64,000 nucleotides of DNA from Bacteroidota bacterium. GTDB taxonomy: Bacteria; Bacteroidota; Bacteroidia; Bacteroidales; JAADJA01. The translations under genes were made by a program, and so were the position numbers. The notes under the pieces were generated by a model. That model made no database searches and had not been told where the DNA came from. It saw only the letters and a list, made by a program, of their open reading frames with translations. The stretch covers positions 372,001-436,000 of the forward strand of contig JAHLKX010000004.1 of NCBI GenBank assembly GCA_020444515.1, given 5' to 3'. Of the stretch, positions 1 to 64,000 are shown in pieces. Each line of letters begins with the position of its first letter. Within the stretch, counting starts at the first letter, position 1.

Positions 1-2
1 CA

Positions 3-320
3 GAATTGAAAAACCAGGTACAAACATTGACCAAAAGAATCAACAAAGAGCTGGACACGGAAAAACAATGGGAAGTTTTTGAGACCCACTTTGAGAATGT
101 CCATGAAGCATTTCTCAAAAGATTAAAAACAGCCTATCCTGAATTAAGTCCTCGTGAGTTGAAACTATGCGCCTATTTGAGAATGAATATTTCGAGCAAG
201 GAAATCGCTGCATTAATGAATATCTCAACAAGAGGAGTTGAAATAAGCCGATACCGTTTAAGGAAAAAGCTTCAACTAAGTCGCAATGAAAATCTTACCG
301 AATTCATCCTGACATTTTAA
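3..320 (+). CDS. C-terminal part of a TPR-HTH transcriptional regulator (partial, cut by window start)
   Basis: The reading frame is open to the left edge, so only about 105 C-terminal residues are visible. They contain a WEVFETHFENVHEAF stretch followed by a LuxR-like helix-turn-helix (ELKLCAYLRMNISSKEIAAL, then a recognition helix ending in RYRLRKKL). The same C-terminal block ends the two full-length regulators at 41424-43163 and 43160-44773, which carry an exported TPR region and one membrane helix before it. By analogy this is probably a membrane-anchored one-component sensor. It lies directly upstream of and parallel to the susC operon, so I infer that it controls the glucan locus. The HTH assignment is seen; the target is inferred. 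Confidence 0.8.
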   Translation, partial: ELKNQVQTLTKRINKELDTEKQWEVFETHFENVHEAFLKRLKTAYPELSPRELKLCAYLRMNISSKEIAALMNISTRGVEISRYRLRKKLQLSRNENLTEFILTF

Positions 321-338
321 AGTTTATAATCACCAATG

Positions 339-359
339 ACCTTAATGTTAAATTAAGGT
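339..359. repeat. Perfect 8-bp inverted repeat between regulator and susC
   Basis: ACCTTAAT and ATTAAGGT are separated by five bases. It lies 18 bases after the regulator stop codon and is not followed by a T-run, so it is a weak terminator candidate. It could equally be an operator for the downstream susC promoter. Confidence 0.5.
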
Positions 360-456
360 GCTATATGTTACTCATAATGTGAATTTTAAAAATATTTTGA
401 TGTATTTTTGATGTAATGTATTTTTAATTTGATGAAATTTTGTTGATCCATTTAAT

Positions 457-488
457 TAGGATCATGACCTACATCATTTCTATATTTG
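457..488 (+). promoter_or_regulatory. Putative susC promoter with adjacent near-palindrome
   Basis: TATATTTG at 481-488 matches the Bacteroidota -7 consensus TAnnTTTG and is 58 bases upstream of the susC start. No good -33 TTG is found at the usual spacing, as expected for an activator-dependent promoter. Just upstream, where the -33 region should be, TAGG-A-TCATGA-CCTA (457-471) is palindromic except for one extra base and may be the regulator binding site. The -7 match is seen; the operator role is inferred. Confidence 0.5.
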
Positions 489-546
489 AAGCAAAATTTA
501 TACTTTTCAGAAAATGACAGCTTACTTACACTAAAATTAAATTCAG

Positions 547-3500
547 ATGAAGAAAGTCTACTCATTTATTTTAATGTTTTTGTTCCTTGGGGTTGTCAGT
601 GCCTATTCGCAGGGCATTTCCGTATCAGGTACAATTATCTCTGCGGATGATAAGATGACACTGCCCGGCGTAACGGTATTATTGAAGGGCACAACCAATG
701 GAACAACGACCGACATCGATGGAAATTATGTTATCAATAATGTTCCGCCTGACGGAACATTGGTGTATTCCTTTGTCGGCATGGTCACGCAGGAAATACC
801 TGTAAACAACCAAACAAAAATCAATGTTGTTTTAGAAACAGAAACCTTTGGTCTCGATGAGGTGGTCGTAATCGGTTACGGTACCGTTAGGAAAGAAGAC
901 GTAACGGGCGCAGTATCGGTGGTAGGTTCAGAATCCATTGAACAAATCAGACCGGTAAAGGCTGAAGAAGCCTTGCAGGGAACTGTTAGTGGTGTTAATG
1001 TAACGCCACAATCAGGTGCACCGGGTGCAGGCCTTGATATTCGTATTCGAGGTGTTTCGACAAATGGTGATCCCTCTCCGGTTGTGATCATTGATGGTTA
1101 TGTTGGTGACCTAAATACCATTAACCCGGACGACATCGAAACGATGACCGTTTTGAAGGATGCCCAGGCTGCAATTTATGGAACAGTCGGTGCCAATGGT
1201 ATTATTTTGATCACCACAAAATCAGGTAAGAAGAATGCAGCGACCTCGGTTAGCTTTAACAGTTCTTATGGAATCCAGGAAACAACCCGTAAGTTGCCTG
1301 TACTGAATGCAACAGAATATGCGGTATTGCTCAATGAAAGCTATGCCGCCAATGGACAGGAAATCCCTTATCAGGATATTTCAGCTTTAGGTGTTGGAAC
1401 AGACTGGCAAAGTGAACTTTTCCAAACAGCACCCATCATTGATAACAACCTAAGGGTTTCGGGAGGTTCAGATAAAGTAGTTTATTCACTCAGTGCTTCT
1501 GATCTTCGCCAGGATGGTATTATTGGTGGCGATAAAACAGGATACAATAGAACGACAGGCAGGATGAGTCTTGGTGCTGACATTTCAAAATGGTTGAAAT
1601 TTAACACTGCGCTCACCTATTCATACATCGATAGAAAATCGATCAATGATTTTGGCCTGGGCTCGGTCTTATTTAATGCAGTGAATTTACCGGCAACAGT
1701 GCCCGCTTTTAATCCAAACGGCAGTTTTTATCTTGCACCTGACAATGTGGGTATAGAAATCATCAATCCACTCCAACAAATTGCCGATACATACAATGAT
1801 TACAATATTGGTAAACTTACCGGGAATGCAAGTCTCGAAGCCAGTTTTGCACAGCATTTTACGGCCACAGCCAGAATTGGTGTAAATACTTCGAATGCTA
1901 AATTCAAGTCATTCTCTAAAGAAGTTTATTATGGTGAAGGAAAGGTGTTTAATAATAACAGAAGCAGTGTTTATCAGAACAGAGAAAACTTCAATGACTA
2001 TACTTTCGATTTATTTGTAACGTATGATAACACCTTTGCTGAAGATCATAATGTAGTCGCAACACTCGGTAATACTGTATTTAAAGAATGGGGAAATGGA
2101 TTGAATGCAACCGGATATGAAATACCCTATAATTCATGGGAATTTGCAGATATCAGTCTGGCGGATGGATTACCAACTACCAAGTCTGCAGGTTCTTATG
2201 TATTTGACCAGCGGCGCTTATCTTATTTTGGAAGGGTTCAATATGACTTTAAAGGGAAATACCTGTTTTCAGGGATGATCCGCAGGGATGCATCCACAAA
2301 GTTTGGTCCGGATAATGCTGTAGCCTGGTTCCCATCAGTGACAGCAGGTTGGATCCTTTCCAAGGAAAACTTCCTGAAAGATGTTAAAAACATTAACCAA
2401 CTCAAATTGAGGGCCAGTTATGGTATTTTGGGTTCTGATAAAATTGGGAATTATCTCTATATTTCTCAGCTCACAGGTGAAGGTGTTTATGTTTTAGGCG
2501 ATTCACTCATTTATGGAAAAGCCATTGGACCTTTGCCCAATCCTTCTGTTAAGTGGGAACAATCAGAACAAATTGATATTGGTTTTGATCTTTCCATGTT
2601 CAACAACCGCTTAGAATTCACGGTCGACTATTTTAATAAAACAACAAAAGATTTACTTATCCCCAGTATTCCGGTCACAGGTATTCTGGGTACCAGTGCT
2701 CCTGGAGCAGGCCGCCCGACCATTAATGCCGGAACAGTCCGAAATAGTGGGATTGAGTTTGCTGTTGGCTATCAGGGTATGATCAAAGATGATTTTGTTT
2801 ATAAGTTGAATTACAATTTCACCCAACTCCACAATGAAGTTTTGAAAGTGGATAATGGTGTTGGATATTATGAAGGTGGTAATTTCAGTGTTGGTCAACC
2901 TTTCCCATCAAGGATGGAAGTTGGATTCCCAATCGGTTATTTCTATGGATATGAAACGGATGGAATCTTCCAAACACAGGCTGAGGTGGATGCCCATCCC
3001 TCACAGTCATCACTGGGTGCTGAAGCATCACCCGGAGATATCCGCTATAAGGATTTAAACGGAGATGGTGTCATCGATGTGAAAGACAAAACAAACATTG
3101 GCAATCCCATTCCAGATTTCATCATGGGTTTAAATATCTCGCTGGAATACAAAAACTTTGATTTTGTGGCATTCCTGTATACAAGCATCGGAAACGAAAT
3201 CGTAAGAAATTACGAACGTTCGCAACCCAATGTAAACAGAATGGCCTATACACTCGAACGCTGGACTGGTCCAGGTACCAGCAATGAGGTCCCGAGAGTA
3301 ACGACTGCTGCTACGGCCAATACGGTCTTCTCTGATTACTATGTAGAAGATGGCTCATATCTGAGAGTTCAGCGCGTTCAGCTGGGTTACAGACTGCCGG
3401 AAACGGTGAATGAGAAATTGCATGTGAGAGAACTTCGGTTTTTTGTAGCGGTTACCAATCTTATAACTTTTACCAAATACATGGGATTTGATCCTGCTGC

Positions 3501-3591
3501 CTCAACGGGTGCGCCAATTGGAGGTGGTTTTGATTCAGGATTCTATCCAGCGGCCAGAACCTATACATTTGGCTTAAACCTTAACATTTAA
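547..3591 (+). CDS. SusC-like TonB-dependent outer membrane glycan transporter
   Basis: This 1014-residue protein imports oligosaccharides across the outer membrane, powered by TonB. It has a signal peptide (residues 1-22, ending AYSQ), a carboxypeptidase-regulatory-like domain (about 24-108), a plug domain with the SusC signature LKDAQAAIYG followed by GANGIILITTKSG, and a long C-terminal beta-barrel ending in YTFGLNLNI. Length is normal for the family. The start is the first ATG, preceded by an A-rich leader without a Shine-Dalgarno sequence, as usual in the phylum. It is followed after 12 bases by susD, forming the standard pair. The co-encoded GH16, GH17, GH30 and GH149 enzymes point to beta-1,3(1,6)-glucan oligosaccharides as cargo, which is inference. 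Confidence 0.97.
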   Translation: MKKVYSFILMFLFLGVVSAYSQGISVSGTIISADDKMTLPGVTVLLKGTTNGTTTDIDGNYVINNVPPDGTLVYSFVGMVTQEIPVNNQTKINVVLETETFGLDEVVVIGYGTVRKEDVTGAVSVVGSESIEQIRPVKAEEALQGTVSGVNVTPQSGAPGAGLDIRIRGVSTNGDPSPVVIIDGYVGDLNTINPDDIETMTVLKDAQAAIYGTVGANGIILITTKSGKKNAATSVSFNSSYGIQETTRKLPVLNATEYAVLLNESYAANGQEIPYQDISALGVGTDWQSELFQTAPIIDNNLRVSGGSDKVVYSLSASDLRQDGIIGGDKTGYNRTTGRMSLGADISKWLKFNTALTYSYIDRKSINDFGLGSVLFNAVNLPATVPAFNPNGSFYLAPDNVGIEIINPLQQIADTYNDYNIGKLTGNASLEASFAQHFTATARIGVNTSNAKFKSFSKEVYYGEGKVFNNNRSSVYQNRENFNDYTFDLFVTYDNTFAEDHNVVATLGNTVFKEWGNGLNATGYEIPYNSWEFADISLADGLPTTKSAGSYVFDQRRLSYFGRVQYDFKGKYLFSGMIRRDASTKFGPDNAVAWFPSVTAGWILSKENFLKDVKNINQLKLRASYGILGSDKIGNYLYISQLTGEGVYVLGDSLIYGKAIGPLPNPSVKWEQSEQIDIGFDLSMFNNRLEFTVDYFNKTTKDLLIPSIPVTGILGTSAPGAGRPTINAGTVRNSGIEFAVGYQGMIKDDFVYKLNYNFTQLHNEVLKVDNGVGYYEGGNFSVGQPFPSRMEVGFPIGYFYGYETDGIFQTQAEVDAHPSQSSLGAEASPGDIRYKDLNGDGVIDVKDKTNIGNPIPDFIMGLNISLEYKNFDFVAFLYTSIGNEIVRNYERSQPNVNRMAYTLERWTGPGTSNEVPRVTTAATANTVFSDYYVEDGSYLRVQRVQLGYRLPETVNEKLHVRELRFFVAVTNLITFTKYMGFDPAASTGAPIGGGFDSGFYPAARTYTFGLNLNI

Positions 3592-3603
3592 ATTTTTTGA
3601 GAA

Positions 3604-5088
3604 ATGAAAAGAAAAGTATTCAATAATAGTATCATTGCAGGCCTCTTAACATTCCTGGTATTCATGAATGCCTGCACCGACAAATTTGTTGAGGTTCCCC
3701 CCGAATATTCAATTGACTCGGAAAATTATTTCAATGCCAGGGAAGATTATTACAATGCATTGATTGCAGCATACGACCTTTTGCAAACAACCTTTGCCAA
3801 CTCGCTTCTGGGGGAGATCGCTTCCGATAACACATTGTGTGGTGGCGAAAGTCCTTCGGATGTAATAGGATGGCAACAGATTGATGATATGATCCATACG
3901 CCCACCAATTCAAATTTAAGTGATATATGGGGCTGGATGTATTCGGGTGTGCAACGGACCAATTACTTTATGGAGTTCCAGGATAAGATTGACTTTGAAG
4001 ACAAGGACGTCATGATTGGAGAAATCAGGTTCTTGCGCGCCTACTACTATTTTGAACTGGTAAAATGGTTCGGACCTGTTCCCATGAAAATTGATGAACG
4101 ATTTAAGTTGGGCGACGAAACCACCATTCCACGTTCTCCTGTTTCTGATGTTTATGCACAAATTGAAGCTGATTTACTTTATGCTGCCAGTGTATTACCT
4201 CCAACGCCTATTCAGGTTGGCAGGGCAACAAAAGGAGCTGCGCAATCCCTGCTCGGTAAGGCTTATCTATATCAGGAAAAATTTGCTGATGCTGCAGCTG
4301 TTCTGGACGAAGTAATTCAAGGTGGTTATTATTCATTGGCACCTAATTTCAACGATATGTTTGAGCAAATTGGTGAAAATGGTCCTGAATCAGTATTTGA
4401 AGTTCAATATACTGAAATAGAAGGTGCCAGCTTCGACTGCTTACAATGCGTGGAAGGAAACGTAGCAGTTGGTTTTAGCGGTGTTCGTGGATATGACGGA
4501 CCGCTATTTACTTCAGGATTCAGTTTTAACGTACCCGTTCAGGAAGCTGTTGATGCGTTTGAGAATGGTGATCTCCGAAAACCTGTCACTATCCTGGATA
4601 TCGAAGCATGGGCTGATACAACAGGAGCTGTCTATACAACAGGAAACGAGCATACCGGATATTTCAATCGCAAATACCTGCCACGCAAGCGGAGCAACCT
4701 GGCTCAACCCGACCTCAACCTGACAAATCCGAATAACTACAGGGCTATTCGCTACAGCGATGTCCTCTTAATGGCTGCCGAGGCTTATAACCGCGGAGGC
4801 ATTGATGACTTTAGAGCTCAGGAATACCTCAACATGGTTAGAGAAAGGGCATTTGGTGATGAGAATCACAATATTACCTTAACGGGAGATGCATTAACCG
4901 ATGCGATCTACCATGAACGTCGCGTTGAATTAATGGGTGAAGGACATCGATTTTTCGATCTCGTGAGAACAGGTAAAGCTGCTCAGGCAATCGACGGATT
5001 TGTGCAAGGCAAACATGAAGTTTTCCCTATCCCGCAAGAAGAGATCGAATACTCTGGTGGAAACTGGAACCAGAATCCAAATTATTAA
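3604..5088 (+). CDS. SusD-like glycan-binding surface lipoprotein
   Basis: This 494-residue lipoprotein caps the SusC barrel and captures glycan at the cell surface. The signal peptide ends in a lipobox with Cys24 (FMNAC). The SusD/RagB architecture is visible: an N-terminal helical region with the typical RFLRAYYYFELVKWFG motif, and a C-terminal SusD region with AIRYSDVLLMAAEAYNR, ERRVELMGEGHRFFDLVRTG and the closing FPIPQEEI segment. Family length is about 450-600. It begins 12 bases after susC and 19 bases before the next lipoprotein gene, consistent with one operon. The exact ligand is not readable from the sequence. Confidence 0.97.
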   Translation: MKRKVFNNSIIAGLLTFLVFMNACTDKFVEVPPEYSIDSENYFNAREDYYNALIAAYDLLQTTFANSLLGEIASDNTLCGGESPSDVIGWQQIDDMIHTPTNSNLSDIWGWMYSGVQRTNYFMEFQDKIDFEDKDVMIGEIRFLRAYYYFELVKWFGPVPMKIDERFKLGDETTIPRSPVSDVYAQIEADLLYAASVLPPTPIQVGRATKGAAQSLLGKAYLYQEKFADAAAVLDEVIQGGYYSLAPNFNDMFEQIGENGPESVFEVQYTEIEGASFDCLQCVEGNVAVGFSGVRGYDGPLFTSGFSFNVPVQEAVDAFENGDLRKPVTILDIEAWADTTGAVYTTGNEHTGYFNRKYLPRKRSNLAQPDLNLTNPNNYRAIRYSDVLLMAAEAYNRGGIDDFRAQEYLNMVRERAFGDENHNITLTGDALTDAIYHERRVELMGEGHRFFDLVRTGKAAQAIDGFVQGKHEVFPIPQEEIEYSGGNWNQNPNY

Positions 5089-5107
5089 TGCAAAATAACA
5101 TTGAAAT

Positions 5108-7141
5108 ATGAATTCATTGAAAAACATATTAACCTTGCTGATTCTCCTTACTTTTTTTGCAGCCTGCGAAAAAGAAAAGGATAATCTTGATAAAGTTAGT
5201 AATGCTCCCGGTCCTTCAAATGTTAGTGCGACATTTGATATTGAACAGGATAACAGCGGACTGGTTACCATTATGCCAACTGCTGACGGTGTTACCGGTT
5301 TTCTCATCATGTTTGGTGATGATCCTTTAGCCGTACCTGAAGAATATGCTGTCAACGAAACCATTACCCATATTTACGAAGAAGGTACGTATACCGTTGA
5401 GATCACGGCGATTGGTATTTCAGGGAAAACTGCTGATTACGAACAGGAACTCAATGTCACATTCAAAGCACCCGAGAACCTGGTTGTTACCATCGCACAG
5501 GATGCTGCCAATCCAAAAATCGTTAATGTTTCTGCAACTGCAGATTATGCAACGATTATGGATATCTATTTTGGTGATGTAGCGAATGAGGAACCTGTCC
5601 ATGCACTTCCCGGAGAGGAAGTTACCCACACATATGACGAACCCGGAAATTATGAGATAAAAGTTGAAGCCAAAAGTGGTGGAGAAGCCACCACCATTTA
5701 CACAGAAACAGTTATTGTTCCCGAGGCTTCTGATCCGGTCAATTTGCCCATCGATTTTGAATCATTTACGGTAAACTATGGCTTCGAAAATTTTGGGAGT
5801 GCCGTATCAACCGTTATTGATAATCCGGATGCCTCCGGAATCAATACCAGTAACAGGGTAGCCCAATTTGTAAAGCCCAGCGGATCGGAAACCTGGGCCG
5901 GAAGTTTATTGATAATGGAAAACCCTATTGATTTTACAACCAATAAACTGTTTAAGTTAAAGGTATGGTCACCCAAAGCCGGAGCCATTGTAAAATTAAA
6001 AGTTGAAAACATTGACAATGGTGAAATTGCCTATGAAGTGGATGCAACTACAACGGTGACCAACCAGTGGGAAGAATTGTCCTATGATTTCTCGGGTATT
6101 GACCTGACAAATGAATACCAGAAAGTCGTATTCTTTTTTGATTTTGGAAATCCCGGAGACGATGCAACTTACTACTTCGACGATGTAAAACTGGTTCTGG
6201 CCAATGTGCCAAGCATATCGAAGATCGAAGATTTTGAGGGTGAAGCACCTGAATTCACTGTTTTTGGCAATATAGCTGAAATTGAGGTTGTGACCAACCC
6301 GGATCAATCGGGTGCGAACACAACGGCAAACACCGCCAAAATGATAAAATCCTCCGGATCCGAAACCTGGGCCGGGGCCTATTTCGAAGTTGACAATCCG
6401 CTGGATCTTGACAATTTCAGTAAAATTAAAGTAAGTACCTGGTCGCCCAATAGTGGTATCATCATCAAGTTGAAACTGGAAAATTCAGATGCCAGTATCA
6501 CCCACGAAGTGGATATCACCAATACCACAGCAAATGCATGGGAAGACCTGGTTTATGATTTCAGTGGTGCACCGGTGGCTGATTATATCCGAATCGTCAT
6601 CTTCTTTGATTTTGATAACCCTGGGGATGATTCAGAATACTATTTTGATGAAATCGAACTGGTTAATGAAGGTGGCGCCTCATCATTTACGTTTGAAGAC
6701 TTTGAAGGAGAAGCCCCTGCATTTACTGTGTTTGGCAATATTGCCGACATTGAAGTGGTGACCAATCCGGATCAATCAGGAGCAAATACGACGGCCAATG
6801 CTGCAAAAATGACCAAAACCTCAGGCTCAGAAACCTGGGCAGGAGGTTATTTTGAGGTAGACCCCGGCGTGCTTGATCTGGATAGTTACAGTAAAATTAA
6901 AGTCAGCACATGGTCGCCCAATAGTGGTATCATTATTAAGTTAAAATTAGAAAATTCAGATGCCAGTATCACCCATGAAGTGGATATTATCAATAGCACA
7001 GCAAATGCATGGGAAGACCTGGTTTATGATTTCAGTGATGCTCCGGCTGCTGACTACATCAGGGTGGTGATCTTCTTCGATTTTGATAATCCGGGAGATG
7101 ATAGTGTATACTACTTTGATGAATATGCATTAACAAATTAA
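5108..7141 (+). CDS. Surface glycan-binding lipoprotein with three tandem CBM-like repeats
   Basis: This 677-residue lipoprotein (lipobox Cys20, FFAAC) stands in the SusE/F (SGBP) position after susD. Residues of about 30-205 look like two PKD/Ig-like domains. Three repeats of about 155 residues follow (about 210-365, 367-522 and 523-677), each with conserved SGSETWAG, LKLENSD or a variant, TANAWEDLVYDFSG and FFDFDNPGDD. The predicted all-beta pattern fits a jelly-roll carbohydrate-binding module. Repeats 2 and 3 are nearly identical, the DNA being duplicated at an offset of 468 bases, while repeat 1 is more diverged. I infer glucan binding from context. No enzymatic motif is visible. Confidence 0.8.
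   Translation: MNSLKNILTLLILLTFFAACEKEKDNLDKVSNAPGPSNVSATFDIEQDNSGLVTIMPTADGVTGFLIMFGDDPLAVPEEYAVNETITHIYEEGTYTVEITAIGISGKTADYEQELNVTFKAPENLVVTIAQDAANPKIVNVSATADYATIMDIYFGDVANEEPVHALPGEEVTHTYDEPGNYEIKVEAKSGGEATTIYTETVIVPEASDPVNLPIDFESFTVNYGFENFGSAVSTVIDNPDASGINTSNRVAQFVKPSGSETWAGSLLIMENPIDFTTNKLFKLKVWSPKAGAIVKLKVENIDNGEIAYEVDATTTVTNQWEELSYDFSGIDLTNEYQKVVFFFDFGNPGDDATYYFDDVKLVLANVPSISKIEDFEGEAPEFTVFGNIAEIEVVTNPDQSGANTTANTAKMIKSSGSETWAGAYFEVDNPLDLDNFSKIKVSTWSPNSGIIIKLKLENSDASITHEVDITNTTANAWEDLVYDFSGAPVADYIRIVIFFDFDNPGDDSEYYFDEIELVNEGGASSFTFEDFEGEAPAFTVFGNIADIEVVTNPDQSGANTTANAAKMTKTSGSETWAGGYFEVDPGVLDLDSYSKIKVSTWSPNSGIIIKLKLENSDASITHEVDIINSTANAWEDLVYDFSDAPAADYIRVVIFFDFDNPGDDSVYYFDEYALTN
6227..7138 (+). 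repeat. 468-bp in-frame tandem duplication inside the glucan-binding lipoprotein gene
   Basis: The segment starting GAAGATTTTGAGGG (6227) recurs at 6695 as GAAGACTTTGAAGG, with long nearly identical blocks such as AATAGTGGTATCAT and GCAAATGCATGGGAAGACCT. The offset is exactly 156 codons, one protein repeat. This indicates a fairly recent domain duplication by recombination. Confidence 0.85.
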
Positions 7142-7152
7142 ACTTTGGTAAA

Positions 7153-8091
7153 ATGAAATATACAACTTATTTATGGATCGTCATTACAGGTATCTTTCTG
7201 ACCTTTTCATCTTGCCAGGAAGATCAATATGACATGGGTGATTTAACAAAACCTACAAATCTTACCGTAAATTATCAAATAGTGGGTATTGATGCAGAAC
7301 ACCCCAATGGTGATGGAAGCGGACTGGTTGAATTTACAGCTACAGCCAGCAATGCCATTACATACTATTTTGATTTTAATGATGGAAAAGACAGACAACT
7401 GGCCCCCGGAGGTACCATAACCAATCGGTTTTCAATTCCCGGCCTGAATGAATACAACGTTGTGGTTTATGCCGTTGGGACAGGTGGTATTACTTCAAAC
7501 ACTGCGGTTCCCGTCGAAGTTGTCAGCGATTTCAGCGATGAAGAAGCCGTTGAATTTTTAACGGGTGGAGATTCAAAATCATGGTATTGGGCTGCTGACC
7601 AAATCGGTCATCTCGGGCTCGGTCCCAATAACCTTGATTATGAGCCCGGCTCACATACTTTTCCGCAATGGTACCAGGCTGCTCCCTGGGAAAAATCAGA
7701 ATCATCGCTTTATGATTGTGAATTGGTATTCACAAAAGACGGTGGTAATGTTACTTTTGAACAAATCAACCCAACAGGTGAAGCCTTTATCCAGGGTCTT
7801 TATTCAGAAGCGCTGGGTTTCGGGCCGGAAGGAAGTTATCCTTTTGATATTGAAGGTGTGAAAAATGTAATTTTCAGTCCCTCCGAATCAATCGCAACCA
7901 TTGATGGTGGATACCGTGGTACTACCATGACTTTCTCGGATGGTGGGTTTATGGGATTTTATGCAGGATCAAGTGAATATGAGATCATCGAAGTAACGGA
8001 AAGTATTTTAAGAGTGAGAATGGTACAGGCCAATGAACCGCTTTTTGCCTGGTATCATATCTTTACAAATGTGAAACCTGAACAAAAGTAA
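7153..8091 (+). CDS. PKD-domain surface lipoprotein of the glucan locus
   Basis: This 312-residue lipoprotein (lipobox Cys21, FSSC) has a PKD-type beta-sandwich at about 30-125 (YYFDFNDGKDRQ, the degenerate PKD core). A second domain of about 180 residues (SKSWYWAADQIGHLGLGP onward) is rich in Trp, Tyr and Gly, as expected for a glycan-binding or inactive-enzyme-like fold. It lies 11 bases after the repeat lipoprotein gene, and a hairpin-rich spacer separates it from the GH16 gene. Proteins of this layout are common in laminarin loci of the phylum, where they are thought to bind the glucan. I see no catalytic signature. The binding function is inferred. Confidence 0.75.
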   Translation: MKYTTYLWIVITGIFLTFSSCQEDQYDMGDLTKPTNLTVNYQIVGIDAEHPNGDGSGLVEFTATASNAITYYFDFNDGKDRQLAPGGTITNRFSIPGLNEYNVVVYAVGTGGITSNTAVPVEVVSDFSDEEAVEFLTGGDSKSWYWAADQIGHLGLGPNNLDYEPGSHTFPQWYQAAPWEKSESSLYDCELVFTKDGGNVTFEQINPTGEAFIQGLYSEALGFGPEGSYPFDIEGVKNVIFSPSESIATIDGGYRGTTMTFSDGGFMGFYAGSSEYEIIEVTESILRVRMVQANEPLFAWYHIFTNVKPEQK

Positions 8092-8134
8092 AAACAACTT
8101 TCATAGTACGTTTAGATTAATTGATTGGTGAAAG

Positions 8135-8175
8135 AGACGCTGTAATTAAGAATATTTCTTCTTTTTACAGCGTCT
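8135..8175 (+). promoter_or_regulatory. Long intra-operon hairpin (11-bp stem) before the GH16 genes
   Basis: AGACGCTGTAA and TTACAGCGTCT form a perfect 11-bp stem, and an inner AAGAA/TTCTT pair can extend it. No T-run follows, so it is not a classical terminator. It may be an RNA processing or mRNA stability element that sets expression of the upstream binding proteins against the downstream enzymes. Confidence 0.6.
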
Positions 8176-8242
8176 ACTTGTCACAATTCTCAATCTGATT
8201 AAATTTTCAAAATATTGAAGATAAACTCAAAAAGGATAAATA

Positions 8243-9592
8243 ATGACGTTTACTAATATTATGAAGCTTCGCTCAATTTTTACAAATCGATGGGGAAAAA
8301 CAGTCCCATCTTTGCTATTGACAGGACTATTGATTTTCATAGTAGCTTGTAATAAAGAAGAAGATCAGCCAGATTTTAATCCGGATTTCAGTTATGAATT
8401 TATTGATGATAACAATGTCAGATTTACCAATAATTCTGAAGGAGTTTATTATTCATTGATTTGGAACTTTGGTAATGGCGAAGGTGATACTACCACCAAC
8501 AAAAATAAATCCTATGTCATTTATTATCCGGTGTCAGGAAGTTTTAATGTATCGTTGAAGCTTACCAATAACTTTGGAACTCAGAAATCGACAACTAAAA
8601 CCGTGAAAATAGAAAACAACGACCTGGAGGTTAGTTTTACCGTCGATGTCAATCCCGATGAACCAAATTATGTGACACTTACCAATACCACCCAGGGTAA
8701 CTGGGATTCATTTAAATGGATTTATCGTAACCTTGAGGTGAACGACGTATTACAACATGTTGCCTATTTCCCATATGCAGGAGATTACGAAATTGATCTG
8801 GTAGTATCGATAAATAATCAGGAATACAGCAAAACGGAATCGGTTATTATTACCCAGGACGATCCAAACATTGCCACTGGTCTCATTTGGGCCGAAGAGT
8901 TTGAATATACCGGACTACCCGATCCAACGAAATGGAATATGGAAACCGGTGGCGATGGATGGGGAAACGAGGAGCTGCAATATTACACTGATAGTGAGAA
9001 CAATGCCAGTGTAGATAATGGCATCCTTACCATAACCGCAAGAGAAGAAAGTCTGGGTGGCAGAAATTATACATCCGCACGAATAACAACACAAGGTAAA
9101 TTTGATGTTCAGTACGGCAGGATCGAAGCACGAATCAAATTGCCATACGGTCAGGGAATGTGGCCGGCATTTTGGATGCTTGGAGCTAATTTCAGCAGTG
9201 TTGGGTGGCCACAATGTGGTGAAATTGATATCATGGAAATGGTGGGTGGCGACAACGATGGTGATAATACCACCCATTCTACCATTCATTGGGACAATGC
9301 TGGTGAGCATGCAGTATACGGAGAAAGCTATACTTTGCCAAACGGTATTCTAGCTGACGATTTCCATGTATATGCAATCGAATGGGATGATCAAAGTATC
9401 AAAGGGTTTATTGATGAAATTGAATATTTTGTTGCTGATATTACACCGCCTGACCTGAGTGAATTTCACAATAACTTTTTCATTATTCTAAACTTGGCAG
9501 TAGGAGGAAATTGGCCTGGGCCACCCAATGCAAGCACAGATTTCCCGCAAACCATGCAGGTGGATTACGTAAGGGTATACCAGGATCAATAG
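8243..9592 (+). CDS. GH16 endo-beta-1,3-glucanase lipoprotein with two PKD domains
   Basis: This laminarinase-type enzyme hydrolyses internal beta-1,3-glucan bonds with retention of configuration. It is 449 residues long. The lipobox is Cys36 from the first ATG (IFIVAC); an alternative ATG at 8261 would give a shorter signal peptide, but an AAAAAGGA stretch precedes 8243. Two PKD-like domains span about 45-215. The GH16 domain (about 220-449) begins LIWAEEFEYTGLPDPTKWN and has the catalytic motif GEIDIMEM, with Glu327 as nucleophile and Glu332 as acid/base. It ends in the usual MQVDYVRVYQ strand. Lipidation suggests a surface enzyme that starts glucan breakdown. A second GH16 follows 52 bases later. 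Confidence 0.95.
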   Translation: MTFTNIMKLRSIFTNRWGKTVPSLLLTGLLIFIVACNKEEDQPDFNPDFSYEFIDDNNVRFTNNSEGVYYSLIWNFGNGEGDTTTNKNKSYVIYYPVSGSFNVSLKLTNNFGTQKSTTKTVKIENNDLEVSFTVDVNPDEPNYVTLTNTTQGNWDSFKWIYRNLEVNDVLQHVAYFPYAGDYEIDLVVSINNQEYSKTESVIITQDDPNIATGLIWAEEFEYTGLPDPTKWNMETGGDGWGNEELQYYTDSENNASVDNGILTITAREESLGGRNYTSARITTQGKFDVQYGRIEARIKLPYGQGMWPAFWMLGANFSSVGWPQCGEIDIMEMVGGDNDGDNTTHSTIHWDNAGEHAVYGESYTLPNGILADDFHVYAIEWDDQSIKGFIDEIEYFVADITPPDLSEFHNNFFIILNLAVGGNWPGPPNASTDFPQTMQVDYVRVYQDQ

Positions 9593-9644
9593 TTGATATA
9601 CAGAATGAACACCGATCAGGCAATGATTTAAAAATTGAAAATAA

Positions 9645-10496
9645 ATGATAAGATTGTACAATATTTCCCTTGTCCTTTTTTTACTCTTGTTTGCAGCCTG
9701 CAATAATAATAAGCTCCGATTAAATGAGGAATCGGAAAAAACCAGCACAGATGAATATCAGTTGATTTGGCAGGATGAGTTTAATTATTCCGGCCTCCCC
9801 GATTCAACGAAATGGTCCTACGATACGGAAGGAAATGAGGCAGGCTGGGGCAACAAAGAATCACAATTTTACACGACAGCACGTCTGGAAAATGCCAGGG
9901 TCAGGGATGGTAAATTAATGATCACTGCTATCCATGAACAATTTAATGGGAAACCATTTACATCAGCGCGTTTGTATTCTAAAACGGATTGGTTATACGG
10001 TAAGTTTGAGGTCAATGCACGATTACCCCGGGCAAATGGCACCTGGTCGGCATTTTGGATGATGCCCGGAGGTTGGTCCTTCAATGATGGCAATTGGCCT
10101 GATGTTGGTGAAATTGACATCATGGAACATGTGGGTCACAATTTAGGCGTTATTCATGCTTCCGCGCATTCAAAAGATTATCAATGGCAGACCAATACCC
10201 AAAAAACAGGCATTATCCATGTGCCAACCGTTGCAGATGAATTTCATTCTTATATACTGGAATGGACACCCAATGTTATCAGGGCATTTGTTAATGATAG
10301 TTTGTATTTTGAATATGAAAATGAAGGCCTTGGTGAAACCAAATGGCCCTATACCAAACCCTTTTATCTGATCATGAATATAGCGGTTGGCGGTGCATGG
10401 GGCAATGTGGAAGGCATCGATACCAGTGCGTTTCCACAAACAATGGAAGTTGATTATGTTCGGATTTATCAAAAAAAGACATTGACAGATAAATAA
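9645..10496 (+). CDS. GH16 endo-beta-1,3-glucanase lipoprotein, single domain
   Basis: This 283-residue lipoprotein (Cys19, LLLFAAC) consists of one GH16 domain starting LIWQDEFNYSGLPDSTKW. It has the catalytic GEIDIMEHVG motif (Glu156 nucleophile, Glu161 acid/base) and ends with MEVDYVRIYQ. It resembles the upstream GH16 domain but lacks the PKD modules, so the two may act on polymer and on oligomer respectively; that division is inference. The insert after the catalytic motif, with a short Gly- and His-containing loop, is typical of laminarinase subfamilies. It ends 28 bases before the phosphorylase gene. Confidence 0.95.
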   Translation: MIRLYNISLVLFLLLFAACNNNKLRLNEESEKTSTDEYQLIWQDEFNYSGLPDSTKWSYDTEGNEAGWGNKESQFYTTARLENARVRDGKLMITAIHEQFNGKPFTSARLYSKTDWLYGKFEVNARLPRANGTWSAFWMMPGGWSFNDGNWPDVGEIDIMEHVGHNLGVIHASAHSKDYQWQTNTQKTGIIHVPTVADEFHSYILEWTPNVIRAFVNDSLYFEYENEGLGETKWPYTKPFYLIMNIAVGGAWGNVEGIDTSAFPQTMEVDYVRIYQKKTLTDK

Positions 10497-10524
10497 CCGT
10501 GCTGTCACAATTCGATACAGGAAC

Positions 10525-13500
10525 ATGGAACAATCTAAAATTTGGGTAGGAAAAAGCAGTGTCCATAGCAGCGATAAGGATCCACAGGGTGAATTCGTTG
10601 ATATTGACCAGGAGAAGTTTTACAAGATCAGTGAATTTCATCGAATGCCTGATTTTTTTATCAGCATCGTTAGCGATAGTGATCACTGGATGTTCCTTTC
10701 GAGTAACGGATCGTTGACCTGTGGCAGGAAAAATCACGACAATGCCCTGTTTCCCTATTATACTGATGACAAAATCCACGACTATCGTGGTCAGACAGGA
10801 AGCCGAAGTCTTTTCCTTGTTAACAGGAACGATAAAACTTTTTTATGGGAACCTTTCACAGAAGCGTCAGATCAATTTTATTCAGTTTCGCGGAATATTT
10901 ACAAAAGCATTTTTGGTAACAAAATTATTTTCGAGGAGATCAACAATGATCTCAAATTAAGATTTCGTTATGGCTGGGCCAACAGTGAAAAATTTGGTTT
11001 CATTAAAAAATCCTCCCTTCTGAATTTAAACAGTAAAAATATATCTGTCAAAGTTTTAGATGGAATTCAAAATATATTACCTCCGGGAATTGATTATCAT
11101 TTTCAGAATTCATTCAGCAACCTTTTGGATGCTTACAAAAAAAATGAAAGGTTAGAAGGAAGCACACTGGCTGTTTTTACTTTAAGTTCAATTCCGATCG
11201 ACAGAGCAGAGCCAAGTGAATCACTCAGGGCAACAACCGTCTGGTCGGCCGGTCTCGAAAACACTTCAAAAATATTGTTATCGGAAAACCAGTTGAGTCA
11301 ATTTAGATCAGGACACACCCTTTCGGAGGAGAAAGATATCAGAGCCGCCAGAGGAGCCTATTTTATTTATTCGGAACTGGATCTTGACCGAAAATCTGAA
11401 ACCAAATGGACTACCATTGCCGAAGTCAATCAGGATAGTTCCGATGTAGCGAATCTGAATCATTTCATTCAAACCACCGGGGAGTTGGAGTCGCTGATAA
11501 GTGCAGATATCTCGCTTGGCACCAGAAAACTTGAAATGATGGTAGCCTCGGCTGATGGTTTACAACTGACCAACACTGAAATCTGTTATGCCCGACATTA
11601 TACCAATACGTTGTTCAATATTATGCGGGGTGGGGTATTTGCACACAATTACAGGATCCAGACCACTGATTACAAAAATTATATTTCCCATATCAATCAA
11701 TCTGTTGCCAGAAATTTTCAAAACTGGCTTGATCAATTAGGAGAACAAATTGACTATCCGAATTTATTAACAAAAGCAGCTGAAGCCGGTGATGCTGATC
11801 TGCTCCGTCTAACCTATGAATACCTTCCATTGATCTTCAGCCGCAGGCATGGTGACCCCAGCCGGCCATGGAATATTTTTTCCATTGAGACTAAAAATGA
11901 TGATGGCTCCGTCAAGTTTAATTACCAGGGTAACTGGCGGGATATTTTTCAAAACTGGGAAGCGCTTTCATGGTCATTTCCTGGCTTTGTCGAAGGGATC
12001 ATCAGTAAGTTTGTCAATGCGTCAACCATCGATGGATACAACCCTTACCGTATCATGCGGGATGGAATCGACTGGGAGCGTCCCGACCCGGAAGATCCCT
12101 GGGCTTATATCGGTTACTGGGGCGACCATCAGATCATCTACCTGCAAAAACTACTGGAGATTTCCGAAAATTTTCATCCCGGCATCCTGAACGATATGTT
12201 GAGGGCCGATATTTTTACTTATGCCAATGTACCCTACCGGATTGAGTCATACAAGGACATTCTGAAAAATCCAAAGGATACAGTTGAATTTGATCATCAA
12301 TTGGATCAAATGATCACCAGCCAGGTGCGTGAATTGGGGGCAGATGCAAAAATGCTGAAAGACCAGACAAGTAAGGGGATTTATAAAGTAAGCCTCACTG
12401 AAAAAATACTGGCCACCCTCCTATCGAAAATAAGCAACTTTATCCCGGAAGCCGGCATTTGGCTTAACACCCAGCGCCCCGAATGGAATGATGCCAACAA
12501 TGCCCTGGTGGGCAATGGCGCCTCCATGGTAACCCTTTATTATTTACGTCGATTTCTGGTTTTTTGGGTAGATAAATTCAGCCAATTAAACAATGGAAAT
12601 ATTAAGATATCCGAAGAGCTGGTAAGTGTTTTTAATGAATTTCACGCCTTTTTGGGAGGCAATCTTTACCTCCTCGAATCGGGTTTCACAAATAAAGAAC
12701 GAAAGAAATTTGCTGATTTCCTCGGAACCGTTCACAGTGAATATAGAAATAAGGTTTATGCCAACGGTTTTTCAGGAATTAAAATTTCATTGGAATCCCA
12801 AACCTTAAAGTCTTTTACTGATATCTGCCTCAGGTATGTTGAACAATCCATCTGGGCCAATCGTCGCCAAGATGGCCTCTATCATGCCTACAACCTCATC
12901 ACCCTCAAAGATGATGAAATTTCTGTCCGTCATTTGTATGAAATGCTTGAGGGGCAGGTCGCAATTTTGAGTTCCGGTTTGCTCAGCCCTGAAGAAAGTC
13001 TGGAAGTGCTTGATTCGCTTAAGAATAGTAAAATGTTCAGAGCCGATCAATACAGTTATATGCTTTATCCCGACAGGCAATTGTCTCGATTTACTGAAAA
13101 AAATAACATCCCCGGTGACGAAATATTGCATTCACCTTTACTGAAAAAGCTTGTTGATCAACAGAATGAAAGCATCATCAAACAAGATGTAAAAGGCCAC
13201 TGTCATTTTCAAAGTGATTTCAGGAATGCAGAGATCCTGGCTGCGGCACTCGATAAACTAGGTCAAAATGAGGAATTTACTGCACTGGTCGAACAGGAAA
13301 AAAACAATATATTGAATATTTATGAAGAGATTTTCGATCATCAATCCTTTACGGGTCGATCGGGTACATTTTATGGTTATGAAGGACTGGGATCGATCTA
13401 CTGGCATATGGTTTCCAAATTGCTGCTGGCCGCACAGGAGTGCTTTTTTAAAGCGGTAGAAGAAGGGTCCTCGAAAGAGGTGATTGGTAGACTTAAGCAA

Positions 13501-14004
13501 CACTATTATGAAATCAAAGCCGGAATTGGTCTTTATAAAAATCCTGCCTTATATGGGGCATTCCCAATGGATGCCTATTCACATACACCCGGTAATGCGG
13601 GCGTTAAACAGCCTGGCTTGACCGGCCAGGTGAAAGAAGACTATATATCAAGGATGGGTGAACTGGGTATTCGGATACAGGATGGCGAAATTTCATTTGA
13701 CACCCGGCTCTTCAATGAGGAGGAATTTTCAACAGGTAAAATGATTTTTAAATATTATGATGTTGATGGAAACCAGCAACAAGTTAAATTATCAGCCAAT
13801 CAGATTGGTTTTACTTTTTGTCAGGTTCCTGTAATTTACAAGCTTGCCGACAAAGAGCAGATCATGGTGATCCATAAGGATGGCAAAAAAGATAATATCA
13901 TGGGAAGCAGAATGGGGCGTGAAATAAGCAGTCAGATATTCAATCGCAGCGGCGAGGTGGCCCGAATAGAAGTGTCTGTAATTAATCGTTCAAATAAAAA
14001 TTAA
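10525..14004 (+). CDS. GH149-type beta-1,3-oligoglucan phosphorylase (GH94-like fold)
   Basis: The protein has 1159 residues, no signal peptide and no membrane segment, so it is cytoplasmic. Length and layout fit GH149, whose members reversibly phosphorolyse beta-1,3-oligoglucans to glucose-1-phosphate; GH149 shares an (alpha/alpha)6 barrel with GH94. Visible motifs are DPWAYIGYWGDHQ (residues 524-536), RPEWNDANNALVGNG around Asp656, which lines up with the GH94 WND general-acid motif, and a C-terminal beta-domain with GNAGVKQPGLTGQVKEDY. The starting methionine follows an AACATG context and no better start is near. Neighbouring GH16, GH17 and GH30 genes support a beta-1,3-glucan substrate. 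Other GH94-related families (GH94 itself, GH161) are the alternatives; family membership needs a profile search. Confidence 0.82.
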   Translation: MEQSKIWVGKSSVHSSDKDPQGEFVDIDQEKFYKISEFHRMPDFFISIVSDSDHWMFLSSNGSLTCGRKNHDNALFPYYTDDKIHDYRGQTGSRSLFLVNRNDKTFLWEPFTEASDQFYSVSRNIYKSIFGNKIIFEEINNDLKLRFRYGWANSEKFGFIKKSSLLNLNSKNISVKVLDGIQNILPPGIDYHFQNSFSNLLDAYKKNERLEGSTLAVFTLSSIPIDRAEPSESLRATTVWSAGLENTSKILLSENQLSQFRSGHTLSEEKDIRAARGAYFIYSELDLDRKSETKWTTIAEVNQDSSDVANLNHFIQTTGELESLISADISLGTRKLEMMVASADGLQLTNTEICYARHYTNTLFNIMRGGVFAHNYRIQTTDYKNYISHINQSVARNFQNWLDQLGEQIDYPNLLTKAAEAGDADLLRLTYEYLPLIFSRRHGDPSRPWNIFSIETKNDDGSVKFNYQGNWRDIFQNWEALSWSFPGFVEGIISKFVNASTIDGYNPYRIMRDGIDWERPDPEDPWAYIGYWGDHQIIYLQKLLEISENFHPGILNDMLRADIFTYANVPYRIESYKDILKNPKDTVEFDHQLDQMITSQVRELGADAKMLKDQTSKGIYKVSLTEKILATLLSKISNFIPEAGIWLNTQRPEWNDANNALVGNGASMVTLYYLRRFLVFWVDKFSQLNNGNIKISEELVSVFNEFHAFLGGNLYLLESGFTNKERKKFADFLGTVHSEYRNKVYANGFSGIKISLESQTLKSFTDICLRYVEQSIWANRRQDGLYHAYNLITLKDDEISVRHLYEMLEGQVAILSSGLLSPEESLEVLDSLKNSKMFRADQYSYMLYPDRQLSRFTEKNNIPGDEILHSPLLKKLVDQQNESIIKQDVKGHCHFQSDFRNAEILAAALDKLGQNEEFTALVEQEKNNILNIYEEIFDHQSFTGRSGTFYGYEGLGSIYWHMVSKLLLAAQECFFKAVEEGSSKEVIGRLKQHYYEIKAGIGLYKNPALYGAFPMDAYSHTPGNAGVKQPGLTGQVKEDYISRMGELGIRIQDGEISFDTRLFNEEEFSTGKMIFKYYDVDGNQQQVKLSANQIGFTFCQVPVIYKLADKEQIMVIHKDGKKDNIMGSRMGREISSQIFNRSGEVARIEVSVINRSNKN

Positions 14005-14005
14005 T

Positions 14006-14923
14006 ATGTCGATTCGTACTGAAAATATTCTATCGTTAAGAGGATTAAGTTTTGAAACAGAATCTGTATACGCATTAAATGCTTTGTATCACGAAGTTCT
14101 GAATAAGGGAATGCACGGTCTGTGTTTCAGTCCCTATCTTGAAGGGCAGCAGCCCGGTTCCCGGCTTTCTGAAAAACAGATAAGGAAGAGAATTGAGATA
14201 ATCAAGCCTTATACAAAGTGGATCAGGACATTTTCATGTACGGATGGAAATGAATTGATCCCGGGGATTGCTCATGAATATGGGTTAAAAACACTTGTAG
14301 GTGCATGGCTGGGCAATAACAAAGATGTCAATGAGAAAGAAATAAAAAATGCCATCAACCTTGCCAAAAAAGGGAAAGCAGATATTCTTGCAATCGGGAA
14401 CGAAGTGATGTACCGAAAAGACTTATCTGAAGATGAGCTGTTGCATTTTATCAAAAGGGTCAAAAGGGAATTGCCTGAAGTACCGGTTGGATATGTGGAT
14501 GCCTATTATGAATTCGAAAACCGGCCCCAAATTACAAATGCCTGTGATATCATCCTGGCCAACTGTTATCCATTCTGGGAAGGTTGCCATATCGAATATT
14601 CCTTGCTCTATATGAAGGACATGTATAACAGAGCGGTGAAAGTGGCTGATGGCAAAAAGGTGATAATATCAGAAACAGGCTGGCCCAACTTAGGAGAAAA
14701 ATTCTACGGGGCAGAACCCTCCATTGAAAATGCACTCCGATATTTTATCAATGCACAATTATGGTCAAAAGAAGAAAACATTGAACTCTTCTATTTCTCT
14801 TCATTTGATGAAACATGGAAAATAAACTATGAGGGGGATGTTGGGGCATTTTGGGGACTTTGGGATAAAGATGAAAAACTAAAATACCGCAAGCCATATA
14901 TAAATCAGCATCAAACGATATGA
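14006..14923 (+). CDS. Cytoplasmic GH17 beta-1,3-glucanase or glucanosyltransferase
   Basis: This 305-residue TIM-barrel protein of GH17 has the acid/base motif AIGNEVMYR (Glu133) and the nucleophile motif IISETGWP (Glu223). No signal peptide is present: the N-terminus MSIRTENILSLRGLSFETES is polar. It should therefore act in the cytoplasm beside the phosphorylase, whose stop codon is one base upstream. A cytoplasmic GH17 could trim or rearrange imported oligosaccharides, or deal with 1,6-branched ends the phosphorylase cannot use; this is inference. It overlaps the next GH17 gene by four bases (ATGA), so the two are translationally coupled. Confidence 0.9.
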   Translation: MSIRTENILSLRGLSFETESVYALNALYHEVLNKGMHGLCFSPYLEGQQPGSRLSEKQIRKRIEIIKPYTKWIRTFSCTDGNELIPGIAHEYGLKTLVGAWLGNNKDVNEKEIKNAINLAKKGKADILAIGNEVMYRKDLSEDELLHFIKRVKRELPEVPVGYVDAYYEFENRPQITNACDIILANCYPFWEGCHIEYSLLYMKDMYNRAVKVADGKKVIISETGWPNLGEKFYGAEPSIENALRYFINAQLWSKEENIELFYFSSFDETWKINYEGDVGAFWGLWDKDEKLKYRKPYINQHQTI

Positions 14924-16017
14924 ACTCAGGAATCATAGGTCATACATTAAAAATAATTAATCTGCTTTTTTTAGTCGGATCAATATTTACGGTTTCCGGC
15001 AATCAATATAACATTTCAAGTGATAATACGATGAACAAGTCGGTTTCTGAAAAACAACCATTTAAGCAAACCAAAGAAGATTTAATCGCAGGTGTATCAA
15101 GAGCAATCTGCTACTCGGGCTTTCGTACCGGCCAGCATCCCGACCGGGGAGAAGGTGCAGTCAATCCATCTTATGATGAAGTATTGGAAGACCTGAAAAT
15201 CATTACTGAAAAAATGAATTTCAACCTGATCCGGGTTTATGATTGCAACGAAAATTCTGAAATGGTTTTGAATATCATCCGTGAGCATAATTTCGACATT
15301 AAAGTATTACTGGGCATATGGCTGCGTGCTGAACTCAGTAATCATGAAACCTGTGAATGGCTGACAGAACCCATTCCCGAAGCAGAACTTCTGCAAAACA
15401 AACAATTGAACCTGGCTGAAATAGAAAAGGGGATAAGTCTGGCCAATGAGTTCAGCAATATTGTGGTTGCCGTAAATGTTGGGAATGAAGCATTGGTTGA
15501 ATGGAATGATCACAAAGTTGATACAGACACCATTATGGGTTATGTCAAATATGTTCAAGGAGCTATTGAACAGCCAGTTACTGTGGCTGATAATTACAAA
15601 TGGTGGGCAGATCACGGTGCTGAACTTGCTTCTGTCGTAGATTTTGTTTCCCTCCACATATACCCGGTTTGGGAAGAAAAAGATATTGATGAGGGGATGT
15701 CCTATTCAATTGAAAATTTCAATGAGGTCATTCAAAATATTCCAGAATCCAAAATTGCCATTACCGAAGTTGGATGGCCATCAATCGCTTCAGAATTTGG
15801 TGAACGGGCAAGTGAAGCAAAACAACAGCAATACTTCAGGGAATTCATGGCATGGTCAGAGAAAATGAATATCACGACGTTTTGGTTTGAGGCTTTTGAT
15901 GAAGACTGGAAAGGGGATCCGGACAACATGTTGGGTGCTGAAAAACACTGGGGGCTATATACCGTTGACCGTCAACCGAAAAAAGTAATGCGGGAATTTC
16001 AGGGAGAACAGAAATAA
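14920..16017 (+). CDS. Exported GH17 beta-1,3-glucanase
   Basis: This second GH17 (365 residues) has a hydrophobic N-terminal segment (IINLLFLVGSIFTVSG, about 12-27) read as a signal peptide or anchor. Catalytic residues are Glu190 in NVGNEALVEW and Glu283 in ITEVGWPS. Compared with the upstream paralogue it carries an extra N-terminal stretch of about 60 residues. The pair may split the same chemistry between periplasm and cytoplasm. The start overlaps the stop of the preceding gene as ATGA. No lipobox cysteine is seen, so a periplasmic location is more likely than the surface. Confidence 0.9.
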   Translation: MNSGIIGHTLKIINLLFLVGSIFTVSGNQYNISSDNTMNKSVSEKQPFKQTKEDLIAGVSRAICYSGFRTGQHPDRGEGAVNPSYDEVLEDLKIITEKMNFNLIRVYDCNENSEMVLNIIREHNFDIKVLLGIWLRAELSNHETCEWLTEPIPEAELLQNKQLNLAEIEKGISLANEFSNIVVAVNVGNEALVEWNDHKVDTDTIMGYVKYVQGAIEQPVTVADNYKWWADHGAELASVVDFVSLHIYPVWEEKDIDEGMSYSIENFNEVIQNIPESKIAITEVGWPSIASEFGERASEAKQQQYFREFMAWSEKMNITTFWFEAFDEDWKGDPDNMLGAEKHWGLYTVDRQPKKVMREFQGEQK

Positions 16018-16052
16018 ATGCTTCTCTTTTTATTAGAAAGGAAAAAGATACA

Positions 16053-16076
16053 ATGAATAATCAAACAGTTAACTAA
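16053..16076 (+). other. Seven-codon leader ORF abutting the symporter start
   Basis: ATG-AAT-AAT-CAA-ACA-GTT-AAC-TAA encodes MNNQTVN, preceded by a purine-rich AGAAAGGAAAAAG at good distance. The stop codon is immediately followed by the ATG of the symporter. The arrangement suggests translational coupling or re-initiation, but could be chance. Confidence 0.35.
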
Positions 16077-17639
16077 ATGGCACATTATAAGACCGCTGAA
16101 AAAGACAAAGTTCCTATGTTGCAAAAGGCTGCATTTGGAGCAGGCCATTTGGTTAATAACCTGTTGCCCGGGGCATTGGGATTTTTCATGTTCTTTTTAC
16201 TTACAGCCTTTGGCATGGATCCGTTTTTGGCCGGTTTATTGGGTGGACTGCCAAGGATATTTGATGCCATCACGGATCCCATCATGGGTTTCATTTCTGA
16301 CAATACAAAATCAAGGTTCGGTCGCAGGAGACCCTATATATTTGTTGGTGCAATTTTAAGCGGGATTTTATTCATTGTATTATGGCAGTTGAATGAAAAC
16401 AATTCGCAATTGTATAATTTCTGGTATTTCCTCATTTTCTCGATGATCTATTTAATCGGAAATACCATGTTCTCCACTCCCTTAATTGGCCTGGGGTATG
16501 AAATGACCTCCGACTATAACGAGCGAACCCGTTTGATGGCATTTTCGCAAACAGTGGGTCAAATAGCCTGGATGATTGTCCCCTGGTTTTGGGTTGTCAT
16601 TGCTGACCCGGATATGTTTGCTTCTCAGGCGGTGGGTGTGCGTCAGCTCTCAATAATTGTTGGATTGGCATGTATGGTATTGGGGATAATGCCGGCCATC
16701 TTTTGCAAGGGGATTGATGCTTCCGGCATGGAAAACAGAAAGAAGATCACCTTCAAAAGCTTATTCTCCAATTTAAAAGATCTATTGCATGGCATTGTTC
16801 TGGTATCAAAAAATAAACCTTTTGTGAGGCTCTGCGGTGCCACCTTTTTGGTCTTTAATGGCTTTCAAATGGTAGCAGCATTCAGTGTTTACATCATTGT
16901 TTTTTACATGTACCAGGGAAGTTATGACGGTGCCGGCACATGGCCTGCATGGTTCTCTATGATGTCAGCTATCATCACGGCTTTTCTAGTCATTCCGATC
17001 ATTTCTGCGATGGCAAATAAATGGGGTAAGAGAAATGCTTTCATCCTGTCAACAATAATTTCGATCATCGGCTATTCATTAAAATGGTGGGGTTTCGATA
17101 CGACCCTAAATGACGCTTTTAATAAAACGCAATTTGGTCAGTCACTCAATCAGGTTGTTGGAGGTTTATTTGATTATTTAAATCCTGTATTGGATAATTT
17201 GCACATGTCATGGTTTAGTATTGATACCAGTCAGGGAATACCCTGGCTGATCTTCCTGCCAATTCCTTTGATGGCATTTGGTATCGGTGGACTCTTTACA
17301 TTGATGATGAGTATGACAGCAGATGTATGTGATTTAGATGAACTGAATAACGGTATGCCCCGGAAAGAAGGAACATTTGGGGCAATCTATTGGTGGATGG
17401 TAAAATTAGGGCAGGCGATTGCTTTGGTCCTGGGAGGATTGGTTTTAAAACTGGTGGGTTTTAACCAAAATGAAACCATACAAGCTGCTGAAACTTTGAC
17501 CCGACTGCGTATTGCCGACATTGTTATTCCATCCATAACAGCATTTTTAGCCATACTCGTAATGTGGAAATATGATCTTACTGAAGAAAGAGCCCGCGAG
17601 ATCAAATCAAAATTGGTAGCGCGCCGGGGTGAACTATAA
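16077..17639 (+). CDS. GPH-family sugar:cation symporter (MFS, MelB-like)
   Basis: This 520-residue polytopic inner membrane protein belongs to the glycoside-pentoside-hexuronide symporters. The family loop is seen as PRIFDAITDPIMGFISDNT followed by RFGRRRPYI, and an MTADVCDLDE motif appears near residue 415. About 12 membrane helices are predicted by eye, with an unusually long periplasmic or loop insertion around residues 340-400. It probably carries glucan oligosaccharides or glucose from periplasm to cytoplasm for the phosphorylase and the cytoplasmic GH17. A second GPH symporter ends the locus, so the two may differ in substrate size. Confidence 0.92.
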   Translation: MAHYKTAEKDKVPMLQKAAFGAGHLVNNLLPGALGFFMFFLLTAFGMDPFLAGLLGGLPRIFDAITDPIMGFISDNTKSRFGRRRPYIFVGAILSGILFIVLWQLNENNSQLYNFWYFLIFSMIYLIGNTMFSTPLIGLGYEMTSDYNERTRLMAFSQTVGQIAWMIVPWFWVVIADPDMFASQAVGVRQLSIIVGLACMVLGIMPAIFCKGIDASGMENRKKITFKSLFSNLKDLLHGIVLVSKNKPFVRLCGATFLVFNGFQMVAAFSVYIIVFYMYQGSYDGAGTWPAWFSMMSAIITAFLVIPIISAMANKWGKRNAFILSTIISIIGYSLKWWGFDTTLNDAFNKTQFGQSLNQVVGGLFDYLNPVLDNLHMSWFSIDTSQGIPWLIFLPIPLMAFGIGGLFTLMMSMTADVCDLDELNNGMPRKEGTFGAIYWWMVKLGQAIALVLGGLVLKLVGFNQNETIQAAETLTRLRIADIVIPSITAFLAILVMWKYDLTEERAREIKSKLVARRGEL

Positions 17640-17656
17640 TATTAAATTGAAAAGGC

Positions 17657-19162
17657 ATGACCAATATCAGGCTTTCTATATACATCATTCTTATGGTCCA
17701 TTTAATGGGTTGCACTGAGCAGCAAAAGAAACTACCGATTGAAGTGTGGGAAACTGCTGCAAACGGCAATAACCTCAAAAAAATAACAGAATTTCCTGCT
17801 GCAGAAGGATCTATTGATATCAACATATTCCCCGATAAGGAATTTCAAACCATTATCGGCTTTGGTGGCTCGTTCACTGAATCTTCTGCCTATCTGCTCA
17901 ATCAATTAAGTAAAAAAAACAGGGATTCCATTTTGAAAGCATATTTTGGTGAAACAGGAAATCGATATACACTCACACGCACCCATATCAATTCCTGCGA
18001 TTTTTCCCTGGGCCACTATGCTTATGTTTCCGGGGAAGTGGATACAAGTCTTTCAACATTCTCCATTAACGAAGATAAAGATGACCTTATTCCCATGATC
18101 AGGGATGCAATGCGCATATCAGCACAACCCTTTAAAATTATTGCTTCACCCTGGACAGCCCCTCCCTGGATGAAGGACAACAATGACTGGCGAGGCGGGA
18201 AATTGCTTCCACAATACTATGACACATGGGCGCTGTATTTTTCAAAGTATTTGGATGCCTATCGAAATGAAGGCATTGATATCTGGGGTGTTACCGTTGA
18301 AAACGAGCCACTTGGTAACAATAATAACTGGGAAAGTATGCACTACACACCCCAGGAAATGGTCGATTTTACAAATAATCACCTGGGCCCCTTATTGGAA
18401 AAAAATCATGCTGACGTTAAAATTCTGGCTTATGATCAAAATCGTGGAGAAGAGCTGGAAGAATGGGCCCGTGTAATTTATAAAGATCAACATTCATCCA
18501 GGTATTTCGATGGTTTTGCAGTGCATTGGTATGCCAGTACTTATGCAATATTTGGAGAATCATTGCGATTCACCCATGACCTGGCCCCTGACAAACTGCT
18601 GATCCAAACTGAAGCGTGCGTTGATTCGGAAGTACCCCGCTGGCGGGATGACCAGTGGTACTGGTCAAAAGAAGCGACCGATTGGGGCTGGGATTGGGCT
18701 CCCGAGGAGGAAAAAGACTTGCATCCCAAATATGTTCCGGTATACCGCTATGCCAGGGACATCATCGGATGCTTAAACAATCAGGTGCAAGGCTGGATTG
18801 ACTGGAACATGGTTTTGGATAAACATGGTGGACCAAACTGGTTCGAAAACTGGTGTGTAGCACCGGTTATCGTCGATCCGCTGGCTGATGAAGTATATTT
18901 TACACCACTGTATTATGTTTTAGGGCATTTTAGCCGGTTCATCCGGCCCGGAGCAGTGCGCATCGGGTTTGACATACAGGATGATAATCTTTTGATGACA
19001 GCAGCGAAAAATCCAGACGGATCCGTTGCTATAATATTACTTAATATGTTAGAGGAACCCAGGAATTTCAACCTTGTTTTGAATAAACAATCCTACAAAA
19101 TGGGCATCCATGCCCGGGCGATTCAAACGCTGGTATTTCCTGCCAATAATTTCAAAAAATGA
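17657..19162 (+). CDS. GH30 lipoprotein, probable beta-1,6-glucanase or glucosidase
   Basis: This 501-residue lipoprotein (lipobox Cys19, HLMGC) has the GH30 start IIGFGGSFTESSAY, the acid/base motif TVENEPLG (Glu217), the nucleophile in LLIQTEACVDSE (Glu319) and a C-terminal beta-sandwich (VAIILLNM). In glucan loci GH30 enzymes remove or cleave beta-1,6-linked glucose, so this is the likely debranching enzyme that clears laminarin side chains before phosphorolysis. Other GH30 activities (glucosylceramidase, xylanase) fit the context less well. It follows the symporter gene by 17 bases and overlaps the next gene by four. Confidence 0.92.
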   Translation: MTNIRLSIYIILMVHLMGCTEQQKKLPIEVWETAANGNNLKKITEFPAAEGSIDINIFPDKEFQTIIGFGGSFTESSAYLLNQLSKKNRDSILKAYFGETGNRYTLTRTHINSCDFSLGHYAYVSGEVDTSLSTFSINEDKDDLIPMIRDAMRISAQPFKIIASPWTAPPWMKDNNDWRGGKLLPQYYDTWALYFSKYLDAYRNEGIDIWGVTVENEPLGNNNNWESMHYTPQEMVDFTNNHLGPLLEKNHADVKILAYDQNRGEELEEWARVIYKDQHSSRYFDGFAVHWYASTYAIFGESLRFTHDLAPDKLLIQTEACVDSEVPRWRDDQWYWSKEATDWGWDWAPEEEKDLHPKYVPVYRYARDIIGCLNNQVQGWIDWNMVLDKHGGPNWFENWCVAPVIVDPLADEVYFTPLYYVLGHFSRFIRPGAVRIGFDIQDDNLLMTAAKNPDGSVAIILLNMLEEPRNFNLVLNKQSYKMGIHARAIQTLVFPANNFKK

Positions 19163-20172
19163 AAAAATTAATATTCCTAACGTCTGTTATATTGATGGCC
19201 TTTATGGACATTTCCTGTTCAAACTCCAATGATTTAAATCAAGTAATGATTTCAGGACGTCAACTCATGGTAAACGATGAGCCCTACCTGATAAAGGGCA
19301 TTTGCTATAAACCTGTGCCCCGGGGAAGTGACAAAGCAGATTTTTCCACAATATCGGGGGATCTGGAATTGATGGTTGAGGCAGGCATCAACACCATCAG
19401 GGTATATTCACCCATCAATGAAAAAGCTGTTCTGGATGAAATTCACCAGGCGGGATTAAAAATTATCATTGGTTTTGGATACAATCAGAGTGGTTATTAT
19501 GATATTTTATCCGGTTCCTTTATCGATTATGTAAATACTTACAAAACACATCCTGCCATTCTTTTGTGGGAGCTTGGCAATGAATACAACTATCATCCAG
19601 AATGGTTTGAAGGTAACATTGAAAATTGGTACAAGGCCATGAATAGCGCTGCGGTCATGATTCATGAAAATGACCCTGCCCATCCGGTGACAACGGCTCA
19701 TGGTGAACTTCCCGATTCATTGGCACTTGCCATGTGTCCTCAAGTGGATATTTGGGGAATGAATGTATACCGCTGGGATAATCCGGGGAGCCTGTTTGAC
19801 GAGTGGAAGGCCGTTAGTGAAAAACCCATGTATCTGTCAGAGGCAGGAGCTGATAGTTATATGACGATATCTGTGGATGGATATGAGCAAGGTAATAATG
19901 AGCAGGTACAGGCTGATGCCAACCGAAATATCCTGAATGCCATTTTAGATCGCACAGATATTTGTTCCGGAGTAACCTTATTTGCTTTTAGTGATGAATG
20001 GTGGAAAGCAGGTAATAATGACACCCAGGAGCCCGGAGGCTGGGCGCCCAAAAGCAGCGGCGTCCCCTATGATGGCACTGCCAATGAAGAATACTGGGGC
20101 ATTGTGGATATTGACAGAAATAAGAAAATGACTTTTGAAGTGGTCAGGGAAATATACCATCAAGTGCACTAG
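19159..20172 (+). CDS. Clan GH-A TIM-barrel lipoprotein, putative glucanase or glucanosyltransferase
   Basis: This 337-residue lipoprotein (Cys20, MDISC) has a start typical of clan GH-A proteins (LIKGICYKPVPRGSD, then MVEAGINTIRVYSP). The putative acid/base is Glu142 in LWELGNEYNYHP and the putative nucleophile Glu228 in YLSEAGADSY. The pattern recalls GH2 catalytic domains, GH5 and fungal GH72 glucanosyltransferases, but I cannot assign it to one family. It overlaps GH30 by four bases and sits between GH30 and a symporter gene, so action on beta-glucan is likely. Only one domain is present, and no binding modules are seen. Confidence 0.72.
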   Translation: MKKLIFLTSVILMAFMDISCSNSNDLNQVMISGRQLMVNDEPYLIKGICYKPVPRGSDKADFSTISGDLELMVEAGINTIRVYSPINEKAVLDEIHQAGLKIIIGFGYNQSGYYDILSGSFIDYVNTYKTHPAILLWELGNEYNYHPEWFEGNIENWYKAMNSAAVMIHENDPAHPVTTAHGELPDSLALAMCPQVDIWGMNVYRWDNPGSLFDEWKAVSEKPMYLSEAGADSYMTISVDGYEQGNNEQVQADANRNILNAILDRTDICSGVTLFAFSDEWWKAGNNDTQEPGGWAPKSSGVPYDGTANEEYWGIVDIDRNKKMTFEVVREIYHQVH

Positions 20173-20186
20173 CATCATCGATTAAT

Positions 20187-21545
20187 ATGGAATCAAAACT
20201 CACCATAAAAGAAAAGATTGGTTATGGTCTTGGTGATACTGCATCTCATTTTGTGTGGGATATGGTGGGTTTTTGGATTCTTATCTTTTACACAGACACC
20301 TTCGGTATCAGCGCAGCAGCAGCTGGTACCATTATGCTGATTGCCAGAATTTGGGATATGTTAAGCGATCCCATTATGGGGATCATTGCAGACCGGACCA
20401 ACACCCGATGGGGCAAATTCCGCCCCTATATATTGTGGATGGCCCTCCCCTATAGCATTTTGGCTATGCTTACCTTCACAACACCCCATTTTGGGCCTAC
20501 CGGTAAAGTTATTTACGCCGGTGTTACATACCTCTTGTTAATGACCGTTTTTACAGCCATCAATTTGCCCTATTCCTCTTTAAGCGCCGTGATAACATCT
20601 AATTCCTATGAAAGGGCCGGGCTCAATTCCTACCGTTTTGTTTTTGCTTTTTTGGGTCAGTTTATTGTAACAGGGACGGCCTTATCACTGGCCCTCTATT
20701 TTGGTAATGGTGATACCGCTAAAGGATATCAATATACCCTGATGCTTTTCGGGCTGATCAGCTTTGTTTTGTTTATGATCACCTTTAAAACAACCAAAGA
20801 AAGGGTACAACCTCCACCGGAACAAAAACAAAATTTAAAGAAAGATCTCGCTAATCTTTTTAACAATCGCCCCTGGGTCATCCTATTTTTTGTGGGTATC
20901 ATCTCTTTTGTCATGTTTGCCATGCAAAACCTGTCCATTGCCTATTATTTCAAATACTACATAGGTCAGGAAGAAAGCGTGCAATTGTTTAATGTCATTG
21001 GAACGGTGGCCCTGATAGCGGGAATTCCGTTATCAAAACCTTTATCAGAGCGATTTGGAAAAAGGAATGTATACATAGCCAGTTCCCTTTTGTCGGGGAT
21101 TTTCTTTATTTCACTCTATATTCCGGGATCGAAGAGCACGTTGATGATTTATTCTTTGAATATCCTCGCCAAGTTCACCTATGCCCCTGCTGTGCCCTTA
21201 CTCTGGACCATGCTGGCAGATACAGCAGATTATTCAGAATGGAAAAACGGAAGAAGAGCCACTGGCCTGGTTTTCTCTGCAGCCACCTTTGCTCAAAAAG
21301 CTGGCTGGGGTGTTGGAGGTGCGCTGGCAGGATGGCTGCTGGCTCTTTTCGAATTTATCCCGAATGTTGAACAGTCCGATACAGCCTTATCTGGAATTAA
21401 ACTCATGATCTCAGTTTTTCCGGGATTACTGTATATGTCCTGTGCCATTTTGCTGTATTTCTATACCATTGATCATACAACCTGCATGACCATGCAAAAA
21501 GCACTGGACGAAAGAAGAAGCCCCAAACCTAAAAGTGAAGAATAA
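20187..21545 (+). CDS. Second GPH-family sugar:cation symporter (MFS)
   Basis: This 452-residue inner membrane protein has the GPH signature RIWDMLSDPIMGIIADRT followed by TRWGKFRPYILW, and an LADTADYSEWKNGRRATG motif near residue 345. These are hallmarks of MelB-type cation-coupled sugar symporters with about 12 helices. It is shorter than the symporter at 16077 and lacks that protein's long internal loop. It closes the glucan locus, and a gene-poor stretch of 450 bases follows. Substrate is inferred to be a glucan breakdown product such as glucose, gentiobiose or laminaribiose. Confidence 0.92.
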   Translation: MESKLTIKEKIGYGLGDTASHFVWDMVGFWILIFYTDTFGISAAAAGTIMLIARIWDMLSDPIMGIIADRTNTRWGKFRPYILWMALPYSILAMLTFTTPHFGPTGKVIYAGVTYLLLMTVFTAINLPYSSLSAVITSNSYERAGLNSYRFVFAFLGQFIVTGTALSLALYFGNGDTAKGYQYTLMLFGLISFVLFMITFKTTKERVQPPPEQKQNLKKDLANLFNNRPWVILFFVGIISFVMFAMQNLSIAYYFKYYIGQEESVQLFNVIGTVALIAGIPLSKPLSERFGKRNVYIASSLLSGIFFISLYIPGSKSTLMIYSLNILAKFTYAPAVPLLWTMLADTADYSEWKNGRRATGLVFSAATFAQKAGWGVGGALAGWLLALFEFIPNVEQSDTALSGIKLMISVFPGLLYMSCAILLYFYTIDHTTCMTMQKALDERRSPKPKSEE

Positions 21546-21995
21546 TGAAAAGTAGATCATTCTTCTACAAATTCAAATAATGAACACCGCTACTATTAAA
21601 CATGAAACAACTATGCACAACAGTCTTTGCATTTGTGCTGGTTAATTTAATTGTCGATACGTGGTTTTTATACAATGATTTTCATGAAACATAAAAAGTT
21701 GCATTCATAAAATAGCCAAACATGCTGTGCATATTACCAAATCGGATACCCCTGGCATAATAAACCACATTTTGTTTCAATTCATCGGGAAGCTTGCGGA
21801 TCCGAGAATTTAACTGATTATATCTTCTATTTTGAAATTACCAGTTTGAACTTCTATTCATCCATTTGGAGAAAATTAACATCCGTTATTAAGACAATAT
21901 GATCCGTTAATTTGAAAGAGTCTTGACCAAATTTCTGAACTTCACTCACTCATCTTTGTTATTGATATGAATGATTTATAATTTAAACCGCAATC
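21546..21995. other. Gene-poor 450-base spacer after the glucan locus, with possible coding remnants
   Basis: No convincing gene is present. A 30-codon plus-strand ORF at 21602-21694 starts like a signal peptide (MKQLCTTVFAFVLVNLIV) and then stops, and might be the remnant of an exported protein. On the minus strand about 21700-21830 reads through RKLPDELKQNVVYYARG without a start codon; this recalls DUF2281-type antitoxin fragments only faintly. No clear terminator was seen for the upstream operon. Confidence 0.4.
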
Positions 21996-22709
21996 ATGAA
22001 GACAATAGTCCATAAAGCTGAATCACGTGGTCATGCCAATCATGGCTGGCTCGACACATACCATACTTTCAGCTTTGCCAGTTATTACGATCCCGACCGA
22101 ATGAATTTCGGCGTCATACGCGTACTGAATGACGACACAGTGGCTCCGGGAATGGGTTTTGGCAAACATCCTCATGATAACATGGAGATCATCTCTATTC
22201 CGCTATCAGGTGACCTGGAACATGAGGATAGTATGGGTAATAAAGGGGTGATTCGCGAAGGTGATATTCAGGTGATGAGTGCCGGCACCGGTATATTCCA
22301 CAGTGAAAAGAATAAAAATCGCGACAAAGAGGTTAAATTCTTGCAAATCTGGGTGATCCCAAATAAACAAAATGTTAAGCCCAGGTATGATCAGATCTCC
22401 TTGAAAGATATTGAAAAAGAAAATGAATTTTACCTGATACTTTCACCCAATCCGGGTGAACAGGGCGTTTGGATTCATCAGGATGCCTGGTTTTCACTGG
22501 GAAAATTCACCAAAGCATGGAATGGAAATTACCAACTTAAAAATAATGCAAATGGTGTTTATTTTTTCATTTTGGAAGGAAATGTAAAAATTGCCGGAAT
22601 TGATTTAAGTAAAAGAGACGGAATGGGTATATGGAAAACCGGATCGCTTGATATTATAGCCAATGCTGGCAGTCATATACTGCTCATGGAAATCCCGATG
22701 AACAGGTAA
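21996..22709 (+). CDS. Pirin family protein (YhhW-type bicupin)
   Basis: This 237-residue cytoplasmic cupin-fold protein starts with the family signature ESRGHANHGWLDTYHTFSF. It has the metal-binding histidines His58 and His60 (GKHPHDNMEI) and the following HSE motif (GTGIFHSEKN). Pirins of this group bind iron or nickel, and several have quercetin 2,3-dioxygenase activity in vitro; the physiological role is generally unclear. Length matches the single-domain YhhW type. It is 18 bases upstream of a small acetyltransferase gene and not obviously part of the glucan locus. Confidence 0.92.
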   Translation: MKTIVHKAESRGHANHGWLDTYHTFSFASYYDPDRMNFGVIRVLNDDTVAPGMGFGKHPHDNMEIISIPLSGDLEHEDSMGNKGVIREGDIQVMSAGTGIFHSEKNKNRDKEVKFLQIWVIPNKQNVKPRYDQISLKDIEKENEFYLILSPNPGEQGVWIHQDAWFSLGKFTKAWNGNYQLKNNANGVYFFILEGNVKIAGIDLSKRDGMGIWKTGSLDIIANAGSHILLMEIPMNR

Positions 22710-22727
22710 AATTTCAAAAAAAATACG

Positions 22728-23000
22728 ATGGAAATAGTTCACAACAAGCAGGAAAACCGTTTTGAAATTCAAATCGAAAGCAGAATTGCCAAAATAGAAT
22801 ATGCAATTAAAAACGACAAAATATACCTGGTATCCACCCAGGTTCCCGAAGCATTTAAAGGACAGGGAGTCGGTTCAAAACTGGTTCGTGAAACATTGAG
22901 TATGATCGAAAAAATGGAGATGAAAATCGTTCCGGTATGCTCATTTATTCAGGCATGGTTCAAAAGGCATCCGGAGAAAGCTTATCTTTTGGCTGACTAG
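22728..23000 (+). CDS. Small GNAT-like N-acetyltransferase (YidJ/YjdJ type)
   Basis: This 90-residue protein has the compact GNAT fold of the short Gcn5-related family: two N-terminal beta-strands, then VPEAFKGQGVGSKLVRETL, which is the acetyl-CoA pyrophosphate-binding Q/RxxGxG/A motif, and a C-terminal VPVCSFIQAWFKRHPE block typical of this family. The natural acceptor is unknown. Its last 41 bases overlap the 3' end of trmO on the opposite strand. It lies 18 bases after the pirin gene, so co-transcription is likely. Confidence 0.88.
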   Translation: MEIVHNKQENRFEIQIESRIAKIEYAIKNDKIYLVSTQVPEAFKGQGVGSKLVRETLSMIEKMEMKIVPVCSFIQAWFKRHPEKAYLLAD

Positions 23001-23433
23001 CTGGTTCAATCCAACCCAAATTAGCATCATCCTTCATATCAAAATCACGAATATACGGTTTGATATCGAGTAAAGGTGTTCCATCCAGTATATCCAGTCC
23101 GGCAGTGTAAATCCGGTTTCCTTCTATTTTTTTAATCTTTGCAATGGTTAGCCCGATGGGATTGTACCGGTTCGGTGAGCGGGTAGCAAACAGTCCGACC
23201 TCCTTCCCGCCTCCCCTCGGTGGATGAACACGCAGGTGAGGCTTTTTGTGGGATTTGTGGATGTAAAAAATCAGGTAACAATATGTTAGCTTATCTAGTA
23301 AATACAGGCCATCGAGGTATTTTTTATCCACCTCCACATAAAATTCCCCTTCTGCATCTTCATAGTTGGTAAAAGGCGCATCCTCTTTATAAGGCGAGTG
23401 AATTCTTCCGATGGGTGAAAAATTAATTTCCAT
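22960..23433 (-). CDS. trmO: TrmO-like tRNA m6t6A37 methyltransferase (TsaA/YaeB family)
   Basis: This 157-residue protein of the TsaA-like family methylates N6-threonylcarbamoyladenosine at position 37 of certain tRNAs using S-adenosylmethionine. The conserved start IGRIHSPYKEDAPF, the VHPPRGGGKEVGLFATRSP core and NRYNPIGLTIAKI are all present, as is LLDIKPYIRDFD near the end. It is shorter than E. coli TrmO (about 235 residues), which has an additional C-terminal domain, so specificity may differ. The 3' end runs 41 bases into the convergent acetyltransferase gene. The start codon is an ATG about 65 bases downstream of the hypB stop. Confidence 0.88.
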   Translation of the reverse strand: MEINFSPIGRIHSPYKEDAPFTNYEDAEGEFYVEVDKKYLDGLYLLDKLTYCYLIFYIHKSHKKPHLRVHPPRGGGKEVGLFATRSPNRYNPIGLTIAKIKKIEGNRIYTAGLDILDGTPLLDIKPYIRDFDMKDDANLGWIEPASQPKDKLSPDAF

Positions 23434-23497
23434 GAATGAAAGATTGAGGATGTGTATTTCGTGAAATAAAAAACCTATCGATCATCGATTACATTCA

Positions 23498-24451
23498 CTA
23501 ATCACTAATTTTCTTCTTTAGCCATGCATACCACTTATCCATCCCTTCACCCGATTTCACCGATACCTCAAAGAACTCCAGGTGATGATTTACCTGCAAG
23601 GCATATTCTTTAGCCTTTTCAAGATCAAAATCAAGATAAGGTAAAAGATCGGTTTTATTGATGATGCATATATTCGAGGTCTGGAACATGGTCGGATATT
23701 TCAACGGTTTATCCTCGCCTTCAGTCGTACTCATGATCACTACGCGGGCCTCTTCACCCAGATCAAAAAGTGAAGGACATACCAGGTTCCCGACATTTTC
23801 GATCATCAGAACAGAATGGTCTTCAACATTGAGGCTTTTCATCGCTTTGTTGATCATATCCGAATCGAGATGACAACCATTTCCAGTATTGATCTGAACA
23901 ACAGGTGCACCGGCAGCATCGATTCGATTAGCGTCGTTCATGGTTTGCTGATCGCCTTCGATCACATAAAATTTTATTTCCTTCCCAAGCTCTTTTATTG
24001 TGCGTTCCAGTAGACTTGTTTTTCCCGAACCGGGAGAGCTCACAAGGTTTAGGGCCAATATATGTTTTGCTTCAAAAAATCCACGGTTTCGTTCTGCCAG
24101 TAAATTATTTTTAGCTAAGATATCCTGCTCCACCACTATTTCACGTCCTTGGGAGTGGTCATGCGAATGATTATGATCTGCATGGTGATGATCATGCGGA
24201 TGGTTCCCTTGATGGTGATGATGGTCATCATCGTGGGTGTGTGTGTGATCGCCATGTTCATGATCATGTTGTGTATGATCGTGATCGTGGGTATGGTTAT
24301 GAATATGAGGGTGACTGTGGGACTCCCCATTGTGAGTATGTTCGTGTTCATGCTTATGAACATGATTATGAACATGCTCTTTGTCTAATTCTTCACCGGG
24401 TTTTCTGAAAGTAACGCCATCACCGTGGCCGCATCCGCAAGTATCGCACAT
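23498..24451 (-). CDS. hypB: HypB, hydrogenase nickel incorporation GTPase with histidine-rich nickel store
   Basis: HypB delivers nickel to the [NiFe]-hydrogenase large subunit with HypA, using GTP. The 317-residue protein starts with the high-affinity CxxCxC motif (MCDTCGCGHG), followed by an extreme histidine-rich region (about residues 26-100) with some 35 histidines in alternation with Asp, Asn and Thr. The GTPase domain has the P-loop SSPGSGKTSLLE, VIEGDQQT, the conserved NTGNGCHLD, ENVGNLVCPS and NKTDLL. The His tract marks it as a storage-type HypB that buffers nickel. It is the last gene of the hyp operon, 48 bases after hypA. Confidence 0.97.
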   Translation of the reverse strand: MCDTCGCGHGDGVTFRKPGEELDKEHVHNHVHKHEHEHTHNGESHSHPHIHNHTHDHDHTQHDHEHGDHTHTHDDDHHHHQGNHPHDHHHADHNHSHDHSQGREIVVEQDILAKNNLLAERNRGFFEAKHILALNLVSSPGSGKTSLLERTIKELGKEIKFYVIEGDQQTMNDANRIDAAGAPVVQINTGNGCHLDSDMINKAMKSLNVEDHSVLMIENVGNLVCPSLFDLGEEARVVIMSTTEGEDKPLKYPTMFQTSNICIINKTDLLPYLDFDLEKAKEYALQVNHHLEFFEVSVKSGEGMDKWYAWLKKKISD

Positions 24452-24499
24452 AATATCAGTTTTTAAAATATGTATATTTGGTTTACAAAGATATTTTTT

Positions 24500-24841
24500 T
24501 CATTCGACTTTAAGAGATTTGACCCGCAATTCTCTACCCTGGTAGATATCCGAAAAAGGGTTGCTACATTTTGGACAGGGGGTGAATAAATCCCCGGTTT
24601 CGAATTCATGTCCGCAGGAGGAACAACGCGCCAGTGCCGGTATTTCGTTTACCACCCATTCAGCTTTTTCAAGCATGGTTCCTACCTTCGCCGATTCAAT
24701 GGCAAACTCCAGGGCTTCCATCACCACACCGGCTTGTTTGCCGATGTCCAGTTCAATTTCATTGATCACAGAAGCGTTCTCCTTTTTGGCATTTTCTTCC
24801 GCAATTTCAATGATGCTCATGACTATTGATAATTCATGCAT
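24500..24841 (-). CDS. hypA: HypA, hydrogenase nickel metallochaperone
   Basis: HypA is a zinc-containing nickel chaperone that works with HypB. I place the start at the ATG giving MHELSIV, because His2 is the essential nickel ligand; an upstream in-frame ATG five codons earlier would add MEFNP. The 113-residue protein has the zinc site CSSC (73-76) and CPKC (89-92). The 5' flank, where a ribosome binding site should be, consists of the inverted-repeat and heptamer sequence of the adjacent S23-like cassette. Expression may thus depend on that element. Confidence 0.95.
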   Translation of the reverse strand: MHELSIVMSIIEIAEENAKKENASVINEIELDIGKQAGVVMEALEFAIESAKVGTMLEKAEWVVNEIPALARCSSCGHEFETGDLFTPCPKCSNPFSDIYQGRELRVKSLKVE

Positions 24842-24861
24842 AGGATTAAATTCCAATATTT

Positions 24862-25333
24862 AAAATTCCAAAATCCAATTGCTACTAATAACTTACTTGA
24901 TGTTTTTTTTATTGATAATTGAACTGAATATTTTTTTTAATTCATTTGCTTCCTTAATTAGTTCATCAAATTCGTCATGCAGAGATTCGTCGCTCGTAGC
25001 TTTCAATAAACGAAGCCAAAATGCACTTTCTTTTGCTTCTTTTCGGCAAACTTTAAATCTGTAAAGGGCATCTTTTTCACCTAAGTTCTCATTTGCTTCA
25101 ATATAATTTGCACCGACAGAACCAGAAGATTTAATAACTTGTTTAGAATACTCAATACTGGATAACATTTTGGGGAGTTTATTTACCAGTTTTGCTACAC
25201 TTAAGGCAAATAAAAAAGTTCTTTCTCCCAAATCGTAAGGCTTATCGGTATTCATTTCTATAAAAGCTTTATTATATTATTTCGTTTTTTCAATCTTAAC
25301 TATTGGATTTTGGATTTTCGGTTTTGGATTTTC
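24862..25333. mobile_element. Inverted-repeat-flanked cassette carrying an S23-like four-helix-bundle gene
   Basis: The left end has AAAATTCCAAAATCCAATTG (24862-24881). The right end (from 25300) has its reverse complement with one indel: core ATTGGATTTTGGA at 25302-25314 against TCCAAAATCCAAT at 24867-24879, a perfect 13-bp inverted repeat. The right end continues as degenerate heptamers GGATTTT, GGATTTT, CGGTTTT, GGATTTT. The repeats bracket a single S23-like gene and split hypE from hypA. In RNA the ends can pair as a basal stem, like rRNA intervening sequences that carry S23 genes. Mobility is inferred. Confidence 0.55.
24893..25255 (-). CDS. Four-helix bundle protein (23S rRNA intervening-sequence / S23 family)
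   Basis: This 120-residue, mostly helical protein carries family hallmarks: LGERTFLFALSVAKLVNKLP, then SSGSVGANYIEANE, then DALYRFKVCRKEAKESAFWL, where the ExxxW-type stretch precedes the last helix. S23 proteins were first seen encoded in intervening sequences of 23S rRNA and are structurally related to the Avd protein of diversity-generating retroelements; they form pentameric basic bundles that may bind nucleic acid. Here the gene is not in rRNA but inside the hyp operon between hypE and hypA, in an inverted-repeat-flanked cassette. I infer it is a passenger and not a hydrogenase factor. Confidence 0.9.
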   Translation of the reverse strand: MNTDKPYDLGERTFLFALSVAKLVNKLPKMLSSIEYSKQVIKSSGSVGANYIEANENLGEKDALYRFKVCRKEAKESAFWLRLLKATSDESLHDEFDELIKEANELKKIFSSIINKKNIK

Positions 25334-25335
25334 AT

Positions 25336-26349
25336 TCAGCATATCCGTGGCAATTGTTCCCCAGCCAGCATATCAATGATCCGCCTCCCTCCTATCCCGG
25401 TGGTCATCCATGCTTTTCCGTGATGATCATCTGTTACTTCTCCTATGATGGCAGCCTGTTTACCCAATTCATTTTTTTTCAATGTGCTTAGCACTATATC
25501 TGCATCCTCCTTCCCGACAATCATCAGCACTTTGCCTTCATTGGCCACATAAAGCGGGTCGAAGCCCAGTAATTCACAAATTCCCCGTACATTTTCTTTA
25601 ACGGGTAGTTTCGATTCATCGATCTCAAATCCCAGATTACGGGATTCTGCCAATTCGCACAAAACCGTTGCCATTCCACCGCGGGTTGCATCCCGCATGA
25701 ATTTTACCCGGTCTGAAACCTCCAGCACCTGGCTGATCATATGATTCAGACTGGCGCAATCGGATTCAATCTCTGCCTGAAAACCCAGTCCCTCCCTTAC
25801 TGACATGATACACATGCCATGGTCAGCCAGGGTACCATTGATGATCAATTTGTCACCGGGCTGAATTTCCGTTCCCATTCCAATATTTTTCCTTTTAGCC
25901 TCCAATGCTCCAATGCCTGTTGTGTTGATAAACACCTTATCACACTTACCCCTGTCAACCACTTTGGTATCACCTGTTACAATTCGAACACCTGCTTTAT
26001 TAGCCTCTTCAGCCATGGTTTTTACAATGATTTCAAGATCCTTAAAAGGCAATCCCTCTTCGATGATGAAAGATGCACTGAGGTATAGTGGTTTCGCTCC
26101 TGAAACTGCCAGGTCATTTACGGTTCCGGCAATGGCAAGCTTACCGATATTGCCGCCCGGAAAAAAAATGGGATCCACGACGAATGAATCCGTCGTGAAA
26201 GAAATCAAATCAGAATCGGGCTGTAATACAGAAGCGTCAGTCTGTAGATCAAGGATTTCGTTATGAAAATATTTCACAAACAGGTTGGTGATTAAATCGT
26301 GGCTAAGTTTGCCACCACTCCCATGTCCTAAAAGGATATTTTTTATCAT
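25336..26349 (-). CDS. hypE: HypE, carbamoyl dehydratase for hydrogenase cyanide ligands
   Basis: HypE dehydrates the carbamoyl group placed on its C-terminal cysteine by HypF to a thiocyanate that supplies the CN ligands of the [NiFe] site. The AIR-synthase-like protein starts ILLGHGSGGKLSHDLI, has GTVNDLAVSGAKP and GDTKVVDRG, and ends with the obligatory PRIC tail with terminal cysteine. The start is the ATG of MIKNILLG; a TTG two codons upstream is less likely. It lies 15 bases after hypD and is complete. The S23-like cassette follows immediately, its right inverted repeat reaching to within a few bases of the stop codon. Confidence 0.97.
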   Translation of the reverse strand: MIKNILLGHGSGGKLSHDLITNLFVKYFHNEILDLQTDASVLQPDSDLISFTTDSFVVDPIFFPGGNIGKLAIAGTVNDLAVSGAKPLYLSASFIIEEGLPFKDLEIIVKTMAEEANKAGVRIVTGDTKVVDRGKCDKVFINTTGIGALEAKRKNIGMGTEIQPGDKLIINGTLADHGMCIMSVREGLGFQAEIESDCASLNHMISQVLEVSDRVKFMRDATRGGMATVLCELAESRNLGFEIDESKLPVKENVRGICELLGFDPLYVANEGKVLMIVGKEDADIVLSTLKKNELGKQAAIIGEVTDDHHGKAWMTTGIGGRRIIDMLAGEQLPRIC

Positions 26350-26364
26350 GTTCAATATTTGAAA

Positions 26365-27447
26365 TTAATCCCGGTTATACCTGTAATATGCATGGCATGA
26401 TCCTTCATGGGAAACCATGCAAGCTCCAACCGGATTTTGCGGCGTGCATGCTTTTGCAAATAATTTACAATCTTTGGGATTTTTTATACCCTTAAGTATC
26501 TCGCCGCAGATGCAGCCTTTATCTTCACGGGTCGGTTCCACTTCAACAGGTATCTGTTTTTCAGCATCAAAAACGGCATATTCTTCTTTAATTTTCATCC
26601 CGCTTTTGGGTAATACACCCAATCCACGCCACCAATCGTCTCCCAGGTAAAATACTTCATCAAGGAATTGTTGCGCTTTCACATTGCCTTCCGGCTTAAC
26701 GACCCGGGTATATTGTATTTCAACTTTTGGATCATCATTTTCCATCTGTGTCACCAGCATAAGAATAGACTGCAGCAGGTCTACGGGTTCAAATCCGGAT
26801 ACGACCACACCCAGGCCATATTTATTAGGAATATTTTGGTAGATACCCGTACCGGTAATGGTACTTACATGCCCGGGAGCTATGTATCCACTTAGCTTTA
26901 CTCCTTCATCTATGAGTGCTTCCATAGCAGGAGGCATTACTTTGTGGGAGCTGAACAGATAAAAATTACGGATACCGGCCATCTGTGCACGGATCACACC
27001 GGCCGCAGAACTTGGAGCTGTTGTTTCAAACCCAATACCCAGGAATACAACTTTTTTAGTTGGATTATCTTTTGCGATTTGGAGTGCATCCAAAACAGAA
27101 TATACGATCCGTATATCAGCACCTGCAGCTTTTTCCTGATCAAGGGTAGAGGTAGAACCAGGGACACGGATCAGATCACCATAGGTGGTAATGATTACAT
27201 CTTTGAGGCGGCTGTAAGCAATGGCCTGGTCGATGTATTTGCGATCGGAAACACAAACCGGGCAGCCCGGTCCTGAGATCAAACGAATGTTATCCGGCAA
27301 CAAAGAAGGGATTCCGAACTTCTGGATCGACATGGTATGGCCTCCACAAACTTCCATGAACGAGACCGGGTTTTTTGAGACTTGCTTGATTTGTTTTACG
27401 AGTTTATCAACGATATCCCTGTTGCGGTATTCATCTATATATTTCAT
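26365..27447 (-). CDS. hypD: HypD, hydrogenase Fe(CN)2CO assembly scaffold
   Basis: HypD together with HypC forms the scaffold on which the Fe(CN)2CO unit is built. The 360-residue protein has the conserved VCGGHTMSIQKFGI motif, GPGCPVCVS, GFETTAPSSAAG, APGHVSTITG and the C-terminal [4Fe-4S] cysteines in GCICGEIL, DCKLFAKACTP and GACMVSHEGSCHAYY. Length and order are canonical. It begins nine bases after hypC and is part of the minus-strand hyp operon. Confidence 0.97.
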   Translation of the reverse strand: MKYIDEYRNRDIVDKLVKQIKQVSKNPVSFMEVCGGHTMSIQKFGIPSLLPDNIRLISGPGCPVCVSDRKYIDQAIAYSRLKDVIITTYGDLIRVPGSTSTLDQEKAAGADIRIVYSVLDALQIAKDNPTKKVVFLGIGFETTAPSSAAGVIRAQMAGIRNFYLFSSHKVMPPAMEALIDEGVKLSGYIAPGHVSTITGTGIYQNIPNKYGLGVVVSGFEPVDLLQSILMLVTQMENDDPKVEIQYTRVVKPEGNVKAQQFLDEVFYLGDDWWRGLGVLPKSGMKIKEEYAVFDAEKQIPVEVEPTREDKGCICGEILKGIKNPKDCKLFAKACTPQNPVGACMVSHEGSCHAYYRYNRD

Positions 27448-27456
27448 GAGTGAGTT

Positions 27457-27720
27457 TTAGATTAGTCGGGTACCACTTTCTTTTTCTTCCTGATCCATTT
27501 CTTTATTCAGTTCATCAAATTCCTGAAATACTTTTAAAGTTTCATGGGCTTCCTCTTCACTAATTTTTTGAATAGCAAATCCTGTATGAATGAGCACATA
27601 GTCACCAACCGAAACATCTTCCAGCAATTGCAAACTAGCTTTATATTTTGCTCCGCCGACAGATACCTGGGCCATTTCGCCTTCGATTGATTCTACTTTG
27701 GCCGGAATACTTAAACACAT
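27457..27720 (-). CDS. hypC: HypC/HupF family hydrogenase chaperone
   Basis: This 87-residue OB-fold chaperone starts with the invariant MCLSIPAKV, whose Cys2 binds the iron complex and HypD. DYVLIHTGFAIQKISEEEA is the family C-terminal motif, and an acidic tail follows. It carries the iron ligand complex from HypD to the hydrogenase large subunit precursor. It lies 12 bases after hypF, and the spacer plus the last hypF codons consist of GATT-phased heptamer-like repeats. Confidence 0.96.
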   Translation of the reverse strand: MCLSIPAKVESIEGEMAQVSVGGAKYKASLQLLEDVSVGDYVLIHTGFAIQKISEEEAHETLKVFQEFDELNKEMDQEEKESGTRLI

Positions 27721-27722
27721 AT

Positions 27723-27760
27723 GATTGGTGATTTAATGATTAACGATTTGTGATTTCTGA
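27723..27760. repeat. Degenerate heptamer array spanning hypF end and hypC leader
   Basis: The plus strand reads GATTGGT, GATTTAAT, GATTAAC, GATTTGT, GATTTCT, GAT, that is units of seven (once eight) bases each starting GATT. The hypF stop codon (27733-27735) and the last codons are formed by it. Heptamer phase matches the GGATTTT units beside the S23-like gene, and a weaker GATTAGT-type stretch lies near the hypB end (23487-23512). Confidence 0.5.
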
Positions 27761-30054
27761 TAAGTTTTTCCTATTGAACGCAGTTTGGCAGCAATGGCTA
27801 ACTGGCCGAGTGCGATCCCGCCATCATTTGACGGTATCTTGTTTTGCGTATAAACCATAAAACCGACACTTTCAAGTAGCTTTTCAAGTCTGCTCAATAA
27901 AAATCGATTTTGAAAAGTTCCTCCGGTTAAAACCACCTTGCTAATATCTCTTTGAGTTCTGGCTAAACTAACCACTGCAAAAACAGCATTCATTACCGTA
28001 TTATGGAATCGTGCTGAAATTTCCTCGAGCGGAACACCATCCAATAAATCCTGAACAATATCACGGATGGTTGGCTGAAAGGAAATAACCTCACCGAACT
28101 CAAATGGGTAAGCCGCTTCAACTGTTCCTGAAGCAAGATCTTCGAGTCGCATAGGTGCCTCCGCATGAAATTGGGTTATTGTACAAATATTCATGATGGC
28201 CGACACTGCATCAAACAACCTTCCCGCACTGCAACTCATTGGCGAATTGATCTTTTTGTCGATGGCCTCCAGGATATATTCGCATTTTGCTTTATCCAAC
28301 GTTTTCACAAAAGGGATATCAAGGTCCCAAAAGTCATGTCCATAAACCATGTAGAGGTATGAAAGACCGGTCCTCCATGGCTCTTTGGTAACCCGATCCC
28401 CTCCCGGTAAAGGGACATATTCGAAATGGTTATATCGTTCATATCCTGCCAGGTCACAGATAAATATTTCACTACCCCAAATGTGCCTGTCCGTGCCAAA
28501 TCCAGTACCATCAAGACTGACTCCAATCACCTGTTCATCCAGGTTATGTTCAGCCATGCATGAAGCCACATGGGCATGATGGTGCTGCACGCCTACCAGC
28601 TTCAATTTCTGGACTTTGGCAAAACGGGTCGAAAGATAATCGGGATGCAAGTCATGAACGATGATCTCCGGCTTGACCCTGAATAATTTTAGAAAACGAT
28701 GGTATGCTTCTTCATAAAACTCAAGCGTTTCCAGGTTTTTTAGATCACCAATGTGCTGACTGAGAATTGCCTGTTTACCTTTTCCGATGCAGAAACAATT
28801 GACCAGCTCCGCTCCCGCAGCGACAATCCCCTCCACATCAAGGTTGAGATTAACCGGCTCAGGTGAATATCCTCTTGACCGACGCAAAATCCGCTCTTTG
28901 TTATTCACTACCATCGCCACAGAATCATCGGTCCGATTGTAAATCTCACGATTGTAAATCAGAACAGCATCTGCAATTTGTGACAGCATTTCTTCTGCCA
29001 CCGTATTATCAATCACAATTGGTTCATCCGAAATATTTCCACTGGTCAATACAATGGCAGGCAATCCAAGCTTTTCGAACAACAAATAATGAAAAGGCAT
29101 GTATGGTAACATGGCTCCAATGGTATGAAATCCATTGCTAACACCCGAAGCCAGTTTTTCCTTTTCACGCAAAATGACAATGGGACGACGCCATGAAAGC
29201 AAGGATTTTTTCTCCTCCGAATACAAAACCGTAAAATCCTTTACCGCATCAATATCGGCAAACATCACGGCAAATGGTTTTCCTTCACGGAATTTTCGTT
29301 GACGGAGCATATTCACAGCCTCCTCATTTTGTGCATCACAGGCAATCTGAAAACCGCCAATTCCTTTGATGGCAACAATCTGTCCCGATTTTAACAATGC
29401 TACAACCTTTTCCAGTATGATGTTAAAATCTGTGATCCGTTCATTTTCAATTACCAGTTCATATTGGGGGCCACAAGTAGAACAAGCTACGGGCTGGGCA
29501 TGAAAGCGACGATCCATCACATCTTCATATTCATTGCGACAGGTGTCGCACATCCTAAAAGGTTCCATGGTGGTTTTATCGCGATCATAAGGAAGATCCT
29601 GGATAATGGAAAAACGAGGACCGCAATTGGTACAATTGATAAACGGATAATTGATTCGATGTGATTGTTTCTTCAGGTCTAGCAAACAATCCTCACATAC
29701 GGCTATGTCAGGACTCACATCCGTGATCTGTTCCGATGTATTTTCACTTTTCACAATGACAAACTCATCAAAACCCTCAGCAGCCGCTAATTCAACACGA
29801 ATATCCTGGATATTTGATGCAAGAGGTGCTTTATTGCTGATGTCAGCAATAAAATGTTCAAGTTGATCAGGTGCACCCTCAACTTTTACCACAACTCCAT
29901 CGTTCCGATTTTCAACCCATCCAAAGATACCATGCGCATGTGCAAGACGATATATGAACGGACGAAATCCGACCCCTTGTACCAAACCCTTGATATGAAG
30001 CCGTTTTGCTATATGATGATTTGCTTTCTTCAATCCAGATTTTAAATCACGCAC
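27733..30054 (-). CDS. hypF: HypF, carbamoyltransferase for hydrogenase maturation
   Basis: HypF transfers carbamoyl from carbamoyl phosphate to the HypE C-terminal cysteine via carbamoyl adenylate. The 773-residue protein has, in order, an acylphosphatase domain (GLVQGVGFRPFIYRLA), two zinc-finger-like cysteine pairs (CEDC, CTNCGPRFS, CDTC, CSTCGPQYE), a YrdC-like domain (KGIGGFQIACDA, RRPIVIL) and a Kae1-like domain (GVQHHHAHVASCMAEH, GVSLDGTGFG, LTGGTFQNRFLL). The start read here is GTG, about 15 bases downstream of the predicted transcription start; no in-frame ATG precedes the acylphosphatase domain. First gene of the hyp operon. Confidence 0.96.
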   Translation of the reverse strand: MRDLKSGLKKANHHIAKRLHIKGLVQGVGFRPFIYRLAHAHGIFGWVENRNDGVVVKVEGAPDQLEHFIADISNKAPLASNIQDIRVELAAAEGFDEFVIVKSENTSEQITDVSPDIAVCEDCLLDLKKQSHRINYPFINCTNCGPRFSIIQDLPYDRDKTTMEPFRMCDTCRNEYEDVMDRRFHAQPVACSTCGPQYELVIENERITDFNIILEKVVALLKSGQIVAIKGIGGFQIACDAQNEEAVNMLRQRKFREGKPFAVMFADIDAVKDFTVLYSEEKKSLLSWRRPIVILREKEKLASGVSNGFHTIGAMLPYMPFHYLLFEKLGLPAIVLTSGNISDEPIVIDNTVAEEMLSQIADAVLIYNREIYNRTDDSVAMVVNNKERILRRSRGYSPEPVNLNLDVEGIVAAGAELVNCFCIGKGKQAILSQHIGDLKNLETLEFYEEAYHRFLKLFRVKPEIIVHDLHPDYLSTRFAKVQKLKLVGVQHHHAHVASCMAEHNLDEQVIGVSLDGTGFGTDRHIWGSEIFICDLAGYERYNHFEYVPLPGGDRVTKEPWRTGLSYLYMVYGHDFWDLDIPFVKTLDKAKCEYILEAIDKKINSPMSCSAGRLFDAVSAIMNICTITQFHAEAPMRLEDLASGTVEAAYPFEFGEVISFQPTIRDIVQDLLDGVPLEEISARFHNTVMNAVFAVVSLARTQRDISKVVLTGGTFQNRFLLSRLEKLLESVGFMVYTQNKIPSNDGGIALGQLAIAAKLRSIGKTYQKSQIVNH

Positions 30055-30075
30055 TCATTTACCGAAATAAAGCTA

Positions 30076-30105
30076 CAAATTTATATTTTGTTAACTAACT
30101 AACAA
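30076..30105 (-). promoter_or_regulatory. Perfect Bacteroidota-type promoter for the hyp operon
   Basis: On the minus strand the sequence is TTG (30105-30103), exactly 19 bases, then TAAATTTG (30083-30076), matching TTG-N19-TAnnTTTG. Transcription would start about 15-20 bases upstream of the hypF GTG. The match is seen; activity is inferred. Confidence 0.75.
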
Positions 30106-30277
30106 CATAAAATAACGATTACTTTTAACGATTGTAAAGTTGTTTTACCTATCAGGATTGATGAAGAGAGAATTATTTTATGAATGGTAATTTTCAAGAA
30201 ATACTTGATTGAATGTGTAATTTGTTTAATTTTATGGGTGCACTTAAATCCTAATAATGGATTTGACATAGAAAAAC

Positions 30278-30284
30278 AAGGAGG
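30278..30284 (+). promoter_or_regulatory. Strong Shine-Dalgarno sequence before the zinc-ribbon gene
   Basis: AAGGAGG lies five to six bases before the ATG at 30290. Most genes in this window have only A-rich leaders, so a near-perfect anti-16S complement stands out and fixes the start codon. Confidence 0.7.
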
Positions 30285-30289
30285 CTGTC

Positions 30290-30697
30290 ATGACAAAAAC
30301 CATTTCCCTTAACTTAAAATGTCCACACTGTGGAAAATCCTTGATGGATCAAGAATATCTGCTCAAGGACAGACCCAGTGTTAAATTGAATATTGAAACA
30401 GATCATGACCGGGGAACAATTCGGCTATGTTCCATCTACGGTTGCTATGATCATGTATGTGATTTTGATTTACACGAAAGAGAAATAGCACGTTTTTATT
30501 GTCCAAACTGCAATAAAGAACTTAAAAGCAATGACCATTGTGATGAGGCCCATTGCCATGCCCCAATGATTCCATTTATTCTTGAAGTGGGGGGCAAAGT
30601 CTTTATTTGTTCGCGCAAGGGATGTCAGAATCACTTTGTTGCTTTTGAGGATCTATCAACCGAAGTCAGGAAGTTTTATACGGAATATGGTTTTTAA
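30290..30697 (+). CDS. Cysteine-rich multi-zinc-ribbon protein of unknown function
   Basis: This 135-residue soluble protein has paired metal-binding motifs: CPHCGK (11-16), CSIYGCYDHVC, CPNCNKE, CDEAHCHAP and CSRKGCQNH. The two halves look related, each being a CPxC ribbon followed by a CxxxxC segment. I do not recognise a family. It is divergent from hypF, sharing a spacer of about 235 bases, which hints at a metal or redox link to hydrogenase maturation but does not prove one. Translation is set by a strong AAGGAGG 5-6 bases upstream, unusual in this phylum. It ends one base before the convergent alkaline phosphatase stop. Confidence 0.75.
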   Translation: MTKTISLNLKCPHCGKSLMDQEYLLKDRPSVKLNIETDHDRGTIRLCSIYGCYDHVCDFDLHEREIARFYCPNCNKELKSNDHCDEAHCHAPMIPFILEVGGKVFICSRKGCQNHFVAFEDLSTEVRKFYTEYGF

Positions 30698-31789
30698 TTA
30701 AAGACCATAAAAATTCCTGAATTTAAAATAAAGATCGGTATTTTCATACACACCGGTAAAAGCATCTGAACCAGGACCGAAAGCAAAAACGGGAACCATT
30801 GCAGCCGTATGCAACCAGGTAACAAACTGGCCGGTTATGGTTTGATTGGCAAGATTGCCATTGGTCAATGCGAAGCCAGCTGTTTCATGATCTCCTGTTA
30901 TTACCACCAGGGTATTTCCGTCAGTTTCTGCAAAATCAAGTGCTACGCCCACTGCCGCATCAAAATCGAGCATTTCTGCCATGAGATATTCCTGATCATT
31001 TTCTTCACCAGCCCAATCAATTTGTGCTCCTTCCACCATCAGAAAAAATCCTTTTTTCGAGGTTTTTAAATTCTCCAATGCTTTTTGGGTCGATTGTTTT
31101 AAAACGGGACCTCGGCCTTCTGGGATCGAAACCGGTTTATCCGAAGCAATAAAAAGGGCCGTTTTTTTTATTTCACTCACCTCATCCGGAGCATTGGCTA
31201 CCTGATAACCCCGGGCGGTGAGAGAGTCTATTAAATTGATACCATCCGAACGTTGATCAAAATATTTTTGCCCACCACCGGCAAAAAAATCAACACCACT
31301 TTTAACCAGTTCTAAAGCAATGGCCTCGTATTGGAAACGATCGGTTTGATGAGCATAAAAAGCGGCAGGAGTAGCATGCACAATTTGAGACGTCGTAACC
31401 AATCCTGTTGCAACACCATCCTTTTCGAGGGTTTCGACAATCGTTTCCAATGGATTACCTTGTGGATCAACACCCAGTGAATAATAGTTGGTTTTTTGTC
31501 CACACGACATGGCCGTGGCTGAAGCTCCCGAATCTGTTACATATTTATCGGCACAATGCGTTGACTGGATGCCGATAGACTTGCATTTTAACATGTTCAG
31601 CTGTCCCCCATTGACCGTTCTGGCGCCAGTAATCTGCGTTAAACCCATGCCATCACCAATCAGTAAAATAACATTCTGATAATTCTTTTCAGGTTCTGGA
31701 TTTACCGGTTTTGGATCGATATTATCCTCCCTGCCAGTGCAGGCTAGAAGAAATAGAAGCGGGATGATGAGTATGATTGATCTTTTCAT
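30698..31789 (-). CDS. Alkaline phosphatase lipoprotein (PhoA superfamily)
   Basis: This 363-residue lipoprotein (lipobox Cys17, LFLLAC) has the alkaline phosphatase pattern: VILLIGDGMGLTQI (first metal Asp), the nucleophile in YVTDSGASATAMSCG (Ser after Asp), SQIVHATPAAFYAHQ, VEGAQIDWAGEEND and VITGDHETAGFA. It cleaves phosphomonoesters outside the cytoplasm. It is somewhat shorter than E. coli PhoA and lacks some surface insertions. It is two bases downstream of the flippase gene on the same strand, so it may belong to that transcript. No Pho-box-like operator was recognised. Confidence 0.93.
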   Translation of the reverse strand: MKRSIILIIPLLFLLACTGREDNIDPKPVNPEPEKNYQNVILLIGDGMGLTQITGARTVNGGQLNMLKCKSIGIQSTHCADKYVTDSGASATAMSCGQKTNYYSLGVDPQGNPLETIVETLEKDGVATGLVTTSQIVHATPAAFYAHQTDRFQYEAIALELVKSGVDFFAGGGQKYFDQRSDGINLIDSLTARGYQVANAPDEVSEIKKTALFIASDKPVSIPEGRGPVLKQSTQKALENLKTSKKGFFLMVEGAQIDWAGEENDQEYLMAEMLDFDAAVGVALDFAETDGNTLVVITGDHETAGFALTNGNLANQTITGQFVTWLHTAAMVPVFAFGPGSDAFTGVYENTDLYFKFRNFYGL

Positions 31790-31791
31790 TG

Positions 31792-33231
31792 TTAAAACGG
31801 AATTTTTACCTTACGAATCTGACCACGGATCAGACTCAAATATATGATAAAAAACAACAATCCTTCAGCAATTGTTTGCCAAAGTGAAAGTACATAATTT
31901 TCACGGATCACATAATCAATGACCAATTCCACGGCAAGGATCAATATAAAAAACAACGTTTTCCTAAGATAGGATCTGTTTTGAAAGAAGCCCGCTGAGT
32001 CCTGCAAATAAAAATAGAGAACGATAAAAACATAGGCTATAAAAGTTGTGATGGCTGCCCATTGGTAACCATACAAAGGGATCATAATAAAGTTGAGAAC
32101 CAGGTTGAGGACGCTGGCCAGGAAAACGCCAATGGCAATGTTTCTCAGTTTATCGGCAAATTTGAAACGGATCTCAATAAAAAGAAAGAGGCCATACATG
32201 TATGAACTGATAAATATCCACGGCATGATTACATATCCACTTCGAAAGGACTCACCCAGCAAGATAAATGCAATTTCCCGGGGGAACATGCTTAAATAGG
32301 TAACAACAGGCAATCCAAACATCAGAAAAACAAAAAGATAATCCTGGATGAGCTTTGCAGAGTTGGTAAAATCAATTTCCAGTTCCTTGTTCAGCTTCGG
32401 ATTAATTGTATTAAAATACACCGTTACCAGGGCCACCACGCTTAGCTGGCAAATGTTGTAAACCTGATTATAGATCCCCACAGTAGACATATCGGTATAC
32501 AAGGCAATGATGTACCGATCAGAGGTAGTGATGAGCAAAAAGAAAAAATTTGAAACAAGGCCAACGCTTCCGAATTTCAGTAACAATTTCAGTGTATTGC
32601 GGGAAATATGGGTCAGTGATACCGATACCCCCTCACGACTGAAGAAAAGGATGAACAAAAGGGCCAGTACATCAATGATGATGGTGCTGAGGATCATAGC
32701 TTCGATGCGGAAATCCAAGACAAATGTCATATAATAAAGTACACCAAAACTCAACACTGCCCTCATCGAATGAATCGCATTGTATTTAAATGCCTTGCCT
32801 TCGAGCCGTATGATGATCAGGTACAGTCCGATAAATTCTTTAATAAAATATTGAATAAATGAAAGAATAATCAGGTTCCTGACCAAAGGAAGATCGGCTA
32901 ACACATACCAGACTCCGCTGGAAATTAGCAAAAGTGCACTGGCAACCAGATAGATGGCCGTCATATTGGAGTAGAGACCTTTCAGGTTATTTTTGTTCTT
33001 AAAGGCATTGTAATACCGCCATAGACAACTTGATAACCATGAATACAAAAAGATCGAGATATAGGTAAATGTGATGGTAACAATCCCGAGATAACCATAT
33101 TCTTCAGGGGTAAAATAGCGTGTAAATATGGGGGTTTTTATAAATCCAACACCCATGGGAATGATGCTCCCCACAAGGTACCAGCCCATATCGCGGATAA
33201 AATATTTGTTATTTGTCCCCGACTCTTCCAA
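31792..33231 (-). CDS. Polysaccharide flippase (Wzx/MATE-like, oligosaccharide export)
   Basis: This 479-residue polytopic protein has about 12-14 hydrophobic helices and the family start KYFIRDMGWYLVGSIIP followed by KTPIFTRYFTPEEYGYLGI. It probably flips lipid-linked oligosaccharides across the inner membrane. The frame opens with a TTG three bases after the glycosyltransferase stop; an in-frame ATG at 33189 (MGWYLVGS) would cut into the conserved N-terminus, so TTG is preferred. It pairs with the upstream glycosyltransferase, suggesting a small surface glycan module. Confidence 0.88.
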   Translation of the reverse strand: MEESGTNNKYFIRDMGWYLVGSIIPMGVGFIKTPIFTRYFTPEEYGYLGIVTITFTYISIFLYSWLSSCLWRYYNAFKNKNNLKGLYSNMTAIYLVASALLLISSGVWYVLADLPLVRNLIILSFIQYFIKEFIGLYLIIIRLEGKAFKYNAIHSMRAVLSFGVLYYMTFVLDFRIEAMILSTIIIDVLALLFILFFSREGVSVSLTHISRNTLKLLLKFGSVGLVSNFFFLLITTSDRYIIALYTDMSTVGIYNQVYNICQLSVVALVTVYFNTINPKLNKELEIDFTNSAKLIQDYLFVFLMFGLPVVTYLSMFPREIAFILLGESFRSGYVIMPWIFISSYMYGLFLFIEIRFKFADKLRNIAIGVFLASVLNLVLNFIMIPLYGYQWAAITTFIAYVFIVLYFYLQDSAGFFQNRSYLRKTLFFILILAVELVIDYVIRENYVLSLWQTIAEGLLFFIIYLSLIRGQIRKVKIPF

Positions 33232-33234
33232 TGA

Positions 33235-34428
33235 TCACGAAGTTAAATTATCATATATACCAATAAGCTTCTGTTCCATATGATCCCATTGATAGTATTT
33301 ATCTGCTGCCTTTCGGCCATTATCGGAGCAAGCTTTATAAAACTTTTCATCCTTTGAAAGTTTGATCATGCCTGCTGCAATCTCCTCCGGACTTTCCGGA
33401 TTAACAGTCATTCCACATTGGTGTTTGTCAATGATCCTGCTGATATGTCCGAAATTACTACCAAGGATGGGCAGCCCAAATTTCATATACTCAAATATCT
33501 TGATTTGTAAAATAATCCGGTGTGTAGGAATGGGGAGAAAAATTCCCAAACCCATCCTGCTTTTTTGATAGTAATCAACCACCTCAGGATATGGAACAGC
33601 ATTTTTCAGCTTCACATTTGCCTCCAGACCCTGTTTAGCAATAAATTCAGCCATCTCACTTTTTAATTCTTCAGGAAACCAGGATCCCAAAAACAACATC
33701 CGGAATTGAGGAATTTCCTGGACAACAATCATCATGGCTTTTAAAATATGAAATGCTCCGCGCAGACGTGTTATTCCGCCAGTGTAAATAGCATCAAATT
33801 CTTTTATCTCTGTTTTATTTTCTGATAAATGATGAACCAGGTCGGTGTAATTGTATATCACCTCCACGGGTTTGTCAGGGAAATAGGCCTGAAAACGTTT
33901 TTGGAGATTCTCTTCAGTAGTGATGATGAGATCACATTTACTGGCTTTTTGCCGTTCCCATTTTCTGACCAACCCGGCATATGGTGCTCGCAAAGAGGCC
34001 GGAAGACCGAACCCATGGTTATAATCAAGTATGTTTTCAGGATAGGGCTCATGCACATCATAAATGACTTTGGGTTTATTGGGTAGCGCTTTGAGTTTCC
34101 CCACCAAACGTAAGATTTTTAAATCATGGAGATGGAAAACATCGGCTTTTGTACTGACTGCCTTTCTGAATAATTGCCGATACAATCCTTTTGGGGAAAT
34201 TCTTTTTAAGACATAATTTAAATATCGATTGGCCGAAAGGTTGCACTGCACTGTTTGGTAATGGATTCCCTCGACCGTTTTGCCACTGCTGTTGTTTTCG
34301 GCCGCCAGTACATAATATACTTCAAAACCGGCTCTGGCCAACGAACAGGCCTCTTTCCAGTAAATCCGGTCGTCGTACAGGCTATGGCTGTCAGCCAGGA
34401 AACATATTTTGGGAAGGTTTTTTTCCAT
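33235..34428 (-). CDS. Glycosyltransferase family 4-like (GT-B)
   Basis: This 397-residue cytoplasmic GT-B enzyme has an N-terminal acceptor domain (KICFLADSHSLYDDRIYWKEA, VFHLHDLKILRLVG, YDVHEPYPENIL) and a C-terminal nucleotide-sugar domain with FDAIYTGGITRLRG, MRMGLGIFLP-like and KIFEYMKFGLPILGSNFGHI followed by NPESPEEIA. The E-x7-E pattern is present in degenerate form. It makes a glycosidic bond in a surface glycan, together with the flippase gene three bases downstream. Sugar donor and acceptor are not readable. Confidence 0.9.
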   Translation of the reverse strand: MEKNLPKICFLADSHSLYDDRIYWKEACSLARAGFEVYYVLAAENNSSGKTVEGIHYQTVQCNLSANRYLNYVLKRISPKGLYRQLFRKAVSTKADVFHLHDLKILRLVGKLKALPNKPKVIYDVHEPYPENILDYNHGFGLPASLRAPYAGLVRKWERQKASKCDLIITTEENLQKRFQAYFPDKPVEVIYNYTDLVHHLSENKTEIKEFDAIYTGGITRLRGAFHILKAMMIVVQEIPQFRMLFLGSWFPEELKSEMAEFIAKQGLEANVKLKNAVPYPEVVDYYQKSRMGLGIFLPIPTHRIILQIKIFEYMKFGLPILGSNFGHISRIIDKHQCGMTVNPESPEEIAAGMIKLSKDEKFYKACSDNGRKAADKYYQWDHMEQKLIGIYDNLTS

Positions 34429-34461
34429 ATTCCGGATTAGGAGCTACAAATGTCTGAAAAA

Positions 34462-34977
34462 TCAATGAAACCGCTGTTTAATCATCGCAATAGCATTTTC
34501 CGTGCGCTGTTGACCGGTTCCTGACACAATTTCAAAAGGAAGTTTCCTTGATTCAAGTTCATTTTTATAAAGATTAAAAAGAATGGTTCTTTTTTCAGGA
34601 TGTTCGCGCAGGCGATCGGGTTGCCAGGGCAAGTCAATATCAGTCAATAAATAAAGATCAATGTTCTGTTTATTCATGTTTTGCTGAATCCAGGGATGAC
34701 ACTTTCCGTATTTAAAATCACACCATATTTTTGTTACCAGCAGTTCGGTATCATAAAAAATATACTTCTGGGCTTCCTTCACTCTTTGTTCCATTTGATG
34801 GAACTGCTTTTTTGCAATCACCAGTATATCATCAAAATTATAAGGGCGATTGATCTGGACCAAATACTCACGTGCATATTCAGGGACCCATATGGTTTGA
34901 AAATGATGGGCCAAATGTTCACTAAGTATAGACTTCCCTGTACTTTCCGGTCCGGTAATGGCGACTCGATAGGTCAT
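34462..34977 (-). CDS. NadR-like ATPase/kinase, probable vitamin kinase
   Basis: This 171-residue P-loop kinase of the NadR ribosylnicotinamide kinase/AAA_28 type has Walker A ITGPESTGKSILSEHLA, VPEYAREYL (a family motif), FYDTELLVTKIW, and a C-terminal DIDLPWQPDRLREHPEKR lid region. Its ATG overlaps the TGA of pnuC by one base, so the two are tightly coupled. NadR kinases trap imported nicotinamide riboside by phosphorylation. The nearby thiamine-binding gene leaves open that the true substrate is thiamine. There is no NadR adenylyltransferase or DNA-binding domain here. Confidence 0.85.
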   Translation of the reverse strand: MTYRVAITGPESTGKSILSEHLAHHFQTIWVPEYAREYLVQINRPYNFDDILVIAKKQFHQMEQRVKEAQKYIFYDTELLVTKIWCDFKYGKCHPWIQQNMNKQNIDLYLLTDIDLPWQPDRLREHPEKRTILFNLYKNELESRKLPFEIVSGTGQQRTENAIAMIKQRFH

Positions 34978-35630
34978 CAGGCCTGGTATTCAGTTAGTTT
35001 TTCTTCCCGTTGCTTCAATTTTTCCTTCCAGGAAATATAACCCATAACAGCAATAATCAGGAATACCATGAATTGAAAACTTGTAAAGACCAATCCTTTA
35101 TAAGCATAAAGCGGCACACTAATAACATCTCCAATAATCCAGAATATCCAATTTTCAACTTTTTTAATGGCCATAAGCCACATCCCAACAATAAAAATAG
35201 CAGTGGTAAAAGTATCAATGTAGGGAATATTTGTAGACCAATAATCCAGGTCATTCGCTTTGAATATTTTTAGCAGTACCAAAATTACAATGGCAGATAT
35301 CAGAAACAGTCCGATTGAAAAATACCAGTTTCGCTTGGTGCACGCTGTAATTTTAAGAGGTGGTGCCGATGATTTTCTTGTCCACTTTATCCAGCCATAT
35401 ACGCTCATTAAAAAATAGAACAGGTTGATCCCGGCATCAGCATACAGTTGAATTCCAAAGCATATGTAAACATAGATCAGTACACTAACGATGCCGGTTG
35501 GATAAACGAGGATGTTTTCCTGGCGGGCATACCATACACTCAGCAACCCAAATACCACAGCTAAAAATTCAAGCCAGGATGTATCCAATAAATTGGCCCA
35601 GAAAGTATCAAATATGCTGAGGATAATCAT
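34977..35630 (-). CDS. pnuC: PnuC family vitamin transporter (nicotinamide riboside or thiamine)
   Basis: This 217-residue inner membrane protein has about seven helices and the PnuC core: EFLAVVFGLLSVWYARQENI, YPTGIVSVLIYVYICF, NLFYFLMSVYGWIKW and WIIGDVISVPLYAYKGL. PnuC proteins facilitate diffusion of nicotinamide riboside, thiamine (PnuT) or riboflavin (PnuX), with a kinase trapping the vitamin. Residues alone do not let me pick the vitamin; the upstream thiamine-binding gene favours thiamine and the NadR-like kinase favours nicotinamide riboside. No thiamine riboswitch is visible upstream. Confidence 0.92.
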   Translation of the reverse strand: MIILSIFDTFWANLLDTSWLEFLAVVFGLLSVWYARQENILVYPTGIVSVLIYVYICFGIQLYADAGINLFYFLMSVYGWIKWTRKSSAPPLKITACTKRNWYFSIGLFLISAIVILVLLKIFKANDLDYWSTNIPYIDTFTTAIFIVGMWLMAIKKVENWIFWIIGDVISVPLYAYKGLVFTSFQFMVFLIIAVMGYISWKEKLKQREEKLTEYQA

Positions 35631-35667
35631 AAATCTGGTTGGATCATTTTATTTAATATTACGGTTG

Positions 35668-35910
35668 CTATTGTAAATCCGCATTGATGATCTTCATCAC
35701 AAAAACGGAATGGGGAATTTCAAATGACTTATGAATTTCCCGGGTCAAAACTTCCATTACCTCAACATACTCCCCAAACACCTGGGTGCTCATTCCATTT
35801 GTAATGGCCTTTATGTTTTCATGATCATTGAGTCTTTTGATAAAATCAAGAATGGGCGTTACAAATTCTGGTTTCAGAGGATAATAGCTCAATTCAACAG
35901 ATATTTTCAT
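35668..35910 (-). CDS. Thiamine-binding protein (MTH1187/YkoF-like)
   Basis: This 80-residue protein of the thiamine-binding MTH1187/YkoF superfamily has a ferredoxin-like fold: MKISVELSYYPL first strand, DFIKRLNDHENIKAITNGMSTQ with the conserved N-x-M-x-T/S-x, and GEYVEVMEVLTREI. Some homologues bind hydroxymethylpyrimidine or thiamine. It is 37 bases upstream of pnuC on the same strand, so probably co-transcribed with the transporter and the kinase. There is no signal peptide, so it acts in the cytoplasm. Confidence 0.82.
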   Translation of the reverse strand: MKISVELSYYPLKPEFVTPILDFIKRLNDHENIKAITNGMSTQVFGEYVEVMEVLTREIHKSFEIPHSVFVMKIINADLQ

Positions 35911-36044
35911 AACTTTCTATATTATTAAATTTATCTTAAATCCATTTTAACAGGGCCGAATATTGCAACAAAAATACCCTGAATTTAATACAAGTTCTGA
36001 TTTTCATTCGGATTATTTGGTAAATTTGTATAAAAATTACCACC

Positions 36045-36596
36045 ATGATCAAAAAAGCCATTCACTATTCCGGACTCCTGATTTTTATAGCCATGCTTAG
36101 CAGCTGCCTTACGGTGGAAAAAAAGATCTATACATTTGAATTAAAGGATAACAATACGGGAACGCTTACAATCAAATATATCAACATTCTTTCGATGACG
36201 GAGGATACAGCTGATGTTTCCAGGGAAGATTTTGATGAGCTGATTTCCAGTTATATTGATGGAAATGAGATTGAACTGGAATTTCAAAATGCTCAGGTAC
36301 GAGGTAAACGACTTTTCGAGGAAAATGGGCAACTTTGCGGTGAAGTGATCATCGATTTTAATGACCTGGCAAGTGTAGGTTTATTTCAATATGATTCTAA
36401 AAGTCCTTTCATGTTCAATGTGGGTTCTTTCCTGGACAGTGAAACCTATCTTAAAAGCAATGGAGATTATGGTGGAGACATTATGCCCGTTGTTTTCTGG
36501 TCACGATCCATGAAAGAACTTTCCCTTACTACGTATGTTACCGATCCCGATGAAACAACATTTAGTTTGTTGGACGAATATAAAAATTGGCGGTAG
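36045..36596 (+). CDS. Uncharacterised lipoprotein
   Basis: This 183-residue lipoprotein (lipobox Cys21, MLSSC) has no family I recognise. The mature part is acidic, with an early beta-rich stretch (YTFELKDNNTGTLTIKYINI) followed by a region with an FDELISSYIDGNEIE helix and a hydrophobic beta segment (SPFMFNVGSFLDSE). It is alone on the plus strand, between the divergent thiamine-binding gene and the convergent Spy-like gene. TAAATTTG 22-30 bases upstream could be its -7 promoter element. Function is unknown; the location is probably the periplasmic face of the inner or outer membrane. Confidence 0.75.
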   Translation: MIKKAIHYSGLLIFIAMLSSCLTVEKKIYTFELKDNNTGTLTIKYINILSMTEDTADVSREDFDELISSYIDGNEIELEFQNAQVRGKRLFEENGQLCGEVIIDFNDLASVGLFQYDSKSPFMFNVGSFLDSETYLKSNGDYGGDIMPVVFWSRSMKELSLTTYVTDPDETTFSLLDEYKNWR

Positions 36597-36616
36597 GAAT
36601 TGTAATCTACCCAAAA

Positions 36617-37111
36617 TCAAGGCCTGTCAGATGGAGGCCCACCAGGTCCGGCAACCTTTCTCATCAATTCCAATTTAAACTGCTGCTCAGCTTTGATTAG
36701 TTTAAGAATTTTTTGGGGAGGCAGTATTTTTTTCAATTCCTCATTAAAATCTTTGCGCATGTTGAGCATTTTTTGATCATGTTGCAATTGGGCATCAAGC
36801 CTTTCAGATGCCTCTTCATCCGTAATTTTATCAAGATCCATATCGGCCAATCTGTATTTGGACCTGAATGCCGTCTGTTCCTCTTCTATTTTATCTCTGT
36901 TGGCATTATATACAGGCCAAAATACTTGAGCTTCTTCTGGAGTGAGATCAACTTTATCCGTAATAAAAGCTACTTTTTGTGCTTCAATCTTCTCCCGCTG
37001 TGCCTGCATCCTGCCATATCCCGGTCCCCGCTGAGCAAGGGAGGCTACTCCAGTAGTGATAAATAAAGCAATGAGTAAAATAACAGCGCTGAAATGATTA
37101 TTAGCTTTCAT
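36617..37111 (-). CDS. Spy/LTXXQ-like periplasmic protein
   Basis: This 164-residue exported helical protein has a signal peptide (about 1-26, ending ASLAQ) and repeated helix-rich segments of the LTxxQ/CpxP-Spy type: ITDKVDLTPEEAQVFWPVYNANRDKIEEE and the later ILPPQKILKLIKAEQQFK, where PPQKxxKL is characteristic. Such proteins are periplasmic chaperones or stress sensors. It lies 10 bases after the anti-sigma gene and is the last gene of the sigma/anti-sigma operon, so it is likely a partner or target of that envelope-stress switch. Confidence 0.82.
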   Translation of the reverse strand: MKANNHFSAVILLIALFITTGVASLAQRGPGYGRMQAQREKIEAQKVAFITDKVDLTPEEAQVFWPVYNANRDKIEEEQTAFRSKYRLADMDLDKITDEEASERLDAQLQHDQKMLNMRKDFNEELKKILPPQKILKLIKAEQQFKLELMRKVAGPGGPPSDRP

Positions 37112-37121
37112 GATTTTAATA

Positions 37122-37625
37122 TTAAAGGTTAACTATTTGTTCTGTACTAATGTCTTCTTCTTCCAGGTATCGAATGATATCTTCATCGGTCAATGTTGTA
37201 TCGAAAATAATACCTGATTCAGTCATTGAATTGGAAGTTTCCGATGACACCAAAACCTCAATCAATGCATCTTCATCGATATCCTGGAAAAAATTGGGAT
37301 AAAGGACCAACATTTCATCGAGGGTGATTTCGGAAAATAATTCCGAATCATTGGATCCATTTTTATCAAACCACAGAAGATACGAAGTGATTAAAATGAC
37401 CACTGCAACGATTGATATGAAGGATGCGGCAATTTTTCGTTTGATGTGCCAAAACCGGACAGGTTTTTGTTCCATTGCGGACACCCGACCCTGAATAATT
37501 TCCGGAAGAGAATCAAAATAATTAGACGGGACTGAAAATGGTTCTCCTTTCGGAATCTTTTTCAGTTCATCTGGAATCAATTCGAATTCAACATTGGGAT
37601 CGTATATTTCTTTTTTAGATGTCAT
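37122..37625 (-). CDS. Putative anti-sigma factor, single transmembrane segment
   Basis: This 167-residue protein has a cytoplasmic N-terminal part of about 65 residues (GEPFSVPSNYFDSLPEII is typical of anti-sigma-like proteins in the phylum), one membrane helix (about 68-88, IAASFISIVAVVILITSYLLW) and an acidic periplasmic tail ending DEDIIRYLEEEDI. Encoded between an ECF sigma gene and a Spy-like gene, it most likely binds the sigma factor and releases it after an envelope signal. Binding itself is inferred from the arrangement. Confidence 0.8.
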   Translation of the reverse strand: MTSKKEIYDPNVEFELIPDELKKIPKGEPFSVPSNYFDSLPEIIQGRVSAMEQKPVRFWHIKRKIAASFISIVAVVILITSYLLWFDKNGSNDSELFSEITLDEMLVLYPNFFQDIDEDALIEVLVSSETSNSMTESGIIFDTTLTDEDIIRYLEEEDISTEQIVNL

Positions 37626-37657
37626 GCCCTGTTTTGATCATTTCTTTTACAAATGGT

Positions 37658-38206
37658 TTAACTTCGTTTTATAAATTCTTCAATTTTTTTTACAGCAATA
37701 TGAAAAGAAGCCTTGAGTGCTCCTACACTTGTTCCCAATATTTTTGATATTTCATCGTATTTCAATTCATCAAAATATTTCATTTGGAAAACCAGCCGCT
37801 GTTTTTCAGGTAAAGTAAGCATGGCCTCAAACAGTTTTTTTTGAATCTCATCACCCGTAAATCCCTGTCCTTCTGACAGCTTACCAGACAACACCCGATC
37901 ATAATCCACCAATGGCACTATCAGTTTGCGTTTCTTTTTATTTAAAAAAGAAAGGGCTTCGTTGGTGGCAATGCGGAATATCCAGGTATATAATCTGGCA
38001 TCCGATCTGAAACTTTCCAGGTTATTCCACACTTTAATAAAAGTTTCCTGCACCAGGTCGTCAGTATCATCGTGATCAATAACCATTCGCCGAATAAGCC
38101 AATAAACCTGCTGTTGATATTGCCTTACCAGGAGATTGAATCCATAATTTCTGGATTCAGGGCTCCGAAACATTTCAAGTAATTTATGATCAGGAATGGA
38201 TTCCAA
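37658..38206 (-). CDS. ECF-type RNA polymerase sigma factor
   Basis: This 182-residue sigma factor has region 2 (NLLVRQYQQQVYWLIRRMVIDHDDTDDLVQETFIKVW, with the RIATNEAL segment) and region 4 (LPEKQRLVFQMKYFDELKYDEISKILGTSVGALKASF). The conserved N-terminal IPDHKLLEMFRSPESR needs a start upstream of the first ATG, so the TTG at 38206 is taken. It heads the three-gene operon with the anti-sigma and Spy-like genes and probably auto-regulates. It belongs to a group common in Bacteroidota for envelope responses. Confidence 0.93.
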   Translation of the reverse strand: MESIPDHKLLEMFRSPESRNYGFNLLVRQYQQQVYWLIRRMVIDHDDTDDLVQETFIKVWNNLESFRSDARLYTWIFRIATNEALSFLNKKKRKLIVPLVDYDRVLSGKLSEGQGFTGDEIQKKLFEAMLTLPEKQRLVFQMKYFDELKYDEISKILGTSVGALKASFHIAVKKIEEFIKRS

Positions 38207-38352
38207 AACTGTGCTTCAAAAAATTTTAACTCTTGCTTTAGACGACTGTATTGAATGAAAGTTTAAAATTATGTTAAAATTCCTCAATCAAGCGTTAAAT
38301 TGCGTACCTTTAATTTCACTAATCAAACACCCCTATCTTTAAACACTAAATC

Positions 38353-38859
38353 ATGAAAACACCAATCAAAGCTCTATTCATTTTTCTAATGGGCTTTTCA
38401 GTTAATAACCAGGCAGATGTTTTGGATCATCACCATTTACAATCCTATCTTCCGGAAAAGATTGAGGGATACGAAGCAGGATCTCCTGAAGGTCAGACAA
38501 CAACGGTACAGGGACTCACTTTTTCCAGTGCGAGTATTGAGTTCTCCAATTCGACAGATGGTTATATTAATATAACATTGCTCGATTATGCCGGCGCAAG
38601 CAATATGTATCAGGCTGCTGTTGCCACATGGTCAGCCGGTATAACATTTGACAATGACCAGGTCAACTTCAAGGAAATAAATTGGAGTGAAAAAATTATT
38701 GGTTGGGAACAATTCCATAAATCTGATAAAATAAGTTACCTGGCATTGGGAATTGCGGAACGATTTTTTTTAACCATTGAAGCGAACCAACAAAATGATA
38801 CAGAGTTGGTCAAATCCATAGCCCACAAAATGGACCTCCAAAAACTTGCTGCTGAATAA
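38353..38859 (+). CDS. Uncharacterised exported protein
   Basis: This 168-residue protein has a short signal-like N-terminus (MKTPIKALFIFLMGFSV). The mature part contains a mixed alpha/beta domain with FSSASIEFSNSTDGYINITLLDYAGA and a closing IEANQQNDTELVKSIAHKMDLQKL. I do not recognise the family; the pattern looks like a small lipocalin- or NTF2-sized domain. It is divergent from the ECF sigma gene and may be in its regulon, which is speculation. No metal or catalytic motif stands out. Confidence 0.7.
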   Translation: MKTPIKALFIFLMGFSVNNQADVLDHHHLQSYLPEKIEGYEAGSPEGQTTTVQGLTFSSASIEFSNSTDGYINITLLDYAGASNMYQAAVATWSAGITFDNDQVNFKEINWSEKIIGWEQFHKSDKISYLALGIAERFFLTIEANQQNDTELVKSIAHKMDLQKLAAE

Positions 38860-38933
38860 TAGATATTTATTAAAATAAATTAAAATAAAACCAGCAATAA
38901 ACCATTTATAAAGGGAATTGTTATTTTTGCATT

Positions 38934-39569
38934 ATGGCTCTAAAGCAAACATTCATTGTTTTTCTGTTAACCATCATCGTAACGCTGCTGCAAGCGCAAA
39001 GTGACAAGGTTAAATATGCCAATGGGGGTATTGATCCTGACATCCTGACCGAAAATATTTTCAGAAAAAAACTGGATGTTAATGTAGAACTCGGAACCTA
39101 CTTTTCAACTTCTTCTGGCTATGGCAGTGGTTTTGGAACCTATATTGCCCCTGAGCTGTCGTATGCCCTCACTCCAAAATTTAGATTGACTGCTGGACTC
39201 AGAGTATTTCAAACGAGCACCATCAATGAAGGCACATCTTCCACTCTTCTCTATCCTTTTCCTTATCATGGTAACGCTTTTGGTAGCCTCATTTATGTTA
39301 AAGGAAATTATCTTTTGACCGAAAATTTAATGGTTTCAGGAACGGCTTTCAAACAGGTAGATCCATTCAGGATGAACCACCAGGGGGTGCCCGGTCCATC
39401 TCTTGATTACCAGGGCATTATCATGGGACTTGATTATAAAATCGGAGAAAATTTTTTCATTCATGGAGAGGTGGAGTTTTCAAATGGTGCCGGATATCGT
39501 GGGATGAGTCCCTTGAACAGTGGGTTCAACCATTCAAATCCTTTCATGCGAAATCCTTTCATGCGTTAA
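38934..39569 (+). CDS. Putative outer membrane or exported beta-rich protein
   Basis: This 211-residue protein has a signal peptide (about 1-22, ending LLQAQS) and alternating short beta-strand segments (LDVNVELGTYFST, ELSYALTPKFRLTAGLRVF, FGSLIYVKGNYLLTENLMVSG, FIHGEVEFSNGAG) that suggest a small outer membrane barrel. The C-terminus NPFMRNPFMR is encoded by an exact 15-base tandem repeat (39536-39565), so it may be a slippage product. TATTTTTG at 38922-38929 resembles a -7 element only five bases before the ATG, so the transcript could be almost leaderless. Confidence 0.7.
   Translation: MALKQTFIVFLLTIIVTLLQAQSDKVKYANGGIDPDILTENIFRKKLDVNVELGTYFSTSSGYGSGFGTYIAPELSYALTPKFRLTAGLRVFQTSTINEGTSSTLLYPFPYHGNAFGSLIYVKGNYLLTENLMVSGTAFKQVDPFRMNHQGVPGPSLDYQGIIMGLDYKIGENFFIHGEVEFSNGAGYRGMSPLNSGFNHSNPFMRNPFMR
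39536..39565 (+). repeat. Exact 15-bp tandem repeat forming the C-terminus of a barrel-like protein
   Basis: AAATCCTTTCATGCG occurs twice in tandem directly before the stop codon, giving NPFMR twice. Copy number change would lengthen or shorten the protein by five residues without a frameshift. Confidence 0.85.
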
Positions 39570-39643
39570 CTTTTTTTATTCGAGCGATTTTATTCGCATA
39601 TTGAAAGCGCTTTTTATTACATTTGCCATAATTCATATTTGAA

Positions 39644-40555
39644 TTGCAATTTAAACCATTGGAAAAAGTACTAACCATATCGGGTCTTGACAAACGGTAC
39701 GGTAAAATTCATGCCGTGAACAATCTTTCCCTGGAAGTAGAGCAAGGAAGTGTTTTTGGAATTCTGGGTCCAAATGGCAGTGGCAAAACAACAACACTTG
39801 GAATTATATTGGGTGTTGTAAATGCAAATGCAGGGTCATTTTCATGGTTTCATGAATCCAATTCAAAACAAAACCGGAAAAGGATTGGTGCCATTTTGGA
39901 GCAACCCTTATTCTACCCCTATTTATCCGCCTATCGAAATCTTCAAATAGTTGCAGATATAAAAGGAATATCCTATGATGATATCGAGCGTGTTTTAAAA
40001 ACAGTGGAACTTTGGGAGCGGAAAGATTCAAAGTTCAGGACTTATTCATACGGAATGAAACAAAGGCTGGCCATTGCCTCGGCCTTGCTGGGTAATCCGG
40101 AAGTGCTCATATTTGACGAACCAACCAATGGATTGGATCCCCGGGGCATTGCTGAAATCCGTGAGTTGATCATTCAAATTGCAGAGCAGGGAATAACAAT
40201 CATCTTAGCCAGTCACTTGCTGGATGAGGTTCAGAAAACTTGCTCCCATGTAGTCGTACTGAACAAGGGACAGAAACTTTTTGAAGGTACCGTAAATGAT
40301 GTACTGAACCTTTCAAATACCATCGAATTATCATCAAACAACCTTCAAATACTGGAGCTGGCACTAAAAGAATTCAAAAATATAACCGATATAAAACCTG
40401 AAAAAGACCGATTTTTAATAACGCTTGCGGAAGGAGTAACCACAACTGACCTGAATACTTACCTGATCAGTAAGGGAGTTGTATTATCTCATCTGACTAT
40501 GAAAAAGAAAAGTCTGGAAGAACAGTTTCTTGAATTATTATCTGAAAAATCATGA
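39644..40555 (+). CDS. ABC transporter ATP-binding protein (ABC-2 type exporter)
   Basis: This 303-residue ATPase has Walker A (GILGPNGSGKTTTLGIILG), signature TYSYGMKQRLAIASALLG, Walker B (VLIFDEPTNGLDPRGI) and switch His (LASHLLDEV), plus a C-terminal domain of about 80 residues. No ATG fits: the start is TTG at 39644 or the TTG at 39659 (MEKVLTISGLDKRYG). It powers the permease whose gene overlaps its end by four bases (ATGA). The layout resembles bacteriocin-immunity or gliding-type ABC-2 exporters; the substrate is unknown. Confidence 0.92.
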   Translation: MQFKPLEKVLTISGLDKRYGKIHAVNNLSLEVEQGSVFGILGPNGSGKTTTLGIILGVVNANAGSFSWFHESNSKQNRKRIGAILEQPLFYPYLSAYRNLQIVADIKGISYDDIERVLKTVELWERKDSKFRTYSYGMKQRLAIASALLGNPEVLIFDEPTNGLDPRGIAEIRELIIQIAEQGITIILASHLLDEVQKTCSHVVVLNKGQKLFEGTVNDVLNLSNTIELSSNNLQILELALKEFKNITDIKPEKDRFLITLAEGVTTTDLNTYLISKGVVLSHLTMKKKSLEEQFLELLSEKS

Positions 40556-41373
40556 TCCGGCTTTTAAAAATAGAACTCAAAAAAGTATTGAGCTACAAAG
40601 CATTCTGGTTCATGATCAGCTTTTATTCCGCATTGCTTGCTATAATGATCTTTGGCATTCCGGGTTTAATTGATTATGTGGCTGAAAAATCAGGGGAGCC
40701 AACCCGATTCAGGATATTCAAAGCCATTGTTTTTAATTTCCCCGATATATGGCAAAATATTGCTTTTGTAGCCAGTTTACGATATTTTATCAAAATCATC
40801 CTGGGTATTATTGTCATCATCCTGGTTACATCTGAATTTCATTTCCTGACCGTTCGGGCAAATATTATCAATGGCTTCAGCCGTGGTGATTTTCTCTCGG
40901 GCAAACTGGCAATGATCCTTTTGCTGGCCATCTTTTCTACCTTTATAATATTTCTGTCGGGCCTTTACCTCGGATTTACAAATTCGGCATCTGTATCAAT
41001 AAACCATGTATTTGGCAAAATGCAATATTTAGCTGGTTATTTTATTGAAATCGTCAGTTACCTCATATTTTGCATGTTTCTGGCAATCTTATTCAAAAAA
41101 ACAGGGATTACATTTATAGCACAATTTGTCTATTTGATCATTGAGCCCATTATTGACTATAAAATCAATGATTCCCTGACTCCATACCTACCGCTCAATG
41201 CCATGAACAGGATTATCCAAACACCCAATACTTCATTGATTAAAGTTAAAACAGCAGAATTCAACTTTGATTTTCAGGAATTCATCGCTTTTCAGGATGT
41301 TGCCGTATGCCTGGGATATGCCGGTTTATTTGTCATATTGTCGTTATTGATCCTGAGACACAGAGATATCTAA
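40552..41373 (+). CDS. ABC-2 type permease
   Basis: This 273-residue inner membrane protein has six predicted hydrophobic helices, among them FMISFYSALLAIMIFGIPGL, IILGIIVIILVTSEF and the last FVILSLLILRHRDI. The cytoplasmic motif ANIINGFSRGDFLSGKL is typical of ABC-2 permeases of the lantibiotic-immunity type. It starts inside the stop codon of the ATPase gene and forms a homodimeric or heteromeric exporter with it. The promoter of the tandem TPR regulators lies directly after its stop codon. Confidence 0.88.
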   Translation: MIRLLKIELKKVLSYKAFWFMISFYSALLAIMIFGIPGLIDYVAEKSGEPTRFRIFKAIVFNFPDIWQNIAFVASLRYFIKIILGIIVIILVTSEFHFLTVRANIINGFSRGDFLSGKLAMILLLAIFSTFIIFLSGLYLGFTNSASVSINHVFGKMQYLAGYFIEIVSYLIFCMFLAILFKKTGITFIAQFVYLIIEPIIDYKINDSLTPYLPLNAMNRIIQTPNTSLIKVKTAEFNFDFQEFIAFQDVAVCLGYAGLFVILSLLILRHRDI

Positions 41374-41404
41374 TTGACAACTTGAGGAGAAATAATTAAT
41401 TTTG
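41374..41404 (+). promoter_or_regulatory. Putative promoter of the tandem TPR-HTH regulators
   Basis: TTG (41374-41376), 20 bases, then TAATTTTG (41397-41404) is a good Bacteroidota-type promoter 19 bases ahead of the regulator ATG. It starts at the stop codon of the ABC permease, so the regulators can be expressed apart from the transporter. Confidence 0.6.
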
Positions 41405-41423
41405 ATTTTTAGTCGGTTAAACA

Positions 41424-43163
41424 ATGCAACAGAAACTGTTAATCATACTATTTGTGCTAACGGCACTCCCTGCTACACTCCTTTCAAGGCAGTATGACAA
41501 AGACAGCCTTCTGCATGTTTTACATACTACAGTTCTACCTTCGGATAAAATTGAAATTTTAAACCTCCTGGCAGATGAATATGCGGCAAAAGATCTGGCT
41601 CAATCTGAAAATTATGCCAATCAGGCACTATTTCTTGCACAATCAATTAATGATGATCATGGTGAAGCCATAGCACAATTTCATCTGGCCAGGGTCGAAC
41701 TTGAAAAGAATAATTCAGATCGTGCATTTCAGCTGTTAAAAATGGCTAAAATAGGATTGGGCAGTCAACCCGGAAGCGAGTGGATGGGACGCATCGATCA
41801 TCGACTTGCAGTGGAATACAAACGCCGACTTGAATTCAAAAATGCCCTTTCTCTATTATATGATGCCCTTGACATATTTACCAATCTAAATGATGAGCAA
41901 GAAATCGCTGAAATATACAATACCATTGGTGGAGTGTACTACGACCAGGCTAATTATGACAAAGCATTTGAATATTATCAAAACAGCTTTTCCATCTATT
42001 CAGAACTCAATAATGAAAGGGGAATGGCTGCATTGTATAACAATATCGGTGAGATCTATCGTCTGAGTGGCAAACCGGAAGCAGCAATGAATTTATACAA
42101 AAAAGCCCAGATTATTAATATCCATTTAAATCGACGCCATCATCTGGCGGTTAATTACAACAATATTGGAAATATTTATCTGGCTCTGAATAATATAGAT
42201 TCAGCAAGTTACTATTTTGAGTTAAGCCTGAATATCGGAGAATCAATAGACGAACCTCAATTGATTTCATCAGCAAGCATTAGCCTGGGCAATTTATTCT
42301 TGCAAAAAAATCAGTATGCTAAAGCACTGAACTATTTTAACCGGGGCTATGAAGTAGCCAGCCGTCAAAATAATATTATTAACCTGCGGGATGCGGCTCT
42401 GGGAATGAGCAAAATTTATGAACAAAAGAAAAATTTTGAACAAGCCTATAATTTTCATATTCAATATAAAACACTTAGTGATAGCATTACCAATGTTCAG
42501 AACCAGGAGAAAATTACCCGTATTGAAATGCAATACATCTATGAACGTGAACAAAAAATAAAAGAAGTCAGAAAACAAAAAACACAATTCAAAAATTTTC
42601 TGATTGCGGCATCTCTGTTCATCATTTTGATCATTCTGGTATTGATTTACGGCCGTCAAAAGATAAAGATAAAACACTCCCATTATGCAGCCCAAAACCT
42701 CCAACTTGAAAAATCAAGACTGGAAGAAGAGATTGATTTTAAAAACCGTGAATTGACAACAAAGGTTATGTACATGGTTCATAAAAATGAACTGATTAAT
42801 TTTATTACACAAAAACTGGTGAGGGCCAAAAATAATTTTGATGTCAAAAATAAATCGCAGATTCAGGAAATCATAGTTGGACTCCAATCGGGCATCGATA
42901 AGGACATCTGGAAAGAATTCGAGAGTCGTTTTAAGGAAGTACATAAAAATTTTTATAAGCGACTCATGGAATTACATCCGAACTTGACTGAGAATGAGAA
43001 GAAATTGTGTGCCTTCCTTCGGTTGAATATGACCACCAAAGAAATTGCTGCAATTATGCACCAGAATCCTAATTCAATTGAAGTTGCACGCACAAGAATG
43101 CGGAAAAAAATGAATCTGAACAATAAAGAAATTAATTTAAACAATTATCTGGCTGGTTTATGA
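41424..43163 (+). CDS. Membrane-spanning TPR-HTH one-component regulator
   Basis: This 579-residue protein has a signal peptide (1-22), a periplasmic TPR region (about 40-360, for example YDKAFEYYQNSFSIYSELNN and LAVNYNNIGNIYLALNN), a membrane helix (about 391-410, FLIAASLFIILIILVLIYG), a coiled coil and a C-terminal LuxR-like HTH (LTENEKKLCAFLRLNMTTKE onward). It would sense something in the periplasm through the TPRs and bind DNA in the cytoplasm. The following gene, overlapping by four bases, encodes a protein of the same design. Neither has a kinase domain. The ligand and target genes are unknown. Confidence 0.88.
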   Translation: MQQKLLIILFVLTALPATLLSRQYDKDSLLHVLHTTVLPSDKIEILNLLADEYAAKDLAQSENYANQALFLAQSINDDHGEAIAQFHLARVELEKNNSDRAFQLLKMAKIGLGSQPGSEWMGRIDHRLAVEYKRRLEFKNALSLLYDALDIFTNLNDEQEIAEIYNTIGGVYYDQANYDKAFEYYQNSFSIYSELNNERGMAALYNNIGEIYRLSGKPEAAMNLYKKAQIINIHLNRRHHLAVNYNNIGNIYLALNNIDSASYYFELSLNIGESIDEPQLISSASISLGNLFLQKNQYAKALNYFNRGYEVASRQNNIINLRDAALGMSKIYEQKKNFEQAYNFHIQYKTLSDSITNVQNQEKITRIEMQYIYEREQKIKEVRKQKTQFKNFLIAASLFIILIILVLIYGRQKIKIKHSHYAAQNLQLEKSRLEEEIDFKNRELTTKVMYMVHKNELINFITQKLVRAKNNFDVKNKSQIQEIIVGLQSGIDKDIWKEFESRFKEVHKNFYKRLMELHPNLTENEKKLCAFLRLNMTTKEIAAIMHQNPNSIEVARTRMRKKMNLNNKEINLNNYLAGL

Positions 43164-44773
43164 AGAGGCTGATCTATACGATTTTGTTGATGTTAATGAT
43201 TGTGTCATTAAAAGCGCAATATGCTTCCCTTCTCGACAGCCTGACCAATCGTTTAATGCAGGTGGAAAATGACACTGCTCGAGTCAACATTTTAAATCAA
43301 TTGGCTTCGGAGGTTTTTTTTACCGATCCGGATGAAATCATTGATTATGCTGAAAGTGCCCTTAAAATAAGTGAAGAAATTGACTATCAGAAAGGAATTG
43401 CCCAGGCATATAATAATCTGGGAATTTATTATCGGGTGAAAGGTATTTATGAAAAAGCGATAGACTATTTCTTTCATAGCCTGGAGATCATGGAAGACCT
43501 GAATGATAAAGAGGGAATAGCAAGATCTTACAATCTTATAGGGATTATTTATTATTATTTGAATAATCTGGAATTAAGCCTTGAGTATTATCAGAAAGCA
43601 CTCGTGCTGAACGAAAAGCAGGATGATAAAAAATGGATCGCCGGAAACTCCAATAATATAGGTATGATTTATGAGCGAATGGGTGAATATGACCTTGCCT
43701 TGGAATACTATTTAAAATCCATTGAAATGAGTAACGAAATTGACAATAAAAACTGGTTGGCTAACACCTATGGAAACCTGGGAAGTTTATACATGATGAT
43801 AGGAAATCCAACTAGTTTGGGCTTATTTCAAAAAAGGCTTAAATTAAAAACAGAACAGAAGGATACCGCGGGCATTGCTTCGGCTAATAACCTCATAGGC
43901 AATTATTTTCTTTATAATAAAGATTATCAAAATGCTTTACCCTATCTTTTAAAAAGCTATGAGCTTGCGCAAAAAACAGATCAATTGTCACTTTTAAATC
44001 TCAATAGCCAAAAGTTAAGCCAAGTCTATGCAGGTCTTGGTAATTTTGAAAAAGCTTATTATTATCACAAACAATTCAAATTGTACAATGACAGTCTTGA
44101 TCTTCAGTCGAATACGCAAAAAATCATGCGTCTGACATTGCAAAATGAATTCAGGAAAGAACAACAGCTGGAAGAACTGGAACACCAAAATAATAAAATT
44201 CGTCAGACACTTTTAGCCCTATCCATGGTACTCGCCATTGCACTGATATTGTATTTATATTGGCGTCAACGATCAAAAGTCAAACAACACTTATTGCGGC
44301 AGGAAAAGCTTGAAATTGAGAATCGCACCCTGCAGGAGGACCTGGAATTTAAAGATAAACTATTGGGGGACAATATCAATTATCTATTGAACAAGAACGA
44401 ACTTCTCACAAATGTTATAGAGAAATTAAATGGCATTAAAACCAATTTAAAACCTGAAAACCAAAAAATGATCAACGGAATAATTGTGGAATTGCAAACA
44501 GGAATACAGGATAATACCTGGGAGGAATTTGAACTGAGATTCAACCAGATTCACAGTGATTTCTATAATCAGTTAATCGCCCGGTTTCCCGGTTTATCCG
44601 CCAATGAAACCCGCTTATCAGCCTTTTTAAAACTCAATATGACCACCAAAGAAATTGCAGCCATTACCGGTCAATCGATCAAAAGTATTGAAACTGCAAG
44701 GACCCGCCTTCGTAAAAAACTCAACATTCGAAATAAAGAACAATCCCTGGGGGAGTTTTTATCTAAATTCTAA
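43160..44773 (+). CDS. Membrane-spanning TPR-HTH one-component regulator, second of a pair
   Basis: This 537-residue paralogue of the preceding protein has a signal peptide (1-19, ending SLKA), periplasmic TPRs (about 25-320, with YEKAIDYFFHSLEIMED and YDLALEYYLKSIEMSNE), a membrane helix (about 349-369, LLALSMVLAIALILYLYWRQ), a coiled coil and a C-terminal HTH (LSANETRLSAFLKLNMTTKE). The ATGA overlap with the first regulator suggests coupled, perhaps heteromeric, function. A TPR repeat of the usual spacing is replaced by a degenerate one at residues of about 210-240. It closes the regulator pair. Confidence 0.87.
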   Translation: MKRLIYTILLMLMIVSLKAQYASLLDSLTNRLMQVENDTARVNILNQLASEVFFTDPDEIIDYAESALKISEEIDYQKGIAQAYNNLGIYYRVKGIYEKAIDYFFHSLEIMEDLNDKEGIARSYNLIGIIYYYLNNLELSLEYYQKALVLNEKQDDKKWIAGNSNNIGMIYERMGEYDLALEYYLKSIEMSNEIDNKNWLANTYGNLGSLYMMIGNPTSLGLFQKRLKLKTEQKDTAGIASANNLIGNYFLYNKDYQNALPYLLKSYELAQKTDQLSLLNLNSQKLSQVYAGLGNFEKAYYYHKQFKLYNDSLDLQSNTQKIMRLTLQNEFRKEQQLEELEHQNNKIRQTLLALSMVLAIALILYLYWRQRSKVKQHLLRQEKLEIENRTLQEDLEFKDKLLGDNINYLLNKNELLTNVIEKLNGIKTNLKPENQKMINGIIVELQTGIQDNTWEEFELRFNQIHSDFYNQLIARFPGLSANETRLSAFLKLNMTTKEIAAITGQSIKSIETARTRLRKKLNIRNKEQSLGEFLSKF

Positions 44774-44851
44774 CACCCTCTTTATAAGACTACTATGATA
44801 TTTTGTAGGGGTGTTGTAGGGGTATCCCACTGGCACCTGTATGGTGTTTTT
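44772..44851 (+). terminator. Hairpin pair with terminator-like end after the TPR-HTH regulators
   Basis: AACACCC (44772-44778) can pair with GGGTGTT (44809-44815), and a second short hairpin GGCACC-TGTAT-GGTGTT (44832-44848) runs into TTTTTAT. Together they form a plausible but weak Rho-independent terminator. Confidence 0.45.
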
Positions 44852-44950
44852 ATGGGCAGTAATTCTTGTTGTATTAATTTTGTAATATAGAAATCCTTGT
44901 GTATAAGAATAACTTAGCCCACTTTTGCATCGCAAATCAATAATAACTCT

Positions 44951-45112
44951 ATGGAACGTCGCAAAGGAATTTCAGAACGTAATATAGATGATGAAATTCA
45001 ATACTACATCAAGAAAAAAAAGGAAGAAAACTCAGCACTTAAAAAACTATTGAATGCGCTTGAGACTTCAAAAAAAACCAATGATATCGATGACAAGACT
45101 AAGAGAAACTGA
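44951..45112 (+). CDS. Small hypothetical protein (53 aa) upstream of the ECF sigma gene
   Basis: An ORF of 53 codons starting MERRKGISERNIDDEIQYYI and ending DIDDKTKRN. It is highly charged and lysine-rich, with a predicted helix (KKKKEENSALKKLLNALE). It is 12 bases upstream of the sigma factor ATG, on the same strand, and TAATTTTG (44875-44882) lies in the leader. I do not recognise a family; a role in modulating the sigma factor is possible but only inferred from adjacency. Confidence 0.55.
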   Translation: MERRKGISERNIDDEIQYYIKKKKEENSALKKLLNALETSKKTNDIDDKTKRN

Positions 45113-45124
45113 TAATACGACATC

Positions 45125-45757
45125 ATGACTAATTCTACCGGTTTGTTGGAAAACGAAGTTTTTTTAAAAAATACATCACAATCTCGTGAACTTTTATACA
45201 AATATTTTGCACCGAGAATGTATGGAATTTGTCTGAGATTTGCTGGAAATAAGATGGAAGCCGATGATATATTACATGAGGCTTTTGTGAAAATTTTCAC
45301 AAAAATTAATAATTTCAGAAATGAAGGTTCTTTGGAAGGCTGGATAAGACGAACGATAATCAATACTGCAATTAATTTTTATCGGCGAAATTCAAGGTAC
45401 GCCCAAATGGTAGAGATTGATGGAATTGAAATCAGTTCAGAAAAACACAATCATATTTTTGATGCAATTACAAAAGAAGAACTACTTCAATTAATTCAAG
45501 AATTACCCAATGGTTATCGAACTGTTTTCAATCTCAATGTAATTGAGGGATATACGCACAAAGAAATTGGTGAGATGCTCAATATTTCGGATAATACTTC
45601 AAAGTCGCAATTAACCAGGGCTAGACTTGTGCTGCAAAAGAAGGTTGAAAATTTAATGCGCGAAAAGGTTAAGGTACCTTTTGACCAATTAACCATAGTC
45701 AAAGCAGATAAAACGAAAAAAATTGAGCCACAGAGAAAATATTTGCAAGCAGTATAA
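45125..45757 (+). CDS. ECF-type RNA polymerase sigma factor
   Basis: This 210-residue sigma-70 family protein has region 2 (RELLYKYFAPRMYGICLRFAG, then EADDILHEAFVKIF) and region 4 (LIQELPNGYRTVFNLNVIEGYTHKEIGEMLNISDNTSKSQLTRARLVL). A C-terminal extension of about 45 residues (REKVKVPFDQLTIVKADKTKKIEPQRK) follows region 4 and is basic. No anti-sigma gene follows, unlike the sigma gene at 38206. The 53-residue ORF immediately upstream is the only near partner. The tandem small RNA candidates start about 140 bases after its stop. Confidence 0.92.
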   Translation: MTNSTGLLENEVFLKNTSQSRELLYKYFAPRMYGICLRFAGNKMEADDILHEAFVKIFTKINNFRNEGSLEGWIRRTIINTAINFYRRNSRYAQMVEIDGIEISSEKHNHIFDAITKEELLQLIQELPNGYRTVFNLNVIEGYTHKEIGEMLNISDNTSKSQLTRARLVLQKKVENLMREKVKVPFDQLTIVKADKTKKIEPQRKYLQAV

Positions 45758-45900
45758 GATTTTAGTACTAAAAAAACGTTCTCATTAATATTGCAATATA
45801 AATAGCATAAGCATCCAATAATTGAAGACTGGATATCGTTATAAAATTGTGGTACGAATTTTGATAATAACTATTTACGTTCTTAAAGATATTGAAAAAA

Positions 45901-46019
45901 TAAAAGTAAGGTGTCTTTCCTTAATTGGTTTTGGTTAATAATTAGGTTTATTCTTTTCCTTTCTTTAAATAGCCTTACTTTTAAACCGGTGGTGTCAATG
46001 ACACCACCGGTTTTTTTTT
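45901..46019 (+). ncRNA. Candidate structured small RNA, copy 1
   Basis: An 11-bp outer stem TAAAAGTAAGG (45901-45911) / CCTTACTTTTA (45973-45983) encloses a loop with a 35-base segment (45924-45958, beginning ATTGGTTTTGGTTAATAATT) that is identical in copy 2 at 46180-46214. A strong terminator hairpin follows directly. The transcript may begin upstream; no promoter as good as that of copy 2 was found, only weak candidates, so read-through from the sigma gene is possible. I cannot name the family. Confidence 0.6.
45983..46019 (+). terminator. Rho-independent terminator of RNA copy 1
   Basis: AAACCGGTGGTGT-CAATG-ACACCACCGGTTT is a perfect 13-bp stem, followed by a run of T. Its 5' arm begins directly after the outer stem of the RNA candidate. 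Confidence 0.9.
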
Positions 46020-46073
46020 GAAATTTTGTTTATTTTTTTTCAACCGCAGTTTATAAATTTATTGAAAAAAAAA

Positions 46074-46103
46074 TTGACAGGAAAGGATATTTCACTATCT
46101 TTG
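46074..46103 (+). promoter_or_regulatory. Perfect Bacteroidota-type promoter of RNA copy 2
   Basis: TTG (46074-46076), exactly 19 bases, TATCTTTG (46096-46103) matches TTG-N19-TAnnTTTG. No protein gene follows for about 350 bases, so it must drive the RNA candidate at about 46110-46274. Confidence 0.8.
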
Positions 46104-46109
46104 TAATAA

Positions 46110-46274
46110 CATTTTAGGCAATTCTATTTTTCAAACAAGATATTCAAGAATACGAAAGTAGGGTGAACATCCTTCAAAAATTGGTTTTGGTTAATAATTA
46201 GGTTTATTCTTTTCTTCTTTTCATCACCTTACTTTTTAAACGAGTCGTAGTTATGCTGCGGCTCGTTTTTTTTT
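46110..46274 (+). ncRNA. Candidate structured small RNA, copy 2
   Basis: About 165 nt from the predicted start to the terminator. The outer stem AAAGTAGGGTGA (46155-46166) / TCACCTTACTTT (46224-46235) has 12 bp, with a single G-U pair at the position where copy 1 has A-U, a base change that keeps pairing. The 35-base loop segment 46180-46214 is identical to copy 1. A terminator with a different sequence but the same 13-bp stem follows directly. It has its own promoter, and no ORF of note lies within. Confidence 0.68.
46238..46274 (+). terminator. Rho-independent terminator of RNA copy 2
   Basis: AAACGAGTCGTAG-TTAT-GCTGCGGCTCGTTT is a 13-bp stem with two G-U pairs, followed by nine or more T. 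The stem length equals that of copy 1 although the sequence differs. Confidence 0.88.
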
Positions 46275-46295
46275 GCCTGTCTTTCAGTTGCCTTA

Positions 46296-46380
46296 GATCC
46301 AATGGATCATCCTAACAAGTGTAAATATTAGTTCACCGTTAAATTCGAAAGAAGTATTACTTTTATCGATCCATTGGATT
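46296..46380. repeat. Two GATCCA-N-TGGATC palindromes upstream of the EamA transporter gene
   Basis: GATCCAATGGATC (46296-46308) is a perfect 6-1-6 palindrome, and GATCCATTGGATT (46368-46380) is the same site with one change, 72 bases downstream. The pair lies 70-155 bases before the EamA ATG, and a TACTTTTA resembling a -7 element (46356-46363) sits between them. A paired operator is plausible; a chance origin is not excluded. Confidence 0.45.
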
Positions 46381-46450
46381 GAAGATTTTCTAATCAGTGG
46401 ATGGGTTATAAAAAGTCCTTTTTTTACAATCAGATAACATACATGATTTA

Positions 46451-47425
46451 ATGGCGGTAGAGAATTCAAGGATAAAGGGAATTTTGTTTGCATCGTTGAC
46501 AGCTTTTTTCTGGGGATTTTTAGCTATTGCGCTCAAAGTAGCCTCCGGTGTTTTGGACCCCCTCACCATAGTGTGGTTTCGTTTTCTTGTGGCATTTCTC
46601 ATCTTATTGGTCATCTTCGCCATCAAAAAACCAGAGTACCTTGTCATTTTAAAAAATCCACCACTATACATCATCGTTGCATCACTGGGCCTGGGAATAA
46701 ATTACCTTGCTTTTTTATACGGATTAAAACTAACTACTCCAGGCACAGCTCAAGTGATCATTCAATTGGGTCCAATTTTCTTAGGCATTGTAGGTTTAAT
46801 ATTTTTTAGAGAAAAAATCAGCAAACGTCAGGGTTTGGGTTTTATAGTTGCAGGTTCCGGAATGTATATTTTCTATCGTGAAAGTTTATCACAGATCGTA
46901 GCCAGAGAGGAACTCTTCAACATGGGTATTATATGGGTAGTTGTAGCGGCCATGGCCTGGGTTGTTTATGCTACTTTTCAAAAGATGCTGGTTAAAAAAT
47001 ACCCAACCCAGCAATTGAACCTTTTTTTGTTTGGTCTGCCAGTTTTACTGTTTGCCCCTTTTATAAATCCTTCTGGATTTTTTAATCTCTCACTGAATAA
47101 TTGGCTATTATTAATATACCTTGGCTTGAACACACTTATAGCCTATGGTAGTCTGGCATATGCATTTAAATACCTTGAAGCGAGTAAAGTTAGTATCATT
47201 GTAACCATGAATCCAATTATCACTTTTATCATTATGGGTATTTTAACCTATATGGAAGTGAAGTGGATTGACCCAGAAATCCTATCAACCCGAGGTTTAA
47301 TGGCTGCATTTTTAGTTTTATTGGGAGCCATCATGGCGATTGCAGTGGCCAAACCAGGAAAAAAGAAAGATATTCGGGCCTGGTTCAGATCAGGACACAA
47401 AAATGAATTAGACGACCAAGTATGA
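46451..47425 (+). CDS. EamA/DMT superfamily transporter
   Basis: This 324-residue inner membrane protein has ten predicted helices in two EamA repeats. The first starts ILFASLTAFFWGFLAIALKV and includes PLTIVWFRFLVAFLILL and KLTTPGTAQVIIQLGPIFLG. The second includes MGIIWVVVAAMAWVVYATFQK and LEASKVSIIVTMNPIITFII. It exports or exchanges metabolites such as amino acids or purines; the substrate is not readable. A lysine-rich cytoplasmic tail follows. It overlaps the next gene by four bases. The paired palindromes upstream may be its operator. Confidence 0.92.
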   Translation: MAVENSRIKGILFASLTAFFWGFLAIALKVASGVLDPLTIVWFRFLVAFLILLVIFAIKKPEYLVILKNPPLYIIVASLGLGINYLAFLYGLKLTTPGTAQVIIQLGPIFLGIVGLIFFREKISKRQGLGFIVAGSGMYIFYRESLSQIVAREELFNMGIIWVVVAAMAWVVYATFQKMLVKKYPTQQLNLFLFGLPVLLFAPFINPSGFFNLSLNNWLLLIYLGLNTLIAYGSLAYAFKYLEASKVSIIVTMNPIITFIIMGILTYMEVKWIDPEILSTRGLMAAFLVLLGAIMAIAVAKPGKKKDIRAWFRSGHKNELDDQV

Positions 47426-48105
47426 AACCTAAAGCATACCATTTCCGAAATATTACAGTTGTTGCATTTCTTATTTTGCATTGTATTTCATTTGCACAAA
47501 GTGATTTTCTCCCCGAAACATACCTTGGTGTGAAACAGGGGATGAATATTTCACGAGTCAGCTTTGATCCTGCTGTTTCACAGGATATATTTTCAGGTTA
47601 TGTCGGAGGACTGGTATTCAGACACATTTCGCAAAGGAGTCTTGGAATACAGGTCGAATTAAATTTTTTACAGGCCGGTTGGAAAACCCACGGTGATACG
47701 CTCGGTAAATATGAACGAAGACTCAGTTATTTACAATTACCCCTGCTAACCCAAATAAATATTGGCAATCGAAAAAGCCGGGTTATTATCAATCTCGGGC
47801 CTAACTTTGCTTATTTATTATCGGAAAATGAAACAACTGACATAGATCCAAATTCAGAAGAAATACCCTTTGTAGGGATGAAAGTCAGAAATATTTTTGA
47901 TTACGGACTCTGCTTTGATATTGGTTTTATGCAAAAAACAGCCATTGGTTCTTTTCAAATCTCAGGAAGAATGATACAAAGTTTAAATAGTTTATTTGAA
48001 ACAGCCGGAGATGCTCCTTACAGAGCATCCATGAACCAGATATTTGAGATAAACTTAATGTACATGCTCGAATTGAAGGACATTTTTGGATCAAAATTGC
48101 AATAA
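47422..48105 (+). CDS. PorT-like outer membrane beta-barrel protein
   Basis: This 227-residue exported protein has a signal peptide (about 1-27, LILHCISFAQS). The mature part shows the outer membrane beta-barrel (PorT/OMP_b-brl_2) pattern: ETYLGVKQGMNISRVSF, VQVELNFLQAGWK-like amphipathic strands (IQVELNFLQAGWKTHG), LSYLQLPLLTQIN and ISGRMIQSLNSLF. Some PorT-type barrels belong to the type IX secretion system, but small relatives are widespread. Here it overlaps the exporter gene by four bases and the dehydratase gene by about 20 bases, so a link to secretion is not suggested by context. Confidence 0.82.
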   Translation: MKPKAYHFRNITVVAFLILHCISFAQSDFLPETYLGVKQGMNISRVSFDPAVSQDIFSGYVGGLVFRHISQRSLGIQVELNFLQAGWKTHGDTLGKYERRLSYLQLPLLTQINIGNRKSRVIINLGPNFAYLLSENETTDIDPNSEEIPFVGMKVRNIFDYGLCFDIGFMQKTAIGSFQISGRMIQSLNSLFETAGDAPYRASMNQIFEINLMYMLELKDIFGSKLQ

Positions 48106-49177
48106 TACATTGAGGATTACATTGAAATCGCAAAAAAATCATCATCAACAATATTGGGATTTATCAATTCCAAAAGATTGGGTATGCATTCAAACCGTGG
48201 ATATGCATACCGAAGGCGAACCATTGAGAATTCTGACCGGCGGCCTTCCCAAAATTGAGGGCCAAACGATACTGGAAAAACGCAGGTTTGTTAGAGACAA
48301 ACTGGATTATATACGATCGGGAATTATTTATGAACCTCGTGGTCATGCCGATATGTATGGGGCGATATTAACCGAACCGGAAAGAAATGACAGTGATATT
48401 GGTGTAATTTTTCTACACAATGATGGATACAGCACCATGTGCGGTCATGCCATAATTGCCCTTACCAAGTTCATCATCGAATCGGGTTGGATCCCCAACC
48501 TGAAAGAACCAGGAGTATTAAAACTGGATGTTCCAGCTGGTCAAATAATTGCCAGATTCATTGCTGAAGGAAATGTCGTAAAACAAACTTCCTTCAACAA
48601 TGTACCTTCATTTGTTTATAAGAAGGATCAATCTCTAAACATAAAAGGTTTGGGTAATATAAGGTATGACATTGCTTTTGGCGGTGCTTTTTACGCTTTT
48701 TGCGATGCCAAAGACTGGAACCTAAAATTAGATCCCTCACATTATAATGAGATAATTGCAGCGGGCAAAAAAATGAAACAATTGGTGACCCGACAAAACG
48801 TCATCCGACATCCCATCGAGCCTGACCTGGGTTTTCTTTATGGCATTATATTTACGAGTCCTCCCCAAAATGAAAAAAATCATAGTCGCAATGTCTGTAT
48901 TTTTGCAAATGGAGAACTTGACAGATCTCCAACCGGTACAGGGGTCAGTGCCCGTGCTGCCATTCATTTCGACAATGGGGACATTAAAAAAGAACAACCC
49001 ATAGTGATCGAAAGTATTCTTGGAACGACCATGCGTGTTAAAGTAATGGACACCGTAAAGTTTGGAAATTACAAAGCAGTTATTCCCGAGGTGTCAGGAA
49101 GGGCATGGTATACCGGCAGACATAATTTTTATTTTGATCCGGCTGATCCTTTAAAATCAGGTTTTATAATAAGATAA
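48086..49177 (+). CDS. Proline racemase superfamily, probable trans-3-hydroxy-L-proline dehydratase
   Basis: This 363-residue cytoplasmic enzyme carries the family start TVDMHTEGEPLRILTGG. The first catalytic residue is Cys119 in STMCGHAI. At the second site the racemase Cys is replaced by Thr283 in DRSPTGTGVSAR; Cys/Thr is the signature of trans-3-hydroxy-L-proline dehydratases, while racemases and 4-hydroxyproline epimerases have Cys/Cys. The start is unclear: TTG at 48086, 48110 or 48122, as no ATG precedes the conserved part. It overlaps the barrel gene in the first case. A secreted S37-type peptidase gene follows nine bases later. Confidence 0.86.
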   Translation: MDQNCNNTLRITLKSQKNHHQQYWDLSIPKDWVCIQTVDMHTEGEPLRILTGGLPKIEGQTILEKRRFVRDKLDYIRSGIIYEPRGHADMYGAILTEPERNDSDIGVIFLHNDGYSTMCGHAIIALTKFIIESGWIPNLKEPGVLKLDVPAGQIIARFIAEGNVVKQTSFNNVPSFVYKKDQSLNIKGLGNIRYDIAFGGAFYAFCDAKDWNLKLDPSHYNEIIAAGKKMKQLVTRQNVIRHPIEPDLGFLYGIIFTSPPQNEKNHSRNVCIFANGELDRSPTGTGVSARAAIHFDNGDIKKEQPIVIESILGTTMRVKVMDTVKFGNYKAVIPEVSGRAWYTGRHNFYFDPADPLKSGFIIR

Positions 49178-49186
49178 GAGCACAAC

Positions 49187-50485
49187 ATGAGACCACACAA
49201 ACTATTACTTTTTTTGATTTTAATTTTTAGTTTTAGTTCCTTCTTTTCTCAGGCAAAGGAATTGGATGATAAACTGAAAGCACTTCAGGATAAATATAAT
49301 TTCTCATTCAGGCAACTGGAAACCGAAAAATTCTTTTCTGAAAAATATCTATTAACATTTGAACAACCACTGAATCACAATGATCCTCAGAGTGGTACAT
49401 TTACTCAAAGGATTTTTTTGTCCCATCTCGATTTTCAAAGTCCGGTTGTTTTTATTACAGAAGGGTACGCTGCCGGTTATGCCAGTTATTCTAATTATAT
49501 TAATGAGCTTTCTCTGATACTTAATGGGAATCAAGTTTGTGTCGAACATCGATTTTTTGGCGAGTCGTTGCCTGATCCGCTGAACTGGGAATACCTCAAT
49601 GTGTATCAAGCTGCCAGTGATCATCATAATATAATTGAATTCATCCAAGAGGTCTATTCAGGGCCCATTGTTAATACAGGAATAAGCAAAGGGGGTCAAA
49701 CAGCTATGTATCACCGCTACTTCTTTCCGGATGATGTGAAGGCTACAGTTGCTTATGTGAGCCCATTGAATTTTTCCATCGAAGACAAACGTATTTATCA
49801 ATTTTTAGAAAATGTAGGAGATTCGACCACCCGGAAAAGGATTTTTGATTACCAAATGGAAATGTTCAGGAATAAAAACCTTTATCTGCCTGAATTTGAA
49901 AAACTAGCAGTTAAAAAAGGGCTAACTTTTTCAATGGGGTTGCTTCAGGGCTATGAACTTACAGTACTGGAGTATTCTTTTGCATTCTGGCAGTGGGGAA
50001 TTACACCTGTGGATTCAATTCCCATGCCTGCTACATCTCCTGAAAACATGGTTCATCATCTAAATCAGGTAGCAGGTATAGACTGGGTATCCAATGAAGG
50101 AATTGATAAAATATATCCATTTTTTTACCAGGCCTTGACAGAAATTGGATTTTACGGATATGATATCACGCCATTTCAAGATTTTATCAGTTTCCAGGAG
50201 AATCCGACCTTTGATTTTACCATTGTTGAAGATTTGAATATCCATTATGACCCGGAACCGATGCAGCAGGTTGATTGTTTTATTCGCCATCAGGCAAAAA
50301 ATATGATCTTTATTTATGGTGAAACAGATCCATGGACGGCTACATCAGTTGATTTAACATATAACCAGGGGTTGTTGAAAATCATAAAGCCTCATGGAAG
50401 CCATTTAACGAGAATATCAAACCTTCCTGAAGAGGAACAACGACTGGTAATCACCACCTTGAAAAATTGGCTACAAACTGATTAA
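49187..50485 (+). CDS. Secreted serine peptidase, S37/PS-10 type (tripeptidyl aminopeptidase-like)
   Basis: This 432-residue exported alpha/beta hydrolase has a signal peptide (about 1-23, FSSFFSQA), the nucleophile motif TGISKGGQTAMYHR, the acid in IFIYGETDPWTA and the histidine in IKPHGSHLTRI. These fit the S37 (PS-10) family, whose Streptomyces members remove tripeptides, and also the related S28 fold with EHRFFGESLPDP. It probably digests extracellular peptides in the periplasm. The gene is in line with the hydroxyproline dehydratase, which may suggest collagen-type or other hydroxyproline-rich peptides as substrate. Its end overlaps the convergent kinase gene by four bases. Confidence 0.85.
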   Translation: MRPHKLLLFLILIFSFSSFFSQAKELDDKLKALQDKYNFSFRQLETEKFFSEKYLLTFEQPLNHNDPQSGTFTQRIFLSHLDFQSPVVFITEGYAAGYASYSNYINELSLILNGNQVCVEHRFFGESLPDPLNWEYLNVYQAASDHHNIIEFIQEVYSGPIVNTGISKGGQTAMYHRYFFPDDVKATVAYVSPLNFSIEDKRIYQFLENVGDSTTRKRIFDYQMEMFRNKNLYLPEFEKLAVKKGLTFSMGLLQGYELTVLEYSFAFWQWGITPVDSIPMPATSPENMVHHLNQVAGIDWVSNEGIDKIYPFFYQALTEIGFYGYDITPFQDFISFQENPTFDFTIVEDLNIHYDPEPMQQVDCFIRHQAKNMIFIYGETDPWTATSVDLTYNQGLLKIIKPHGSHLTRISNLPEEEQRLVITTLKNWLQTD

Positions 50486-52992
50486 AGGGTTTGTAAAACA
50501 CTGGACAACTGTTCTATATCAATTGGTTTTGTCAAATAATTATTCATTCCCGCTTGATAGCTTTTGTCCTCATAGTCTTTGAGAGCATGGGCAGTTAAGG
50601 CGACAATGGGAATTTGGGGATTCCTTACTTTTTCTTTTCCCTTACGAATGACGCGCGTTGCCTCCAATCCATCCATTTCAGGCATTTCAATGTCCATTAA
50701 TACAGCATCAAAATCCTTGCTGGCTAATTCCTTAATGGCCTCTAATCCATTAACAGCAACTGCCGATGAGTGTCCAAGACGATTGAGAAATGCGGTTATA
50801 ACCTGGGCATTGAGCAGGTTGTCTTCTGCTATCAATACATGTAATTTTTTTTCGGTAATCATATCTTTATTCTTTTTCACATCCTGTTTTGAATGATCGC
50901 ATTTAAGCATTATGGTAAACATGAAATTACTCCCTTTTCCTTTTTCACTCTCGACCCATATATTCCCATCCATCAATTCCACAAAATGTTTGCTGATGGT
51001 CAATCCTAAACCGGCCCCACCGTACTTTCTACTAGCATCAGTATGCTCTTGCGTAAAATCCATGAAAATCAACTTTTGTTTCATTTTGGATATACCAATT
51101 CCGGAATCTCTAACCGAAAATAATAGCTTTACCTGATCTTTTGACTGATGCTCATCAGCAGGTTTAATTGAAACATTGACTGATCCTTGCTCTGTAAATT
51201 TTATGGCATTTCCGATGAGGTTATACATAATCTGTCGGATGGCATCTTTATCACCAATCAGGGTGGAAGGTACCTTGTTGGATATATCAAGCTTTATGTC
51301 AATTTTTTTACTCCTGGCATCTAAAAAAAAGGCATTGATTACTGAATCCATAATCTCTTTTAGGTTGAAAGAAGTTCTCTTTAATTCGGTTTTTCCATAA
51401 TCAATCTGAGAATAATCCAAAACATCCTTTATTAATGCCAGAAGATGCTGTGTACTGTCTTTAATTCTTTTAAGGTTCAATAGATGACGCTCCTCAATAC
51501 CAGATTTAATCGTTAAATCACAAAATCCGATAATGGCATTGATGGGTGTCCGAACCTCATGGCTGATATTGGCTAAAAACCTGTTCTTCGTTTCGTTGGC
51601 CTGTTCAGCAAGTTCCTGTGCTATTTTGCGTCGTTCATTTTCTTCTCTTAATCGTTTGGTACGCTCTTCAACCCGTTTTTCCAAATCTGTATTCAATTGC
51701 TTTAATTCCAGGTTGGTCCGCATTTTAAGTTTATATCGTGACCAGAGGATAAAAATGAGTGATACGGCTAACAACGTAATAAATACAATTATATTCCTGA
51801 TATTCCGCTCTCTCAAAATTTCCAGGTTCAAATCAACCTCTCGAATGGTCTGGCGTTGTGATTCATCTTTCAAGTGATATCCAAGCTGCATCAATGACAT
51901 TTTATTGGATGCCTGCTCTTTTGCCATTGATTCTTTTAATTCTGAAAATTGCTGATAAAAATCGAGCGCACTTTTATAATCCCCCATCATTGAATAGGTT
52001 TGCGAAAGTTCGTTAAGTGTTTCCAGATGAACAGCTGCCAGCCTGATTTGCTCTGCCATTGATTTGGATTCACCTAAATACTGAATAGCCAGGGCATACT
52101 GTCCAGAATATTTATGCGTAATCCCGATGTTTTTATAAATAACTGCAATCATATTTTTATCACCCACTTTCCGGCTCAATTGCAGTGAATGCTCATATTG
52201 GTTCAGGGCCTTTTTATATTCTCCTTTTTGTCGATAAACATTACCAATATTATTGATGATCCCCGCCCGATCAAACAACTCTTCCGGGTGCAATTCAATA
52301 ATATGTAAAGCTTCTTCATAATGAAAGAGTGCCTTGTTATTTTCCCCTTCGTACCAGTATACGTTACCTTTGGAAATCATGGCATTGACCAATACGGTGT
52401 GATCACCGGATAGCTTTCCTTTTTCGATGGCTTTATTGTAATAATCAAGAGCCAGATCTGATTTTCCTAAGTTTCGGTAAGCTACTCCTGCGTTGATAAG
52501 TGCTTCAGCAATTCCCTGGTCGTAATTTAAAGATTCATAGATATTTAAAGCTTTCAAATGGTGATCCAAAGCGGTCGAATAATCTCCCATGAAACGGTAT
52601 ATTTTCCCACTGTTATCTGAACTTTTGGCCACTCCCATAGGAAGATCAATTTCTTTATACACTTTTTCGGCTTTGATATAATAATCCAAACTCCGAACAT
52701 TCTCACCTTTACTTCTATAACCCTGAGCAATATTGAAATAGGCATCAGCTTGAAGGTTTAAATCTTTAAGGGAAACTGCAATTTCAAGGGCCTCAGTTGC
52801 CAGCTCAATAGCTTTATCCGGATTTTTAGTGCAAATCTCAGCAGACAAATGATTCAAAAGCTCACTTCTTTCTAGACCGTCAGAAGCCTCAAGTTTTTGA
52901 ATGATACTATCCTGTCGTTGATTGCAAAGAGTCAACAATGGTAATAGAGCAAAGCACAATATCCCGATGATTCGAAGGTTAATGGTGTCCAA
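50482..52992 (-). CDS. TPR-containing hybrid histidine kinase
   Basis: This 836-residue sensor has a signal peptide (about 1-24), periplasmic TPRs (about 30-380, for example YSTALDHHLKALNIYESLN and YKKALNQYEHSLQLSRKVG), a membrane helix (about 403-425, VFITLLAVSLIFILWSRY), a coiled coil, HisKA with phospho-acceptor His478 (FLANISHEVRTPINAI), HATPase (NLIGNAIKFTEQG, GGAGLGLTISKHFVELM) and a receiver domain with Asp767 (VLMDIEMPEMDG). A TTG is the only start in frame near the signal peptide. The periplasmic TPR design is shared with the three TPR-HTH regulators, so it likely senses similar signals. It converges on the peptidase gene. Confidence 0.93.
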   Translation of the reverse strand: MDTINLRIIGILCFALLPLLTLCNQRQDSIIQKLEASDGLERSELLNHLSAEICTKNPDKAIELATEALEIAVSLKDLNLQADAYFNIAQGYRSKGENVRSLDYYIKAEKVYKEIDLPMGVAKSSDNSGKIYRFMGDYSTALDHHLKALNIYESLNYDQGIAEALINAGVAYRNLGKSDLALDYYNKAIEKGKLSGDHTVLVNAMISKGNVYWYEGENNKALFHYEEALHIIELHPEELFDRAGIINNIGNVYRQKGEYKKALNQYEHSLQLSRKVGDKNMIAVIYKNIGITHKYSGQYALAIQYLGESKSMAEQIRLAAVHLETLNELSQTYSMMGDYKSALDFYQQFSELKESMAKEQASNKMSLMQLGYHLKDESQRQTIREVDLNLEILRERNIRNIIVFITLLAVSLIFILWSRYKLKMRTNLELKQLNTDLEKRVEERTKRLREENERRKIAQELAEQANETKNRFLANISHEVRTPINAIIGFCDLTIKSGIEERHLLNLKRIKDSTQHLLALIKDVLDYSQIDYGKTELKRTSFNLKEIMDSVINAFFLDARSKKIDIKLDISNKVPSTLIGDKDAIRQIMYNLIGNAIKFTEQGSVNVSIKPADEHQSKDQVKLLFSVRDSGIGISKMKQKLIFMDFTQEHTDASRKYGGAGLGLTISKHFVELMDGNIWVESEKGKGSNFMFTIMLKCDHSKQDVKKNKDMITEKKLHVLIAEDNLLNAQVITAFLNRLGHSSAVAVNGLEAIKELASKDFDAVLMDIEMPEMDGLEATRVIRKGKEKVRNPQIPIVALTAHALKDYEDKSYQAGMNNYLTKPIDIEQLSSVLQTL

Positions 52993-53141
52993 GAATATAA
53001 TTGTGTTTAAGGATGAATTTGAGGATTATTCCCCATATCTATTTTAATGGGAATTGTACGGAAAAACAGGAGTTTAGGTTGGGTTTTAGAAAGGTTTTTT
53101 AAAAATAAAATGAATGCCGGCGCTATTATTTGAATAATTGC

Positions 53142-53149
53142 TAATTTTG
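53142..53149 (+). promoter_or_regulatory. -7 element of the tRNA-Arg promoter
   Basis: TAATTTTG matches TAnnTTTG and lies 18 bases upstream of the tRNA 5' end. No clear -33 element is found. Confidence 0.45.
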
Positions 53150-53166
53150 TATCATCATAAACACAT

Positions 53167-53240
53167 GGTCCCGTAGCTCAGCTGGATAGAGCAACAGCCT
53201 TCTAAGCTGTGGGTCACAGGTTCGAATCCTGTCGGGATCA
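53167..53240 (+). tRNA. tRNA-Arg (anticodon TCT)
   Basis: The cloverleaf folds with acceptor GGTCCCG/CGGGATC, D stem GCTC/GAGC, anticodon stem ACAGC/GCTGT with loop CTTCTAA (anticodon TCT), variable loop GGGTC and T stem ACAGG/CCTGT with loop TTCGAAT. The discriminator base is A, and CCA is not encoded. It reads AGA codons. Two terminator hairpins follow. Confidence 0.97.
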
Positions 53241-53250
53241 CAAAGAAAGC

Positions 53251-53284
53251 AAAGCCCGGTGCACCAAGTGGACCGGGTTTTTTT
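53251..53284 (+). terminator. Rho-independent terminator after tRNA-Arg
   Basis: AAGCCCGGT and ACCGGGTTT form the stem around a GCACCAAGTGG loop that can itself pair CAC with GTG, followed by a run of T. It ends the tRNA transcript. Confidence 0.85.
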
Positions 53285-53621
53285 ATTCTGACTTGAGAAA
53301 GGCTTCGCTTTAGCGAAAAGCAGAATGAATAAAACAGGCAAATCTCTGATTTGGTCGGATTTGCTTTTTTGGCAGCAACACCATTGAATAAAATTAAAAA
53401 TTCGTGGTAAAATCATCATTCAAATTGATTAATCGAAATTCCAGTCCTACCCAAAAACTACTTGAATTCAATTATTAATGGCCAATCCTAAATTGCCATC
53501 CCAAAATTTTGCAACCAAAATCCTGATTTTAAAGTATAGAGAATAAAAATTGTAATGGTTTTTACAGTTTCGATCAAGGTTGAATAAAAGAAACTAAACC
53601 ATTCTATCTAAATAGAAAATT
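53285..53621. other. Spacer of about 340 bases with a second terminator, otherwise empty
   Basis: A TTCGC-TTTA-GCGAA hairpin (about 53303-53316) and a terminator (53338-53370) are the only structures seen. The remainder is AT-rich, with no ORF and no clear promoter for the next lipoprotein gene. Confidence 0.6.
53338..53370 (+). terminator. Second terminator-like hairpin after tRNA-Arg
   Basis: GCAAATC and GATTTGC form a 7-bp stem around a 13-base loop, followed by six T. It may back up the tRNA terminator. Confidence 0.65.
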
Positions 53622-54194
53622 ATGAAAAGTAAAATTATTCCTTTGTTTGTTTTCATCCTGTTTGTTTTGGTCTCATGCGAAAAAGTGAAAGAAGAACTGG
53701 GTAATGCTGCTTCCTTTGACGCTGCAGTTGATCTTCCTGAACAAACGATCATTATTGATTCAACAGCTTTTAAATCAGGTACAGCAATAAATGAAGTAAT
53801 ACCCATTCACATTTTTGAAGTAACCATTGACATGGCCAGTATTTATGAAGCAAAAAATATTACCTCTGCAGCAATCGAAGATGCCGGATTTGAAAAAATC
53901 AGTCTTAACATTATCGATCCTGAGGAAATGACCTTCGATTTTATAAAATCAATGTATATGGCCGTTTCTCCAGAGATTGATTTCGCCAATGAAAAGGTCG
54001 TGGGGTCAACAGGAGAAATTCCAGAGGGATCAACCAATGTAACTTTTGCAATTGAAAGCATTGACATTAGCGGCCTGGTAAGTGAGAAGCATTTTTATGT
54101 TGGTCTATTTGGTGATAAAAAAGGACCGATACCTGTATCAACATTGACGATGCTCCTTGACTCAAAAATAAAATTCACAGTCAATCCACTCTAA
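53622..54194 (+). CDS. Uncharacterised lipoprotein
   Basis: This 190-residue lipoprotein (lipobox Cys19, VLVSC) has a predicted all-beta mature part (FDAAVDLPEQTIIIDST, ISLNIIDPEEMTFDFIKSMYMAVSP, VTFAIESIDISGLVSEKHFYVGLFG, STLTMLLDSKIKFTVNP). I do not recognise the family; the pattern suggests a single beta-sandwich. It is alone on the plus strand between the tRNA-Arg terminators and the convergent ROK gene. No catalytic motif is visible. Likely periplasmic or outer-membrane attached. Confidence 0.75.
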   Translation: MKSKIIPLFVFILFVLVSCEKVKEELGNAASFDAAVDLPEQTIIIDSTAFKSGTAINEVIPIHIFEVTIDMASIYEAKNITSAAIEDAGFEKISLNIIDPEEMTFDFIKSMYMAVSPEIDFANEKVVGSTGEIPEGSTNVTFAIESIDISGLVSEKHFYVGLFGDKKGPIPVSTLTMLLDSKIKFTVNPL

Positions 54195-54236
54195 TATTGC
54201 TGTACTGGAAATATTAACCTCCACAAAATTCGGTTA

Positions 54237-55208
54237 TTAAACCGAACCCGTTTTATATTCTTTCCAAACCAATGCACCTGAGCCTAAAATTGCTGCATCC
54301 CCCGGGGGCAATTCGGAAGGCAGAAGTGCAACTTTCTCTTTGTATATATTGAGAAGATAGTGTTCCGTATATTTTCGCACGGGATCAAAAATCAAATTTT
54401 CAGCCTGTGCCAACCCTCCAAAAAGGAAAATGGCTTCCGGACTTGTATGCGCAATGGCATTCGCAAGTGTTAAGCCAAGCATTTTACCTGTAAAGTCAAA
54501 TGCTTTTATTGCAATGGGATCTCCTTTTCGGGCAGCTTCATCAATTTGTTTAGCCGACAAGTCCTGGTAATTATAAGTCCGCAGGATACTATCTTCTATC
54601 ATCTCAGATAGCAGGTTGAAAACAGTCCGTTTTATCCCTGGGGCAGAGGCATAAGTTTCCAGGCATCCTTTCCTACCACATCCACATTGTCGTCCATTGG
54701 GATCGACGATCACGTGTCCGATTTCTCCAGCAAATCCATCATGTCCATAAACCAGCTCTCCATTTACAATAATTCCACTTCCAACACCTGTTCCCAAAGT
54801 AATCATGATAAAGTTTTTCATGTTTTGTGCACCACCATATATCATTTCACCAATGGCTGCGGCATTGGCATCATTGGTCAGTAAAATGGTTTGATACGAA
54901 AACTTTTCCTTAATATAATCCACCACAGGAACAACCCCCTTAAATTTGAGGTTCGGAGCGAATTCAATGGTCCCGTTATAAAAATTTCCATTGGGCGCTC
55001 CAACTCCAATGCCCAAAATTTCTATTTTATCCGGGCAGGATTCCACGAGTCTTTTGAGAGCATCGACCAATGAATTCATATAAATGGTATAATCGGGATG
55101 TGTTTTCGTTGGCATGGACTTACGTGAAATAATCTTACCTTTTTCATCCACGATTCCCATTACCGTATTGGTTCCTCCAATATCAACACCGATTGCAACT
55201 TTTTTCAT
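54237..55208 (-). CDS. ROK family sugar kinase (glucokinase-like)
   Basis: This ROK protein of 323 residues has no DNA-binding domain, so it is a kinase and not a repressor. It starts MKKVAIGVDIGGTNTVMGIVD; a longer reading to 55253 would need a TTG start. Seen motifs are LTNDANAAAIGEMIYGG (catalytic Asp in the ND pair), TLGTGVGSGIIVNG, the zinc site GEIGHVIVDPNGRQCGCGRKGCLE and FLFGGLA. It probably phosphorylates glucose or a related hexose in the cytoplasm, which would complement the phosphorolytic glucan route upstream in the window. It lies about 50 bases after an orphan GH97 N-domain gene on the same strand. Confidence 0.93.
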   Translation of the reverse strand: MKKVAIGVDIGGTNTVMGIVDEKGKIISRKSMPTKTHPDYTIYMNSLVDALKRLVESCPDKIEILGIGVGAPNGNFYNGTIEFAPNLKFKGVVPVVDYIKEKFSYQTILLTNDANAAAIGEMIYGGAQNMKNFIMITLGTGVGSGIIVNGELVYGHDGFAGEIGHVIVDPNGRQCGCGRKGCLETYASAPGIKRTVFNLLSEMIEDSILRTYNYQDLSAKQIDEAARKGDPIAIKAFDFTGKMLGLTLANAIAHTSPEAIFLFGGLAQAENLIFDPVRKYTEHYLLNIYKEKVALLPSELPPGDAAILGSGALVWKEYKTGSV

Positions 55209-55261
55209 GTATTTTGATTTATTAGCACTCAATAATTCATGGTTATTTGACAATGATTAAC

Positions 55262-56020
55262 TCACTCCATCTGACTGGTTTTGTCATTTCCAATCCGTAT
55301 AATATGCCAGGCAGAATAAAGCAAGTCATCTGTGGGAATGAAATGTGAGTTTTTAATTTGATAAGTATCTTTCTCCGAAGACACAGCAATTAAGTTATTC
55401 GGATCAGATAATGGGGGCCATTCGCTAATTTTAACAGTTACTTGTTTATCAGCCTGAAAAACAACCGGTAATGCGATTTGAGATTGATCATCAAGCGCTG
55501 TTATAGTGGAATCCATGGGGATAACCTGATGCCAATTCTCATTATTTGGATGCAATACGAACCTGGTAATTTCGGTAACTTTTTCATGTTTTGCACCTGG
55601 AATCTTGTACCTAAAAGCCACACCATTACCTGAAACACGAAATTGGAGGTAATACTGAAAGTCACCAGATGATGATAACAATTCAATTTCAGTTTCGTTG
55701 TAGGGTTCGGGAAAGTCCCTAACAGGATCAAAATCTTTTCCAACCCCATTGGTGATCCCCTGCCGTGTTGATGTTGATTGATGATAAACCAAAGGATGCT
55801 GCTTAGTTTCATTTAAAATCAAACCAAGCCTTGACCACCCAATAATTATTTCACTTTTACGGATAAGGTAATAGGCCTCCCCTTCATTGATGGCAAAATA
55901 CAACCTCAATTCCTGATTGGGCGAAGGTATAATAACCTGGTAGTTCATCTCAGGACCCTGACAAGATAAGCTGATGACTACCAAAAAGAGGAATGTACGA
56001 AAGCTTTTACTCATCCACAT
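55262..56020 (-). CDS. Orphan GH97 N-terminal-domain lipoprotein (no catalytic barrel)
   Basis: This protein of about 252 residues is a lipoprotein (Cys after ISLS). It matches the N-terminal beta-supersandwich of GH97 enzymes: SPNQELRLYFAINEGEAYYLI, SRLGLIL, the NYNELTV-like acidic stretch (PYNETEIELLSSSGD), FRVSGNGVAFRYKIPG and an ending WHIIRIGND, which is the usual domain boundary of GH97 N-domains. A normal GH97 continues with a TIM barrel of about 350 residues; here a stop codon follows after eight residues and the next gene (ROK) begins. I do not see barrel remnants. The start is the ATG at 56020 or 56014. It may be a stand-alone domain or a truncated gene. Confidence 0.72.
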   Translation of the reverse strand: MWMSKSFRTFLFLVVISLSCQGPEMNYQVIIPSPNQELRLYFAINEGEAYYLIRKSEIIIGWSRLGLILNETKQHPLVYHQSTSTRQGITNGVGKDFDPVRDFPEPYNETEIELLSSSGDFQYYLQFRVSGNGVAFRYKIPGAKHEKVTEITRFVLHPNNENWHQVIPMDSTITALDDQSQIALPVVFQADKQVTVKISEWPPLSDPNNLIAVSSEKDTYQIKNSHFIPTDDLLYSAWHIIRIGNDKTSQME

Positions 56021-56145
56021 CAATATTCAGAATAATCAGGCTAAAATAAGCATGTATTCTGAAATTCACATAAAATAAATGAGAAATCGTTTATTAACAG
56101 GATGATAAAACTATATGAAAAACGCTATTGCGCTGAATTTTGAAA

Positions 56146-58536
56146 TTATTTATTATCCAACATCCTGGCGATGGCGTCCAGAAATTGCTGTCTTTTGAAT
56201 GGTTTTGAAATGTAATCGTCCATTCCGGCTTTGATACACAAATCTTTATCTGATTTCATGGCATAAGCAGTAAGGGCGATGATGGGTGTACGATTATCAC
56301 TATCCCGTTCCTTTTCAATTTCCCTGATCATTTGAGTTGCTTCATAGCCATTCAATACCGGCATTTGAACATCCATTAGGATCAGATCAAACTCATTCAA
56401 TTTAAAAGCCTCAACTGCTTTTTCGCCATCATCAACTACTGTGATTTGCCAATTTTCACTCTTGGTAATGGCCTTAATCAGAAACTGGTTTGCCTCATTA
56501 TCTTCTGCCAAAAGAATTCTTACCTGCTGAGGCTCCACATTCTCAATGTTAGCATGCTCTTCCATAAATGTTTTTGACTTTTTTTTGGATTTGTTTTTCA
56601 TGAACAAAGATACAGTAAATCTGCTTCCGTTTTGAGGTTCACTTTCCGCAATAATCTTTCCACCCAAATATTCAACAAGTTTTTTAGTAATAAATAGTCC
56701 GATTCCTGTTCCTTTTATTCGTTTGGTTAAATAATATTCAAGTTGTTTAAATTCTTGAAAAATAACATCCAGATCTTCTGCCATGATGCCAATACCAGTA
56801 TCTTCAACTATAATTTTTAGAGCAACCCGCTCATCTTCAACAAATGATTTAACGGATATATTGACCCCTCCAGTATCGGTAAATTTAATGGCATTGCTGA
56901 TTAAATTTATAACAATCTGAGTGACTTTCAAATTATCGCCAACCATTTCAGCCTGGCTCACCTGTTTATAATCGGTTGTTAATTCCAAACCCTTTACCAC
57001 AGCCTGTTGATGATAAAAGGAAACAGCCGAATCTATTATTTCTATGATGTTAAATTCGCGTTCATTCAGCTCAATCTTTCCCGATTCGATGACCGAGAAG
57101 TCGAAAATATCATTAATGATCATCAGAAGCTGGTGGCCCGATTCTTCGATCATTTTGAGCATCTGCCGTTTATGGCGATCCTTCTCTTCCATGATCAGCA
57201 TTTCTGAAAATCCCATGATACCATTGAGTGGAGTCCGTATTTCATGGCTCATATTTGATAAAAACTGGCTTTTGGCTCTGACAGCTGTTTCTGCCGCCTT
57301 CATGGCTGCATTCAATTCTTCTTCCAGTAACATCCTCTTAAACTCCAGTGATAGAGCATTGGCCAGTGTTACGATAATGCGCAATTCAATGTCTGAAAAA
57401 GATCTTGGTCGCTTATAGAGTACGCACAACGTTCCAACGACCTCATTGTCTAACAATACAGGATGCCCAATATAGGATTTATAACCATGTTTAGAAATTA
57501 TGGGATCTGTCCTTACAAATTCGGTTTCATTAAGATCTTCAATAACCGTGGTACTTTTCGGATTTTGTATTGTTTTTTCAAAACAAACCCGTCCTCTGCC
57601 CTCCTGTTTCTCCGTATTTTTTTCTAAGTTATACCTGGACTGATTGATGAGAAGCATACCATTTTTCTGGTAACGATTAAACAATGAGGTGTCTCCCTTC
57701 AGCACTTCAGCAGACTTCCTGACAATTAAATCAATGTTTTGATCAGGTTTCACATCCAATTCATGAAAAATGGTATTCAATTGCTTGAGTTGATACTCTG
57801 CAATCTTTTGGTCAGAAATATCGGTTATCCTACCTTCCATGTACTGAAAATGGCCTTGCGTGTCATTTACCACTACCATCTGTTCATTCACATAGATCGC
57901 ATCTCCATCGTTGGTTTGCCAACTGGATTCAAGATCCATCATCTGACCTTTTTTGTCAAGTTGCTGATTTATTTCATCACTGGTAAAATTCAGCGTAATC
58001 CGTTCATCGTTAATATTCCTGAAAACAAGGCTTTCAAAATCAGGATATTTTAAAAGTTGTAACAGTTCCTGGCTGGCAAAAATGAACCGACCATCTTTCC
58101 CTATTCTATAAACACCCGAATTTTCAGGAACTTTTTCCACATGATTATCTGGTGTTGTTTTGTTTTCCAAATTTCTGAGAACCAAACTTGCTTTACCATT
58201 TTTGAATTTACTCAGGAAAACTTCCAGACTTAGATTGTAGGAGGGTAAAAAAACTTTCTGAAATCCAATTTTAGTGGGATTTTGGGGGAAGGATGGCACA
58301 CCATGTTCTTGATTGAAAACATAGTCAAATTCAGGAAACATGGTCAAAAAGCGTTTACCGATAAAGTGGGATTTATTTTTAGCAAAAAGCCCTGAAAATT
58401 TTTGATTGACTTCTTCAATATAAAGATCCTTACCTAATGAAGAATCTTTGTTAATGAGCCGTCCACTAACAAATCCGAATGGTAAATTCTCAAGGAATTC
58501 TTTTAGTTCGATATTTTTTTGTTCCAGAATATCCAT
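56146..58536 (-). CDS. Hybrid histidine kinase with PAS and GAF sensors, soluble
   Basis: This 796-residue protein has no signal peptide or membrane helix. In order: an N-terminal PAS-like domain (about 8-110), a second PAS (about 140-255), a GAF domain (about 265-405, with HPVLLDNEVVGTLCVLYKRPRSF), HisKA with phospho-acceptor His431 (FLSNMSHEIRTPLNGIMG), HATPase (LISNAIKFTDTGG, GTGIGLFITKKLVEYLGG) and a C-terminal receiver with Asp722 (LILMDVQMPVLNG). It therefore senses a cytoplasmic signal and passes phosphate on via its receiver. No partner response regulator is adjacent. It is preceded by its own gene-free spacer, so it is likely monocistronic. Confidence 0.94.
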   Translation of the reverse strand: MDILEQKNIELKEFLENLPFGFVSGRLINKDSSLGKDLYIEEVNQKFSGLFAKNKSHFIGKRFLTMFPEFDYVFNQEHGVPSFPQNPTKIGFQKVFLPSYNLSLEVFLSKFKNGKASLVLRNLENKTTPDNHVEKVPENSGVYRIGKDGRFIFASQELLQLLKYPDFESLVFRNINDERITLNFTSDEINQQLDKKGQMMDLESSWQTNDGDAIYVNEQMVVVNDTQGHFQYMEGRITDISDQKIAEYQLKQLNTIFHELDVKPDQNIDLIVRKSAEVLKGDTSLFNRYQKNGMLLINQSRYNLEKNTEKQEGRGRVCFEKTIQNPKSTTVIEDLNETEFVRTDPIISKHGYKSYIGHPVLLDNEVVGTLCVLYKRPRSFSDIELRIIVTLANALSLEFKRMLLEEELNAAMKAAETAVRAKSQFLSNMSHEIRTPLNGIMGFSEMLIMEEKDRHKRQMLKMIEESGHQLLMIINDIFDFSVIESGKIELNEREFNIIEIIDSAVSFYHQQAVVKGLELTTDYKQVSQAEMVGDNLKVTQIVINLISNAIKFTDTGGVNISVKSFVEDERVALKIIVEDTGIGIMAEDLDVIFQEFKQLEYYLTKRIKGTGIGLFITKKLVEYLGGKIIAESEPQNGSRFTVSLFMKNKSKKKSKTFMEEHANIENVEPQQVRILLAEDNEANQFLIKAITKSENWQITVVDDGEKAVEAFKLNEFDLILMDVQMPVLNGYEATQMIREIEKERDSDNRTPIIALTAYAMKSDKDLCIKAGMDDYISKPFKRQQFLDAIARMLDNK

Positions 58537-58656
58537 TCAAATTTTTTGACCGAATAATAAGCCTACTTTATAATTATTAATCAGGATGAGAGAATTGTAA
58601 AAAATATTACTTAACCATTATGGTTTGACCGGAGAACTTTAAACAAGGCAGGGGGT

Positions 58657-58749
58657 ATGAAAGTTCAAGCCCAACGAAATTTACACGAAATAAAACTTCA
58701 TTTCGATGAAATTATCGATTGGGTTTCTTGGGAGGGGCAATTTTTTTAA
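58657..58749 (+). CDS. Possible 30-codon small ORF, unannotated
   Basis: ATG at 58657 opens MKVQAQRNLHEIKLHFDEII and closes with WVSWEGQFF before TAA. A GCAGGGGG purine stretch lies directly upstream at reasonable distance. It is in the spacer between pepE and the hybrid kinase, on the opposite strand from both. Short length means a chance origin is quite possible, although the composition looks protein-like. No function suggested. Confidence 0.3.
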   Translation: MKVQAQRNLHEIKLHFDEIIDWVSWEGQFF

Positions 58750-58757
58750 TCAACTGT

Positions 58758-59492
58758 CTATATCAGGAACCCAATGGAAGAGCCTGGCTGAAACTCCCGA
58801 GGATCCTGATCATACCTAAATAATCGCATGGGTCTTTTACCCATTAGTTCAATATTGTCATCATTAATGGATAACAACGTACCTTCACGCAATCCAACCA
58901 CATAAACATTATTGTTGATGACCATAAATTCTTCCAGTCGCTGCTCACGGGTTTCACCACCATGTCCTTCAATGGGTGCGTCAAGATAGTGAGGATTGAT
59001 CTGGAAATTAACCAAGCCAAGGCAATTTAAACTTTCCGGTTCGATAATGGGCATATCATTGGTGGTGCGCATGGTCGGACAGGCCAGGTTGGCACCGGCA
59101 CTCCAACCTATAAAAGGCAGGCCGTTTTCAACGGCTTCCCTGATCACTTTCATTAATTTCAACTCATGCAACATATAAACCAAATGAAAAGTGTTTCCAC
59201 CTCCAACAATGATGGCCAGGGCATCCTTTATGGCCTGTTGTGGATCCTTTTCCCGATGAAGTGAATAGATCTCAAAACCCATCTCGTTAAAAACATTGTT
59301 CACCCTTTCTTCATAGGCATCGAAAGAAGCCTCAATCCCTTCATCCGAAAGTGCAACCCCGGCATAGGGCACAAATAATGCGCGTTTCACTCCTGTTTTT
59401 TCAAGAAAATCTTTGATGTAGGGACGGGGCCATTCGAGATACTCTTCACCATAATTGGTTGAATTGCTTATTAACAACAACCTTTTTTTCAT
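58758..59492 (-). CDS. pepE: Peptidase E (alpha-aspartyl dipeptidase, S51)
   Basis: This 244-residue cytoplasmic enzyme of family S51 cleaves N-terminal aspartyl dipeptides. It has the typical start RLLLISNSTNYGEEYLEW, the metal-free flavodoxin-like core IIVGGGNTFHLVYMLHEL and the nucleophile Ser131 in FIGWSAGANLACPTM, with FQINPHYLDA supplying the catalytic histidine. Length and motifs match E. coli PepE (229 residues). It is monocistronic on the minus strand. No closely associated gene hints at a special substrate. Confidence 0.93.
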   Translation of the reverse strand: MKKRLLLISNSTNYGEEYLEWPRPYIKDFLEKTGVKRALFVPYAGVALSDEGIEASFDAYEERVNNVFNEMGFEIYSLHREKDPQQAIKDALAIIVGGGNTFHLVYMLHELKLMKVIREAVENGLPFIGWSAGANLACPTMRTTNDMPIIEPESLNCLGLVNFQINPHYLDAPIEGHGGETREQRLEEFMVINNNVYVVGLREGTLLSINDDNIELMGKRPMRLFRYDQDPREFQPGSSIGFLI

Positions 59493-59615
59493 GTTGCACT
59501 GTTTTTTAGTTAATGCTTAAAGAATTGTCGCTAATATACAAATTCTTTAGTTACAAAACTTTGAAATTGAAGTTTCGCTAATATGTAAAAATTTTAAATA
59601 ATAAAGAGATATGAA

Positions 59616-62327
59616 TTACCGGTTTTTAATATAAGCTTTTTTAAAGTGCTTATACCATGAGTCACCATTTGTATATTTTTCAACTTCCTCTCTTGGATCC
59701 ACATACTGAGCTGATGCCTTATCCGCAACAGCAAGTTTTTCAGCCAGCTTTTGCTGCAGATTCTTGGTGTCCTTCCCTGAATAATTATTGGCTTGAAGTA
59801 CTTCTAATATTTTTAATGCTGTTGTAAACTCTTCTTCACTTTGGTAGTCGCTTATACTCCGTTCAAGGAAAGCAAGGTTTTTCTTAACAGAGAATAAATA
59901 ATGAAGGGGCATGGGTTCAATCCTTTTCCGAATTACTTCATATGAATCCGACAATTGCTCCATTTCTTTATAAAGTTCTACAAAGCGATCACGATCATTT
60001 TCATAGAGGGCTTTCTGAGCTTGTTCGGCAAGTTTTTGATAATCCGCAGCCGGTTGATATTTGGCCTCCAAAACAGCAACTTTGGCTTTATCAAATTCAC
60101 AATAATAATTTCTCGCCGTCACATTTTCTGTTCCTTTTAGCGTTTCCATGGCTTGCACAAAATCACCCGACTCAATCTGGTTATTGAAATTGTCAATGAT
60201 TTGTTCATATTCAAGGTTGGCCAATTCACACTGTTTCGAAAATATATTGTTATTCAGCAGGGCTAAACTGGCTTGCAGCTTTGGTTCGTAGTTCAAACCA
60301 TAAGCACTCTGCAAATTAAAACAACGGTCATAAATTATTCTTGCTTCATCCAATTGATTTTTGATCACCTTTACCTCAGCCAGTCCGCACTGATCAACAA
60401 GATAAGGAGTTGCTGCCTTCGCAAAAATCTCAGGCAAGGGCTCGTATACATCAAATTCCGATTTCTCTTCTAATTCGAGGGCATGCAATAATCGTTTGTA
60501 TGCCAAACTATAATTACCGTGTGCCAATAGTTTCTTCCCTTCCGAAATATCTTTCAGGTACACCTGATAGTCTAATTCAGACTGAATCCTTTTAAAGTCC
60601 GGGGATATTTGAATTTGGGTTGGAAATTCAAGAGCCAGCTCGTAAGCTTCATCCAATTGCTCTTTGGCAATCATCTCGTTTCCATCCATGATGTTTTTAT
60701 CTGCCAGTGATATCAACTGGGCATACCGACCATTTCTTGATTGAATTAAGCCATGTTTCAGAATATAGTCATGATTGAACTGACCAATGTTCTGACAAAT
60801 ACGATGGGCCTGCTCGAAGCAATAAATTGACTCAGCGAATTCTTCCTCCTGAGCCAATGAAAATCCTTTGTTGATGTATAATTTTACGAGCTCTTCAGAT
60901 ACTTGTCGAATGTATTTATTGGAAATAATCGTCGAACTGTTGTCAGCCTGAAAATTCCTTGCTTTTTCAATATAATTTTCAGCAAGTTCATAGTTTCCAA
61001 TATCAATTGCACGATCAATCAGATGAAGATACGAATTGTAAATGCCATAATTTGCCTTTGAAAGCAATATGTTCAATTCCAAAGGAATTCTTTTTCCTAT
61101 GGCTACCTCATAAAAATTTTCTGCATTGATTAAAACTCCCTTTGCAATATGAAATTGCTCTGACTCAATCAGGAAATCTGCCTTTTTAAGATAAGCATCA
61201 TAAATCTTGGTTTTGAGTTTATCATAAACGAAATCGGTGTCGTTACAATATTTTGTTTTGGTTAGTATCCTCAATAACCCCCTTTGCAAGTTAGCAATAA
61301 CTGCCGCTGAATAATTCACCCGGCTCAAATTATAATAATAGGCCTGTTGGGAATGTGTTACGTTCTGTGATAAAACCAAAAACTTACTAACTTCATCCAC
61401 ATAAATTTCCGCAACATCTGGAATCAACCTATCCAGTTCAATGTATTCCATTGAATTTAATACGATATCCAGTCGATCCTGGCAGTTGGTCAACTCAATT
61501 CTAAATTCCCTGAGTTTTTTATGGTATCCGCCAACATCATTGGTTTCAAGGTTTAAGTGTTCAAGAAATTCGGCATTGGAAATAACTTTGTAAATGCGTT
61601 CAAACTCCGTTAATCTCAAAAAGTTATCAGTAATGGAACTGGTTCGATAGTTAAGATGCTTCATTTGTTCCAGCAGGGTATTCATCGCACTGATGGCTGC
61701 ATAATAGCTATCAATATATCCTATTCTTTGGTAGAAAAGGGCCTTATCAGCCTCGCTTGAATAAAACTCAATATCTTCAAGAACCACATCGAAGTTCCTG
61801 TTAGTATGATTGGTTTCAAACTCAAAATTACCCACAAATCCTTCTGAACCTGAGTAATTTATTCCAGAAAATTTATGGGCATGGTAATAATTACCTCTAT
61901 CAACCACAACAACTGTAAAATCTGCTAATTCGGGTTGTAAAATATCTGATATATTGAAATTCCTGTAATATATATCCCCAGAACAATTTTCACCCCTGAG
62001 TCCGATTTCGACAGCATAGGTATTGGGATCTTTCTTCTGAAAGCTCTTATTGATAGTGTAATGATAGACAAAATTGGTATTTCTTAAACTGGTCAGGTTG
62101 TGTTTAGCAAGCTCCTTAATGAAAAAATTATTGATGCTTAATTTTTTCGATTTGTCTACCGAGTACTCAAATTTATACGTTCCTGTTTCATTCAGTTCAA
62201 ATGATTCAGCCGCAGACACAGAGAAACTTGCCAACATGGCAAGAACAAGAAGAATGACAATCATTACTTCGCCTGCATATATTTTTCTTGGCCGACGGAT
62301 AACCAGTATGTTTTTATTAAAGTTCAC
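59616..62327 (-). CDS. Large exported TPR-like repeat protein of unknown function
   Basis: This 903-residue protein (from the GTG at 62327) has an N-terminal positively charged stretch (VIRRPRKIYAG) and hydrophobic segment (MIVILLVLAMLASFSVSA) read as a signal peptide. An N-terminal beta-rich domain (about 45-190) is followed by many TPR-like helix pairs (NYELAENYIEKARNFQAD, EFAESIYCFEQAHRICQ, NYSLAYKRLLHALELEE, LDEARIIYDRCFNLQSAYG) to near the C-terminus. I do not recognise a family. Transcription from the promoter just upstream would start at or inside the GTG, so an internal ATG at 62264 is the alternative start. Role unknown, perhaps a periplasmic scaffold. Confidence 0.8.
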   Translation of the reverse strand: MNFNKNILVIRRPRKIYAGEVMIVILLVLAMLASFSVSAAESFELNETGTYKFEYSVDKSKKLSINNFFIKELAKHNLTSLRNTNFVYHYTINKSFQKKDPNTYAVEIGLRGENCSGDIYYRNFNISDILQPELADFTVVVVDRGNYYHAHKFSGINYSGSEGFVGNFEFETNHTNRNFDVVLEDIEFYSSEADKALFYQRIGYIDSYYAAISAMNTLLEQMKHLNYRTSSITDNFLRLTEFERIYKVISNAEFLEHLNLETNDVGGYHKKLREFRIELTNCQDRLDIVLNSMEYIELDRLIPDVAEIYVDEVSKFLVLSQNVTHSQQAYYYNLSRVNYSAAVIANLQRGLLRILTKTKYCNDTDFVYDKLKTKIYDAYLKKADFLIESEQFHIAKGVLINAENFYEVAIGKRIPLELNILLSKANYGIYNSYLHLIDRAIDIGNYELAENYIEKARNFQADNSSTIISNKYIRQVSEELVKLYINKGFSLAQEEEFAESIYCFEQAHRICQNIGQFNHDYILKHGLIQSRNGRYAQLISLADKNIMDGNEMIAKEQLDEAYELALEFPTQIQISPDFKRIQSELDYQVYLKDISEGKKLLAHGNYSLAYKRLLHALELEEKSEFDVYEPLPEIFAKAATPYLVDQCGLAEVKVIKNQLDEARIIYDRCFNLQSAYGLNYEPKLQASLALLNNNIFSKQCELANLEYEQIIDNFNNQIESGDFVQAMETLKGTENVTARNYYCEFDKAKVAVLEAKYQPAADYQKLAEQAQKALYENDRDRFVELYKEMEQLSDSYEVIRKRIEPMPLHYLFSVKKNLAFLERSISDYQSEEEFTTALKILEVLQANNYSGKDTKNLQQKLAEKLAVADKASAQYVDPREEVEKYTNGDSWYKHFKKAYIKNR

Positions 62328-62331
62328 GGTA

Positions 62332-62361
62332 CAAAGTTAGAATTACACCTTTAAAACCCAA
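62332..62361 (-). promoter_or_regulatory. Perfect Bacteroidota-type promoter of the large TPR-like gene
   Basis: On the minus strand TTG (62361-62359), 19 bases, TAACTTTG (62339-62332) matches the consensus exactly. Transcription would begin near 62327, the first base of the GTG start, so the message is leaderless or uses the ATG at 62264. Confidence 0.75.
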
Positions 62362-62556
62362 AACGTTTTCTTATAGAACTTTATACGGTGGTTAAAAATT
62401 TTGTTGCAATAATGGGCTTAAAATTTAACGATCTGAAAATCATACAATTTAAATATCAAAGATACGCAATTTGGAAAAACATTAAAACAGTGAATATGTT
62501 ATTACCAAAACGACTCTTTGTTACTGTTGATGTTTTGGAATATCAATGAAAGTTCT

Positions 62557-62590
62557 AAAAAAAGAGAAAGTCCGGATTTACCGGACTTTC
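62557..62590 (-). terminator. Rho-independent terminator of the tRNA-Leu operon
   Basis: On the minus strand GAAAGTCCGG-TAAAT-CCGGACTTTC is a perfect 10-bp stem followed by TCTTTTTTT, three bases after the discriminator base of tRNA-Leu(CAG). Confidence 0.92.
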
Positions 62591-62593
62591 CAG

Positions 62594-62677
62594 TGCCCAG
62601 AACAGGAATCGAACCTGCACGACCTTGCGGTCACTAGTCCCTGAAACTAGCGCGTCTACCAGTTCCGCCATCTGGGC
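62594..62677 (-). tRNA. tRNA-Leu (anticodon CAG)
   Basis: An 84-nt class II tRNA with acceptor GCCCAGA/TCTGGGC and discriminator A, anticodon stem CTAGT/ACTAG with loop TTCAGGG (anticodon CAG), a long variable arm (TGACCGCAAGGTCG, self-paired) and T stem GCAGG/CCTGT with loop TTCGATT, one base pair being irregular. It reads CUG codons. Same transcript as tRNA-Leu(GAG) upstream. Confidence 0.95.
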
Positions 62678-62732
62678 CCGTGTATTCAAAACTGATGTTC
62701 AACATTGGATCATCAACTTTGAACCATCTGTG

Positions 62733-62816
62733 TGCCCAGGACAAGAATCGAACTTGCACTCCCTAACAGGAACATGGCCCTCAACCATGCGCGTCTACCA
62801 TTTCCGCCACCTGGGC
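62733..62816 (-). tRNA. tRNA-Leu (anticodon GAG)
   Basis: An 84-nt class II tRNA with acceptor GCCCAGG/CCTGGGC and discriminator A, anticodon stem CATGG/CCATG with loop TTGAGGG (anticodon GAG), a long variable arm TTCCTGTTAGGGAG and T stem GCAAG/CTTGT-like with loop TTCGATT. It reads CUC and CUU codons. TACTTTTG (minus strand of 62828-62835) upstream is a good -7 element for the pair. Confidence 0.95.
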
Positions 62817-62945
62817 AAACGGGAGTGCAAAAGTAATAATTTTCAATTAACACAAAATTATTTTTTGATTTTTTACCACCCCTAACCCTTTGCAGAAATT
62901 ACTATTTTTGCCCCTCATAGCAGAGCAAAAGAAAAACCCGTACAT

Positions 62946-63581
62946 ATGACGAAAGCAGTAAAAATATATGGAGAAAGAAACAGTGGAAATATCTATTTGG
63001 AATGGCTCCTGGCTAAGAATCTCGAAGTTGAATTAATCAATTCTCCAGCTTATGGATGGAAACATCGTCTGGCTCCTCAGCCAGATGAATTAACCGATCA
63101 GATGAAAGAAAATGCCATTTTTGCGTGCCTTATCAAAAACCCATATGCCTGGCTTTTATCTATGCATAAGCGACCTTATAACCATGAATCGCTCAGAAAA
63201 CTGAGTTTTACTGATTTTTTAAAATATTCATTCGGCGACTATCGAAATCCCATCATCATGTGGAATCTTAAAAACCAATCATACCTGAAGCTGAGTGAAT
63301 ATGTTCCCAATCATATCATTTTCAGATATGAAGACCTGGTATCAGATTTCAAAGTCCAATTGAATCGGTTCGCTGATAAATTCAATATTGATAAGCCTGA
63401 ATTGTACAAAAACATCAATAACCTACTCACACACTCCCATGGCATAAAAAGCCAAAGCTTTCACCGTGAATACTACCTGGAAGAACGATGGAAATTTAAC
63501 CTGCGCGGCAAGCATATTGATTTTATCAATGATCACCTCGATCAGAATTTAATGCAAAAATTAAATTATTCCTATTTATAG
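62946..63581 (+). CDS. Sulfotransferase-like P-loop protein
   Basis: This 211-residue protein starts VKIYGERNSGNIYLEWLLAKNL, which resembles the 5'-phosphosulfate-binding loop of sulfotransferase-domain proteins. FACLIKNPYAWLLSMHKRPYNH and IIFRYEDLVSDFKVQLNRFADKF correspond to the family 3'-phosphate-binding and conserved RYEDL regions. It may use PAPS to sulfate a glycan or other acceptor; some family members are inactive or have other roles. There is no signal peptide, and neighbours are tRNA genes and a DUF4301 gene, so the acceptor cannot be guessed. Confidence 0.75.
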   Translation: MTKAVKIYGERNSGNIYLEWLLAKNLEVELINSPAYGWKHRLAPQPDELTDQMKENAIFACLIKNPYAWLLSMHKRPYNHESLRKLSFTDFLKYSFGDYRNPIIMWNLKNQSYLKLSEYVPNHIIFRYEDLVSDFKVQLNRFADKFNIDKPELYKNINNLLTHSHGIKSQSFHREYYLEERWKFNLRGKHIDFINDHLDQNLMQKLNYSYL

Positions 63582-63590
63582 TCACTGGCC

Positions 63591-64000
63591 ATGTTTACAA
63601 AAAAAGACATTCAACAAATTGAGATGAAGGGGACGACCTTAGGTCTGGTTGAAAAGCAGATCGAATACTTCAAAAAGGGATTCCCTTTTGCTGACTTGCA
63701 GAAGCCTGCAGTCAAGAATGATGGAATTACAGTTTTTACCGAAAAGCGCATTGATGAACTGGTTCGCTTTTTTGAAAAAAATAAACACCGTTACCAGATT
63801 GTTAAATTCGTTCCGGCGTCCGGTGCAGCCAGCAGGATGTTTAAGGAGCTCTTCCATTTTCTGGAAACCGTGAACCAGGATGATCAGTCTGAATTACTGC
63901 AATCGGATACCAGCTTTAATTCTGTTTATAATTTTATCAAACGTTTAAAAGATTATGCTTTTTATCCCGAATTGGAAGCCAGTATGGCACGGGATGGGAT
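63591..64000 (+). CDS. DUF4301 family protein (partial, cut by window end)
   Basis: The frame opens MFTKKDIQQIEMKGTTLGLV and stays open to the window edge, so about 136 residues are visible. FVPASGAASRMFKELFHFLE is the hallmark of the DUF4301 family, which occurs mainly in Bacteroidota; the GAASRMFK stretch recalls nucleotidyltransferase-type binding loops, but no function is established as far as I know. It starts nine bases after the sulfotransferase-like gene, so the two may be co-transcribed. Confidence 0.82.
   Translation, partial: MFTKKDIQQIEMKGTTLGLVEKQIEYFKKGFPFADLQKPAVKNDGITVFTEKRIDELVRFFEKNKHRYQIVKFVPASGAASRMFKELFHFLETVNQDDQSELLQSDTSFNSVYNFIKRLKDYAFYPELEASMARDG

What the first reader, a model, noticed from the sequence alone, without database searches (positions are those of the whole stretch)
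45901..46274. Two tandem copies of a probably undescribed structured small RNA
Copy 1 (45901-46019) and copy 2 (about 46110-46274) share one architecture: an outer stem built on the AAAGTARGG / CCTTACTTT theme, an identical 35-base loop (45924-45958 and 46180-46214, beginning ATTGGTTTTGG), then a 13-bp terminator stem and a T-run. The stems keep pairing although bases change (A-U against G-U in the outer stem, wholly different terminator sequence with the same length). Copy 2 has a perfect TTG-N19-TATCTTTG promoter and no following ORF. This pattern of conserved loop and compensated stems is what a functional RNA family gives. A constant unpaired loop would suit base pairing with mRNAs or a protein, which is inference.
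Basis: partly seen in the sequence, partly recalled or inferred. Interest (0 to 1): 0.85.

Follow-up and report, generated by a model that had tools for sequence, protein, structure and literature searches.

The report
Paired small RNAs beside sigma gene
Two neighbouring copies of a small RNA gene that matches no listed RNA family, found in a genus of uncultured Bacteroidales, carry the same largely unpaired stretch of sequence, probably to pair with and silence messenger RNAs.

Summary
Both copies exist where stated, with identical 36-base cores, closing stems, their own terminators and no Rfam match. They belong to a multicopy sRNA family: the core is exact at 30 places in 15 of 17 genomes of the genus and absent (up to 3 mismatches) from 43 other genomes of the order. 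A covariance model found diverged relatives in other families. Across 27 distinct copies a 32-base run is invariant while the rest averages 63% identity, and the closing stem covaries (5 of 9 pairs with compensatory changes; 0 of 500 shuffles).

New here: each of the 13 genomes with a type A copy (copy 1) has one directly behind an ECF sigma-factor gene; 9 of the 13 carry a sigma54-like TGGYAY-N5-TTGA before it. In two sister species the core is antisense (up to 24 contiguous nt, 14-16 nt before ATG) to leaders of part of a paralogous secreted-protein family. The closest known analogue, FopS of Bacteroides, fails as a membership.

Best explanation: trans-acting antisense sRNAs repressing translation. 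Target searches in this genome were negative, so its own targets are unknown. New variant of a known kind; interest about 0.5.

The parts
45850..45864 (+). Sigma54-like element TGGTACG-AATT-TTGA before copy 1 (GG-N10-GA); predicted promoter
   Evidence: TGGYAY-N5-TTGA lies between the sigma gene and copy A in 9 of 13 linked loci. RpoN and 12 strong sigma54-activator matches (of 15 in all) are in the genome. The -12 dinucleotide is GA, not the canonical GC.
45877..45898 (+). Leader element ACGTTCTTAAAGATATTGAAAA (GTTCTTT-like), role unknown
   Evidence: Seen by eye in the alignment; likeness to boxA is recalled, not tested.
45902..45982 (+). Copy 1 (type A): outer 12-bp stem (45902-45913 with 45971-45982) enclosing the loop
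45923..45958 (+). 36-nt core of copy 1; its first 32 nt are invariant in 27 distinct genus copies; predicted antisense seed
45983..46019 (+). Copy 1 intrinsic terminator
46074..46103 (+). Copy 2 promoter TTG-N19-TATCTTTG (Bacteroidota primary-sigma type)
   Evidence: an exact TANNTTTG lies within 110 nt upstream of the core in 8 of 12 B copies.
46154..46237 (+). Copy 2 (type B): outer stem (46154-46166 with 46224-46237) enclosing the loop
46179..46214 (+). 36-nt core of copy 2, identical to copy 1
46238..46274 (+). Copy 2 intrinsic terminator
45125..45757 (+). ECF-type RNA polymerase sigma factor gene, upstream of copy A
   Evidence: Pfam Sigma70_r2 and r4_2; a homologue (60-81% protein identity) stands just before a type A copy in 13 of 13 genomes with a type A copy.
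44951..45112 (+). Small lysine-rich ORF (53 aa) before the sigma gene, also visible in relatives
   Evidence: no Pfam match over its cut-off.

Best explanation
A multicopy family of trans-acting antisense small RNAs. Each transcript is about 120-165 nt. A stem of about 9-13 bp closes a large, weakly structured loop, and an intrinsic terminator ends the RNA. The loop presents an invariant 32-36 nt G/U-rich seed that pairs with A/C-rich leaders just upstream of the start codon of target mRNAs and blocks ribosome loading. Sister copies share the seed but differ in promoter, so one output can be driven by different inputs: copy A is tied to an ECF sigma-factor locus with a sigma54-like element, copy B has the primary-sigma type promoter. 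Shown by sequence: the family, invariance, stem covariation, synteny, and leader complementarity in two species. Inferred: transcription, pairing in vivo, direction of regulation, sigma54 control, and any target in this genome.
For: Family: the 29-mer is exact at 30 places, in 15 of 17 genus genomes, and has 0 matches at up to 3 mismatches in 43 other order genomes. A covariance model hits 10 of 393 order genomes: five of the genus; outside it G224 (72 bits), G061 (60 bits), a shorter FopS-like RNA in G402 (43 bits), and two near E 0.01 that look like chance. Longest invariant run 32 nt; mean identity outside it 0.63. Stem: 98.5% of cells paired, 5 of 9 pairs with double changes, 0 of 500 shuffles. 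Linkage: each of 13 genomes with a type A copy has one behind the ECF sigma gene (13 of 17 type A places; the other 4 lie elsewhere). Pairing: in G008 the 5 non-sRNA places within 1 mismatch of the complementary 20-mer (4 loci, two contig ends overlapping by 99 nt) are leaders of one paralogous secreted-protein family, 14-16 nt before ATG, a few nt before an AGGAGG. In G008 and G001, 6 of 10 leaders of the family examined pair at -25.0 to -28.9 kcal/mol. Expected number of such matches: 3.7e-4 per genome with leader composition, 1.4e-2 with whole-sample composition. These six leaders are 87-100% identical over 40 nt while their proteins are 51-94% identical. In the GTDB scan 11 of 12 non-sRNA matches are antisense, 10-17 nt before an ATG; 6 of these encode TonB receptors with SusC-like domains. 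The own genome encodes an RRM_1 protein, as in the FopS/RbpB system.
Against: No RNA data were available. In the window's own genome no near-full complementary leader exists. A sample of 333 initiation regions gives no clear enrichment over shuffled seeds (6 to 45 of 60 shuffles reach the core's count, by threshold), nor do the leaders of 29 TonB-receptor-type genes (58 of 200). The other four family leaders examined in G008 and G001 pair at only -14.7 to -16.6; the own orthologue at -10.6, and that of G005, which also has the sRNA, at -11.1; G002 and G006 carry the family (-10.5 to -20.6) but no sRNA was found in those incomplete genomes. A seed-plus-SD pattern gave 55 hits against 54 in the reversed control over 20 genomes. 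The six good leaders are paralogues or orthologues, not independent. The core is predicted only 61% unpaired on average. Invariance of every base over 32 nt is more than most pairing seeds need, so a protein contact could contribute.
Confidence: 0.68

Rival explanations
1. A protein-binding RNA: the invariant loop, with its UUGG/UUUUGG/UUAGG repeats, is the binding site of an RNA-binding protein (for example the RRM_1 protein) and titrates or delivers it.
For: All 32 positions are invariant in 27 copies, beyond what degenerate pairing needs. The genome encodes an RRM_1 protein, and RbpB of B. thetaiotaomicron binds FopS seeds (PMC11697453, section 8 read). Target searches in the own genome were negative.
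Against: Leader complementarity of up to 24 nt in G008 and G001 is not predicted by a decoy. Only 1-3 exact copies per genome, few sites for titration.
Confidence: 0.2
2. Copy A is mainly the processed 3' UTR and terminator of the sigma-factor mRNA, a 3'-UTR-derived sRNA with no promoter of its own.
For: In 13 genomes it lies co-directionally behind the sigma gene; the scan of the window shows no terminator-like site between the two. In 4 of 13 loci the sigma54-like element is missing.
Against: TGGYAY-N5-TTGA is kept in 9 of 13. Eight of 12 B copies and 2 of 4 dispersed A copies have an exact TANNTTTG upstream, so the RNA can be a separate gene.
Confidence: 0.3
3. A short toxic peptide (type I toxin) is encoded through the core.
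For: Type A has an open frame across the core from a GTG (read by eye), and BsrG appears among weak Rfam hits.
Against: No base change at all in 32 positions of 27 copies, so no synonymous change. Of three frames over 69 nt around the core, two contain a stop in all 27 copies and the third in 16 of 27. The GTG is absent in A_L015, A_L017 and B_L033.
Confidence: 0.02
4. A mobile or selfish repeat with no regulatory role.
For: Several dispersed copies and decayed ones exist.
Against: Terminators and stem letters change while the core does not; the sigma-linked place is shared by 13 genomes. Flanking repeats and transposases were not searched for.
Confidence: 0.05

Closest known systems
FopS sRNA family of Bacteroides (Rfam RF04319; PMC11697453)
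   Same: Multicopy sibling sRNAs in Bacteroidales; conserved G/U-rich seed containing GGUUAAUAA; antisense to leaders next to start codons; intrinsic terminator; primary-sigma promoter (B copies); an RRM_1 protein in the genome. L093 in a related family is intermediate: best Rfam hit FopS (E 0.0054, 30 bits, cut-off 56) and an alignment to this core that 0 of 1000 shuffles reach.
   Different: No FopS hit at E up to 10. Direct FopS-core similarity is not significant (92 of 1000 shuffles). About 120-165 nt rather than 65-70; the seed sits in a stem-closed loop, not in a free 5' stretch; linkage to a sigma gene; no SusC enrichment in this genome.
GibS (Rfam RF04182; PMC7366714)
   Same: Trans-acting Bacteroides sRNA that uses a conserved single-stranded seed against initiation regions (passages read).
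   Different: Seed in an unstructured 5' portion, no closing stem described; not among hits of the window copies at E up to 10.
Qrr sRNAs of Vibrio (recalled; only a search listing with abstract openings seen)
   Same: Several sister sRNAs sharing an invariant region of about 30 nt; sigma54 promoters (recalled).
   Different: Here only sigma-linked A copies have a sigma54-like element, with GA instead of GC at -12; no link to quorum sensing was looked for. Sequence relation was not tested beyond the Rfam scans.
LhrC family of Listeria (RF00616)
   Same: Multicopy sRNAs (search listing); highest-scoring sub-threshold Rfam hit (29 bits).
   Different: Far below the gathering score of 110.

Membership tests
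FopS (RF04319) | Match to the Rfam covariance model | tested here: not met
   No hit at gathering, and FopS is not in the list up to E 10.
FopS (RF04319) | Single-stranded 5' seed followed by a terminator, 65-70 nt | tested here: not met
   A covarying closing stem surrounds the core; predicted lengths 144 and 165 nt if the inferred starts hold.
FopS (RF04319) | R1' seed sequence | tested here: inconclusive
   GGTTAATAA is shared with the Rfam consensus, but 92 of 1000 shuffles score as well; L093 is intermediate.
FopS (RF04319) | Complementarity to SusC-type initiation regions in the same genome | tested here: not met
   29 leaders, of 37 matches of the SusC model in the own genome (6 over its cut-off): 58 of 200 shuffled seeds pair as well; for the six best, 60 of 200.
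FopS (RF04319) | Binding by RbpB | not testable with these tools
   An RRM_1 protein is encoded; binding unknown.
Multicopy (sibling) sRNA, general kind | Several copies with an invariant core and separate terminators | tested here: met
   30 exact places in 15 genomes, 1-3 each; 27 distinct copies aligned, 26 of them with a separate terminator hairpin by eye.
Qrr sRNAs | Sigma54-dependent promoter | tested here: inconclusive
   TGGYAY-N5-TTGA in 9 of 13 sigma-linked A copies. In the own genome TGGYACR-N4-TTGM has 16 hits against 7 in the reversed control; 7 of the 16 are intergenic, copy 1's own included. A 464-kb sample was too small to decide.
Qrr sRNAs | Control by a quorum-sensing phosphorelay | not tested
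   Not looked for.
LhrC (RF00616) | Rfam covariance model | tested here: not met
   29.1 bits against a gathering score of 110.
Type I toxin mRNA (BsrG RF01412) | Rfam model and a conserved small ORF | tested here: not met
   27.3 bits against 55; frames and start not conserved.

The most novel reading that the evidence does not exclude
A Bacteroidota counterpart of the Vibrio Qrr circuit: sister sRNAs with one invariant seed, of which the founding copy is wired to a sigma54 activator and an adjacent ECF sigma factor. The stem-closed loop would be an ancestral or alternative packaging of the FopS-type anti-leader seed, so that antisense to initiation leaders is an old regulatory theme of the Bacteroidales with lineage-specific targets.
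Probability: 0.25. Interest if true: 0.7.

Novelty: new variant of a known kind. Interest (0 to 1): 0.52.

Why it matters
As far as I recall, few sRNA families with a proposed target are known in Bacteroidota outside gut Bacteroides. This one is defined by comparative evidence alone and suggests that anti-leader seeds like those of FopS occur outside Bacteroidaceae in a different RNA architecture. It also couples an sRNA to an ECF sigma locus. The protein family in two sister species gives a directly testable RNA-target pair.

Tried and rejected
Own-genome targets: the complementary 20-mer (up to 3 mismatches) gave the sRNA copies and one other place; the complementary 16-mer (up to 2) gave 12 hits, 4 of them sRNA copies, against 15 for the reversed control. 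RNAduplex on 333 initiation regions from a 464-kb sample (20 stretches plus the window) gave no clear enrichment. Leaders of 29 of 37 SusC-model matches gave none. The seed-plus-SD pattern in 20 genomes did not exceed its control. The TonB-receptor leader matches in Alistipes and related records were first taken as conserved targets; as the own genome shows nothing of the kind, they are kept only as a hint that such leaders are common in the phylum. Peptide-coding, toxin and LhrC readings were rejected. A scan of viral contigs for the 20-mer was empty. Phage and plasmid searches gave only weak matches; of these, a Parabacteroides plasmid and a fecal phage stretch were looked at and not shown to be relatives. 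Covariance hits L094 and L095 look like chance; L102 and L104 look like decayed copies. In the alignment 30 exact places became 27 rows because 3 were identical over a 120-nt key. One of 18 target-family matches (L238) was left out of the leader comparison, and 8 of the 17 leaders shown were used for the identity table.

Full report
What is there. The window holds two tandem, co-directional small-RNA genes between an ECF sigma-factor gene (45125-45757) and an EamA transporter gene (46451-47425). Each has a closing stem of about 12-13 bp, a large loop containing an identical 36-nt core, and its own terminator; these are the only two terminator-like sites found in 45700-46320. Folding is far better than shuffles for copy 1 (z -6.4) and better for copy 2 (z -3.7). 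Copy 2 has an exact TTG-N19-TATCTTTG promoter. Nothing reaches an Rfam gathering threshold in the region; E-value hits are all sub-threshold.

It is a family. The window lies in a 5.0-Mb genome (G000); a third intact copy lies on contig C3 and a decayed one on C13. The loop 29-mer is exact at 30 places in 15 of 17 genomes of the genus; 43 other genomes of the order have no match at up to 3 mismatches. The public records that carry it are metagenome bins labelled mostly Bacteroidales bacterium. A covariance model built from 27 distinct copies and run over 393 genomes of the order found 10 with matches: 5 of the genus and 5 outside. Of the outside ones G224 (72 bits) and G061 (60 bits) are clear relatives with core and stem; G402 (43 bits) is a shorter RNA without an evident outer stem; two near E 0.01 look like chance. 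In the own genome the model also found a decayed copy (C11:314455) and an RNA with the same architecture but another loop (C10:558876).

Constraint. In the 27 copies a 32-nt run is invariant while the rest averages 63% pairwise identity. With the two outgroup members the nine aligned pairs of the outer stem are formed in 98.5% of cells; five of nine pairs have compensatory double changes (12 cells), reached by 0 of 500 shuffles, and slid controls are far lower. The genus alone gives three such pairs and 7 cells (8 of 500 and 0 of 500 shuffles). One copy (L033) has an unrelated stem sequence that runs straight into a T-run and no further terminator. So the stem is kept as a structure and the loop as a sequence.

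Context. Copies fall into type A and type B by the sequence next to the core. Thirteen genomes have a type A copy, and in each of them one lies directly and co-directionally behind a homologue of the window's ECF sigma gene (60-81% protein identity). That is 13 of 17 type A places; the other four, in G003, G005 (two) and G008, lie elsewhere. Type B follows in tandem in seven of the 13, and in an eighth (G008) as a copy split by a short insertion. Between sigma gene and A stem, TGGYAY-N5-TTGA occurs in 9 of 13. It has sigma54 spacing (GG-N10-GA) but GA rather than GC at -12; PMC12316311 (passages) gives the consensus as TGGCAC-N5-7-TTGCT. RpoN and 12 strong sigma54-activator matches (of 15) are in the genome. 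In the own genome TGGYACR-N4-TTGM has 16 hits against 7 for the reversed control; 7 of the 16 are intergenic, counting copy 1's own, six with TTGA and one with TTGC, and one lies 85 nt before an Hsp70 (dnaK-like) gene. In the 464-kb sample the same spacing gave 4 intergenic hits against 0-3 for other spacings, too few to decide. An exact TANNTTTG lies within 110 nt upstream of the core in 8 of 12 B copies and 2 of 4 dispersed A copies. Sigma54 control of copy A is therefore plausible but not shown.

What the loop pairs with. A 20-mer of the core was scanned over GTDB genomes: 33 stretches with 39 matches, of which 27 are the sRNA and 12 are not. Eleven of the 12 are on the opposite strand, with an ATG 10-17 nt downstream; six of these encode TonB receptors with SusC-like domains, four of them from Alistipes. 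One of the 11 is in the genus itself, in G008. A mismatch search over the 17 genus genomes then showed that the G008 places within 1 mismatch, other than sRNA copies, are leaders of one paralogous family of secreted proteins of about 100-116 aa: 5 places, 4 loci, since two contig ends overlap by 99 nt. Sister species G001 has two such leaders, one at 1 mismatch and one at 2. The paired stretch (up to 24 contiguous nt) ends a few nt before an AGGAGG. Six of the ten leaders of this family examined in G008 and G001 have duplex energies of -25.0 to -28.9 kcal/mol; the other four have -14.7 to -16.6. The expected number within 1 mismatch is 3.7e-4 per genome with leader composition (6.4e-3 over 17 genomes) and 1.4e-2 per genome with the composition of the G008 sample. 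Among the six good leaders the 40-nt leader is 87-100% identical while the proteins are 51-94% identical. One of these targets lies about 680 nt from, and convergent with, an sRNA copy.

Results against. The own genome has no such leader. Its one orthologue of the target family pairs at only -10.6 kcal/mol and that of G005 at -11.1, although both genomes have the sRNA. G002 and G006 have the family but no detected sRNA, with energies between -10.5 and -20.6. The family was found in only 6 of 17 genomes. A sample of 333 initiation regions and 29 TonB-receptor-type leaders show no clear enrichment. A seed-plus-Shine-Dalgarno pattern gave 55 hits against 54 reversed-control hits in 20 genomes. 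The core is predicted 61% unpaired on average. The pairing claim therefore rests on two related species and one gene family. Targets common to the genus, or a protein partner, remain open.

Closest known. FopS of B. thetaiotaomicron is a 14-member family of 65-70-nt sRNAs whose single-stranded seed blocks translation of SusC-type mRNAs, antagonised by the RRM protein RbpB (PMC11697453; abstract, section 8 and search passages read). The present RNA is not a FopS by the Rfam model or by architecture. Direct seed similarity is not significant (92 of 1000 shuffles). The G402 RNA (L093) is intermediate: best Rfam hit FopS at E 0.0054, below its cut-off; 0 of 1000 shuffles against this core, 11 of 1000 against FopS. 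The own genome encodes an RRM_1 protein, found by a motif scan of the held stretches and confirmed with Pfam. So it may well work like FopS, while membership fails. The Vibrio Qrr sRNAs are the nearest parallel for several sisters with one invariant region and sigma54 promoters (recalled; listing with abstract openings only).

In print. No paper in the held library contains the 20-nt core string as DNA or RNA. Searches for Bacteroidetes sRNA families, multicopy sRNAs, FopS/GibS and sigma54 with small RNAs list no title that describes it. Of the listed papers, PMC10994844 (one passage), PMC7366714 (passages) and PMC13370916 (abstract and outline) were looked at and concern other RNAs. Subscription papers and supplements were not searched.

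Verdict. A multicopy sRNA family not in Rfam, most likely an antisense translational regulator. It is a new variant of a known kind, with a testable partner in sister species and an unusual link to a sigma-factor locus.

Noticed in passing
L103 (G000:C10:558876-559013): An RNA of the same architecture (stem, loop, terminator, TATATTTG upstream) but with a quite different loop: perhaps a paralogue with another seed.
   Followed up: partly
L205 (G008:C193) and L209 (G001:C216): A short stretch present in two species carries an 18-of-20 complement of the core and is followed by a terminator-like hairpin with no clear ORF: a possible sponge RNA.
   Followed up: partly
L126 (G000:C1:345021-345035): TGGCACAATGATTGA lies 85 nt before an Hsp70 (dnaK-like) gene; PMC12316311 (passages) reports sigma54-driven chaperone genes in Bacteroidota.
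   Followed up: partly
window 44800-44950 and relatives: Repeated TGTATTGGT/TGTAGGGGT-like motifs upstream of the small ORF and sigma gene, also seen by eye in relatives; possible binding sites of a regulator.
   Followed up: no
window 44951-45112: 53-aa lysine-rich ORF before the sigma gene, visible in relatives; possibly a partner of the sigma factor.
   Followed up: partly
window 45877-45898: GTTCTTT-like element in leaders of A copies and also in several leaders of the target family; resembles boxA (recalled).
   Followed up: no
L043:684-856 (G008): The tandem B copy of G008 is split inside the core by an insertion of about 30 nt.
   Followed up: no
window 46292-46384: Inverted repeat of 17 nt (88% complementary) with a 59-nt gap between copy 2 and the EamA gene.
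   Followed up: no
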